DNA of 37,202 nt from positions 1 through 37,202 of IMG/VR virus record IMGVR_UViG_3300042549_006321; one strand, 5' to 3'. The position numbers were made by a program, and so were the translations under genes. Positions 1 to 37,202 of the stretch are shown piece by piece (the stretch's first letter is position 1; every line of letters begins with the position of its first letter). Source of the DNA: a virus. Under the pieces are notes generated by a model that saw nothing but the letters and a program-made list of their open reading frames with translations, did no database searches and was not told the DNA's origin.

Positions 1-423
1 CGCGCATGTCGCGCACGATGCCATAGCGGTTGTTGTCGCGGTCGATGTAGCAGGATTGAGCCACAATCGGGTTGCAGGGGCGCTTCTTGTCGTCAACGTA
101 CGGGGAAACCCCGTAAGCCAGCGTCCCGCCAGAATGGAACACGCAACGGCGCCACTCCGAGCCCTCGCGGTGGTACATCTCCACCACCATGACCCGGCGC
201 TTCTTCTTGTCCACCCATGACACAGTCGAGGAGGCGTCCTGCGGGCGGTCTTGGTTGAGATCGTCGATCAGAGCGCCGCTGTCGGTTAGAGAGCCCTCAA
301 CGTCGGTCTTCGCATCCGGGTACATGCGGATTACGTCGTCGGCGTACTGCCACTTGGCGACGCCCATGTAGCGAGCGTCTGAGAAGTCTTCCCGACGCGA
401 CCGAGGATCGGCGAAGAACTCCT
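1..423. repeat. Terminal repeat copy A (imperfect, matches 36780-37202)
   Basis: This segment aligns without gaps to 36780-37202. I count 20 mismatches, all between positions 62 and 296, and every one falls on the third base of a portal codon and is silent. The last 127 bases (297-423) are identical in both copies. This is the circular overlap of the genome, with the two copies representing two sequence variants. Confidence 0.95.
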
Positions 424-898
424 CGGAGGCGATCTCCTGCATGGTGATCTGGAGGTCTTCGTCGGCCTCCACAATGGCCGCACAGGTGCCCCTGATGAGG
501 TAGTCCCGCGCCACGCTGATCTTCAGGTCATCGAAGCGGTTGCGGTCCGCGATGAACTGGAGAACCTTGGACGCAACGTCGGCGCTGTCCTCGTCCTTCG
601 GGGTGCGGGGATAGGCGCGAGGGTCGGTGGCGCCCTGCTTCAGAACACCCAGCGTCCCGTTCACAGCCGGCCGCACGCGGTTGATCACGATGTCAGGCTG
701 GCCGCGCTTGGCGAGTTCCGCCTTCTCTTCGCGGGTGAGCTGGTTGCCGTTGTAGTAGTCGTCGTCGATTTCAGCCTGGCGACGAGCGAACTCGGTGAGG
801 TCCATCGCGTCACGGTACATGGACCGCAGTTCGGCGATCTCCGGGGCCTTCGGGCCTTCGGGCTCGGGTTGAACGGCAGGAGTTACGCCACCTTCCAT
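1..898 (-). CDS. Portal protein, N-terminal half (cut by window edge)
   Basis: This is the first 299 codons of a P22-type portal protein, the dodecameric ring at the DNA-entry vertex that docks terminase and tail. The start ATG (896-898) follows an AGGAGA ribosome site and overlaps the end of TerL by 16 bases. The translation shows features typical of P22-like portals: an acidic EIDDDYYNGNQLT stretch, then INRVRPAVNGTLGVLKQG, then a segment with ARDYLIRGTCAAIVEAD. The frame runs off position 1 and continues exactly in frame at 36780 if the ends are joined. The joined protein would be about 639 residues, close to the size of the family. Bases 1-423 of this half are also present, with only silent differences, at the other window end. 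Confidence 0.9.
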   Translation of the reverse strand, partial: MEGGVTPAVQPEPEGPKAPEIAELRSMYRDAMDLTEFARRQAEIDDDYYNGNQLTREEKAELAKRGQPDIVINRVRPAVNGTLGVLKQGATDPRAYPRTPKDEDSADVASKVLQFIADRNRFDDLKISVARDYLIRGTCAAIVEADEDLQITMQEIASEEFFADPRSRREDFSDARYMGVAKWQYADDVIRMYPDAKTDVEGSLTDSGALIDDLNQDRPQDASSTVSWVDKKKRRVMVVEMYHREGSEWRRCVFHSGGTLAYGVSPYVDDKKRPCNPIVAQSCYIDRDNNRYGIVRDMR

Positions 899-2175
899 GA
901 AGTCTCCTGCGGTTTCGGCCTGCCCCACAAATCAGGTGGGTTCTTGGAAGGGGTTTCGGGCGTCTGCTTGACCGCGCGGCGTAGGCCCTCGCAGGCGTAG
1001 CGCAGGGCGTCGATCACGTGGTTGTTCTTGTCCTCCAGAATGGGGAGGATCTCGTCTGTCTGCTTGTCGGTCTTGAAGCTGTAGTGGGTCAGCTCGTCGA
1101 TGGTGTGCTTGCACCTTGGGTGCACAACAATGTCGTAGCTCTTGAGGAACTCGATGCCGTCTTCCACGCTCCCCGGTCCCTTGACTGCCGGGATAATCTT
1201 GAAGCCTTTGCGCTGCATGAAGCTGACCGTTTCCGGCCTGGCGCTGTCAGCGCGGATGGTGAACTTGCGGCTGCCTGGGATGGTGTCGAACAACGCTGGA
1301 GTAGCGTCGATCTCGCAGCCCACCTTGTAGGCCTCTTGGTCAACGTACAGCGTGCGCCCGATGATGTAGGCGCGGATGAGGACCGTGGGGTCTATCGAGA
1401 AGCCCCAGTCGGCCCCGAACCTGAACACCGCCTCCGGGTGGGTGTTGAACGCCTCGACCTTCCAGTTGCGGAAGACGGCGGCCTCGCCAAGCTTGGAGTA
1501 CTCACCCTCCCAGACGTGGAGGTACTTGTCGAAGTCGCGGCGCTTGTCGCGCTCCATATCCTTCCGCAGTTCCTCGGGAAACCACGGGTTGTCGGTGTAG
1601 TTGGCCTTCACGCAAACGAAGTCTGGATCGTCCGCGTTCTCGTTGAAGAAGGCCTCAATCGGATCGTTGGCCGATCCAGGGTTCCAACTGAACCACATTT
1701 CCGAGCCCGGCGCCCGGAACGTCGGGGTGGCGATGTTCAACGACTTCTGGCTGATCGTCTGGGCCTCTTCGACCCAAGCCCGGTTGAAACCCTCCAGCGA
1801 CTTGATGCTGGTTACGGTGTGGTTCTGCAAGCCCCGGAAGATGAAGAGGCTGTCGTTCGGCCCCCTGATCTCCGTCTCGGTGGATCTGAACAGGTGGCGC
1901 ACGCCGAGCCTGTCAATCTTGTCCTCTATGAGCTGCTTAACGCTGTCCTTGATCGAGTTCTGGACTTCACGCAGGCAAGCGGCCCGGATGTGAGACGCTA
2001 CGGCCTGCTCAACCAGGCACTCAGCGAAGAAGTGGCTCTTGCCCGATCCGCGCCCGCCCTTGGCCCCCTTGTAGCGTCTGGGGTGCAACAGGGGCAGGTA
2101 GATGCGGGGGGTCGGTATCTCAAGGATCGACAACCGTGCGCCTGATCTCTGAGATGCCGGCCTCAATGGTCGCAT
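883..2175 (-). CDS. Terminase large subunit (TerL)
   Basis: ATPase-nuclease motor that packages phage DNA into the procapsid, acting at the portal. Walker A is GGRGSGKS (residues 40-47), Walker B is AWVEEA (about 133-138), and an SWNP motif follows at about 163. The C-terminal RNase H-like nuclease domain shows acidic residues in GADWGFS (about 254), IRADSARPE and NHVIDALRYA. The layout is of the Terminase_3/PBSX type. The ATG at 2175 gives 430 residues but overlaps TerS by 56 bases with a poor ribosome site. A TTG at 2133 gives 416 residues and a 14-base overlap, and is an equally good or better start because homology begins near LSILEIPTPRIY. The gene ends 16 bases inside portal. Confidence 0.95.
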   Translation of the reverse strand: MRPLRPASQRSGARLSILEIPTPRIYLPLLHPRRYKGAKGGRGSGKSHFFAECLVEQAVASHIRAACLREVQNSIKDSVKQLIEDKIDRLGVRHLFRSTETEIRGPNDSLFIFRGLQNHTVTSIKSLEGFNRAWVEEAQTISQKSLNIATPTFRAPGSEMWFSWNPGSANDPIEAFFNENADDPDFVCVKANYTDNPWFPEELRKDMERDKRRDFDKYLHVWEGEYSKLGEAAVFRNWKVEAFNTHPEAVFRFGADWGFSIDPTVLIRAYIIGRTLYVDQEAYKVGCEIDATPALFDTIPGSRKFTIRADSARPETVSFMQRKGFKIIPAVKGPGSVEDGIEFLKSYDIVVHPRCKHTIDELTHYSFKTDKQTDEILPILEDKNNHVIDALRYACEGLRRAVKQTPETPSKNPPDLWGRPKPQETSWKVA

Positions 2176-2392
2176 CCAGTTCCACTGCCTGCGTCGGCTT
2201 ACCGTGCCCTCGGTCGAGAATGGCGGATGCTGCCGAGACGCGAGCGGCGGCAGGCATCTGCGCGTTTCGCATGATGGTCGCCAACGTCTCGACCGCCTCG
2301 CTGGTGTAGGCCTGTGCTGCCGTCTTTACGTCAGCCGTGGCCTTGTTCGGCGTACCCTTAACTCTGCCGCCGGTCTTGACGCCTTTGGCCAT
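2120..2392 (-). CDS. Terminase small subunit (TerS)
   Basis: A 90-residue protein directly before TerL and overlapping it, the position of the DNA-recognition subunit of terminase. It begins MAKGVKTGGRVKGTPNKAT, a basic N-terminus common in small terminase subunits of alphaproteobacterial phages. A helical segment with AARVSAASAILDRGHGKP follows, typical of that family. It is the first gene of the long leftward late operon; the next gene upstream runs in the opposite direction. The call rests on position and recognisable sequence style rather than on a catalytic motif. Confidence 0.75.
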   Translation of the reverse strand: MAKGVKTGGRVKGTPNKATADVKTAAQAYTSEAVETLATIMRNAQMPAAARVSAASAILDRGHGKPTQAVELDATIEAGISEIRRTVVDP

Positions 2393-2514
2393 CTATCTCG
2401 CTCTACTTTAGATAAAAGGTTTCGCCCGCGATCTGCTGCTTGGGTTACGACTGTGCGATGGTTGTCAGTAGTCGGGGCGAAGGGTGTAGGGATGGCGGAA
2501 AAAACCTGCACAAT

Positions 2515-2557
2515 CCCTGTAAATAGGTGTTGACGTTACAGGGAAACCCTGTAGATT
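2515..2557 (+). promoter_or_regulatory. Rightward promoter with palindromic operator
   Basis: A -35 element TTGACG (2530-2535) and a -10 element TAGATT (2552-2557) lie 16 bases apart. The spacer is almost filled by the perfect 15-base palindrome ACAGGGAAACCCTGT (2538-2552). A further CCCTGT half-site lies at 2515-2520, facing the ACAGGG arm. A repressor bound there would block this promoter, which would drive the genes at 2604-3389. The rest of the 2393-2603 intergenic space should also hold the late leftward promoter for TerS, but I could not pick a convincing one. Confidence 0.6.
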
Positions 2558-2603
2558 GAACTCATCGAACGGGGCAGCGCCCCACCAGCCAAGGACAAGC
2601 CCG

Positions 2604-2819
2604 ATGATCCAGATGACCGAAACCGCCACCGGCCCCGCCTTCCAAACCATCGCTCGCGGCGTCAGCTACTACCTTCGCACCGACGCGCTGGGCCGTTTCG
2701 AGCTGAGCAGCAAGCGCCTCGCGATGTCCACCATCGGTCAGGTTCGCCACTTCAAGACGCTCGCCGAAGTCGAAGGCGCGGTTAAGGCGTTCCAAGGCCT
2801 CTCGGCCCTCCTGAACTAA
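2604..2819 (+). CDS. Small hypothetical protein
   Basis: A 71-residue protein of unknown function beginning MIQMTETATGPAFQTIARGV. The start at 2604 follows an AAGGAC ribosome site, which is better supported than the in-frame ATG at 2556 that lies within the -10 region. The sequence is mixed alpha/beta with no catalytic motif, signal or membrane segment. It is the first gene after the operator-containing promoter and is followed after 10 bases by the next gene on the same strand. Confidence 0.7.
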   Translation: MIQMTETATGPAFQTIARGVSYYLRTDALGRFELSSKRLAMSTIGQVRHFKTLAEVEGAVKAFQGLSALLN

Positions 2820-2829
2820 GGGGCCGGCG

Positions 2830-3153
2830 GTGATCGTCCCTCACGAGGAACGGGTTTCGCCGTGGCGCCCCTTCGGGCACTACGGCAAGACCCATTATCG
2901 CATTCGCCAGCGCCTCACGCTGTTTGGTATGTTCCAGCGCCATGAATGGCTAACCGAAGGCGGTACGCAGGAGTGTGACCGTTGGATACGCGGCAGCGGC
3001 CTGAACTGGGTCTCCGAGGCCAGCGCCACGAACGACCCCGCCTTAGACGAGGCGGGCGTATTGCTTCGCGCCATTCAGCGTATCGCCGATGGTCACAACG
3101 ACCCGCGAGGCCTCGCTATCGAAACTCTTACCCAGATCGGAACCGAAGCATGA
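2830..3153 (+). CDS. Hypothetical protein
   Basis: A 107-residue protein starting with GTG at 2830, a few bases after an AAGGGG purine run. It is rich in aromatic and basic residues in the first half (HYGKTHYRIRQRLTLFGMF) and acidic toward the end. I do not recognise a family. Its stop overlaps the ATG of the following HTH gene by four bases, so the two are probably translationally coupled. Confidence 0.65.
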   Translation: MIVPHEERVSPWRPFGHYGKTHYRIRQRLTLFGMFQRHEWLTEGGTQECDRWIRGSGLNWVSEASATNDPALDEAGVLLRAIQRIADGHNDPRGLAIETLTQIGTEA

Positions 3154-3389
3154 CCCCCGACCAACTCCGAGACGCCCGCGCCACCCTGGGCGCTATGTGG
3201 GGCCTTGGCCGCCCGCTCCAGATGAGCGAGATGGGCCGGGCCTTGCGCCTGTCTGGGCGCGATCCAGGGGCCTCGATCCGTGACTACGAACGCGGGACCA
3301 CCCGAATTAGCGGGCCCATGTCCGTAGCCGTCGATATGATGCTTTCCGGCGCCCTGCCCCCTGATGGGCTGGATTGCCTGAAGCCGTAA
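3150..3389 (+). CDS. Small helix-turn-helix (XRE-like) DNA-binding protein
   Basis: A 79-residue protein that looks like a compact Cro/XRE-type domain: MSEMGRALRLSGRDPGASIRDYERGTTRISGP. The arrangement LxLSG...IRxYExGxxxISGP matches a common small HTH family of proteobacteria and their phages. It starts with ATG at 3150 in an ATGA overlap. As the last gene of the cassette controlled by the palindromic promoter at 2515-2557, it is a reasonable candidate for the protein that binds that palindrome; this is inference. Confidence 0.7.
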   Translation: MTPDQLRDARATLGAMWGLGRPLQMSEMGRALRLSGRDPGASIRDYERGTTRISGPMSVAVDMMLSGALPPDGLDCLKP

Positions 3390-3428
3390 AGGGCGGCCCA
3401 TCGGGAACCGGAGGGAGCAGCTCAACCG

Positions 3429-3569
3429 ATGGGCCTACGCGCATGTTCGGGGAGGAACGACCGGCGCGGTTTGAATGGCATGTTTCGGGATTGGGAGGCG
3501 ACAAGCGCCCTGGCGCGTGCTGGTGAAGGTCACGCCCGTCGCGTGGTCAGGGGATCAGAAACCCCCTAG
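3429..3569 (+). CDS. Possible 46-residue small ORF in the 3390-3618 gap
   Basis: The 229-base space between the rightward cassette and the end of the leftward early operon holds one possible small gene. The ATG at 3429 lies about 10 bases after a GGAGGGAG ribosome site, and the frame stays open to TAG at 3569. The product is arginine-rich with no recognisable domain. Nothing else in the gap is convincing: a weak GGGG/CCCC inverted pair near 3550-3567 lacks a T run. Treat as unproven. Confidence 0.25.
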   Translation: MGLRACSGRNDRRGLNGMFRDWEATSALARAGEGHARRVVRGSETP

Positions 3570-3618
3570 ACCCGCTGTATGTTGTATAGGTGATTTGGGG
3601 AAGGCGCAAGGGGTGGTG

Positions 3619-3912
3619 TTAGGCCTGCCGTAAAGGCTCTCGCTCCCACCCGACAACGCGAAGCCTTTCTCTCGCTGGGATAGGGCTGGCGAGAACTGCG
3701 CTTTCGTCCGCTGCTCTGATAACCATTCCAAGGTACTGCTGCGGCGGCATCATGGCCATATAGCCCAAGTAGTCCCGGTAGTCGTCAGCGGTGAGGTCGA
3801 GGCGCGACGGTGACAACCCGCGCTTCAGCATATTGCGCCGCGCGTCGGCGATGAGTTGGTAGATGTCTTGTTTCTTCGCTTTGGCGACAGGAGCTTTGAT
3901 CAAGCCGAACAT
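3619..3912 (-). CDS. Hypothetical protein, last gene of the leftward early operon
   Basis: A 97-residue protein (ATG at 3912; a GTG one codon earlier at 3915 is an alternative). The N-terminus is basic (KAPVAKAKKQ), followed by a helical segment with ADARRNMLKRGLSPSRLDLT and then an acidic, aromatic stretch. No family recognised. It overlaps the stop codon of the NusG-like gene as TGATG, so both are made from the same transcript and it could act with NusG. Confidence 0.65.
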   Translation of the reverse strand: MFGLIKAPVAKAKKQDIYQLIADARRNMLKRGLSPSRLDLTADDYRDYLGYMAMMPPQQYLGMVIRAADESAVLASPIPARERLRVVGWEREPLRQA

Positions 3913-4442
3913 CACGCCGCTTCCTCCAGGCTTTCAACCTCAGCCTTGCTCACCGTGGTCCGTGGCTTGAGCGGGCCGGTGGTCTCAACCTCCACTTTCC
4001 ATTCGCGCTTGTTCGCAGCCCGAAGGATCACCGCCATTCTATCAGCGAAGGCTCCGGTTACAATGCGGATGCGGTCGCCGGGCTTGGCCTTCGTGGATCG
4101 GTCAATCGTGCTGTCGAAGTCGCCCCGCTGCTCCTGCTCCCGGATGCTCTCGACCCACCCGCCACCGATGCAGGCCAGCTTCCGGTCACCCTGCGGGGTG
4201 TATCCACAGGTCAACACCCCCGTCACCCCATCGCAGGTGTCGATGTAGCGTTGCTCGTCAGGCTCGTTGAGGCGGAAGAACACATAGCCGGGGATGATCG
4301 GGGAAGACACCGGCACCTTGCGAAGCTGGAGCTGCTTCCACCTGACCTTCTGGGGGTAGTAGGCTTCGATCCCGATGGTCTGGAGGTCATGGGTTGCGGC
4401 GGGTTCTTTTCCGCTTCGGACTACGGCGACGTGCCAGGTCAT
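3912..4442 (-). CDS. NusG/RfaH-type transcription elongation factor
   Basis: A 176-residue NusG paralogue. The N-terminal NGN domain starts MTWHVAVVRSGKEPAA and contains IEAYYPQ and the SPIIPGYVFFRL strand-helix typical of NusG-type proteins. The C-terminal KOW motif is AKPGDRIRIVTGAFADRMAV (about 119-138). NusG-type factors bind RNA polymerase and change pausing or termination; RfaH and LoaP act on particular operons. The ATG at 4442 has a near-perfect AAGGAGGT ribosome site and an ATGA overlap with the preceding gene. It is next to last in the early operon, shortly before the late operon, which is where lambda places its Q antiterminator. Confidence 0.88.
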   Translation of the reverse strand: MTWHVAVVRSGKEPAATHDLQTIGIEAYYPQKVRWKQLQLRKVPVSSPIIPGYVFFRLNEPDEQRYIDTCDGVTGVLTCGYTPQGDRKLACIGGGWVESIREQEQRGDFDSTIDRSTKAKPGDRIRIVTGAFADRMAVILRAANKREWKVEVETTGPLKPRTTVSKAEVESLEEAA

Positions 4443-4612
4443 GCAACCTCCTTGTCTGGTTGTCCCGATTGGCCGCCGTAGGCCTGCCAGCGGATGGTCA
4501 TTCCCCTCGCCTCGTCCACCAGTGATTTGCACTGGTCAGAGGTAAGGAGGATGCCGAAGCGCTCTTTGAGCAGGCCGCCTAGTTCGGCGAAGGCGTGGTT
4601 GGTTTCGATCAT
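4439..4612 (-). CDS. Small hypothetical protein (57 residues)
   Basis: A short gene supported by coupling at both ends: its ATG (4612) overlaps the stop of the 82-residue gene as ATGA, and its TGA overlaps the NusG start as ATGA. The product begins MIETNHAFAELGGLLKERFG and contains LTSDQCKSLVDEARG, giving a mostly helical protein with one cysteine. No family recognised. Confidence 0.7.
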   Translation of the reverse strand: MIETNHAFAELGGLLKERFGILLTSDQCKSLVDEARGMTIRWQAYGGQSGQPDKEVA

Positions 4613-4857
4613 GCTGCGATTTCCCGAAGGTCTGCACCCGCGTTAGTCCCAGCCTCAGCGCAGTTAGGCGCCAACTCCCGAAGCAGGACGAGCCGATGAT
4701 CCAGGGCGACCTTGGTTCGGAACACAGCGGACAGGTGGCCCATGAGCATCTCCGTGTTGTTGTCGTTGAGGGAGGCTAGGACCGCGTGCTGTTCCAGCTT
4801 TCCGGTGAACAAGGCGATCTCGGAGCAGAGGGTTTTGATCGAGGCGGCGCGGGTCAT
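4609..4857 (-). CDS. Hypothetical helical protein
   Basis: An 82-residue, largely helical protein beginning MTRAASIKTLCSEIALFTG. It overlaps the DUF1376 gene upstream and the 57-residue gene downstream by four bases each. No motif for function is visible; its place in the replication-type part of the operon is the only clue. Confidence 0.7.
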   Translation of the reverse strand: MTRAASIKTLCSEIALFTGKLEQHAVLASLNDNNTEMLMGHLSAVFRTKVALDHRLVLLRELAPNCAEAGTNAGADLREIAA

Positions 4858-5528
4858 GCGGCCCCTCCCGGCACGATGGATTTGCGGAGGCGCTCGACCA
4901 TCTGCGCCTGGGTCTCGGCTGGCGCTGGTGGTGGGGCCTCGGGTTTTGGCTTGGCGAGGATAGCCGCAATCTCGGCTCGCCTCTCGGCTGCGGTCGCTGG
5001 CCTGACCGGCTTGGGTTCCGCCTTCGGAACAACCGTCAACCTTGGACGCGATGAGACCGCGCCTTCAGGGCGCGCGGGCTCGCTCGCGTCAGATGTAGAA
5101 CTAGAGCCCTGTAGGGGCTCTGTTCTACTATCTGGTTCTGGTTCTGATTGGTTGAAATTAGCTTGAAGCTGTTTCGCGTTTTTTCCGTTGTTTTCCTTGG
5201 CCTTTTGGACCGCACTCGCTTTTCCGCCCTTTGAGGCCCTAACAATCTTGTCTGTGTAAATCGCGAGTTCACGGGCGAGGCGTTTGTGGGTCAGCGTCCC
5301 GCCACGGCGCTGGAAGAACGCGAGGATCGTCTCGCGCATCCCCTCCCATTCTTTCGCCGTGCATTTGGCAATCCTTGCCAGCTTGGCGTCTTGCGCCGGC
5401 AGCTTGCCCCCTGCGCGCCACATCGCCATCAGGAGCAGCAGATAGGCCCCATGCTCACCACGGGTCAGGTGGATGGTGTCGGCCAGGTAGTCGCCGATGT
5501 AGAGGCGCATATAGGGGGCGGTCGTCAT
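4854..5528 (-). CDS. DUF1376 (YdaU-like) protein
   Basis: A 224-residue protein whose first 90 residues fit DUF1376/YdaU: APYMRLYIGDYLADTIHLT, then HGAYLLLLMAMWRAGGKLP, then an HTH-like segment. These proteins are common in phage and prophage replication regions, but their role is not established; a replisome-loading or DNA-binding role is often suggested. The C-terminal half is a basic, Lys/Pro/Ala-rich linker and tail. The ATG at 5528 is chosen because it matches the family N-terminus and forms an ATGA overlap with the DnaA-like gene; the open frame extends further upstream, but that part is another frame's shadow. Confidence 0.85.
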   Translation of the reverse strand: MTTAPYMRLYIGDYLADTIHLTRGEHGAYLLLLMAMWRAGGKLPAQDAKLARIAKCTAKEWEGMRETILAFFQRRGGTLTHKRLARELAIYTDKIVRASKGGKASAVQKAKENNGKNAKQLQANFNQSEPEPDSRTEPLQGSSSTSDASEPARPEGAVSSRPRLTVVPKAEPKPVRPATAAERRAEIAAILAKPKPEAPPPAPAETQAQMVERLRKSIVPGGAA

Positions 5529-5869
5529 GCGGCGGCCTTCTGAAGACCGACACGCCCGCCGCGCCGGTTGTCGTAAGGCTCGCCGATCATGTCGCCGTGG
5601 CGCACCAGCGCGTGCCACACGGTCGTGTGGTCGCGTCCGTAGAACTGCCCGATCCTCGTCAGCGAAAAGCGCGGCGTGCCGTCCTCCCGCGTTTCCATGG
5701 CCATACGCCACATGGCCTCGTTACGGGCGCGAACCACGGCAGCGGTTTTCAGGGGCGTGCGAAGGCCGCCGGGCTTGAAGCCGTGACTTGCGGCCACGTC
5801 GGCGTTGATCTCAACCATGGATGGCTTGGGTTTCAGATCGCCGTGCCAGAGGGATTTGACGGTGTTCAT
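5525..5869 (-). CDS. Stand-alone DnaA domain IV-like DNA-binding protein
   Basis: A 114-residue protein that corresponds to the C-terminal DNA-binding domain of DnaA without the AAA+ ATPase. The signature is GRDHTTVWHAL (about 78-88), matching the DnaA-box-reading motif RDHTTVxHA, preceded by RARNEAMWRMAM and SLTRIGQFY, which fit the basic helix and first HTH helix. Domain IV recognises DnaA boxes at origins. The protein could mark the phage origin, compete with host DnaA or act with the adjacent DUF1376 protein; these are inferences. ATGA overlaps exist on both sides. Confidence 0.8.
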   Translation of the reverse strand: MNTVKSLWHGDLKPKPSMVEINADVAASHGFKPGGLRTPLKTAAVVRARNEAMWRMAMETREDGTPRFSLTRIGQFYGRDHTTVWHALVRHGDMIGEPYDNRRGGRVGLQKAAA

Positions 5870-6339
5870 GCCGCCCTCCGTTCATGGGAGACCATGCCGC
5901 GCCAGTCGAAGGTGAAGACGCAGCCGTCGATCACTTCCCGATGGATGAAGCCGCCTTGAGCGATGCAGGCTTCGACGTAGTCGTCGTCGCGGGCCTCAAA
6001 GCCTTCCAGCGCGTTCTGTTGGGCCTTGTAGTCGCTGCCGTTGCACAGCAGCAGATAGCGCTCCCGAACCTGCCCGCCGGTCAGGCCAAGGCCGATTCCG
6101 ATGTCAATGAACCTGTGATTTGCCCTGCGGAGCGAAACGATCTGGGCGTCTTCCTCCGGGGTGTAGCGGTGGTACGAACCACGCCGGGCCATGCCGGCAG
6201 GGCGGATCTTCGACAGCCTGGCGCAGACGCTCTTTTCCGTCCGACCGAGGATTTCGCCGATGGCCGCGTTCGTCATGCCCTCCGACACCATCCGCAGAAC
6301 GGTGTCGTCGTCTTTGGGTGAATACGGTCCCTGTCTCAT
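5866..6339 (-). CDS. Myb/SANT-like tandem helix-turn-helix protein
   Basis: A 157-residue protein with two similar modules near the N-terminus. The first (about residues 6-45) has YSPKDDDTVLRMVSEGMTN, IGEILGRTEKSV; the second (about 58-97) has YTPEEDAQIVSLRRANHRF. Each resembles a SANT/Myb-like or GcrA-like unit: tryptophan/tyrosine start, acidic run, then a recognition helix. The C-terminal third is acidic with a short FDWRGMVSHERRAA tail. Probably a DNA-binding regulator of the early region; the target is unknown. Confidence 0.65.
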   Translation of the reverse strand: MRQGPYSPKDDDTVLRMVSEGMTNAAIGEILGRTEKSVCARLSKIRPAGMARRGSYHRYTPEEDAQIVSLRRANHRFIDIGIGLGLTGGQVRERYLLLCNGSDYKAQQNALEGFEARDDDYVEACIAQGGFIHREVIDGCVFTFDWRGMVSHERRAA

Positions 6340-6839
6340 TGGTTTTCCCCTTGGATTGAGGCGGCATTGGCCGACCCCATAAGATGAAGGTAGGCTTCGT
6401 CGGTCAGGACATGGATCGGCGGCTTGCGATCAACCTTGATGGTCAGCACGTCGCAGCCCTGCTGCCAGTCCGCGAGAACCTTGAAGCCGCTGTCGTCAGC
6501 TCTCGATTTGCATTCGAGCGAGAAGGTACGGCCCGCGATCTGGACGCTCAGGTCGCCTTGCAGGAACTTGATGTCGTTGCGGGTGCCGTAGGCGCCAGAG
6601 CCGGGTTGCAGCACCACGCGCTTGACGCCCATGCCTTCCAGGGCCTTCCGGGTGGAGACTTCCAGCCGACGCCCCTTCTTGGCGGTGTTGAGGCGGCCCT
6701 TGACCTTGGGAGCAGGCGGCGGGGTGCAGGCGCACACCTCCCGACGTTCACGGCTCTTGCCGATCCACCGGGTGTTCTCGCCGCAGGTTCCGCAGATGGT
6801 GGGAAAGCGCGTCTCTCCGACGCCGGCAACGTCGCTCAT
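6336..6839 (-). CDS. PD-(D/E)XK nuclease, Holliday-junction-resolvase-like
   Basis: A 167-residue protein with an N-terminal zinc-finger-like pair (CGTC at 16-19, CAC at 36-38) and a nuclease core. The core has KKGRRLE (Glu60), QPGSGAYGTRND, the conserved GD at 95-96 and the catalytic ECKSR at 109-113, which is the ExK of the PD-(D/E)XK fold. GSGA plus GD plus ECK is the pattern of phage resolvase-type endonucleases. It would process branched DNA during replication, recombination or packaging. It overlaps its neighbours by four bases at each end. Confidence 0.75.
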   Translation of the reverse strand: MSDVAGVGETRFPTICGTCGENTRWIGKSRERREVCACTPPPAPKVKGRLNTAKKGRRLEVSTRKALEGMGVKRVVLQPGSGAYGTRNDIKFLQGDLSVQIAGRTFSLECKSRADDSGFKVLADWQQGCDVLTIKVDRKPPIHVLTDEAYLHLMGSANAASIQGENQ

Positions 6840-6946
6840 AGCGAGCTGTCCGTGGCTTCGTTGTCAGCCATCCAGTTGATGACAAAGCCGCCGACCTTGA
6901 GGATGACCACGGCGCCCACGACGAGGAAGATGGCCAGGCCGATCAT
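6836..6946 (-). CDS. 36-residue single-pass membrane protein
   Basis: A very short gene found through coupling: ATG at 6946 overlaps the previous stop (ATGA), and its stop overlaps the nuclease start. The product starts MIGLAIFLVVGAVVILKVGG, one hydrophobic helix, and ends in a polar acidic tail (WMADNEATDSSL). A small membrane peptide of unknown role; superinfection exclusion or host-membrane interaction are possible but unsupported. Confidence 0.6.
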   Translation of the reverse strand: MIGLAIFLVVGAVVILKVGGFVINWMADNEATDSSL

Positions 6947-7107
6947 GCTTCACCGCGCAGGGCTGCATGAACGAGCGACCGTTTAGCCGCGAGAAGATGC
7001 TTCACCGGCTGGTGATGGCGGCGGGCGTCTTCGATCTGGCGGTCAATGGGACGGGTCAGCTTGCGGAAGCGCCACGAAGCGACGGCCTGGTTGATGCGGC
7101 GGATCAT
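6943..7107 (-). CDS. 54-residue basic hypothetical protein
   Basis: A short gene between the ParB-like gene and the 36-residue membrane peptide, coupled to both by ATGA overlaps. It is strongly basic (MIRRINQAVASWRFRKLTRP, then HHQPVKHLLAAKRSLVH). No family recognised; a nucleic-acid-binding role would fit its charge but is not shown. Confidence 0.6.
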   Translation of the reverse strand: MIRRINQAVASWRFRKLTRPIDRQIEDARRHHQPVKHLLAAKRSLVHAALRGEA

Positions 7108-7886
7108 GCGGCCCCCCTGTCAAAGACGGGCGTGTCAACGCGGTCCATAAACTTGCGGCGGGCGTCGGCCCCTGCCCGGTTCCAGGCGGCCATGAGGGCG
7201 GCCAACTGGCGCTCCGTGGCCTCCAGATCGTTCAAGGGGTCGTCAGCGGTGCGGACCCGGCTAACCAGGCCACGGCTGGCGATCTCTGACAACTTGGCGG
7301 GTTGTTGGTCGCGGGGTGTGGCGGCCAGTTCGTCCAGCACCACGCCTTTATCCAGAGCGGTGCCGGCGACCTCGGCCATAACCTCGGGGGCGATGTTCTT
7401 TCCCCGGCGAAGGTCGCGGCGAACGGTGCGCTCATCGACGCCAAGGGAAGCGGCGGCTTGTGCAGAGTATCCGGACAATTTGTCCGAATTCTTTTTCGGC
7501 TGACCCGGCCCCGCCGACACCAGCCCCTTCCGCTTAAGGATTTCCTCGCGGCGGACGTGGTGTTCGGCCCGTTGCGCGTCCGACAGTTCCGACCGCGCGA
7601 AGTTCTCGTCTATCTCCCAGAGCGCCGCGTCGTCTTCGTCACCGTCCATCACGAAGGCGTCGATGTAGTCCTGGCCGCTCGCCTTCATGGCTTCCAGCCG
7701 GTGAGCACCCGCGATTAGCCGATAGGAGACCTCGCCATCGCCATCGACAGCCATCGTCACGGTGACCGGGGTCCGAAGCCCGATCTCCGCGATGGATGCG
7801 GCAAGGGCCGACACGCGGGCGGCATCGACCGCACGAAGGCGGTCTCCGCACTGGATGTCATGGATGAGAATGCCTTCGGTCTTCAT
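7104..7886 (-). CDS. ParB/Spo0J-like DNA-binding protein
   Basis: A 260-residue protein with a ParB N-terminal domain: LAASIAEIGLRTPVTV (about 28-43), YRLIAGAHRLEAMKA (about 55-69) with the GxHR box, and ENFARSELS (about 94-102). A predicted HTH follows (about 138-165, SAQAAASLGVDERTVRRDL). No ParA gene is present anywhere in the window, so plasmid-type partition is unlikely; such orphan ParB proteins in phages are thought to be regulators or replication accessories. Its ATG overlaps the DGQHR gene by four bases. Confidence 0.85.
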   Translation of the reverse strand: MKTEGILIHDIQCGDRLRAVDAARVSALAASIAEIGLRTPVTVTMAVDGDGEVSYRLIAGAHRLEAMKASGQDYIDAFVMDGDEDDAALWEIDENFARSELSDAQRAEHHVRREEILKRKGLVSAGPGQPKKNSDKLSGYSAQAAASLGVDERTVRRDLRRGKNIAPEVMAEVAGTALDKGVVLDELAATPRDQQPAKLSEIASRGLVSRVRTADDPLNDLEATERQLAALMAAWNRAGADARRKFMDRVDTPVFDRGAA

Positions 7887-8803
7887 CCGCGCACCGCCAC
7901 AGGGAAGGCCTCGGGGGCGCCTTTAGGGCGGTAAGTCACCGGCCCCAACTTGCCTCTTGCGAAAATGTTGAAGGCCTTGACGTAGAGGGCGGCCTGGGTG
8001 TCGCGGAACAGAGCGCTTCCCCGCGCGCCCTTGTTGCTTTCGTAAATGTCACGCAGCCGCTTCTCCGGCGAAGACTTGTCGGGGATGCCAACGCCGGTTG
8101 ACACCGCTTCGATGAACGCCTTGGCCTTCGTGGGGTTCGCTTCTGCACAGAGGCCGTGCGCCCCGGCGATATAGCCAACCGACAGGCGCATCCGGCGGGC
8201 GTAGGCTTGAACGGCGGCGATGTGTTCCTTGCCGTCCGGGTACATCTGGAAGGCGTCGCGGATTTCGTCGGGGGTCGTCTGGAACGAGAAGTTCCGCCCG
8301 GCGGCGAGGCTGAAGCGAAACTGAAGGTAGGTCGCCAAGACGTTCGCGTCGGTTAGGCTGGGTTCAATCAGCTTGAGCACGTCACCGGGAGACCGGGCTG
8401 CGCCTTGATCCAGGGTGCAACGGGTGTCGCGTTCAACGCCGAAGGCGATTTGAACAGGGATAGCTACATCCGCTTCGATGCAGGCGAGGCAACGGTGTTG
8501 CCCGTCGTTGAGTTGGCCGTTCGACGCCACGACCAGGGTGGAGCCGTTCAGCATCCACTCGCCCCGCCGCATCATCGCGGCATAGGCAGAAACCCCGCGC
8601 GTTCCCCGGGTGGTGAGCCGAACCGTGCGGTTATCTTCGTTGGCCGCCAGGAGCAGCCGCGCCAGTTCCGGCGTCAGCGTGGTCGTAACGGTGAAGACCT
8701 CGCCACGCCCCCGCGCCAGCCATTGTTGAAGCTGCTGCGCCACCGAAACCGGCGGGCTGGCGATGCTCGCCTGTACCTTGCTAAAGAGCGGAATTGCAGT
8801 CAT
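7883..8803 (-). CDS. DGQHR-motif ParB-superfamily-like protein
   Basis: A 306-residue protein carrying LNDGQHRCLACIEADV (about 98-113). The DGQHR box with the following VxxAFGVERDTRCTLDQG segment is found in a large group of phage proteins related in fold to ParB/Srx domains and in DndB-type proteins. No enzymatic role is established for this group. It sits immediately before the ParB-like gene and overlaps it, so the two may be functionally paired. Upstream lies a rightward terminator and a divergent-style gap of about 50 bases. Confidence 0.65.
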   Translation of the reverse strand: MTAIPLFSKVQASIASPPVSVAQQLQQWLARGRGEVFTVTTTLTPELARLLLAANEDNRTVRLTTRGTRGVSAYAAMMRRGEWMLNGSTLVVASNGQLNDGQHRCLACIEADVAIPVQIAFGVERDTRCTLDQGAARSPGDVLKLIEPSLTDANVLATYLQFRFSLAAGRNFSFQTTPDEIRDAFQMYPDGKEHIAAVQAYARRMRLSVGYIAGAHGLCAEANPTKAKAFIEAVSTGVGIPDKSSPEKRLRDIYESNKGARGSALFRDTQAALYVKAFNIFARGKLGPVTYRPKGAPEAFPVAVRG

Positions 8804-8847
8804 ATTCAGCGTGTCCTTGTTGCTGATTTGCCCGTCTGGGCTGGAAG

Positions 8848-8875
8848 CCCCGCCGCTACGAACGGCGGGGTTTTT
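8848..8875 (+). terminator. Intrinsic terminator, rightward
   Basis: A perfect 8-bp stem CCCCGCCG/CGGCGGGG (8848-8855 and 8863-8870) with a 7-base loop is followed by TTTTT (8871-8875). It reads as a terminator only for plus-strand transcription, although the flanking genes are leftward, so it would block antisense transcription entering the region. It overlaps the last codons of the small gene at 8856-9059. Confidence 0.7.
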
Positions 8876-9059
8876 CGTTGGCGGCGCCCTTTCGAGCGAG
8901 CTGGCCGATTGCGTAAGAGGTCAGGCCCTGGCCCACGTCAGCCAGCCCGATCCCGGTGTTGGTCAGCAGGTCGCCGATCCCCCAGAGCGTCAGGGTCCAG
9001 GGACTGTGAAGCCATCGCTTCACGGCGCGTCCGAAGCTGAACAAGTTTCTGGCTGGCAT
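8856..9059 (-). CDS. Small hypothetical protein overlapping the upstream HTH gene
   Basis: A 67-residue frame starting at 9059 behind an AGAGGG ribosome site. The middle (SPWTLTLWGIGDLLTNTGIG) is hydrophobic and may touch the membrane; the ends are basic. It overlaps the HTH gene by 122 bases in a different frame, which is long for this compact genome. No family recognised. Confidence 0.5.
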   Translation of the reverse strand: MPARNLFSFGRAVKRWLHSPWTLTLWGIGDLLTNTGIGLADVGQGLTSYAIGQLARKGAANEKPRRS

Positions 9060-9378
9060 CCGCCGCCCTCTCGATGATCTGTTGAAGTTGGCGTTCCTCG
9101 AACTGCGAGTAGGTCTCGCCAGTGAGGGCCGCGCCGAGGCAGGCGAGAAGGTCCCAGCCCTCTGCCGTGATTGCCTTCGTCAAGGTGCGCTCTGAAGCGT
9201 GCCCCTTGAGGACGTTGGCAGCCGTCGCCGGGTCGATGTCCCAACGGCGGGCAATGTGTTTGGCGGTGTCGCGCGGGTAGCGCTGACGGACCAGCTCGGC
9301 CAAAGCCTCGCCAATCGAAAAGCCGAAGAGTTGCTTACGCACGGGCAGGAAGTCCCCAATCTGGTGTGTCAAGGTCAT
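8938..9378 (-). CDS. HTH-type regulatory protein, first gene of the leftward early operon
   Basis: A 146-residue protein. Residues about 36-75 (RDTAKHIARRWDIDPATAAN, then VLKGHASERTLTKAI) look like a lambda-repressor-type HTH, and the following LLACLGAALTGETYSQFEER helix is typical of small phage regulators. The last 40 residues overlap the next gene in another frame. It heads the run of leftward early genes, but no clear promoter is visible in the 29 bases before the oppositely oriented gene at 9408, so transcription may come from the immunity region. Confidence 0.65.
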   Translation of the reverse strand: MTLTHQIGDFLPVRKQLFGFSIGEALAELVRQRYPRDTAKHIARRWDIDPATAANVLKGHASERTLTKAITAEGWDLLACLGAALTGETYSQFEERQLQQIIERAADASQKLVQLRTRREAMASQSLDPDALGDRRPADQHRDRAG

Positions 9379-9407
9379 GACGTCACCGATTGAGAGAGGG
9401 CTTCCCG

Positions 9408-9587
9408 ATGCAGACCGCCGACCCGACCTTTACGATGGGCCTGCGGCTGCTTCTGGCGGCTCGCCGGATTGAGACTTGCGAAGACGACTACGCTCGGGAG
9501 CGCCTGCAAGCGCTGGCCGAGGTCTACAGAGAACGCGGAACACGCATGGCGTGCGGGGCTGCAACCCCGGCGCTGCACTCGTTTTAG
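9408..9587 (+). CDS. Small hypothetical protein
   Basis: A 59-residue frame beginning MQTADPTFTMGLRLLLAARR, with a GAGAGAGGG ribosome site before the ATG at 9408. Third codon positions are GC-rich as in the accepted genes. It is mostly helical with a charged middle (EDDYARERLQALAEVYRERG). Function unknown. It is oriented against the leftward early operon. Confidence 0.55.
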   Translation: MQTADPTFTMGLRLLLAARRIETCEDDYARERLQALAEVYRERGTRMACGAATPALHSF

Positions 9588-9632
9588 CGCGGCAGATTGT
9601 CGCGAAAAGTAACCATAAATAGATTCCCCAAA

Positions 9633-9655
9633 ACGGGCGGCCCCGTGCTTTTTTT
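9633..9655. terminator. Bidirectional hairpin terminator
   Basis: ACGGG/CCCGT (9633-9637 and 9642-9646) with a 4-base loop is followed by seven T (9649-9655) on the plus strand and preceded by AAAA, which gives a short U run on the minus strand. Just upstream a TTGTCG (9597-9602) and TAGATT (9620-9625) pair with a 17-base spacer could be a rightward promoter, but its transcript would meet the hairpin at once. Nothing else is visible between 9588 and 9684. Confidence 0.5.
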
Positions 9656-9684
9656 CGCGCACAGGGTGTTTTTGAGGGGGATCA

Positions 9685-9945
9685 ATGTTGCAGATACCAA
9701 GGCCAGCGATTGCGCTGGTGCTCGCCGACTTGCGCGCCCGGTTCGGAACGCGAACCGGCAAATGCTCAAGGCACTTACGAGAAATGGAAGCACTGTTGAG
9801 CGAACCACGCTCGCAGCGTGTCGTCGTCCTGCGGCAAGGGTCAGCCGGGACGGCAATGGCCTTGCAGGAAGCGCGGGGCGCCATCAGCGCGTTATGCGCT
9901 GTCTGTGGCGAACGCTCCCGGTGCAAGGCCCCGATCATCGGCTAG
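9685..9945 (+). CDS. Hypothetical protein with C-terminal cysteines
   Basis: An 86-residue frame behind a strong GAGGGGGA ribosome site at 9685. The C-terminus has CAVCGERSRCKAP, a small cysteine cluster that could bind metal. Codon usage is less GC-biased than in the neighbours (TTA, AGG, ATA occur), as often seen for recently acquired genes. Its end overlaps the end of the convergent Cro-like gene by four bases. Confidence 0.5.
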   Translation: MLQIPRPAIALVLADLRARFGTRTGKCSRHLREMEALLSEPRSQRVVVLRQGSAGTAMALQEARGAISALCAVCGERSRCKAPIIG

Positions 9946-10175
9946 GCCGCCTGCTTGACGGCGTGACGACCGAGCGCGCGGATTTCCGCAGGGCTGGCGT
10001 CAGCGATAGGCCCCAGCTTCACCTTGTGGCGCTCGTACAGGGCAATCGCCTTGCCGAGAGACAGGGGCCGGTCGCCGTTACGAACGCGGGTGATGTAGGC
10101 GCGACCACAACCGAGTTCGCGGGCGAGGCTCGCCGCGCTGATCTGGTTGTCGTCCATCCATTCGGTGAGTGTCAT
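9942..10175 (-). CDS. Cro-like regulator (YdaS-type HTH)
   Basis: A 77-residue HTH protein: MTLTEWMDDNQISAASLARE, then LGCGRAYITRVRNGDRPLSL, then KAIALYERHKV. The order of helices and the RxxNGxRPLS ending match small Cro/YdaS-like repressors. It is transcribed divergently from the XRE repressor at 10270, with a 94-base control region between them that holds operator site O1. This is the arrangement of a phage cI/cro pair, and this protein would take the cro position. Confidence 0.8.
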   Translation of the reverse strand: MTLTEWMDDNQISAASLARELGCGRAYITRVRNGDRPLSLGKAIALYERHKVKLGPIADASPAEIRALGRHAVKQAA

Positions 10176-10184
10176 GCCGAGTAA

Positions 10185-10201
10185 GTTGCCATATGGGCAA
10201 C
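10185..10201. promoter_or_regulatory. Operator O1 (17-bp inverted repeat)
   Basis: GTTGCC-ATATG-GGCAAC, a perfect 6-bp inverted repeat with a 5-base centre, lies between the divergent cro-like and repressor genes. The same 17-bp pattern recurs at 10792 and 10827. Two GTTTCC half-sites occur at 10219-10224 and 10243-10248. A GATAAT at 10213-10218 could be the repressor gene's -10, and CGTCAA (10207-10212) read leftward is TTGACG, a possible -35 for the cro-like gene. Confidence 0.65.
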
Positions 10202-10269
10202 CGCTTCGTCAAGATAATGTTTCCCCTGCGGCTCTCACGCCGGTTTCCTATCTGTGCGACCCTTTGAAC

Positions 10270-10569
10270 ATGGCGAAGCAGCGGCACTTCATACGCGAAT
10301 GGCGGCAGGCCAAGGGCCTCACCCAAGAGCAGCTCGCCGAACGCATCGGCATTACAAAGAGCTACCTGTCGAAGATCGAGACCGGCAAAAAGCGCTACGA
10401 CCAGCCGTTTCTAGAGGCGACGGCTGAGGCGTTGAGCTGTGAGCCGGCAGACCTCATCGTCCGCAACCCGGAAGATCCCGAAGGTATCTGGAGCATATGG
10501 GATAACCTGGACAGCACGGCCCGTGCTCAGGTGGTCGCCATCGCCAAGACGTTCCGCAAGGCAGGCTAG
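10270..10569 (+). CDS. XRE-family repressor (CI-like)
   Basis: A 99-residue protein beginning MAKQRHFIREWRQAKGLTQE with a complete HTH_3 domain: LTQEQLAERIGITKSYLSKI followed by ETGKKRYDQPFLEATAEAL. The C-terminal tail (GIWSIWDNLDSTARAQVVAI) resembles short alphaproteobacterial phage repressors and lacks a LexA/CI autocleavage domain, so induction, if any, is not by RecA-type self-cleavage. The ATG at 10270 fits the family start. Divergent from the cro-like gene with operator O1 between; O2 and O3 lie beyond its 3' end before the rightward operon. Confidence 0.85.
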   Translation: MAKQRHFIREWRQAKGLTQEQLAERIGITKSYLSKIETGKKRYDQPFLEATAEALSCEPADLIVRNPEDPEGIWSIWDNLDSTARAQVVAIAKTFRKAG

Positions 10570-10727
10570 GCGCCGTCGTTCGGCCTTTCGTTGCCGACCT
10601 GGCCGTCAAGCGGGTGTCGCCAGCCACAGCGGACGCATGACCGCTGATATGGCCCCGTCTCGTCGCTCTCCGTCCACTCATCGTGACCGAATAGCCAGCA
10701 GATCAGCTTGTCTATGATACCCCTCAT
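10566..10727 (-). CDS. 53-residue zinc-ribbon-like small protein
   Basis: A short leftward gene between the repressor and operators O2/O3. The product starts MRGIIDKLICWLFGHDEWTE and contains RSCVRCGWRHPL, a CxxC knuckle preceded by Cys10, in the style of many small phage proteins beginning with a hydrophobic CWLFGH segment. A leftward promoter may use TTGGGA (10795-10800) and TACAAA (10773-10778) with a 16-base spacer, and its -35 is overlapped by operator O2. Its stop overlaps the repressor stop by four bases. Confidence 0.6.
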   Translation of the reverse strand: MRGIIDKLICWLFGHDEWTESDETGPYQRSCVRCGWRHPLDGQVGNERPNDGA

Positions 10728-10791
10728 GCGCGCACCCTAGACGAGACTTCACCGGAAAGGCAACCAGCGACTTTTGTAAGCCGGGATTAAA

Positions 10792-10843
10792 GTTTCCCAA
10801 GTGGCAACTTTCTTGTTGCGCGTTCGGTTTCCATATGGTCAAC
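10792..10843. promoter_or_regulatory. Operators O2 and O3 before the rightward early operon
   Basis: O2 (10792-10808) is GTTTCCCAAGTGGCAAC and O3 (10827-10843) is GTTTCCATATGGTCAAC. Both share the frame of O1, with the consensus GTTKCC-N5-GKMAAC, and O3 and O1 share the CCATATGG core. They are 35 bases apart and lie just before the first rightward gene at 10871, so repressor binding would silence this operon and the leftward gene at 10566-10727. The rightward promoter itself is weak by eye (possibly TTGTTG at 10813 and TATGGT at 10834). Confidence 0.65.
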
Positions 10844-10870
10844 TCTCCTCACACCAGAGGACACGCACCC

Positions 10871-11164
10871 ATGGCCACCACCGCCAAGTTCAGCTTCGAA
10901 ATCGAAGTCACCTGTGAGGTCGATAGCGACGGTCACGCCATCGTCCAGCGCATCGACGCCGTCACCGGCTATCGCGACCGCCAGTGGCTGACGACCCTTC
11001 TCGCCACCGAGCCGCAGATCAGCGCCGAACTCGACGCCGCCATCTGCAAGGCCTTCGCTGATCAGATCGCGGACGCTGCGGCTGAGGAAGACACCGAAGC
11101 CGCCGACCGTGCGGACGAAGCGCGCGAACAACGCCGCGACGACGAACTGATGGGGGTGCGGTGA
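10871..11164 (+). CDS. Hypothetical protein, first gene of the rightward operon
   Basis: A 97-residue protein starting MATTAKFSFEIEVTCEVDSD. The ATG at 10871 follows an AGAGGA site; an in-frame upstream ATG at 10835 lies inside operator O3 and is rejected. The second half is a very acidic, alanine-rich helix (DAAAEEDTEAADRADEAREQ). As the first gene under the O2/O3-controlled promoter it is probably expressed very early. No family recognised. Confidence 0.7.
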   Translation: MATTAKFSFEIEVTCEVDSDGHAIVQRIDAVTGYRDRQWLTTLLATEPQISAELDAAICKAFADQIADAAAEEDTEAADRADEAREQRRDDELMGVR

Positions 11165-11385
11165 TGAGCGGCACCCTCGCCCAGTACGACGACCTCTGCG
11201 AAGCCCTTGAGGCTTACGAGGCCGCGCCCTGCCCCTCGCAAGGATGGAAGCCCCGCTTCGGTCGCCTCGTTCTCTGCGCCTTTCGCTGTGGGAAGCCCGA
11301 TGGGGTTGCGACCCTTCCATGGGCTCGCCAGCGGGTCGCCACCTACACCAACCCCGTCAGCTTTTCGATCAGGAGGGCGGCATGA
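11164..11385 (+). CDS. Hypothetical protein
   Basis: A 73-residue protein whose ATG overlaps the previous stop (TGATG). It begins MSGTLAQYDDLCEALEAYEA with a short acidic helix and continues into a basic, hydrophobic region (KPRFGRLVLCAFRCGKPDG). Three cysteines are present without a clear metal motif. Its stop overlaps the next start as ATGA. Function unknown. Confidence 0.6.
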   Translation: MSGTLAQYDDLCEALEAYEAAPCPSQGWKPRFGRLVLCAFRCGKPDGVATLPWARQRVATYTNPVSFSIRRAA

Positions 11386-11531
11386 CCGACCGCGAACAAT
11401 TCACCTGGCCTCCCCGTGCGCCGATCTCGTTCGTCCGCCCACGCCGTCACCGCTGGACCATCTGGCACAGCATAGCAGCTTGGGCCGGGTTCTGGCTCAT
11501 CGTTGGCCTGTACCTGGGGCTGGCGCTGTGA
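11382..11531 (+). CDS. 49-residue membrane protein
   Basis: A short gene coupled at both ends (ATGA upstream, TGATG downstream). The N-terminal half is basic (FVRPRRHRW), and the C-terminal half is a single transmembrane helix (IAAWAGFWLIVGLYLGLAL), predicting an N-in orientation. Its early position would suit a host-membrane effector such as superinfection exclusion, but no motif supports that. Confidence 0.6.
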   Translation: MTDREQFTWPPRAPISFVRPRRHRWTIWHSIAAWAGFWLIVGLYLGLAL

Positions 11532-11728
11532 TGGAAACCGTCAGCCTCCCGATCTTCCGCCTTGTGGACGGAACGCCCCTCTTCGACCGCGAGCCCGCGA
11601 CCGTTGAGCGCCTCCCCAACATCCGACGCAGCCGTGACTTTCACGCGCTGTTTCTCCCCTCCCCCGTCGCCGCGATGGTCGTTGACTACGCCGACAGGGT
11701 GATCGCCGAACTGGAGCAGTCACAGTGA
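11531..11728 (+). CDS. Hypothetical protein
   Basis: A 65-residue protein beginning METVSLPIFRLVDGTPLFDR, with an ATG at 11531 that overlaps the previous TGA. The C-terminal part is an acidic helix (VVDYADRVIAELEQSQ). It overlaps the Rad52 start as GTGA. No family recognised. Confidence 0.6.
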   Translation: METVSLPIFRLVDGTPLFDREPATVERLPNIRRSRDFHALFLPSPVAAMVVDYADRVIAELEQSQ

Positions 11729-12405
11729 CCGACCTCAACACCATGTTTGAACGCCTTGCCGAGCCCTTCCCCGCCGACGCCGTGTCGTGGCGTGTCGGCT
11801 CCACCACGCAGGACAAGTCCAAGGGCATGGCGCTGGCCTACCTTGACGCCCGCGACGTGATGGACCGGCTGGATCTGGTCTGCGGCCCGGCGGGCTGGGA
11901 ACGGCGTCACCCGCACGTCGGCGGAACCACTACCTGTGAAATCGCCATCTGGGCTGAAGGTCGCGGCTGGATCGTCAAGAGCGACGGCGCCGGCGATACC
12001 CAGGTCGAAGCCGAAAAGGGCAGTCTCTCGGATGCGTTCAAGAGGGCTGCGGTCAACTGGGGCATCGGTCGATACCTCTACGGCCTGCCGAGCCCGTGGG
12101 TCGAGCTTGAAGCCGCCGGGCGGGGCCAGAAGATCAAGGCCAGCGAGTACGCCAAACTTCGGCAGGTTCTGTCCAACTACTCGGGCGTGTCGCTGAAGTC
12201 GGCGGCGCAGGCGAAGAAGGATCAGGACTTCGAGTTCTTCAAGGCGAAGATCGACGCCGCGACGGACATGGAGCAACTCGGCGGGGTGGGCCGCGAGATC
12301 AAAGCCGCCCTCCCCATGCTTCCCGCCCAACACCGCGAGCCGTTGCAGGACGCCTACGGCATGAAGCGCGACGAGCTGGTCGAAGCGCAAAGGCAAGCCG
12401 CGTGA
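11725..12405 (+). CDS. Rad52-family single-strand annealing protein
   Basis: A 226-residue Rad52/Rad22-type recombinase (single-strand annealing protein). Characteristic segments are YLDARDVMDRLDLVCGPAGW (about 39-58), the strand CEIAIWAEGRGW, and the GDTQVEAEKGSLSDAFKRAA block (about 90-109) followed by VNWGIGRYLYGLPSPWVEL. It would bind single-stranded DNA and anneal complementary strands during phage recombination. The start is GTG in a GTGA overlap. No partner exonuclease (Exo/RecE type) is seen nearby; the NinB-type mediator is encoded two genes on. Confidence 0.9.
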   Translation: MTDLNTMFERLAEPFPADAVSWRVGSTTQDKSKGMALAYLDARDVMDRLDLVCGPAGWERRHPHVGGTTTCEIAIWAEGRGWIVKSDGAGDTQVEAEKGSLSDAFKRAAVNWGIGRYLYGLPSPWVELEAAGRGQKIKASEYAKLRQVLSNYSGVSLKSAAQAKKDQDFEFFKAKIDAATDMEQLGGVGREIKAALPMLPAQHREPLQDAYGMKRDELVEAQRQAA

Positions 12406-12545
12406 CCCGTGAAGCTCCCAGACACCCCGGACGTTCTTTGGGCACGCGCGCTCTGTCGCAAGGTGCTGAGGGAATGGCCGGGGACAGAAATCACAGTGAG
12501 GGAAGGGGTGCGAAGCTTAACAAGCCGCCCCGCTTCATCCGATGA
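12402..12545 (+). CDS. Possible 47-residue coupling gene between rad52-like and ninB
   Basis: A frame with GTGA overlap to the Rad52 stop (12402-12405) and ATGA overlap to the NinB start (12542-12545). It encodes a basic peptide ending GAKLNKPPRFIR. A competing frame from GTG 12409 to 12618 begins plausibly but runs 77 bases into ninB. The double coupling favours the frame given here. If neither is real, this is a 136-base untranslated gap, unusual for the operon. Confidence 0.4.
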   Translation: MTREAPRHPGRSLGTRALSQGAEGMAGDRNHSEGRGAKLNKPPRFIR

Positions 12546-12946
12546 GCGAACGACACTTCCTGAAGCTGACCAAGAGCAACCGCCGCATCGCCGCCGGGTG
12601 GGTCGCCAAAGCCCCTGACGGCTGGATGCTGGAAGTCCGCGAGCCGAACCGCTCCGTTGAGCAGAACGCCGGGTTCTACGGCTTGCTCGACCAAGTGCTG
12701 AAGCAACGCCCCGTCCACAACGGCGTGCAGATGGATCAGGCGCTTTGGAAGGCCGTCTTTATGGACGCTTGGGGGGCTGAGGTTCGCTTCCTCCCCAAGC
12801 TGGAAGGCGACGGCATGTTCCCGGTCGGCCACCGATCCTCGCACCTGACCGTGGGTGAAATGCGGGATCTGATCACCTTCATTCTGGCCTGGTGCGCGAC
12901 CGCAGGGCTGACGATCACCCACTTTGACGAGAAGGAAGCGGCATGA
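12542..12946 (+). CDS. NinB/Orf-family recombination mediator
   Basis: A 134-residue protein of the NinB family (lambda Orf). Diagnostic parts are REPNRSVEQNAGFYGLLDQV (about 33-52), DQALWKAVFMDAWGAEVRF, LPKLEGDGMFPVGHRSSHLT and VGEMRDLITFILAWC. NinB binds SSB and single-stranded DNA and helps load annealing proteins, so it fits next to the Rad52-type protein. The ATG at 12542 has an ATGA overlap, and the gene overlaps the next by four bases. Confidence 0.88.
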   Translation: MSERHFLKLTKSNRRIAAGWVAKAPDGWMLEVREPNRSVEQNAGFYGLLDQVLKQRPVHNGVQMDQALWKAVFMDAWGAEVRFLPKLEGDGMFPVGHRSSHLTVGEMRDLITFILAWCATAGLTITHFDEKEAA

Positions 12947-13275
12947 CCGACCTTCCCGACCAGAACCCCACCAAGGGCCTAACGGGCGTCGGCTGGTATT
13001 TCAGCGCCTCGCACCGCGACGACGTTCGCAAGGCCCTCCACGGGCACAGTTACGAGGTGACGGCATGGTTTGACCACAGCCCGCCGCGTGACGCCATGGT
13101 CCTGCAAGCGAAGCTGCGGATGGTTCTGGAGGCGTTCGATCACAAGACGCTCCCCGACGAACTGACGCGAGCCGAGGCGATGGCGGGGGCGATCATGCAT
13201 CTGACTGAAGCGTGCGGCGTTGAGCTGGCGCGGCCCCTGGAGCGGCTCTATGCCAAGGTGGGGCGGTGCGGGTGA
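12943..13275 (+). CDS. QueD/PTPS-fold protein lacking the catalytic cysteine
   Basis: A 110-residue protein with the 6-pyruvoyl-tetrahydropterin synthase/QueD fold signature. The three zinc histidines are in SASHRDD (His24) and ALHGHSYEVTAWF (His33, His35), and the Asp-His pair is in EAFDHKTLP (66-67). The catalytic Cys of QueD, expected four residues before the HGH motif (position 29), is replaced by Arg. It therefore is unlikely to make carboxy-tetrahydropterin and may act on a later 7-deazaguanine intermediate. It directly overlaps the DpdA-like gene. FolE, QueE and QueC are absent, so any precursor would come from host queuosine synthesis. Confidence 0.75.
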   Translation: MTDLPDQNPTKGLTGVGWYFSASHRDDVRKALHGHSYEVTAWFDHSPPRDAMVLQAKLRMVLEAFDHKTLPDELTRAEAMAGAIMHLTEACGVELARPLERLYAKVGRCG

Positions 13276-13961
13276 TCCACTACCACGGAACCCCGATCAC
13301 GCCCACGGCGGTGATGCTCACGCTGGCCGGAAAGTGCTTCTGCGTGTCGCACATGCGGCCCGATCAGGTGCGCTTGGCCCATGAGATCGGGCAATCGGTC
13401 ATGCTCGACAACGGGGCTTTCAGCAAGTGGAAGTCGGGCAAGGAAACAGACTGGCCCGCCTACTACACATGGGCTGACGAGTGGTTGAACTACCCAACCA
13501 CTTGGGCCGTCATCCCCGACGTGATCGACGCCGGGACGCAGGAGCAAGACGCCCTCATTCGTGAATGGCCCTTCGGTGACAAGGGCGCCCCGGTCTGGCA
13601 CCTTGACGAGCCGATTAGCCGCGCCCTTCGCCTTGCCGACGAACACCCGCGCATCTGCTTCGGCTCGACGGCTGAGTATGCCGTGATCCTGTCGGATGCC
13701 TGGGTCGCCCGTATGGACCGGGTGTGGGATGAACTGGCGAAGCGCCACCGGACCCCGAACGTCCACATGCTGCGCGGGATGCAGCTCAGTGGCCGTGAGT
13801 GGCCCTTTGCGTCAGTGGACAGCACCGACGTAGCCCAGAACCACAACCGGCCACAGAACACCGCCCGCGCAATGGCCGAGCGCTGGGACGCCGCGCAATG
13901 CCCGCCCCGCTGGACGCCTCGCGCCAGCCAGCCCGACCTTTACGATGAGCAAGCAGCATGA
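13266..13961 (+). CDS. DpdA/TGT-like DNA-guanine transglycosylase candidate
   Basis: A 231-residue protein resembling small phage TGT-like proteins of the DpdA type, which exchange guanine for a 7-deazaguanine in DNA. Visible landmarks are SVMLDNGAFSKW (LDNGAF at 47-52, like the TGT DSGGF motif), AVIPDVIDAG (81-90), VWHLDE (110-115), CFGST (131-135), HMLRGMQ (167-173) and FASVDSTDVAQNHNR (181-195), where the conserved Asp residues would be catalytic. No C-terminal cysteine zinc site of classical TGT is seen. The GTG at 13266 overlaps the QueD-like stop by 10 bases; GTG 13272 would give a 4-base overlap. Family assignment is from memory of motifs and needs a structure search. Confidence 0.6.
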   Translation: MRVIHYHGTPITPTAVMLTLAGKCFCVSHMRPDQVRLAHEIGQSVMLDNGAFSKWKSGKETDWPAYYTWADEWLNYPTTWAVIPDVIDAGTQEQDALIREWPFGDKGAPVWHLDEPISRALRLADEHPRICFGSTAEYAVILSDAWVARMDRVWDELAKRHRTPNVHMLRGMQLSGREWPFASVDSTDVAQNHNRPQNTARAMAERWDAAQCPPRWTPRASQPDLYDEQAA

Positions 13962-14521
13962 CCCCCAACCCTTCAAACCCCACACAGACAGAAGACTGGA
14001 GCCGTGACGCGTTGGCGAGATTGCTTCGTCGCGCAGCCAGTTCGATCCGCAACGCCGGCAAGATGCCCGAAATCACCGCCAACGAGTACGACGCGGCGGC
14101 AACCCATCTCCAGCTCTCCGCCGCCCCGACCATATCCCCGAGAGGGTCGGATGATCGTGAGCGGCAGGAGATGCAGCAGCGGTTCCAGTACCTCGCGACC
14201 AGGGGAACGCCGCCCCGCGTCATCACTCGGCACGATGCTGCCTATGTGGCCGACGCCCTCGCCTCCCTTTCCCCGAGAGGGAGGGGGGAAGGGCTGGAGG
14301 ATGCCGCCGCCCAAGGTGAGATAGAGAGGTTGAGGGAGGCTCTGCGGGAGTTCCTCAATGCGGGCGGTGTCCAATGGATGTCGGGCATGACGACGTCCAG
14401 CGCATGGTCGCTTCCGAAGCTGGCCGCTGCGAGCGTGAAAGCGCATTCAGCCCTCACCCTTAAGTCAGAAAAGGCCGCTTCCTCCCTCAAGGGCTCGGAC
14501 GTTGGGGAGGTGGGGGAGTGA
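13958..14521 (+). CDS. Hypothetical protein with palindrome-derived inserts
   Basis: A 187-residue protein beginning MTPNPSNPTQTEDWSRDALA. It is mainly helical (ALARLLRRAASSIRNAGK and AAAQGEIERLREALREFLNA) with an ITRHDAAYVADALASL segment. Two GC-rich palindromic elements lie within the frame and encode TISPRGSDD and LSPRGRGEG without breaking it. It links the DpdA-like gene (ATGA overlap) to the MTase (GTGA overlap). Function unknown. Confidence 0.6.
   Translation: MTPNPSNPTQTEDWSRDALARLLRRAASSIRNAGKMPEITANEYDAAATHLQLSAAPTISPRGSDDRERQEMQQRFQYLATRGTPPRVITRHDAAYVADALASLSPRGRGEGLEDAAAQGEIERLREALREFLNAGGVQWMSGMTTSSAWSLPKLAAASVKAHSALTLKSEKAASSLKGSDVGEVGE
14126..14150. repeat. Palindromic element 1
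   Basis: CCGACC (14126-14131) and GGTCGG (14145-14150) form an inverted repeat around a centre containing CCCCGAGAGGG. The same 11-base core occurs in element 2 about 130 bases downstream. It lies within the coding sequence at 13958-14521. Confidence 0.55.
14262..14284. repeat. Palindromic element 2
   Basis: CCTCCC (14262-14267) and GGGAGG (14279-14284) flank the shared core CCCCGAGAGGG, followed by a GGGG/GGAAGGG run. It resembles the small GC-rich intragenic palindromes scattered in Caulobacterales-type genomes, and it is read in frame in the 187-residue protein. Confidence 0.55.
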
Positions 14522-15696
14522 AAGCCATCGACCTCTTCAGCGGGATCGGAGGCTTCAGCCTGGGCCTTGAGCGCGCCGGGATTGAGACCGCCTGCTTCTG
14601 CGAGGTCTCGCCTGTCTGCCGTCACCTTCTAGCACATCATTGGCCGGAAACCCCCATCTATGACGACGTCACCACCCTCACCGGCCAACGACTGGTCGCA
14701 GACGGAACTGCTGCTGACGTCCTCTGCGGAGGCTTCCCCTGCCAAGATCTATCCTACGCAGGCAAGGGCGCCGGTCTCGCGGGTGAGCGCTCGGGACTAT
14801 GGTTCCATATCGCCCGACTGCTTCGCGAGCTGCGTGATCTCGGAAGGCCCGTTCGGATCGTCATTCTGGAGAACGTCTCAGCGCTCCTTGGTCGAGGACT
14901 TGGAACTGTTCTCGGAGACCTGGCCGCGCTCGGGTACGATGCGGAATGGGATTGCATACCTGCGTCAGCCGTTGGCGCCCCTCACAGGCGAGACCGCATC
15001 TGGATTGTTGCCTACGCCAGAGGCGAGCAACACGAAGGCTTCGGCGATGCGTTCCGGCGGGCGCTCGCCTCGGAACTTTCTCGCGCCCTTGCCGACGCCG
15101 GCCTTCGCCTACGGGATGACGAGGAAGCCGACGCACTCGGTTCCGACGCCCACGGCACAAGATCACATCGAGCGGAAGTCTACCAGCTCGGAGGTCCTGA
15201 ACTTCGAGACGAACAAGACGGTCTCTCTGGATCGGTGGGTGACAATGTGGCCGACGCCGCACGCCAACTGCGGAACGGGAGCGGGTCAGGCGCCGAACAA
15301 GACGGGCGGACTGAACCTTCAGACGGCGGTGAAGCGCTGGCCCACCCCCACCAGCACGATGGCGAAGGGCTCGTCTCCGGCGTCCCTGACCAGGAAGAGT
15401 GGCGCGGATCGTTCGGGAGACCGGCTGGATCACGCCGTGATGGCTACGGATGGTGGACAGTTGAACCCGACGTGGGTCGAGTGGCTCATGGGATTTCCCG
15501 CCGAGTGGACCGCCTGCATGGCCTCGGCAATGCGGTCGTCCCGCAGATTCCAGAAGCCATCGGACGCGCTATCATGACGGCCCTAGAACCTGCCCAACGT
15601 CGTGGCTCTTGGGCCACGATGCGACAGACCGACCGTGACATATCCCGGGAGGCCATACCCATACCCTCTAGTAGGGGAGAGACCGTCGATGGGTGA
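14518..15696 (+). CDS. C5 cytosine-specific DNA methyltransferase
   Basis: A 392-residue m5C MTase that would methylate phage (or host) DNA using S-adenosylmethionine and so evade restriction. Motif I is DLFSGIGGFSLGLE (5-18), motif IV GGFPCQDLS with catalytic Cys75, motif VI ENV (118-120), motif VIII APHRRDRIWIVA (154-165) and motif X GLGNAVVPQI (about 335-344). The region between VIII and IX (about 166-310), the target-recognition domain, is unusually Gly/Asp/Ala-rich. The start is GTG in a GTGA overlap. A second 305-codon frame lies entirely within this gene. The last 30 residues after AIGRAIMTALE are weakly conserved in style. Confidence 0.92.
   Translation: MKAIDLFSGIGGFSLGLERAGIETACFCEVSPVCRHLLAHHWPETPIYDDVTTLTGQRLVADGTAADVLCGGFPCQDLSYAGKGAGLAGERSGLWFHIARLLRELRDLGRPVRIVILENVSALLGRGLGTVLGDLAALGYDAEWDCIPASAVGAPHRRDRIWIVAYARGEQHEGFGDAFRRALASELSRALADAGLRLRDDEEADALGSDAHGTRSHRAEVYQLGGPELRDEQDGLSGSVGDNVADAARQLRNGSGSGAEQDGRTEPSDGGEALAHPHQHDGEGLVSGVPDQEEWRGSFGRPAGSRRDGYGWWTVEPDVGRVAHGISRRVDRLHGLGNAVVPQIPEAIGRAIMTALEPAQRRGSWATMRQTDRDISREAIPIPSSRGETVDG
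14660..15577 (+). CDS. Overlapping 305-codon frame nested in the C5 MTase
   Basis: An open frame one base out of phase with the MTase and completely inside it. Its translation is not random-looking: SPAKIYPTQARAPVS, FWRTSQRSL (69-77), FSETWPRSGTMRNGIAYL (84-101), GLLPTPEAS (115-123), repeated WPTP units, and GGQLNPTWVEWLMGFPAEWT (about 265-284). I recall similar strings in annotated phage proteins near MTases. They coincide with MTase motifs IV, VI, VIII and IX/X, so their conservation could simply reflect the MTase frame. There is no good ribosome site at 14660. Reported as a candidate dual-coding gene, not an established one. Confidence 0.35.
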   Translation: MTTSPPSPANDWSQTELLLTSSAEASPAKIYPTQARAPVSRVSARDYGSISPDCFASCVISEGPFGSSFWRTSQRSLVEDLELFSETWPRSGTMRNGIAYLRQPLAPLTGETASGLLPTPEASNTKASAMRSGGRSPRNFLAPLPTPAFAYGMTRKPTHSVPTPTAQDHIERKSTSSEVLNFETNKTVSLDRWVTMWPTPHANCGTGAGQAPNKTGGLNLQTAVKRWPTPTSTMAKGSSPASLTRKSGADRSGDRLDHAVMATDGGQLNPTWVEWLMGFPAEWTACMASAMRSSRRFQKPSDALS

Positions 15697-15883
15697 GAAG
15701 CGAAACACCTTCCTGCCGTCCGATGTGACGCGGGCGATCAAGGCTGTGGAAAAGTCGGGTAAGTCACTCGCGTCTGTGGAGTTCCCGCCTGGTGGCGGTT
15801 TCAAGCTCTTGATAGTCGGGCCGGAAACCCCCGCTGTCGCGCGCAGCGGCGGAAACGAGTGGGATGAGGTTCTGTCGCACTGA
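15689..15883 (+). CDS. Small protein preceding the integrase
   Basis: A 64-residue protein (MGEKRNTFLPSDVTRAIKAV...). The ATG at 15689 has a GGGGAGA ribosome site. The pattern TFxxxDVxRAIKAVEKSGK followed by a short beta region is common in small alphaproteobacterial phage proteins immediately upstream of an integrase gene. It may be an excisionase-like or accessory DNA-binding factor, but no HTH is clear. Its stop overlaps the integrase start (TGATG). Confidence 0.7.
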   Translation: MGEKRNTFLPSDVTRAIKAVEKSGKSLASVEFPPGGGFKLLIVGPETPAVARSGGNEWDEVLSH

Positions 15884-16908
15884 TGGAACCCATGGCGACA
15901 ATCGAACTAGCCTACGTCCAGGCCTTCAAGGACCGGCACGGCAAGCTGCGGCACTACTACCGCAGGCCCGGCTATTCGCGCGTCGCCCTGCCCGGTGATC
16001 CGGGTTCGGCTGAGTTCATGGCGGCCTACGCAACGGCTCACGCCCGCGCGCCTGTGCCGAAAGAGCGCGCCGTACAGCCCCGCTCGATCAACGCCCTGAT
16101 CCAACTGTATTATGCCAGCACCGAGTGGAAGAACCTACGGGAAAGCACACAGCGCGCCTATCGTGGGCAGATCGACCGCTTCCGGGAGAAGTACGGCCAC
16201 AAGGGCGCCGCGACCATCCAGACGATGCACCTGGACGCCATCTTCGACAAGATGAGCGACACGCCAGAGGCGGCGGTGAACCTCCGCAAGCGCCTTCGCC
16301 GCGTGTTCCGTATCGCCGTCCGCAAGGGCTGGAGGCAGGACAACCCGATCATCGCTACCGAAGTGACCAGAGGCAAGCGCGCGGGCTTCACGCCGTGGTC
16401 AGAGGACGACATAGCCGCCTTTGAAGCCCGGTGGCCTACAGGGACGCGCGAGAGGCTCGCCATGGCCCTCCTGCTGCACACAGGCCAGCGGAGGTCCGAT
16501 GTAGTCGGGATGGGCCGTCAGCACGTCTCAGGGGGCCGCATATCGGTGAAGCAGCAGAAGACCGACGCGCGCTTGAAGATCCGCCTGCACCCCGCCTTGA
16601 AGCGCGAGATCGACGCCGCTCCGGTCGGGATGACGTTTCTGCTCACTCAGTTCGGCGAGCCCTTCACCGGGCCGGGCTTCACCAACTGGTTCCGGGATCG
16701 GGCGCGGGATGCTGGTTTGACGGGCCGCAGCCCCCACGGTCTCCGCAAAGCCGCTGGCCGGCGCCTGGCTGAAGCCGGATGCACGCCGCACCAGATCGCG
16801 GCGATCCTCGGACACGCCTCGCTCCAGATGGTCGAGCTGTACACGAAGGACGCCAATCAGGTGAGGTTGGCAGACGAGGGAATGGACCTGTACGAGGCCA
16901 AACACTGA
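15883..16908 (+). CDS. int: Tyrosine recombinase (phage integrase)
   Basis: A 341-residue tyrosine integrase that would carry out site-specific integration and excision. The N-terminal part is arm/core-binding (RHGKLRHYYRRPGYSRVALP, then a SAM-like domain with LRESTQRAYRGQIDRF). The catalytic domain has Arg203 in HTGQRRSDV, Lys226 in KQQKT, HGLR at 285-288, His311 in LGHASLQ and the nucleophile Tyr320 in VELYTK, so the R-K-H-R-H-Y set is complete. ATG 15883 overlaps the previous gene; ATG 15892 is an alternative. The direct repeats immediately downstream are probably its arm-type sites. Confidence 0.95.
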   Translation: MEPMATIELAYVQAFKDRHGKLRHYYRRPGYSRVALPGDPGSAEFMAAYATAHARAPVPKERAVQPRSINALIQLYYASTEWKNLRESTQRAYRGQIDRFREKYGHKGAATIQTMHLDAIFDKMSDTPEAAVNLRKRLRRVFRIAVRKGWRQDNPIIATEVTRGKRAGFTPWSEDDIAAFEARWPTGTRERLAMALLLHTGQRRSDVVGMGRQHVSGGRISVKQQKTDARLKIRLHPALKREIDAAPVGMTFLLTQFGEPFTGPGFTNWFRDRARDAGLTGRSPHGLRKAAGRRLAEAGCTPHQIAAILGHASLQMVELYTKDANQVRLADEGMDLYEAKH

Positions 16909-16915
16909 ACAAGGT

Positions 16916-17090
16916 GCGTCAAACCTAGTTGCGTCAAACCCTATTATAGTGTTGATTACGTTAGAGAAATAAGCGGTGGTGGCGACTCCAGCAGGACTGA
17001 CCTAGCCAAGCAAATACAGCAGCTTGGCAGCGTCAAACCTAGCGGATCGGCCATAATGACTTCAAAGGCTTAGGTCCGAACGTCAAACCT
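16916..17090. other. Candidate attP: four direct repeats flanking an AT-richer core
   Basis: The motif GCGTCAAACC recurs at 16916-16925, 16931-16940 and 17030-17039, with a CGTCAAACC copy at 17081-17089. The first and third extend to GCGTCAAACCTAG. Two copies lie on each side of an 89-base core, the layout of arm-type integrase sites around attP. Within the core, GCCAAGC (17005-17011) and GCTTGGC (17022-17028) form an inverted repeat, and 16976-16998 reads on the minus strand like the 3' end of a tRNA (ending GTCGCCACCA). This accounts for most of the 245-base gap after int. Confidence 0.6.
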
Positions 17091-17153
17091 TTCCCCCTCC
17101 GGTCATCGGCCTATCCTGGCTGAAATAGGGGAGAAGATTAAGGAGATGAACCG

Positions 17154-17342
17154 ATGAGCGAGGCTGAGACGGTTACGCTGAGAGAGCGGGTGAGGGAGAG
17201 GCTGGCGCAGATCATCGAGGAGGTCGCCATAGGTGGCTTCGGCAAGGTTCTGCCTGCCGCAGACACCATCATGGCTGAGTTTCGCCTTCAGCCTGTAGCT
17301 TGGGGAAGGGTTACTGAGGGTGGGGAGGTTGAGGGGTTTTAG
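17154..17342 (+). CDS. Small hypothetical protein downstream of attP
   Basis: A 62-residue protein with a strong AAGGAGATG ribosome region before ATG 17154. The N-terminus is a charged helix (SEAETVTLRERVRERLAQII); the rest is mixed. No clear HTH. It is the last rightward gene before the convergent late operon. Position between attP and the lysis genes is typical of lysogenic-conversion or accessory genes, but no function can be stated. Confidence 0.65.
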   Translation: MSEAETVTLRERVRERLAQIIEEVAIGGFGKVLPAADTIMAEFRLQPVAWGRVTEGGEVEGF

Positions 17343-17351
17343 CAGACACAG

Positions 17352-17380
17352 AAAAGGCCCCGCCGTTTCCAGCGGGGCCT
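17352..17380 (-). terminator. Terminator of the late leftward operon
   Basis: AGGCCCCGC (17355-17363) and GCGGGGCCT (17372-17380) form a 9-bp stem with an 8-base loop. AAAA before it gives a UUUU run on the leftward transcript, so it ends transcription coming from the Rz1 gene. Rightward it may act weakly. A GGTAATTACC palindrome lies at 17417-17426. Confidence 0.75.
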
Positions 17381-17440
17381 GATCGTTTGAACCCGAGGCC
17401 TTAGCCTTCAAGGGTTGGTAATTACCTGATTATCCGGCAA

Positions 17441-17797
17441 TTAGCCGTCGTCCGGTGGCTTGCAAGTACCGAAGCGCCACCAGGGACACCGCCTTAACGC
17501 CCTCGCCTGCTCCCAAGCGTCCAGAGCCTTCGCCTGTTCAGCGTTCGCCAGCACCGCCAGCTCGCGCTTCTCGTCACAGGTCAGCAGTTGTTCGCCCCGA
17601 ATAGCCGCGATGATTTCGAGGTCTTCCAGCGTCACCGCAGGGCGGCTGTAGAGGGTGCAGGGGGCCTTAGCGTACTCCGGCGTCAGAACCCTCGGCGCTG
17701 GTCCCACCGGGGCAGACTGACGGCCTCCGCTGGCACAGCCCGTCAGAGTGACCGTCAACGCGGCGCTGGCGATCAGGGCCAAGGGGAGTTTTCGCAT
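17441..17797 (-). CDS. Rz1-like outer-membrane spanin lipoprotein
   Basis: A 118-residue lipoprotein starting MRKLPLALIASAALTVTLTG and followed by CASGG, so the signal peptide ends in a clear lipobox LTGC. The mature part is proline-containing at first (APVGPAPRVLTPEY), as in o-spanins, and carries several cysteines. The gene begins inside the i-spanin gene in another frame (131-base overlap), which is the classic Rz/Rz1 architecture. The o-spanin bridges to the inner-membrane spanin and fuses the membranes in the last step of lysis. Confidence 0.85.
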   Translation of the reverse strand: MRKLPLALIASAALTVTLTGCASGGRQSAPVGPAPRVLTPEYAKAPCTLYSRPAVTLEDLEIIAAIRGEQLLTCDEKRELAVLANAEQAKALDAWEQARALRRCPWWRFGTCKPPDDG

Positions 17798-18071
17798 CGG
17801 GTGCAGCACTGGCTTTCTCCACATAGCGGACGGTTTCGGTGTGGCGCTCGATCACCTGTTCAGCGATCTGGCTTTGGGCATTGCCGAGGGCTTGGCTGGC
17901 GTCGGTCTCCGCGCCATTGCTGACGGCGGTGTCGGTGGCGGTTTCCTCGCGGGCCTGCCACTTCGCCGTCTGGGCCTTCCAGAAGCCGACGATGGGGCCT
18001 CCCAGCAGGACAGCCCCCAGAACCGCGACAAGGGCTATGCCGCCGATCCAGAGCCAGAGACGGGGGATCAT
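17667..18071 (-). CDS. Rz-like inner-membrane spanin
   Basis: A 134-residue protein with an N-terminal signal-anchor (MIPRLWLWIGGIALVAVLGA, to about residue 28) and a periplasmic helical part containing NAQSQIAEQVIERHTETVRY, as in i-spanins. The start ATG 18071 overlaps the preceding 40-residue gene (ATGA). Its 3' part encodes Rz1 in another frame. It acts with Rz1 in outer-membrane disruption. Confidence 0.8.
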   Translation of the reverse strand: MIPRLWLWIGGIALVAVLGAVLLGGPIVGFWKAQTAKWQAREETATDTAVSNGAETDASQALGNAQSQIAEQVIERHTETVRYVEKASAAPDAKTPLGPDRQRRVDGHSDGLCQRRPSVCPGGTSAEGSDAGVR

Positions 18072-18190
18072 CCCGTTACCGCCTTCTTGTACAGCCAGCG
18101 AAGGCCGAAGAAGCCGGTTACGGCGAAGCAGGCGATGGCGAGCGCGCCACCGGCTACGGTGAAGAAGCCGTCGATGAAAGCGGCGATCAT
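18068..18190 (-). CDS. 40-residue hydrophobic lysis-region protein
   Basis: A short gene coupled to the endolysin stop (ATGA at 18187-18190) and to the i-spanin start. The product, starting MIAAFIDGFFTVAGGALAIA, is nearly all hydrophobic, with a basic end (LRWLYKKAVTG). One membrane helix is predicted. It could be a second holin, an antiholin or a pinholin-like peptide; location is the only evidence. Confidence 0.6.
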   Translation of the reverse strand: MIAAFIDGFFTVAGGALAIACFAVTGFFGLRWLYKKAVTG

Positions 18191-18615
18191 CGGGCGGAAA
18201 GCTCAAAGTGGGGGCTGTCATGCTCGCCCTTTTCGCGGGGCTTGCCGTCCTGATCCCAGTTTCCGCCCCATCGGATCGGGATGTCCAACTCACGCGAAGC
18301 CGCCATCATAGCCGTCGCCATCTGGTTGAAGGGCTGAAGGTCTTTCCAGTCGTAGGGCGCCGGCAGTAGATCCACCGCGTGACCGAAGCCGTCAGCCTGC
18401 TTGAAGTGGTTGCTCTTGAGCGTCCAGGTGACGACTTGGCCGGGCTTCGTGCGGCCTTGAGCATAGAGGGCCTTCTGCCGCTCCGGGGTCCGCACGCCTT
18501 CGATGACCTTGAAGTCAACGGGGCTGATCTGGATTGCCCTCTCAACGACACGGATCAATCGGGGATGGACGCCCGCGAGGTTGGCGCGCGATGCCGGGCC
18601 TAGTGCATAGGTCAT
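18187..18615 (-). CDS. Endolysin, M15-type peptidase
   Basis: A 142-residue peptidoglycan peptidase of the M15/VanY-like group (L-alanyl-D-glutamate or D-Ala-D-Ala cleaving). Visible are the Arg of IEGVRTPERQ (42), LKSNHFKQADGFGHAVDLLP with zinc ligands His70 and Asp82, and HDSPHFEL with His136. The usual SxHxxGxAxD box is extended by a few residues between His and Asp. It has no signal peptide, so it depends on a holin. ATG 18615 has a GGAGGT ribosome site and an ATGA overlap with the holin candidate. Confidence 0.88.
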   Translation of the reverse strand: MTYALGPASRANLAGVHPRLIRVVERAIQISPVDFKVIEGVRTPERQKALYAQGRTKPGQVVTWTLKSNHFKQADGFGHAVDLLPAPYDWKDLQPFNQMATAMMAASRELDIPIRWGGNWDQDGKPREKGEHDSPHFELSAR

Positions 18616-18947
18616 GGCTTGACCTCCGTTTCGACTGTGGTTGTGATGGTCGGGCCGGGCTCGGCCTCCGTCTCGATCTCGCCGCCGAAGCCACCGGGGC
18701 CTGACAGCTTCAGCTTCTCCAGCCGGTTGCGCTGGAACCACTGACCCCCGAAGCCGACCAGAACGACAGCGATGATCGCCACGGCTCCGAGGTAGTTGAT
18801 CCGCTGCTCCTGCGTCCCCTCTGACCACGGGCGATAGGCGAGGATGCAGATCAGCCAGCCAGCGATGAGGGTGACGACAGGGGTGAACAGGAGGGCCAGC
18901 ACGTCACGCGCGGCGGATGCCCATTCCTTCACAAGCTCGGAGCGCAT
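18612..18947 (-). CDS. Holin candidate
   Basis: A 111-residue protein with two transmembrane segments: LALLFTPVVTLIAGWLICIL (about 18-38) and YLGAVAIIAVVLVGFGG (about 53-69), then a basic stretch and an acidic tail. Two-helix topology plus position immediately before the endolysin suggests a class II-type holin that releases endolysin through the inner membrane. The ATG at 18947 follows AGGAGGGG; a GTG at 18950 is an alternative start. Confidence 0.65.
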   Translation of the reverse strand: MRSELVKEWASAARDVLALLFTPVVTLIAGWLICILAYRPWSEGTQEQRINYLGAVAIIAVVLVGFGGQWFQRNRLEKLKLSGPGGFGGEIETEAEPGPTITTTVETEVKP

Positions 18948-19108
18948 CACCCCTCCTCGTCGTCGTAGAAGTCCAGCGTTGCCGGTTCCGGCCTCAGGTC
19001 GTGTTCATCCGGGGGAAAGCCAGCGGCTTGGCGGTAGGCTCTGCGGTACTCGCGGCGCTGCTTGGCGTAGGCAGCGTACTTGCGCTTCCAGGGGATGGGC
19101 GTGGGCAT
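18947..19108 (-). CDS. 53-residue hypothetical protein
   Basis: A short gene between the phosphoesterase and the holin candidate, with TGATG-type contact at its start. The product begins MPTPIPWKRKYAAYAKQRRE, a strongly basic, tyrosine-rich first half, and ends acidic (LDFYDDEEG). No family recognised. Confidence 0.6.
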   Translation of the reverse strand: MPTPIPWKRKYAAYAKQRREYRRAYRQAAGFPPDEHDLRPEPATLDFYDDEEG

Positions 19109-20490
19109 CAGGCGGCCTCCAACATGGCGGCTGAAACGGTGTGGCGCTGGAACTCGCCGTACTCCCGATGATAGGCCGCCGCCCGCGTGTCTCGCAGGGA
19201 GCGGTAGCCCTTCATGGCGTGATAGGTGTCCTTCGCCGCCAAGGTCCGCAGGCTCTCCACCCTGACCCCCTGAAGCTCTTTCACCACGTCATGGTGGATG
19301 TGGCCTGTCGTGATGTAGCGATAGACCGTCTGGCCCCATGCCTCTGGCTGATCCACAGCCATGAGAAGGGGCAGGTCGCCCATCTTCACCTTGTCGCCGT
19401 GGTGAGCGCCAAACAGGTTCTTGCCGAACTGGTGGTAGCGGAACGGGTGGTTGTCGATGGGGATGATGACGCGGGGATTGTTCTGGAAGTAGAACGCCAG
19501 CCCCATGGTGATGCCGAAGACTGCATCGGGGTCATGGTTGCCGGGGAGCATCCAGACGATGACCGTCTCGTGCTTCTCCAAGGCCCGCTCAACGGCATAG
19601 GCCCACGCGAGGCCCGCCCGCATCAGGGCGTAGTGAAAGCCCCGTTTGTCAACGTCCAGGGGGTTCTTGTGGCCCGGCGTCAGGGCGGAACTATCGTTGG
19701 CGTGCATCACATCGCCGATGACTTCGAGGATGCAGGTGTCAGCGTTGGGTGTGACCGCTAGAAGCTGGTCAATGCCGGCACGGGTCAAGCGCTCGGCGTC
19801 GTCGGTGTCGAAGTCGTCGGCCCCGGTCAGGGAACTGGACGACATACCGAAATGCGGATCTCCGAACTTGTAGGAGACGAGCACGTCAGCGGCGCTTGGG
19901 CTGGTGCGCTCGACCAGCGGGGATTTGCCCCGGTGTTCGGCGGCAAGGGTCTCCATGAACTCGCGCAACATCTCGCCGCGCTGAATGTCTGTGAGGCTGG
20001 TTTTGACCCACTGTTGCCGCTGCTCCCCGGCTGCGTCGTAGTAGGTCGAGACGCTCTTGATGACATAGGCCCCGGCGCCATCGCGCGCGTCGCCCGCATC
20101 TATCCCGCCTGGTTGCATGACGGGATCAGGCCGCCAGCGGATCGACTGACCCTTGACCTTGCCCTCGCCGTCGTATTGCTCCGTTACGGCGCTCGGCTCG
20201 AAACCGTCTAGCGCCTTGGGAGCCACAGCAGCGCGGCGACGTTCCAAGGGCGCGCGATACAGCGACCAATCCGGCTCAAGGCCGTGCAGGCTCTTGGCGG
20301 GCTCCATGCGGGAGATGAAGGTGTTGACCGAGCCAACCCACCGTTCCGCTACAGCGTCCCTTGCAGCGGCGCGGATGGCCCCTTCACCGGGGCCTGATAG
20401 TCCTTGAGGGCGGTATCCCTCTCTTAGCTTGTCCTCTACCCGTTTGACCGTTTCTTCTGCGATAGCTTTGGAAAGCGGGGGGTTGGGCAT
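19108..20490 (-). CDS. Calcineurin-like metallophosphoesterase
   Basis: A 460-residue protein with a complete metallophosphoesterase core in the C-terminal half: DPHFG (Asp211, His213), GDVMHAND (259-266), GNHD (317-320), GAHHGDK (361-367) and TGHIHHD (395-401). The first 200 residues are a separate N-terminal region that begins with a helical, possibly DNA-binding segment. Such proteins occur near the tail end of several podovirus late operons. The substrate is unknown; an Mre11/SbcD-like nuclease or a phosphodiesterase is possible. It begins directly after the stop of the preceding gene. Confidence 0.85.
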   Translation of the reverse strand: MPNPPLSKAIAEETVKRVEDKLREGYRPQGLSGPGEGAIRAAARDAVAERWVGSVNTFISRMEPAKSLHGLEPDWSLYRAPLERRRAAVAPKALDGFEPSAVTEQYDGEGKVKGQSIRWRPDPVMQPGGIDAGDARDGAGAYVIKSVSTYYDAAGEQRQQWVKTSLTDIQRGEMLREFMETLAAEHRGKSPLVERTSPSAADVLVSYKFGDPHFGMSSSSLTGADDFDTDDAERLTRAGIDQLLAVTPNADTCILEVIGDVMHANDSSALTPGHKNPLDVDKRGFHYALMRAGLAWAYAVERALEKHETVIVWMLPGNHDPDAVFGITMGLAFYFQNNPRVIIPIDNHPFRYHQFGKNLFGAHHGDKVKMGDLPLLMAVDQPEAWGQTVYRYITTGHIHHDVVKELQGVRVESLRTLAAKDTYHAMKGYRSLRDTRAAAYHREYGEFQRHTVSAAMLEAA

Positions 20491-20742
20491 TTAGGTGGCC
20501 GCCCGGCGCCGTTCAGGGGGCTTGGCCATTCGCTCGATCAGGTCGGTCAGATGCTTGATCTGCTCTTGCAGCCTGACGATCTCGATAGCCGTTTCGGATG
20601 ACGACTTGGCGTCACTGTCGGCTTTCGCGCGCAATGTCGCGACTTCCTTGTCGGTGGTGTTCACCCGTCCCTCCAGGCGAACCAGCCAGACGATAGCCGT
20701 AACACCCGCAAGGGCGAGGCTGATAATTTCAGGGGTAATCAT
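20491..20742 (-). CDS. Membrane-anchored coiled-coil protein
   Basis: An 83-residue protein with an N-terminal membrane helix (ISLALAGVTAIVWLVRLEGR) and a long coiled-coil (TDKEVATLRAKADSDAKSSS, then IVRLQEQIKHLTDLIERMA). This topology is seen in i-spanin-like and holin-accessory proteins of phages. It ends immediately before the phosphoesterase start codon. Confidence 0.7.
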   Translation of the reverse strand: MITPEIISLALAGVTAIVWLVRLEGRVNTTDKEVATLRAKADSDAKSSSETAIEIVRLQEQIKHLTDLIERMAKPPERRRAAT

Positions 20743-20776
20743 TAGCGGCCACTCGCTTTTGTGCGTTAGGGTCGCC

Positions 20777-20790
20777 GGTCACGCGTGACC
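20777..20790. repeat. Perfect 14-bp palindrome
   Basis: GGTCACGCGTGACC reads the same on both strands. It lies in the 99-base gap (20743-20841) between the tail-fibre gene and the coiled-coil gene, upstream of the latter. It could be a binding site for a dimeric protein or part of a transcript hairpin. Confidence 0.5.
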
Positions 20791-20811
20791 CGGCTGTCAC
20801 TAGTCGGGGTT

Positions 20812-20831
20812 CCGGGGGTTGCACCCCCCGG
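20812..20831 (-). terminator. Possible attenuator hairpin after the tail-fibre gene
   Basis: CCGGGGG (20812-20818) pairs with CCCCCGG (20825-20831). It follows the tail-fibre stop on the leftward transcript, but no U run follows, so at most it would slow transcription or protect an RNA end. Confidence 0.3.
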
Positions 20832-20841
20832 AGCTGCGCGG

Positions 20842-21795
20842 TCAGAACCAGACCGCGTAGAGCAAGGCCACGTTGCGGGGGCGGTTCTCGGTGCCGGTGT
20901 TGTTGTTCACCACCCAATCGACAGCCGCCGCCGTGGTCGCGTCGGTCATGGCACCGCCGTTGGCCGTGGTGTCGTTGGAGGAGCCGGGCGAGGTGGCGTG
21001 GTTGACGGTGTGATCGTGAGGACCGACCATCTCCACTTGAGCAGAACCGATGGCGCGGGCCGTGTCGATGGCGCGGCTGTCGTCCAGGCCGCGGATGAAC
21101 TCGCCGCGAAGGTCGGGAAGCGTGAGGCGCTTGTTAGCCGCGAAGTCCGCCGCCGCGCTGGCGCCACGGGTCGAACCAGCCCCGGCTGAGGTGAGGATGG
21201 GGCTGTCAGCAGCCGCCCATGCCCACAGGAGGGCGAACAGGGCGGAATAGCTGTCGCTGGCGCTCGCCGCTCCCGAGGCCGCAGAGCCGATGGTTCCGCC
21301 GTTGCACTTCAGGGCGCCGGCAGGGGCCGAGGTGCCGAAGTAGGGGAACACCACGCCGATGCGATCCAGCAAGGCGTTCTTCGCCGTCGCGGTCAGGTTC
21401 GTAAGGTCTTCCTGCGGGGTGAAGCCGAGGTAATCCTCAATCGCCCCCGGCTCCAGTGCAGACCCCGGAATGGTCGCCTCGGTGATGTCCCCGCCGTCGA
21501 TGGTGCCCGCCGATTGGGGAACGTTGATCTGCTCCGACTGCACCAGAGGCGTCGCCAGGTCGCCGTCGCTGGCGATGATGTCCAGCCGCAGGGTGTCGGT
21601 GCCGGTGAAGTAGACCGTTTCAGGAAAATTCCCGGAAGCATCCGCCACGATGGGATGGGCGTGTTCTTCCGTCAGGTCGGGGTCGGTGTAGATGACCGCC
21701 GCCGTGGTGGTCCCGGCGATACGGAAGTACGCCTTGCCGCCTGCCAATTGCAAACCGGCGTCGTTGAGCCGCTTGGCGAGCTGATAGGTTTGCAT
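20842..21795 (-). CDS. Tail fibre protein with collar-type C-terminal domain
   Basis: A 317-residue protein. The N-terminal 120 residues look beta-rich (GGKAYFRIAGTTTAAVIYTD, then LRLDIIASDGDLATPLVQSE), and the C-terminus is a phage tail-collar domain: VVFPYFGTSAPAGALKCNG, LPDLRGEFIRGLDDSRAIDT, and the ending ENRPRNVALLYAVWF. Collar domains sit near the tip of fibres that contact the host surface. The ATG is at 21795; the ribosome site is poor. The 115-base space upstream, unusual in this operon, holds an opposing small frame. Confidence 0.85.
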   Translation of the reverse strand: MQTYQLAKRLNDAGLQLAGGKAYFRIAGTTTAAVIYTDPDLTEEHAHPIVADASGNFPETVYFTGTDTLRLDIIASDGDLATPLVQSEQINVPQSAGTIDGGDITEATIPGSALEPGAIEDYLGFTPQEDLTNLTATAKNALLDRIGVVFPYFGTSAPAGALKCNGGTIGSAASGAASASDSYSALFALLWAWAAADSPILTSAGAGSTRGASAAADFAANKRLTLPDLRGEFIRGLDDSRAIDTARAIGSAQVEMVGPHDHTVNHATSPGSSNDTTANGGAMTDATTAAAVDWVVNNNTGTENRPRNVALLYAVWF

Positions 21796-21822
21796 GTCTG
21801 GAGAGCCCTGTTATTTAGGGGA

Positions 21823-22011
21823 ATGCCGGATATTCGATGGAAGTGGGGCGAGGAGTACGTCGCCCGCCGCAGATGGGTGAACGCGGCGTTTCTGTTCGTC
21901 TACGCAGCCGTTATCGGATGGCTGTGGCTGCGTTGGCTGGCTGGTTCTGGTTGGCGGCTGCTACGCCGGCTCCTGTCGCACGTGAAGCGCGAATGGCAGC
22001 GTCCGCTGTGA
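21823..22011 (+). CDS. Possible moron: 62-residue membrane protein on the opposite strand
   Basis: A rightward frame in the gap between two leftward virion genes, overlapping the end of the 730-residue ejection protein by 101 bases. The product starts MPDIRWKWGEEYVARRRWVN and has one strong membrane helix (AAFLFVYAAVIGWLWLRWLA) followed by basic residues. AGGGGA directly precedes the ATG, closer than usual. A weak TTGCAT/TATTTA promoter lies just before it. Could be a lysogenic-conversion gene or a chance frame. Confidence 0.35.
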   Translation: MPDIRWKWGEEYVARRRWVNAAFLFVYAAVIGWLWLRWLAGSGWRLLRRLLSHVKREWQRPL

Positions 22012-24103
22012 ACGCCTGGAACTGTTGCGCGACCTTGGGGCCGTACTTCTGTTCGATGTAGACCAGCGCCGCATCGAGCCGGTTGGGGTCGATGGCGAGC
22101 ATGGTGAACTCTTCGGCCTCCTTGGGCTTGAAGCCCCTGGAACGCCAGTAGTTCATGCCGGTCTCGACAATGGCGCTGCGCCAGCCTCCGGTGATGACCT
22201 TCTTGCCAACGCTGACCACGCCGTCAACGACCTCATTATCAGCGTCGCGAAGGGATGTCTGAGATCCACCACGGGGGGCGATGTCGGCAGCGTTGCGAAC
22301 CGCGCGCTCCTCAAGGCGAAGGGCGTTGCGGAACTCGCCGCCACGCTCCGGGCCGATCAGGGCGTTCGTGCGTGCAGCCGGTTCAGCGCCCACCGAATAG
22401 CGGCGAGCGAAGCCGGGAGCAGTCGCGGGGTTCTCGCCACCCGCCGCCGCCTCCAGAGACCGGCGCGCACCGGCACGGGCTACGTCCAGTTGATCGGGAG
22501 ACATCTTGCCGACCGACGCCACGAACTCGTCAGTGGCCCCCGGCTTGGTGAAGGTCTGACCGACCGTCGTCGCTTCGATAAGGCCGCTGTTGACCTCATA
22601 GCCTTTAAGGGCCTCGTCATAGCCGGGAACCTGAGTGCGAGCGTTGCCACGGATGGCGCTCGACAGGCCGGTGAACAGGCGCGTGTCGTTGGTCGCGGCG
22701 CCCATCGGTCCACGGGCGCGCTCTGCGGCATCCTGTAAGGTCTTGCTGATCTGCTGCGCCATGCCGACAGTGATCCGGGTTTCACCGGGGGCGTCCAGGG
22801 CGTCAGAGGCCAAGCGGTTGAGCCGGGCGCCCACTTCCCTCTCGGCAGGGTCGAGGCTGTTCAGCGCAGCGTCGGCGGCGTTCTTGATCTCGGCACGGCC
22901 ACGCGGAGAGCGCAGGGCCATGACGGTATCAGGGTCAAGGCTGATCTCCGTGTCACGGACAGCGCCGAATTGCTGGTTGGCCTGCGCTGACCGGGTAGCG
23001 GCGATCTCCCCACGGATGGCGTCGGGCGTGCGCGGGTCGCTGGAGATATACCGGCGAGCCTGCCCGCCGATGCGGTCGGGAAGGTTCACTGCGCGGCCTT
23101 CGGCGAAGTCAGTCGTTGCCTGCCGTGCCGGGGTCATCTTTGACGCCGTAGCGCGAACGACTGCCCGCCCGCTGTCGTCAACCACATCCACCAGAGCGGG
23201 GTCGATGCCAGCGGCGCGATACTCGGCCTGCTTGGCGCGCATGGCGGCGGGGTCCTGCCGGGCCCTCTTCTGCGCCTTGTCGATGCCGGGGTTGCGAACG
23301 CGCGCCCCTTTAGGCGCACGGGTGAGAACCGTGCCGAGGCCAGCCCCCAGACCGCCGCCCACAAGAGCGTTGACGGTCCCCTGCCCTGCCCGCTCCTGAT
23401 ACGAACCACGATCCAGAAGGCCAGACGCGCCAGCCTGGAGCGCGGCGTTGCCAGCCGTATTGACGACCACGCCCGTTCGCGTCGTTGCCTGAGCGGGAGC
23501 GCCACCAGGGACGAACAGGGTCGGAATGGTTCCTGTGGTCTGGAGGACGGCAGCCGTGACTGGACGGCGGGCCGTGAAGTTGTCTTCAATGCCTCGCTGA
23601 ACGGCCAGTTGGTTGCCGAAGTCGTTGCCGATGCCCTTGAGCAGGGGCGACATGCCGAGGGGGTTTGTGCCCTCGTAATCAGGCTTGATCTGGCCTGTGA
23701 GCACATTGCCGAAGGTCCCCAGGCCCGCCGCCAGTTCGTCGCCAACCCAAAGGCCACGGTTGATTTTTGACGCCCCGCCGCCAAGCTCGCCGAGCGCCCC
23801 CTTCGTGCTCCCGGCCTTGCGGATGATGGGGTTGCCGCCCTTGGCGTTGACCTTGCGGCGAAGGTTGTTCTGAGGGTCGTAGTAGTAGCCACCGACTGGG
23901 ATCTTCGCCACTTCGGCCTTGTAGCCTTCGGAGCCGATCTTGAGAGACTTGGACAGGCGAACGGCCTGCCCCCGCTCTTGAGAAGCTTTGGCGTCGGCGG
24001 CCATCTGGCGACCACGGGGGCGGCCAGACACAACACGACCGAGCCCGGCATAGGGGTCAGAGCCCGAGACGACAGTCCCGAGGCCAGCGTATGGGTCAGC
24101 CAT
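21911..24103 (-). CDS. Large internal virion / DNA ejection protein
   Basis: A 730-residue protein in the place of P22 gp16-like ejection proteins, injected with the DNA to help it cross the cell envelope. It starts with a repeated peptide (DPYAGLGTVVSG, then DPYAGLGRVVSG), then a motif IPVGGYYYDPQNNLRRK (68-84) shared with the neighbouring protein. A glycine/alanine-rich hydrophobic part (ALVGGGLGAGLGTVL) and a long helical C-terminal half follow, with MNYWRSRGFKPKEAEEF. No lysozyme motif is visible. Assignment rests on position, composition and the shared motif. Confidence 0.65.
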   Translation of the reverse strand: MADPYAGLGTVVSGSDPYAGLGRVVSGRPRGRQMAADAKASQERGQAVRLSKSLKIGSEGYKAEVAKIPVGGYYYDPQNNLRRKVNAKGGNPIIRKAGSTKGALGELGGGASKINRGLWVGDELAAGLGTFGNVLTGQIKPDYEGTNPLGMSPLLKGIGNDFGNQLAVQRGIEDNFTARRPVTAAVLQTTGTIPTLFVPGGAPAQATTRTGVVVNTAGNAALQAGASGLLDRGSYQERAGQGTVNALVGGGLGAGLGTVLTRAPKGARVRNPGIDKAQKRARQDPAAMRAKQAEYRAAGIDPALVDVVDDSGRAVVRATASKMTPARQATTDFAEGRAVNLPDRIGGQARRYISSDPRTPDAIRGEIAATRSAQANQQFGAVRDTEISLDPDTVMALRSPRGRAEIKNAADAALNSLDPAEREVGARLNRLASDALDAPGETRITVGMAQQISKTLQDAAERARGPMGAATNDTRLFTGLSSAIRGNARTQVPGYDEALKGYEVNSGLIEATTVGQTFTKPGATDEFVASVGKMSPDQLDVARAGARRSLEAAAGGENPATAPGFARRYSVGAEPAARTNALIGPERGGEFRNALRLEERAVRNAADIAPRGGSQTSLRDADNEVVDGVVSVGKKVITGGWRSAIVETGMNYWRSRGFKPKEAEEFTMLAIDPNRLDAALVYIEQKYGPKVAQQFQAFTADAAIRASRATGAGVAAANQNQPANAATAIR

Positions 24104-25065
24104 CAGCGTTCAATGATCCTGCCATCGGTGGTCTTGTATTTAGCGCCCTTGGGGAGCTTTGCGGCTTCTGCGGGGGTCACGGGTCGCCCGCCGTAAGCGA
24201 GGCCCCCAGCGGGCTTTGCAGGGGCCTTGGCGGGGGCTTTGGCGGCGGGACGCGGCGCGGCTTTAGGCGGTTGGACGCCAGGCGCTTTCTGAATGATCGG
24301 ATTGCCCCGGTCGCCGTTGTCGTTGCGGCGGACATTGCCCTGCGCGTCACGATAATATGCCCCTTTGGGGATCGTGTTGCGCGATTGGCCTTGACCGAGC
24401 GTCAGCGCGGTCTTCGGGCTGGCGCCAGGCGCGTAGGGGTCCAGATAGCCGGGACCGGCGGCACGGATCGACGTGTTGCGGAAGCGATCACGCAGCATCC
24501 GGCGGTCGGCTTCCACGGCGTCATTCTCGCCGGGCTGTTGGAAATACTGCTTGTTCGCCCTGACCGTTTCAGGCTCGGGCGCGTTGGCCCCCGAAGTCGT
24601 CCGCAGGGCGCCATCAACGAACTGGAGTTCGGCAGCGCGGGCCTTTTCGGACGGGTTGTCGCGGATGACGTTGGCGATAAACGGTCCAACCCACGGCACG
24701 CCTTCCACGGCGCGCGGGATTGCGTCGCGGGTCGGGTCGTAGCCTTCGCGGCGTGCTTCGTCATACTTGCGCTGGCCTTCGTCCATCAGGGTCGCGCGGG
24801 CGGCGGCGTTGGCTTGGTACTCCTTGACCTCTGGCACGACTGCACCGGCATCGGTGATGGAGCCCAACTCCTTGCGCGCCCCGCCCCGTGGTCCCGGAGG
24901 GCCAAGAACCTTACCGCCGGGAATGACTACGGCGCCGTCTCCCCACTCGGGGGGGGCGGCTTGCATCCCGTCCATCGAGACGCGTTCCCACGCGCCACGG
25001 TCGCGGTGATTACCGCCTTTGAAGCGGTAGCCGTCAACGACAGTGCCAACTTCAGGAGCGGCCAT
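24103..25065 (-). CDS. Ejection-type virion protein with YRFKGG motif
   Basis: A 320-residue protein starting MAAPEVGTVVDGYRFKGGNH. The GYRFKGGxxxDxxxWE start is a recurring signature in ejection-region proteins of P22-like phages. The C-terminal part has IPKGAYYRDAQGNVRRN (232-248), a basic Ala/Pro/Lys linker, and a further copy LPKGAKYKTTDGRIIER at the very end. The ATG at 25065 forms a TGATG contact with the gene upstream; the frame extends a few codons further but lies inside that gene. Confidence 0.65.
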   Translation of the reverse strand: MAAPEVGTVVDGYRFKGGNHRDRGAWERVSMDGMQAAPPEWGDGAVVIPGGKVLGPPGPRGGARKELGSITDAGAVVPEVKEYQANAAARATLMDEGQRKYDEARREGYDPTRDAIPRAVEGVPWVGPFIANVIRDNPSEKARAAELQFVDGALRTTSGANAPEPETVRANKQYFQQPGENDAVEADRRMLRDRFRNTSIRAAGPGYLDPYAPGASPKTALTLGQGQSRNTIPKGAYYRDAQGNVRRNDNGDRGNPIIQKAPGVQPPKAAPRPAAKAPAKAPAKPAGGLAYGGRPVTPAEAAKLPKGAKYKTTDGRIIER

Positions 25066-25805
25066 CAGTAGTCCCTTTCCCAAGGTGCAGCACCGCCACC
25101 ACCGCCACCGCCCGAACGAGCGCGGGGGGGTGCGTAGGTTCTCGGCGTAGGCGTCAGGGCGGGGCCTTTGCGGGGCTCACTCCCGTCCGCCGGGTAGAAC
25201 CAATGGTTGCCGCCCTCAGCCTTCCACTCGCCTTGCGGGCCGGTGACTTCAGGGCCGACGTACTGGAACGAGCCGGGGTTGCCCTTCTGGATCGCATAGG
25301 GGCGTTGGCCGTTGCCGGGGGTGACGATCTGGTACTCGGGCTTTTGCAGCTCGCCGCCGTACACCTGAATGAAGCTGTCGAGCTGCGCGTCCGTCAACCC
25401 GCCCTGCATGATGCGCTGGAGGACCTGTTGCCCCTCCGGCGATTGGTCGAGGCCCATCTGGACAAGCTGCGGCAGGATTTCCGCCTGCATGGCCGCCATA
25501 CGCTCCGCCTCGGGACGCTGGCGAAGGGCTTCGGCGCCCCGGAGCAGCAGTTGCGCCTGCTCCACCTTGGCCGCCTTCGCCGCTTCGGCCTGCTGCTGCA
25601 TGGACTTGGCTTGGGCTTCCTGATTGCGCTGGTCGTAGTTGAGCAGGCCCATGCCCTGGTCGAGCATCCCGCCTTGCAGGAGCGCGTTGGCCCCGCCGCG
25701 ATAGTCGCCACCCGCCAGCGCGTTGCCGGCGTTGTTCATCGTGCGGCGGTCGCGGAGGCCTTGGGCGAAGTCGTAGCCCTCTTGAACGGCAGCGAGCGGG
25801 TTCAT
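25065..25805 (-). CDS. Virion-associated helical protein (ejection region)
   Basis: A 246-residue protein: a Gln/Ala-rich helical first half (RNQEAQAKSMQQQAEAAKAA, then a segment ending LPQLVQMGLDQSPEGQ), a middle with QIVTPGNGQRPYAIQKGN, and a Gly-rich end. This composition is common for internal proteins in the ejection cluster of podoviruses. It ends at the start codon of the next such gene. Confidence 0.6.
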   Translation of the reverse strand: MNPLAAVQEGYDFAQGLRDRRTMNNAGNALAGGDYRGGANALLQGGMLDQGMGLLNYDQRNQEAQAKSMQQQAEAAKAAKVEQAQLLLRGAEALRQRPEAERMAAMQAEILPQLVQMGLDQSPEGQQVLQRIMQGGLTDAQLDSFIQVYGGELQKPEYQIVTPGNGQRPYAIQKGNPGSFQYVGPEVTGPQGEWKAEGGNHWFYPADGSEPRKGPALTPTPRTYAPPRARSGGGGGGGAAPWERDY

Positions 25806-25818
25806 AGCCGATCCTTCC

Positions 25819-26481
25819 CTAAAGGCCTGGGGTGCTGTGGCCGCCGCTGCTGGCGTAACCGCCGCCGCCAGCGTGGGCGTAGTTCGTGGGTTGATTTCGG
25901 TTGTTGAAGTAGTTAACCCCGATGCCCGCGATCTGGCCGAACGCCTGACCCCACATCTGGGAGTTATTATAGCTCGACTGCATCCCGGCGAGCGCGTTCT
26001 GCTGGTTGGCCTGCCCCGCCGCGTTGGCGTAGGCTTGCCCGGCTTGCTGGTTGACCGCGTTGGCGGTCTGACCGAGACCGGCCCCCGCCATCTGCCGATT
26101 ATACCAGTCGCCGTACTCAGCGGAGGCGGATGCTCCGGCGTAGTCGTTGAGACCCTTCAAGGCCGAACCGGACTTCAGCAGACCCGCCACGGCCTTGTTC
26201 TGCGTCACCCCTTCAAGGCCACGGGAAAGCCGGAACTGATAGTCCGGGCTTTCCTGAAACGACTTGGTGGGGTCGCTCAGGTTCGCCAGCGCGTTCTGAC
26301 CGAACTTGCGCCACGGCTCCTGATCGGCCCTCGTGGTGTCGTATTGGTACTTCTGAAGGGTGAGCGTGTTCTTGGTCGCGCTCTGCTGTTTCGCAGCCGC
26401 GTCCTTCTGACCCTTGGAACTGATCGAAGCGCCGCCGATAGCGCCGACCGCCCCGATGACTGCTGCCGCGATCATGCCCAT
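25819..26481 (-). CDS. DNA transfer/ejection protein (P22 gp7-like)
   Basis: A 220-residue protein with an N-terminal hydrophobic Gly/Ala helix (MGMIAAAVIGAVGAIGGASI), then ESPDYQFRLSRGLEGVTQNK, GLLKSGSALKGLNDYA and EYGDWYNRQMAGAGLGQTAN. The SPxYxFxLxxG...SGxxLKxLxxYA...YNR pattern is typical of the phage DNA-transfer proteins grouped with P22 gp7. The C-terminus is Asn/Gln/Gly-rich. It would be ejected with the genome. Confidence 0.75.
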   Translation of the reverse strand: MGMIAAAVIGAVGAIGGASISSKGQKDAAAKQQSATKNTLTLQKYQYDTTRADQEPWRKFGQNALANLSDPTKSFQESPDYQFRLSRGLEGVTQNKAVAGLLKSGSALKGLNDYAGASASAEYGDWYNRQMAGAGLGQTANAVNQQAGQAYANAAGQANQQNALAGMQSSYNNSQMWGQAFGQIAGIGVNYFNNRNQPTNYAHAGGGGYASSGGHSTPGL

Positions 26482-26927
26482 TAGAGTTTCATCCAGTACG
26501 ATTGTTCGATGTGGGAGAAGCCGTGGGCCTCAAAGAAGGGGCCAGCCGGAAGGTGCGTCTTGCAGGCGACGATGACCCGACCGACGCCGCGCCGCTTGGC
26601 TTCGGTCTTCACGGCGTTGAACAGGATGTCACCCGCCCCCTGCCGGCGCTCCTCCTCGCGGACATAGAAGATGTCCTGAACGCAGAGGCGAAGGTCGTTG
26701 TGCAGGCTTTCGAGAATAAAGCCGATGAAGTAGCCGATCAGCTCGCCGCGCTTGCGGAGCGTGATGAAAAGGATCTGCCCAGCAGCGTCCCGAGCCTTGT
26801 AGATGTCCCACTTCGGTTCAAGCGGGATTTCCTGCGGGTCGATGGCGAGTTCCGCGTGATGCAGCGGAAGGATCGGCATCAGGGTTTCGATGTTGTCGGT
26901 GAAACTCTCGACGGTCGCGACGGTCAT
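26481..26927 (-). CDS. GNAT-family N-acetyltransferase
   Basis: A 148-residue GNAT protein. The core has the strands ILFITLRKRGELIGYFIGFI and LCVQDIFYVREEERRQGAGD, where RRQGAGDIL is the acetyl-CoA pyrophosphate-binding motif A, and the end GPFFEAHGFSHIEQSYWMK is the typical GNAT C-terminus (motif B). ATG 26927 overlaps the hydroxylase stop as ATGA; the longer frame upstream is a shadow. The substrate is unknown; placement among virion genes suggests modification of a virion or host surface component. Confidence 0.85.
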   Translation of the reverse strand: MTVATVESFTDNIETLMPILPLHHAELAIDPQEIPLEPKWDIYKARDAAGQILFITLRKRGELIGYFIGFILESLHNDLRLCVQDIFYVREEERRQGAGDILFNAVKTEAKRRGVGRVIVACKTHLPAGPFFEAHGFSHIEQSYWMKL

Positions 26928-27529
26928 TTGTAGAGCCTCACGTCCACCAGAAGGTGGATGCGATCGTCGGCGCTGTCGTTGACCACCCAGTGCAGTTTGG
27001 AGGCGTTGAACCACCAGACCTCGCCGTCGCGCATGTTCGCGGTTTCAACACCGCCCTCAACCAGCTTCATATCCTCCCCTTCACCCTCGGTGTCGGAGCA
27101 GTAGAAGTTGGAGCCCGGTCCCCCCTGAAGGACGATGTGGTAGCGGGCGCGGTCGCCGTGGTTGTTGTAAATGCCCTGGTTGTCGATGTGCGGCTGAACC
27201 TTGGCGCCGGGCTTCAGGCGGGAAACGATGACGCGCCCGACCTCATAGCCACCGGCATTTGCCAAGAGACCCCGAACGAGCGGCCATGCCTCCGTGAGAA
27301 CGTCGCGCGCCGGATACCAGACGCATTCCTCGTTCCCCACAAAGCCGCCTTGAACATGCGACTGCTCCGGCGGGGAGAAGCGAAGCAGGATGTCGTCGCA
27401 CCCGGCGAACGGCGTCCCCTCGAAAGTCGAGCGGAACGGGTTTTCGTTGAACAGGTGCTGGTTGCGGGTGATCTGTTCAAGCAGGGGAGTGACGTTCACG
27501 CCCTCGCCGATCTTCAGGAAATGCCGCAT
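26924..27529 (-). CDS. Aspartyl/asparaginyl beta-hydroxylase-like dioxygenase
   Basis: A 201-residue 2-oxoglutarate/Fe(II) dioxygenase of the Asp/Asn beta-hydroxylase type. Iron ligands are visible in VQPHIDNQG (His114, Asp116) and KLHWVVND (His180), with DDRIHLLVDVRL supplying the oxoglutarate-binding Arg190. The segment RYHIVLQGGPGSNFYCSD matches the family's beta-strand core. It is coupled to the GNAT gene (ATGA) and lies between gp10-like and ejection genes, so hydroxylation of a tail or ejection protein residue is a natural hypothesis. Confidence 0.85.
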   Translation of the reverse strand: MRHFLKIGEGVNVTPLLEQITRNQHLFNENPFRSTFEGTPFAGCDDILLRFSPPEQSHVQGGFVGNEECVWYPARDVLTEAWPLVRGLLANAGGYEVGRVIVSRLKPGAKVQPHIDNQGIYNNHGDRARYHIVLQGGPGSNFYCSDTEGEGEDMKLVEGGVETANMRDGEVWWFNASKLHWVVNDSADDRIHLLVDVRLYK

Positions 27530-27672
27530 CAGGGCTCCAGGGTTTCAATTCGGGTTTCGTGGTCGGCGATGACCTGCGCGAGCTTCTCGAAGTAGGTGCG
27601 CCAGACCTTCGTCATGGCGCCGCTCTGGTCGAGGATTGGCTCTTGCCACGGGGGAAGCGGGGGAAGCGTCAC
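27529..27672 (-). CDS. 47-residue small phage protein
   Basis: A GTG-started gene (GTGA overlap with gp10-like stop; TGATG with the hydroxylase start). It begins MTLPPLPPWQEPILDQSGAM, then a WRTYFEKLAQVIADHETRIE helix that may form a short coiled coil. Similar small proteins with a Y/F-x3-L helix are common next to tail genes in phages; function unknown. Confidence 0.65.
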   Translation of the reverse strand: MTLPPLPPWQEPILDQSGAMTKVWRTYFEKLAQVIADHETRIETLEP

Positions 27673-29024
27673 AGCCGGTCGCTCCCTTTCACAAGGTCAG
27701 CCGTGACCTCATGGGGAACGAAGTCAGCGCCACCGGAGAAGCGGAACTCCAGCGAGCGGCCCGGAGGCTTGATCATGCCGAGCTGACGCCAGATGACGGT
27801 CGGATGGTTGCCCGGCGAGCCTATCGAGGCCTCCCGCCAGGTTGACCAATCCTCGCCCCCGGTTTCCGCATATCGGAACTCGACAACGGGGTTGCCATCA
27901 GGAGCGCCGACGCCCGTCTTCAGGTTCAGGCGAAGGCCGTTGAGGCGGTAGGTTCCCTCGGGAACAGCAAGGAAGCTGGAGGCCAGATAGATGATTGTGT
28001 CATCCCCATCGGTGCGCCGGTCAGGGTCGATCGTCCAGAGCTTGCCGTTGATGGCGTCGCCGTAGACCCCATCGGCCCCGCACTGAACGCGGAAGGTCGT
28101 CTGACCGAAGCTTTCCCAGTTGCCCCACAACCCCGTTTTAACGTCGTAGGCATAGGTTCCGACACCGGGGATGTTCAGGACGTAGAAGCTGTGGCCGGTC
28201 GAGACGATGGCGACGGCTGAGGCCTGGGTGATGTCGGCGCAGGCCGCAAGCGCCGCTTCAATGCCTTCATTGGAAATCGCCACCGGGACAGCGGCAGCGC
28301 GGTAGACCTGAAGGTCGGCCCCCTGTTGAGCGGTGCCTACCCAAAAGATCGTGTTGTCGATCTTGACCGCTGTGAACTGGGCAGCGGAGCCCTTGTCATA
28401 GCGCCGGCCACCGTTGCGGATGAACGGGATATCGATGTCCGACGTAGGCGAGTGCCATTCGGTCGTGTTCTGACCGTAGAAGATGATGTCGTCGCCAAGG
28501 GTTTCAGCCGAGACGATGTTGTCAGGGTCGCTTTCCGCCGAAGCGAAGTTGAGATCGCCAATCGTGGTCGCATCGGCGATGTCCGAATAGCGGAACTTGC
28601 CCGAGCCTTGGATGGTGTAGATGAAGCGGCCCGCCGCAACGACGACATCCGACACAAGGTCATCATCCGGCATGGTGATAACCGAGACATCCGTCCCGAT
28701 CAGGTAGGCAATCCCGTCCGTGACCATGACGAGCTGCTCATCGTAGCCAGCCGAGCGGATAAGCCCGAAACCGGGGATGACGCCGATCTGCGTTGATCCG
28801 CTGTAAACCCGCGTTCCCGAGACGATGTAGCGAACGCCCTGGTGGAAGACGACGCAGCGCACGGGGCCGGGGCCAAGCGTCACCACCGGAGCCAGACCGG
28901 GACGCGGGACCAGACGGCGGTCGGTCGGGCCTTCGCGGCTCTGTTCGGCGTAGAGGTTCGTCAGAACGGCCCGGTTCGATCCGAAGCGACGGTCGAAGGC
29001 CTCCGAGGCGAGGGGGAGCCTCAC
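27669..29024 (-). CDS. Packaged-DNA stabilisation protein, P22 gp10-like
   Basis: A 451-residue beta-rich protein resembling P22 gp10 (Phage_stabilise): RRFGSNRAVLTNLYAEQ near the start, then repeated beta blades with RYIVSGTRVYSGSTQIG, FYGQNTTEWHSPTSD, IPFIRNGGRRYDKGSAA, and WSTWREASIGSPGNHPTV. gp10 plugs the tail below gp4 and keeps the DNA packaged. The start is GTG at 29024 in a GTGA overlap with the tail-esterase gene. Confidence 0.82.
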   Translation of the reverse strand: MRLPLASEAFDRRFGSNRAVLTNLYAEQSREGPTDRRLVPRPGLAPVVTLGPGPVRCVVFHQGVRYIVSGTRVYSGSTQIGVIPGFGLIRSAGYDEQLVMVTDGIAYLIGTDVSVITMPDDDLVSDVVVAAGRFIYTIQGSGKFRYSDIADATTIGDLNFASAESDPDNIVSAETLGDDIIFYGQNTTEWHSPTSDIDIPFIRNGGRRYDKGSAAQFTAVKIDNTIFWVGTAQQGADLQVYRAAAVPVAISNEGIEAALAACADITQASAVAIVSTGHSFYVLNIPGVGTYAYDVKTGLWGNWESFGQTTFRVQCGADGVYGDAINGKLWTIDPDRRTDGDDTIIYLASSFLAVPEGTYRLNGLRLNLKTGVGAPDGNPVVEFRYAETGGEDWSTWREASIGSPGNHPTVIWRQLGMIKPPGRSLEFRFSGGADFVPHEVTADLVKGSDRL

Positions 29025-30976
29025 AGGGCACGCTGAGCGTAGGTGATCGGTTGAGCTTGGGCAAAGGCTTCAGCATCCCCCGCCTCGTTGAAGTGGGTCT
29101 CGTCCGACTGGTAGTAGGGCGCCCCTGCCCCGTCGATCTGAAGCTGGCGATTGCCGATGGTGTCGGAGGTGCCGAACTCGACGTAGGCCCGAACCGCGCT
29201 TTCCTCGGTCCAATCGCGGATAGCTTCACCAGCCAACAGACGATTGGTCTCGTAAGACGCGCCACCATCAGGACGCGGCAAGGGACCATAGCCCACCGGC
29301 CACACGTTCCCGACGCTGATCGCCTCGCCCGCTTCTGCAATGGCGGTGTAGCGGTCCACCCAGGCCGATGCGCTGGCCGCGATGGCCGTAAAGTCGTTCT
29401 CGCCGATGGGGATGTGATAGAAGGCCCGGCGACCGCTGTCGGTGATCGCCTCAAGGAAGACGCTATCCTTCAGCGCAAACCGCCCGGAGACCCCTTCCAG
29501 CTCGTCAACGCCCTGCCCGCCGATGGACGTACTCATCAGGATCAGGTTGGGCTGATCGTCGAACGCCCCATCATTGCCCATGAGCGTGATCCAGTCGGCC
29601 ACGCCGCCGATGGTCCCGTTACTGTCACCCGAGAACAGGTGCATGTCGTCCATGACGGCGACGGTGTAGCCACGGTCGGTCGCGTAGAACTCGAAATACT
29701 CCCGCAACTCCGTGACTTCAGCCTGTGTCGGCTCCCGGTCCATGATGGCGGTGAAGGCGTACTTGCCCTTCGCCGTAGCCGCCTGAAGGTCGGCGCGCTG
29801 CGTCGTGGTATAGGCGCCGACCGTCCAGCGGTTGAACTGCTTGGAGGTCCACAGCGAAGTGCTTTCCCGATACCAGCAGACATCGGAAATCCAGAACTTG
29901 TTGCCGTTCGTGCTGCTGGCGGAAATGCCAGACATGAACATGCCCTCGCCCTTGGGGACGTAGCGGGTGAAGTTCCGGTTGCCGGTCGCTCCGTTCGCCC
30001 GCTGGTAGAGCGTTCCATAGCCCGGCGAGGTCACGGGGTTGGGAAGGTCGATGCCGAGCGCGAGGCGCGTTTGAGCGGTGCCGGCGGCAGCGTCCAGAGG
30101 GGCGCAGACGAAGTTTGCCGTTGAGGTAACCGGCTCCGGCCCCTCAAAGGAACCATAGTGGAAGATCGCCGCCCCGGTGGCGTAGGTGTGATACTCAAGG
30201 CCCGGCTCAAGTATCCAGGCGCCAGACGAGAGGCTCGTGGTGTCGAAAGCGCCCTGACTGTCGAGGGGCATACTGTCCACAAACGAGAACCCACGGCGCC
30301 CGCCGAGGAGGTTTTCGTCGTCCCAGTCAGGGATGTCGGCAAGCGTCCCGGCGTACCACTGGATACGGTCGATGATGACATCGGAGCCCGAAGTCGGCAG
30401 GCGCAGCTTCACGTCGCCGGTCCCGGCGTAGGTAAACTCACATTCAAACGTGGTCGCGGCGTCGTTCGCGCTGTTCGTCCAGTCGAGGTCTTCCGCGATG
30501 TCGGAGACCAGCGAAGTGGAAAGGCCAGCGGTGAAGTTCCATGGTCCCGTTCCCGGCGCCGCGCGCATCCTGAAGCGCAGGGCTTGCGGGCCGGAAGGGG
30601 GCACAGGACACGAAGACGCCCGGTGGAAGTAGAAGTCGGAGTTTGACCCGCTGGTGAGGATGCGGGTCGCAAGGTTCTTCACGCCATCGGGCGAGGTGAC
30701 GAGCGTGGTGTTGTTGGTCTTCGCCGGGCTGGTCGAGCCGCTTTCGTTCATGATCGGCCCCGTAGGGAAGCAGATCATGTTGGACGAAGGCGTGCCGGCG
30801 TTAGCCAGGTCAGGCGCGAACTTGCCGTCATTGCCCGGCAGCGCGCCCCAATCGACGAACAGCCGCACGAAAGACGGCAGATCGGGCGGGGTCGGCGGAT
30901 CAGGCGGGGTCGGTTCGGTCGAGGTCGGCACGCTGCTCGACGTGTTGAGCAGTTGCCACCGGTTGTACCAGCTCAT
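29021..30976 (-). CDS. Tail protein with C-terminal SGNH/GDSL esterase domain
   Basis: A 651-residue protein starting MSWYNRWQLLNTSSSVPTST with a Pro-rich linker (EPTPPDPPTPPDLP), a long beta-rich middle, and a C-terminal SGNH hydrolase: block I GDS (450-452), block II Gly in SIGGQGV (about 487), block III GEND (525-528) and block V DETHFN (Asp625, His628). Such domains on tail spikes remove acetyl or other ester groups from capsule or LPS. ATG 30976 is fixed by an ATGA overlap. It is the best candidate for the receptor-modifying tailspike. Confidence 0.8.
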   Translation of the reverse strand: MSWYNRWQLLNTSSSVPTSTEPTPPDPPTPPDLPSFVRLFVDWGALPGNDGKFAPDLANAGTPSSNMICFPTGPIMNESGSTSPAKTNNTTLVTSPDGVKNLATRILTSGSNSDFYFHRASSCPVPPSGPQALRFRMRAAPGTGPWNFTAGLSTSLVSDIAEDLDWTNSANDAATTFECEFTYAGTGDVKLRLPTSGSDVIIDRIQWYAGTLADIPDWDDENLLGGRRGFSFVDSMPLDSQGAFDTTSLSSGAWILEPGLEYHTYATGAAIFHYGSFEGPEPVTSTANFVCAPLDAAAGTAQTRLALGIDLPNPVTSPGYGTLYQRANGATGNRNFTRYVPKGEGMFMSGISASSTNGNKFWISDVCWYRESTSLWTSKQFNRWTVGAYTTTQRADLQAATAKGKYAFTAIMDREPTQAEVTELREYFEFYATDRGYTVAVMDDMHLFSGDSNGTIGGVADWITLMGNDGAFDDQPNLILMSTSIGGQGVDELEGVSGRFALKDSVFLEAITDSGRRAFYHIPIGENDFTAIAASASAWVDRYTAIAEAGEAISVGNVWPVGYGPLPRPDGGASYETNRLLAGEAIRDWTEESAVRAYVEFGTSDTIGNRQLQIDGAGAPYYQSDETHFNEAGDAEAFAQAQPITYAQRAL

Positions 30977-31431
30977 CGAGCGGTGAGGACCGTCAGCGTG
31001 CGGTCGGCGGCCTGCACGACCGGCGTTCCCGAGGTGCCTGAACGGATCTTCAGATACCGGAAGCCCGCGAAGTCGCCGGGGGGCAGGATGATGTCTCGCG
31101 AGGCCGCAGCCGCGACGGAGTACTCCGCACCGGAAGCGTTGTAGATGTTTTGGTAGGTGATGCCGTCCGGGCTCCCCTGAAACGTCAGGGAGGCGGTCGT
31201 CCAGGCTGCCGGCATGTGGATCGCCATGAGCCGCCCGCACCTTTGATCGGAGGTCGAAAGGTCGATGGCCGAGGTCAGGCTCGCCCCGCTCAGGATGATG
31301 GCGTCGATGGCGCCGGGCTGGGGGATGTAGGTCTCGCCCAGCCAGACCAGCGAGCCGCCGATGTCAATTTGGATCACGGTGTCGTCCTCGATGGTGAGCT
31401 TGGCCGGAATGTCGATAGTGATGGTCGCCAT
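30973..31431 (-). CDS. Virion-associated hypothetical protein
   Basis: A 152-residue, beta-rich protein (MATITIDIPAKLTIEDDTVI ...). It has ASLTFQGSPDGITYQNIYNA and ends RYLKIRSGTSGTPVVQAADR, a pattern of discoidin/decorating-like phage tail proteins. The ATG at 31431 touches the previous stop (TAATG). Probably a structural component next to the tail spike; no precise family. Confidence 0.65.
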   Translation of the reverse strand: MATITIDIPAKLTIEDDTVIQIDIGGSLVWLGETYIPQPGAIDAIILSGASLTSAIDLSTSDQRCGRLMAIHMPAAWTTASLTFQGSPDGITYQNIYNASGAEYSVAAAASRDIILPPGDFAGFRYLKIRSGTSGTPVVQAADRTLTVLTAR

Positions 31432-32075
31432 TAAGCGGCCTTCCAGTGGATGATGGCGTTCCCGGCGCCCGTGGCTTCGGTGAAGCTCTCCGAAGTCATG
31501 CTCGGCCACGCCCCGTAGGTCTTGGCGCACGCCACGGTGAAGGCAGACCCCGTTGCGGTGTTGTTGATGGTCGCCTCGGTGGTGGACCCGATGAGCTGCG
31601 GCGTGGTGCCGCTGGCCGCAGATTGGGCTCGACAGACCACGGTGGCGTTATCCGCCCAGGCACACATCCAGTAGATGCCGGGAGTGAACGCAACGCTCGT
31701 TTCAGCGATGGCTGCGGAGATGATCGTCGCGCTGTCGGTGGCGATGTTGCCGGTGCTGGCGAGGGCCGAACCCGTGGGTCGCCCGGTGGTCGCGTTGTTG
31801 GCGTAGAGCGCCACCTTCAGATTACCGGCGGTGGCGAAGGTCGTGATCCGAACGCCCAGGTGGGTGATCGTCACCGGCTGGGGCAGGAAGAACGGAACGC
31901 AGCGGATGCTGTTTGCGGTCAGCGCGATGCCCGCCGCAACGGTGCTGCTCATGGGCATATACCAATTGCCCGCGATGTAGCCCGGATGCCGGGCGTACAG
32001 GTCATCGAACATGGTGTTGAGCGCAGCCCTTGCGCTGGCCCCGCTCTGACCGTTGGAGATGGTGCTTTTTGCCAT
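31431..32075 (-). CDS. Virion-associated beta-rich protein
   Basis: A 214-residue protein beginning MAKSTISNGQSGASARAALN, then a beta-sandwich-like region (VTITHLGVRITTFATAGNLK, VALYANNATTGRPTGSALAS, GIYWMCAWADNATVVCRAQ). The N-terminal start is a common phage tail/neck module; the rest resembles carbohydrate-binding or decoration domains. Likely structural, perhaps host-binding. Confidence 0.6.
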   Translation of the reverse strand: MAKSTISNGQSGASARAALNTMFDDLYARHPGYIAGNWYMPMSSTVAAGIALTANSIRCVPFFLPQPVTITHLGVRITTFATAGNLKVALYANNATTGRPTGSALASTGNIATDSATIISAAIAETSVAFTPGIYWMCAWADNATVVCRAQSAASGTTPQLIGSTTEATINNTATGSAFTVACAKTYGAWPSMTSESFTEATGAGNAIIHWKAA

Positions 32076-32077
32076 TG

Positions 32078-32209
32078 TCAGTCGATCCAGCTTGAGGCGT
32101 CATCCCAGACGCCAGCGTCGTTCCAAGTTCCGGCAGCCAGTATCCAGGTGCTCACAGCCGCTTCGCCGCCGTGCCCCTGTGTCAGCACAAGGCCTACGCC
32201 GATAAACAC
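32078..32209 (-). CDS. 43-residue small virion-region protein
   Basis: A GTG-started gene found from its TAGTG contact with the preceding stop. The product begins MFIGVGLVLTQGHGGEAAVS and ends WILAAGTWNDAGVWDDASSW-ID. The Trp-rich ending with WDD is frequent in small proteins of this cluster in other phages. Function unknown. Confidence 0.65.
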   Translation of the reverse strand: MFIGVGLVLTQGHGGEAAVSTWILAAGTWNDAGVWDDASSWID

Positions 32210-32454
32210 TAGTAGAGCGCCAACATGCTGGTCGCCGTGGTCGAGGTCGAATTGATCCTCACCACCTGAATGGGCAGGAGCGTCCCGGCAGCGACACCGA
32301 CGAAGGTCGAGGTGCCCCCGTCCACCATCGCGGCGACCACGGTTCCAGCGCCACCGACCCAGACACCCCGCGTCGGGTGGAAGTTGTTGGCGGCGCTGTC
32401 GCTCGGCGTGATGGTGCGGGCCTGCGAGGCCGAGTTGGTATCCAGTTGGGACAT
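32209..32454 (-). CDS. Small virion protein (head/tail spike-base type)
   Basis: An 81-residue protein: SARTITP-type start (MSQLDTNSASQARTITPSDS), then RGVWVGGAGTVVAAMVDGG, FVGVAAGTLLPIQVVRINST and the ending TSMLALY. This short beta protein is widespread in phage head-tail gene clusters and is often annotated as a spike base or decoration protein; the exact location in the particle is not settled. Confidence 0.7.
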   Translation of the reverse strand: MSQLDTNSASQARTITPSDSAANNFHPTRGVWVGGAGTVVAAMVDGGTSTFVGVAAGTLLPIQVVRINSTSTTATSMLALY

Positions 32455-32461
32455 GGCTGCC

Positions 32462-33043
32462 TCAGAAGTAGGTTTGAAGGACGGGCTCGGCGGCGCTGTC
32501 GTAGCGGGAGGCCAAGGCGAGGTTCATCATTGCAGCCGCGCGGGCGTGCATCGGTGCAGCCTGGAAGCCGTCTTCAGCCTGGCGCTTGATGGCGACCATC
32601 GCACGGAGGCCAGCGGCGAAGCGCAGCGACAAGGGGGCGTAGTCGTCGAGGGTCAGGCTATCGAGCCGACACCAGCCGCCGTAGTGGCTGTCGTAAATGT
32701 AGGACCGGCGCACGGTGCTATCGAGGTCCGACACGATGACGAGGGCCAGATCCTTGACCGGGCGCTGCTCCCCCGTGTCTTCGTCCAGCACCGTCTCGGG
32801 GAATGTGATGGTGATGTCGGTGGCGCCGTTGTCGGACAGGACGCGGTCGAACTCCTCGACCGTGTAATCCGCCGTAGCGATGACATCCTTCATCCGACCC
32901 AACAGGCCGTTGGTGATGCCGTTATAGAACTCTTGCAGGAGTTCCATGCCCACCTGACCGTCAAGCGCAGCCAGGGACGCGGCGGCGTCTTTCACCCCGG
33001 CCATACGGTAGCCGGATGCGATGATTTCGCGGCAGGTGGGCAT
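32462..33043 (-). CDS. Head-completion/tail adaptor protein, P22 gp4-like
   Basis: A 193-residue protein that fits P22 gp4 in size, order and sequence style. It starts MPTCREIIASGYRMAGVKDA and has QVGMELLQEFYNGITNGLLG, then DITITFPETV and KDLALVIVSDLD, ending in a helical region LRFAAGLRAMVAIKRQAED. gp4 forms the ring below the portal and, in some phages, has peptidoglycan hydrolase activity; no such active site is evident here. Confidence 0.8.
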   Translation of the reverse strand: MPTCREIIASGYRMAGVKDAAASLAALDGQVGMELLQEFYNGITNGLLGRMKDVIATADYTVEEFDRVLSDNGATDITITFPETVLDEDTGEQRPVKDLALVIVSDLDSTVRRSYIYDSHYGGWCRLDSLTLDDYAPLSLRFAAGLRAMVAIKRQAEDGFQAAPMHARAAAMMNLALASRYDSAAEPVLQTYF

Positions 33044-33048
33044 GGTTT

Positions 33049-33330
33049 TTACTCAGGTTGAGGCGCGGTGGCCTCGTCCAGCAGGGCCAGCAGCTTCTCA
33101 GCCCCGGCCTTGTGGTGGTACTTCACGCCAAGCTCATCGAGTTGGGCGCGCAGGGCCTCGACGGAGGGTCCGGGTTCGCCGTCCCCGTCTGTATCGACCT
33201 CAAACGCCGGGTTGTTGGCCAGCTTTGCGTTGCTGACCTCCACCCACTCGCCGCGAGGGAAGTCCTGACCAAAGGCGGTGCAGACTTCATCCTCGCCGGG
33301 CTCGTCAGCCCCGATGAACCGGACGCGCAT
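33049..33330 (-). CDS. Small connector-region protein with HeH/LEM-like helix pair
   Basis: A 93-residue protein: MRVRFIGADEPGEDEVCTAF, GQDFPRGEWVEVSNAKLANN, then a C-terminal VEALRAQLDELGVKYHHKAG followed by AEKLLALLDEA. The last part matches the HeH/LEM type extended helix pair found in phage head accessory proteins. ATG 33330 is fixed by an ATGA overlap with the upstream gene. Confidence 0.7.
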   Translation of the reverse strand: MRVRFIGADEPGEDEVCTAFGQDFPRGEWVEVSNAKLANNPAFEVDTDGDGEPGPSVEALRAQLDELGVKYHHKAGAEKLLALLDEATAPQPE

Positions 33331-33812
33331 CAGTTGAACACGTAGAAGACGGTCAGCCACAGGACGCCCGTGCCGCCGGCATTGGCGGCCACGTTCACGA
33401 CGCCCTGAATGGAGGTCTCAGCGTCGAAGGACACCGGCCCCGACTTCAGCGTGCCGTTGAGCGGCAGGAAGATCGAGACTTCCGGCTTCAGCTCGGTCAC
33501 CGCGTCGCCAGTGATGACGCCGAAGTTGCCGAAGCCGTCCGGGTCAGCCGTGGCGCCGACGCCGGTTCCGCCGTTGGCGGCCCAGCCGATGTCGATGTCC
33601 AGAGCTTCCGTGCCGGTGTCGATGTCTTCACCACGGAGCCAGCCGCCGATGACGGTAGCGCCCGCCGGCACCTTGCAGAACTTGATGATGTCGGCAGCGG
33701 TCGGGTTGGCGGCCAGGGTGTAGGAGCCGTAAGCGACGTTGAGAACGCCCGCACCGGCAAAGCCGCCCACGGGGAAGTTCGCAGCCGCACGGGCAGCGGT
33801 CAGAGTAGCCAT
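33330..33812 (-). CDS. Head accessory/decoration protein candidate
   Basis: A 160-residue beta-rich protein downstream of the major capsid gene: MATLTAARAAANFPVGGFAG, VAYGSYTLAANPTAADIIKF, GGWLRGEDIDTGTEALDIDI, and a C-terminal TGVLWLTVFYVFN. Position and composition suggest a decoration or capsid-stabilising protein. The 57-base space before it holds a GGGCG/CGCCC hairpin without a strong T run. Confidence 0.65.
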   Translation of the reverse strand: MATLTAARAAANFPVGGFAGAGVLNVAYGSYTLAANPTAADIIKFCKVPAGATVIGGWLRGEDIDTGTEALDIDIGWAANGGTGVGATADPDGFGNFGVITGDAVTELKPEVSIFLPLNGTLKSGPVSFDAETSIQGVVNVAANAGGTGVLWLTVFYVFN

Positions 33813-33869
33813 TGAATAGGCCCTTTCAGAAAGACGGGCGACCCGTAGGCCGCCCTAGTTGTTGTGAGA

Positions 33870-34970
33870 TCAGCTGTCCGCCGCAGCGGCGAAGAAGCCG
33901 GACACGACGCCATGTTGCTTACCATTGAAGCAGAGCTTCTTGACGGTCAGCAGTTCTTCGATGGCGACACCCGGACGGAACGAGTAGTCCTTCGTCAGAT
34001 CCATCCGCATGGTGGGTTCCTGACCCCACGCGATGCCGACCGATTGCAGGCCGCACAGGAACACCGGGCGAACGTCAGCCGACGAGTTGCCGATGGCGTC
34101 CATCGAGTAGACGCCGCCCGAAGCGATGTCGTCGATCTCCGGAACTTCACGGTGGATGATGCCGTCGTAGATCATGTCGCCATCTTGGAAGATGGGGTTG
34201 CTCTCGACATCACGCGGACGCGCGTCACGGTTGGCGGTGAGGATGGTGCTGTCCAGCTTCAGATCGCGGAAGGTCCGCGAGCCGTGGAAGGCCACGTAGA
34301 ACTCCCGACCGTTCTCCGTCTTGTAGGGACGGATGTGCGGGTCGGCCTGCTTGGCGATGCGCTTCATCAGCGACATAGCGGCAGAGGTCACCTTGTCGTT
34401 GGTGGTGTCGATGTTGCCGACAGCCGTCGCCCAGGTGGCCGAGTAGTTCGACTTGGTCGCCCCGAAGAGGAGACGGTCGGAGTTCGCGGCGTTGAAGGCG
34501 TTGCGGTTGGCGGCGGTCGAGGCCGACATGGTGACAGTGGTGTCACCCGTGGTCACCAGCGACAGAAGCGCCGTGGTGATGTCATCGCGGAGCTTCTCGG
34601 CTTCCCAGTTCCGCAGGAGCGGCTTGGCAGCGCCGAAGAGGTCGATCTCGGTCTTGTAGCTGGTGGATTTCGGCACGCGAACCGCGTTCCGGCGCCAATC
34701 GACGGACAGAGCGCAGTTGTAGTTGCCGATCTCTTCTTCCCGACCGTCGAGGGTGGTCGAGCCGGTGACGCCGTCGCTGGTGAGGCGCAGGATCAGCGGG
34801 ATGTTGATCGTCTTGCCGCTCTCTTCTTGCAGCTCGTACTTGGCGACGATGATCTTGTTTTCGCCACGGCCCATGTAGGGCATGTAGCCGCTCTCGCGGA
34901 CGTACTCGGCGAAATAGTTGGAAAGGAAGACCTGCTTCTCAGAAGCGGAGGCCAGGGCGACTTCAGCCAT
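33870..34970 (-). CDS. Major capsid protein (N4-gp56 family type)
   Basis: A 366-residue protein that follows the scaffold. The N-terminal VFLSNYFAEYVRESGYMPYM, GRGENKIIVAKYELQEESGK and TINIPLILRL match the N4-gp56/DUF4043 major capsid family, as do WRRNAVRVPKST and FYVAFHGSRTFRDLKLDS in the middle. It forms the icosahedral shell. ATG 34970 has an AGGAACTAAGAA ribosome region right after the scaffold stop. Confidence 0.88.
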   Translation of the reverse strand: MAEVALASASEKQVFLSNYFAEYVRESGYMPYMGRGENKIIVAKYELQEESGKTINIPLILRLTSDGVTGSTTLDGREEEIGNYNCALSVDWRRNAVRVPKSTSYKTEIDLFGAAKPLLRNWEAEKLRDDITTALLSLVTTGDTTVTMSASTAANRNAFNAANSDRLLFGATKSNYSATWATAVGNIDTTNDKVTSAAMSLMKRIAKQADPHIRPYKTENGREFYVAFHGSRTFRDLKLDSTILTANRDARPRDVESNPIFQDGDMIYDGIIHREVPEIDDIASGGVYSMDAIGNSSADVRPVFLCGLQSVGIAWGQEPTMRMDLTKDYSFRPGVAIEELLTVKKLCFNGKQHGVVSGFFAAAADS

Positions 34971-34973
34971 TTC

Positions 34974-35693
34974 TTAGTTCCTGAAAACGGTGTCGAACGC
35001 CGCTCCCTGATAGGTCGGCGGGGCTCCGGGCCGGGCAGTGCCGGCAGCGGGAGCGGACGCGAGGGAGCGAGGCGGTGCGACGGGTTGTTGGGGGATGTGT
35101 TGCGGTTGCGGAGCGCCGAGCGGGTTTGCCTGCTGGGCCTTCCACTGAAGGAATTGGTCGAGGTCGTTGCCCTGAAGGCGGGAAAGCACCTGATCGCGCT
35201 TCCATTCAGAGACGACAAACTCGTAGGGGTCAGGGCTGGTCGAGACGCGCTGATTAAACAGCGGGTCCGCGTCACAGCGGGCGAGGCCCCATTCATGCGC
35301 TTGCGCCACCGCTTCCGGCGTGTGGACCTGTTCGGCCAGACGGCGGGAGAAGGTGAGGCTTTGCTGAAAGAGCTGGGCCTGTAGCTGCTGCTGGATGGTC
35401 TGGACCTGATGATCGGTGTAACCGCTCGGGTCATACTCAGGGTCGGGCGTCTGCTGCTGGCGCTGATATTCCGCCAACTGCGCTTCAACGGCCTGCCGGC
35501 GCGAGCGTTCGGCTTCCAGGGCGGAAACCGGAACCTGCGTCTGCTGCTTGGGCGCGAAACGTCCCTGCTCATCGCGAACGACATCGGGCTCCGGGGTTGC
35601 GTCGGGCTCGGGTTGAGCCTCGATCTCCGGTTCCTGACCTTCAGGCGCGACGATTTCCTCGGGCTCCTGCCCGTCCATCCATTCCAATGCCAT
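34974..35693 (-). CDS. Scaffolding protein
   Basis: A 239-residue acidic and Gln-rich protein between portal and capsid genes. An acidic N-terminus (EPEEIVAPEGQEPEIEAQPE), a coiled-coil middle (VSALEAERSRRQAVEAQLAE) and a Pro/Ala/Gln C-terminal end are the usual scaffold traits. It guides procapsid assembly and is removed on maturation. No protease motif is present. Confidence 0.75.
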   Translation of the reverse strand: MALEWMDGQEPEEIVAPEGQEPEIEAQPEPDATPEPDVVRDEQGRFAPKQQTQVPVSALEAERSRRQAVEAQLAEYQRQQQTPDPEYDPSGYTDHQVQTIQQQLQAQLFQQSLTFSRRLAEQVHTPEAVAQAHEWGLARCDADPLFNQRVSTSPDPYEFVVSEWKRDQVLSRLQGNDLDQFLQWKAQQANPLGAPQPQHIPQQPVAPPRSLASAPAAGTARPGAPPTYQGAAFDTVFRN

Positions 35694-35757
35694 GATATTC
35701 CCTAGCGCCCTTCACGGTGGCGGCCCGAAACGCCCGATGCCCGGCGGCGGCTTGGCC

Positions 35758-37202
35758 TTACGCTTGGCCCTGCGGAACGCCCGTTTGTTGCCCGGCGGCG
35801 GCATTCATCGCGTCAAACTGGGCCTTTTCGGCCATCATTTGCGCGTTGAACTCTGAGAGGTTTTGCTGCCGGTCGCCCAAGGCGGCGCGGTGCATCTCGG
35901 TCTCTGTCTTGGCTTGCGTCAGTTCCGTGTTCGCCTGCTTGTTGGCGATCTCGGCCTGCTTCAAAGCGGCTTCCAGCTCGACCATCTGCTGTTGAAGCTG
36001 GACGACCTGTTGCTGGGCCTGTCCGCTCTCGTCAGCCTTGGACTTCATCTTGTCCATGATCTCCCGCTTACCGGGGAGGCTGGAGAGGCTGACCATCAGT
36101 TCAAACGGAACCGCCTGGGGGCCGTAGACCTTGGCAAGCTCTGCCATGACGGCGAACTGTTCCTGAGCGACGTTGGCCGTGTTCGGCGTGGTGTCGAGGA
36201 TGATGTCCACATCCATTTCAGCAAGGCTGTTCTCATACCCCAGGATCACCGGCTGACCCGTCATCGGATCGGCCATCGGTTGGCCCGTCATGGGGTCTTG
36301 AGCGACCTTGGGCTGGTTGATGCCCACGAACTGCGGAGCGCCCTCGTCGTCGGTGACGCGGACGTACTGCGGCGCCGTCCAGAACTGGCGAGCCCGGTTC
36401 CACATCTGCTCGTAGACGCGGAGTTCCCAAATCTCGACGCCGCCGTAGACGATGGCCTGTTCCGTCAAGCCAGCCTGTTGCCTGACCAAGTTAGCCCGGC
36501 CCGAAGCGTTCTCGCCCTCACGACCCAGCACAGCCGGGTTGGGGCCGATACGCTCAATCTCCATCTTGGCTTCCACCAAGAGGTTAGCCTGGCCGGCGGC
36601 CATGTCCGTGGTCGGGACCTTCTGCCAGCCGTAGGGGATCACACCATCAGGGCGAGCCGCTTCCTTGCGGGCCGTGCCGCTGTCCACTTCGACAGCCGAG
36701 GGATCGACCGCCTGGATCTGGCTGGCGTTGATCAGGTGAAGCAGCTTGGAACGGCGCTTGTTGATCTCGTCTTGCGGCCCGCGCATGTCGCGCACGATGC
36801 CATAGCGGTTGTTGTCGCGGTCGATGTAGCAGGATTGAGCTACAATCGGGTTGCAGGGCCGTTTCTTGTCGTCAACGTAAGGGGAAACGCCGTAAGCCAG
36901 CGTGCCGCCAGAATGGAACACGCACCGGCGCCACTCCGAGCCCTCGCGGTGGTACATCTCCACCACCATCACGCGGCGTTTCTTCTTGTCCACCCACGAA
37001 ACGGTCGAGGAAGCGTCCTGCGGGCGGTCCTGGTTGAGATCGTCGATGAGCGCGCCGCTGTCGGTCAGCGAGCCTTCAACGTCGGTCTTCGCATCCGGGT
37101 ACATGCGGATTACGTCGTCGGCGTACTGCCACTTGGCGACGCCCATGTAGCGAGCGTCTGAGAAGTCTTCCCGACGCGACCGAGGATCGGCGAAGAACTC
37201 CT
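35758..37202 (-). CDS. Portal protein, C-terminal part (cut by window edge)
   Basis: Continuation of the P22-type portal, ending at 35758. Visible are MDREMRGPQDE-like text (DMRGPQDEINKRRSKLLHLI), a segment with NPAVLGREGENASGRANLVR followed by QQAGLTEQ, then VYEQMWNRARQFWT and VRVTDDEGAPQFVGIN. A DPMTGQPMADPMTGQPV repeat and a long C-terminal coiled-coil (QVVQLQQQMVELEAALKQAE) follow; the latter resembles the barrel of P22 gp1. The copy of 36780-37202 duplicates 1-423, so the joined gene should count this segment once. Confidence 0.9.
   Translation of the reverse strand, partial: EFFADPRSRREDFSDARYMGVAKWQYADDVIRMYPDAKTDVEGSLTDSGALIDDLNQDRPQDASSTVSWVDKKKRRVMVVEMYHREGSEWRRCVFHSGGTLAYGVSPYVDDKKRPCNPIVAQSCYIDRDNNRYGIVRDMRGPQDEINKRRSKLLHLINASQIQAVDPSAVEVDSGTARKEAARPDGVIPYGWQKVPTTDMAAGQANLLVEAKMEIERIGPNPAVLGREGENASGRANLVRQQAGLTEQAIVYGGVEIWELRVYEQMWNRARQFWTAPQYVRVTDDEGAPQFVGINQPKVAQDPMTGQPMADPMTGQPVILGYENSLAEMDVDIILDTTPNTANVAQEQFAVMAELAKVYGPQAVPFELMVSLSSLPGKREIMDKMKSKADESGQAQQQVVQLQQQMVELEAALKQAEIANKQANTELTQAKTETEMHRAALGDRQQNLSEFNAQMMAEKAQFDAMNAAAGQQTGVPQGQA
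36780..37202. repeat. Terminal repeat copy B (imperfect, matches 1-423)
   Basis: Second copy of the circular overlap. It is identical to copy A in its first 61 and last 127 bases and differs at 20 silent third-codon positions in between. The 127-base identical end equals a k-mer size common in short-read assembly, consistent with a contig that wrapped round a circle through a variant path. Confidence 0.95.

Follow-up and report, generated by a model that had tools for sequence, protein, structure and literature searches.

A phage-encoded NusG paralogue as a probable LoaP-like switch for late transcription

Genes for specialised NusG proteins such as loaP and upxY adjoin the operons that they target (PMC7819879). 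In the leader on which LoaP acts, an intrinsic terminator comes after a tetraloop RNA hairpin, and read-through depends on that hairpin; according to a 2025 paper, no NusG-like protein of bacteria other than LoaP is known to bind a specific RNA (PMC12691694). The antiterminator Q of phage lambda loads at a DNA element together with a sigma-dependent pause (PMC7171158).

The locus described here resembles that of LoaP, known from Bacillus velezensis and other Gram-positives, in that a NusG paralogue adjoins a long target operon and, in one type of leader (element C, below), a tetraloop hairpin is followed by an intrinsic terminator. Unlike loaP, the gene is phage-encoded and alphaproteobacterial, stands as the last early gene (next-to-last in the phage analysed here) and would drive virion genes, and its leader elements depart from the UNCG hairpin of LoaP, with element C having a GNRA or UACA loop and two more stems and element B being a bulged hairpin. 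Lambda Q, like the 21/82-type Q proteins, is matched in gene position and in proposed role, that of a last early regulator licensing one long late operon close to a terminator in the leader, but its fold is unrelated, lambda Q not being an NGN–KOW protein. RfaH is an NGN–KOW paralogue for long operons and is among the nearest solved folds to the phage protein, but it is encoded away from its targets and reads ops DNA, whereas UpxY of the Bacteroides capsule operons is encoded directly upstream of its target operon, as the phage gene is, but serves capsule genes and not phage late genes.

The window, by which we mean the whole stretch of DNA analysed, comprises positions 1 to 37,202 (37,202 nt) of IMG/VR record IMGVR_UViG_3300042549_006321. 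Its ends (1–423 and 36780–37202) repeat each other over 423 bp with 20 mismatches (95% identity), so the genome is circular, of about 36.8 kb, and nearly complete. The mismatches are spaced mostly by multiples of three and, judging from the sequence, the circle was probably closed by joining two strain variants. Because the genome is circular, the late unit continues leftward through the window ends, running for about 22 kb from terS (2392) across the join to an intrinsic terminator (17380–17355, minus strand). The genes and terminators concerned are the following.

3912–4442, minus strand: phage NusG paralogue (P0001), NGN plus KOW, 176 aa, ATG start; proposed late-operon antiterminator
3619–3915, minus strand: 98-aa ORF, last early leftward gene, overlapping the nusG stop
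2120–2392, minus strand: terminase small subunit-like gene (terS), first late gene (PHROGs scan)
883–2175, minus strand: terminase large subunit gene (terL; PHROGs scan)
35758–37146, minus strand: portal protein, C-terminal part, crossing the circular join into window positions 1–900
33836–33855, minus strand: terminator-like hairpin within the late unit (pattern match only)
17355–17380, minus strand: strong intrinsic terminator, end of the late unit

The nusG gene lies between the end of the early operon and the late operon, a position of the lambda Q type. It overlaps both of its neighbours, the upstream gene (stop at 4439) and the 98-aa ORF that follows, an arrangement seen in coupled operons; the 98-aa ORF has no family match and is missing in the short-leader relatives L004–L006. 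An earlier note had placed a complete NGN plus KOW protein in the penultimate position of the early leftward operon, ahead of a single late operon of about 21 kb and in a genome without recognisable Q or N. Our data bear this out: the ORF is real, the 98-aa ORF follows it, there is one late transcription unit, and a PHROGs scan of early genes gave no family resembling Q or N. Elsewhere in the genome (12943–13961, plus strand), a PTPS/QueD-like gene adjoins a queuine tRNA-ribosyltransferase-like gene, with Erf/Rad52, NinB, C5 DNA methylase and integrase genes as neighbours, a possible case of 7-deazaguanine modification of DNA or tRNA in a temperate phage.

P0001 comes from the record's single NusG-family gene. 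Its NGN domain passes the Pfam threshold for NusG (PF02357, E-value 2.4e-9, 38 bits against a cut-off of 22.2); the KOW domain is weak by sequence (0.0068, below the Pfam cut-off), and AlphaFold predicts an NGN plus KOW structure with a mean pLDDT of 84. The top PDB matches of this model in Foldseek are NusG and RfaH, and 8f5g ('NusG-RNA complex') is also among the matches. Residues 2–163 match PHROG 6386, 'transcription antiterminator' (1e-19), a sequence cluster that is also matched by a protein of L021 and that brings only a name here, with no cis element or tested role attached. This NusG-type cluster is the sole antiterminator PHROG hit, the lambda-type Q family giving no match. Against NCBIfam models the protein reaches neither the housekeeping NusG equivalog (26.9 bits, cut-off 135.7) nor LoaP (NF033641; 27.5 bits, cut-off 125), RfaH (TIGR01955; 40.6 bits, cut-off 144.5) or UpxY (NF033644; 66.9 bits, the best NCBIfam score, cut-off 100), and these shortfalls mark it as a specialised paralogue in a group of its own. 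In a tree it falls outside the housekeeping NusG clade. On sequence and predicted structure, P0001 is a member of the NusG/Spt5 superfamily, a specialised paralogue distinct from housekeeping NusG.

Random placement of homologues with respect to late operons would have told against the earlier note's reading of the gene as a late switch, and it is not what is seen. In all seven annotated phages carrying one (Bradyrhizobium ppBjS10J-1, Microcystis yong2, Agrobacterium Rivra, Nostoc Nsp-JY10, Sinorhizobium phi3LM21, Rhizobium PPF1 and Labrenzia V1), the homologue comes last or next to last among the early genes, ahead of terS–terL, often with a small HNH or other gene between it and the terminase; for ppBjS10J-1 the terminase is inferred, as the genes there are annotated 'hypothetical'. 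Of 50 records inspected, ten had come from a NusG search and the rest from a TerL search; nusG was present in ten of the 50. In near relatives without it, a protein of 190–225 aa, weakly DUF6456-like or unassigned, occupies its slot (3472–4065 in L016, 6137–6814 in L019, 8793–9368 in L020 and 3032–3625 in L022); these proteins are candidates for alternative late regulators. That such relatives manage without the paralogue is a point against its being the late switch. Searches with the A1 query found no close relatives in genome contigs or in 240 genomes of the class, and an IMG/VR scan with the phi3LM21 NusG found no relatives. Matches in the phage collection included gut, Enterococcus and Listeria records; one gut record (L307) was rejected as a phage nusG because it is a Bacteroides capsule locus. 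The L142 genome (Martelella; loci L291, L295 and L297) encodes three phage-type NusG paralogues plus the housekeeping gene.

Among close relatives of the window phage, the stretch between nusG and terS can be as short as about 310 bp or as long as about 2 kb. Only two pieces of it are common to all of their leaders: element A, which adjoins the end of the early operon, and element B, which lies just in front of terS.

3575–3621, minus strand: element A, conserved over about 47 nt immediately 3' of the last early gene
3541–3575, minus strand: hairpin directly 3' of element A, without a U-tract
2421–2482, minus strand: element B, a 62-nt bulged hairpin about 30 nt 5' of terS

Element A is a possible late promoter, although its function is not shown and a promoter scan found no sigma-70 consensus there. 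Element B, which falls within the region (2393–2603) that the earlier note had proposed for reporter assays and is the most conserved leader element in it, has invariant arms and a variable apical loop of 27 nt in the window, with a folding z-score of −3.5 (−2.7 and −4.6 in two divergent copies). When 2.9 million IMG/VR viral contigs were scanned for its exact pattern, ten contained it, of which nine have the nusG group and the tenth ends at B. Element B is retained in L002 and L003 with an unrelated TerL (32% identity), and in L001 and L005 with a terS of about 35% identity, whereas nusG-less relatives with 81% TerL identity show a signal no greater than that of shuffled sequence; B therefore tracks nusG and not the terminase. 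In L011 the arms are intact and the NGN coding DNA is 63% identical to that of the window. The copies are few, most of them from closely related phages, and with invariant arms B shows no covariation, so that recognition as DNA is equally possible. Element B is a candidate for the site at which the NusG paralogue is recruited, without binding data. On its late strand, the window leader contains no intrinsic terminator of canonical form.

Two further observations concern this region. A promoter-like site at 2530–2557 (plus strand), with the palindrome TTACAGGG-AA-ACCCTGTA, precedes three small rightward genes (2604–3389) inside the late leader. Separately, in P0001 and its homologues in L004–L006 the KOW half comes in two swapped types, against a near-constant NGN half and a near-constant element B.

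Rivra, Nsp-JY10, phi3LM21 and PPF1 share a different leader structure, element C. Its core pattern, which contains nothing about nusG, matched 51 bacterial contigs, all from Hyphomicrobiales, and at least 120 viral contigs, giving at least 171 loci from sequence alone. Among the 171 matches listed, 163 of 163 testable loci have nusG immediately upstream, within 400 nt and in the same orientation, the remaining eight contigs being cut within 110 nt upstream; in the 131 loci checked first, the distance was 82–178 nt in 127. Downstream, terL follows within 0.7–2.8 kb in 119 of the 171 (contigs without it mostly end too early), and the TerL proteins have their best matches to six query terminases, that is, six lineages among the matches listed. 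A search with an unbiased model of C in 297 Hyphomicrobiales genomes found nusG at both of two strong matches and at none of six weak ones. A model of C has no match in the window, and neither B nor C matches Rfam at the gathering threshold, the only hit being a tRNA in L099.

The stems of element C are paired in 92.8% of cells, and 79 cells are changed on both sides, compared with 27 ± 7 in shuffled and at most 24 in slid controls; kinship among the sequences inflates such counts, but the slid control preserves relatedness. At the variable pair of stem 1, where the search pattern fixed the 3' side as A or G and left the 5' side free, the 5' partner follows the 3' base (CG 49, UA 20, UG 7, other 1). 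Of the 171 matches listed, 126 have a GNRA tetraloop and 35 a UACA one, the pattern having constrained only the last base of the loop. Judged from these alignments, such loops together with compensatory pairs are the mark of an RNA. A terminator-like hairpin follows within 100 nt 3' of C in 106 of 128 loci, compared with 10 of 128 controls, and in nearly all of the 106 its stem begins 6–26 nt after C; the other 22 loci keep C without a recognised terminator. In L138, L152, L181, L200, L231 and L238 no terminator follows, and the ATG in the GCTATG tail of C could start the next gene. NusG proteins of the C-type phages share only about 20–30% identity, whereas the RNA core is nearly unchanged, and the RNA may therefore be read in part by something more constant, such as RNA polymerase or host Nus factors.

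The earlier note had also suggested looking for a pause or ops-like DNA site in the leader, and recognition of DNA in the manner of RfaH is the rival that we take most seriously, while still considering it unlikely. It would accommodate the lack of an intrinsic terminator in the window leader, the invariance of the B arms, the higher score of P0001 against RfaH than against LoaP, and the GC-NNNN-GC core of element C, which recalls ops. Yet P0001 stays below the RfaH cut-off, B is a long hairpin with a long loop, unlike ops with its 12 nt, and the compensatory pairs and GNRA/UACA loops of C speak for RNA structure. The evidence thus favours an RNA structure over a DNA site for C, and leaves the two on an equal footing for B. 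It is improbable, in our estimation, that C and its terminator are merely the ordinary end of an early operon or a small RNA gene, with the NusG paralogue aimed at host genes during takeover. Terminators are ordinary at operon ends, and C ends close to the terminator stem in most loci; however, the 22 loci without a recognised terminator mean that C is not mere terminator context, the gene position before the late operon is common to unrelated phages, and genes for specialised NusG proteins, loaP and upxY among them, adjoin their targets (PMC7819879).

Sites for cos or pac packaging often lie upstream of terS–terL, as B and C both do, and the elements could in principle be such sites or other terminase DNA sites, with nusG adjacent by chance of gene order. 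We give this very little weight: C is common to the six TerL lineages among the matches listed and has covarying stems and an adjacent terminator, and B is kept alongside divergent TerL and terS and is absent from nusG-less phages with a similar TerL. These terminase swaps led us to reject the packaging reading of both elements.

We consider it likely that P0001 is a phage-encoded, LoaP-like processive antiterminator and a leader-recruited late switch. The comparative data strengthen the earlier note's proposal of a late switch in the Q position: computation establishes the gene, its fold, its position, the conserved elements and the strict link between element and nusG, while expression, RNA polymerase binding, element recognition, read-through and timing are inferred. 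The paralogue would be produced late in the early leftward transcript and would join RNA polymerase as the polymerase crosses the nusG–terS leader, recruited through hairpin B in the window phage and its kin, or, in most of the alphaproteobacterial phages of this type that were found, through the structured RNA C, which has an intrinsic terminator beside it. The elongation complex would then become resistant to pausing and termination, passing the leader terminator in the C type and downstream stops and pauses in the B type, so that the late operon of about 22 kb could be read to its end. The C-type mechanism is extended to the window phage, which has neither C nor a leader terminator, only by analogy.

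Beyond this phage, we lean, with less assurance, towards a widespread class of temperate phages in which the phage's own NusG paralogue and a structured leader RNA form an RNA-guided late switch in place of lambda Q. Its RNAs would fall into two or more unrelated classes (B and C), C being conserved enough that it may contact RNA polymerase or host Nus factors directly. No earlier description of such a system was found in Rfam or in the open-access literature searched, and the data point to late switching by NusG and RNA as a widespread and apparently undescribed mechanism in phages. Little is known about how late genes are controlled outside lambda-like coliphages, and the finding offers a concrete protein–RNA–terminator unit, at no fewer than 171 loci, in phages without a recognised Q. 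If true, it would extend the RNA-binding NusG mechanism beyond LoaP and would provide new orthogonal antiterminators.
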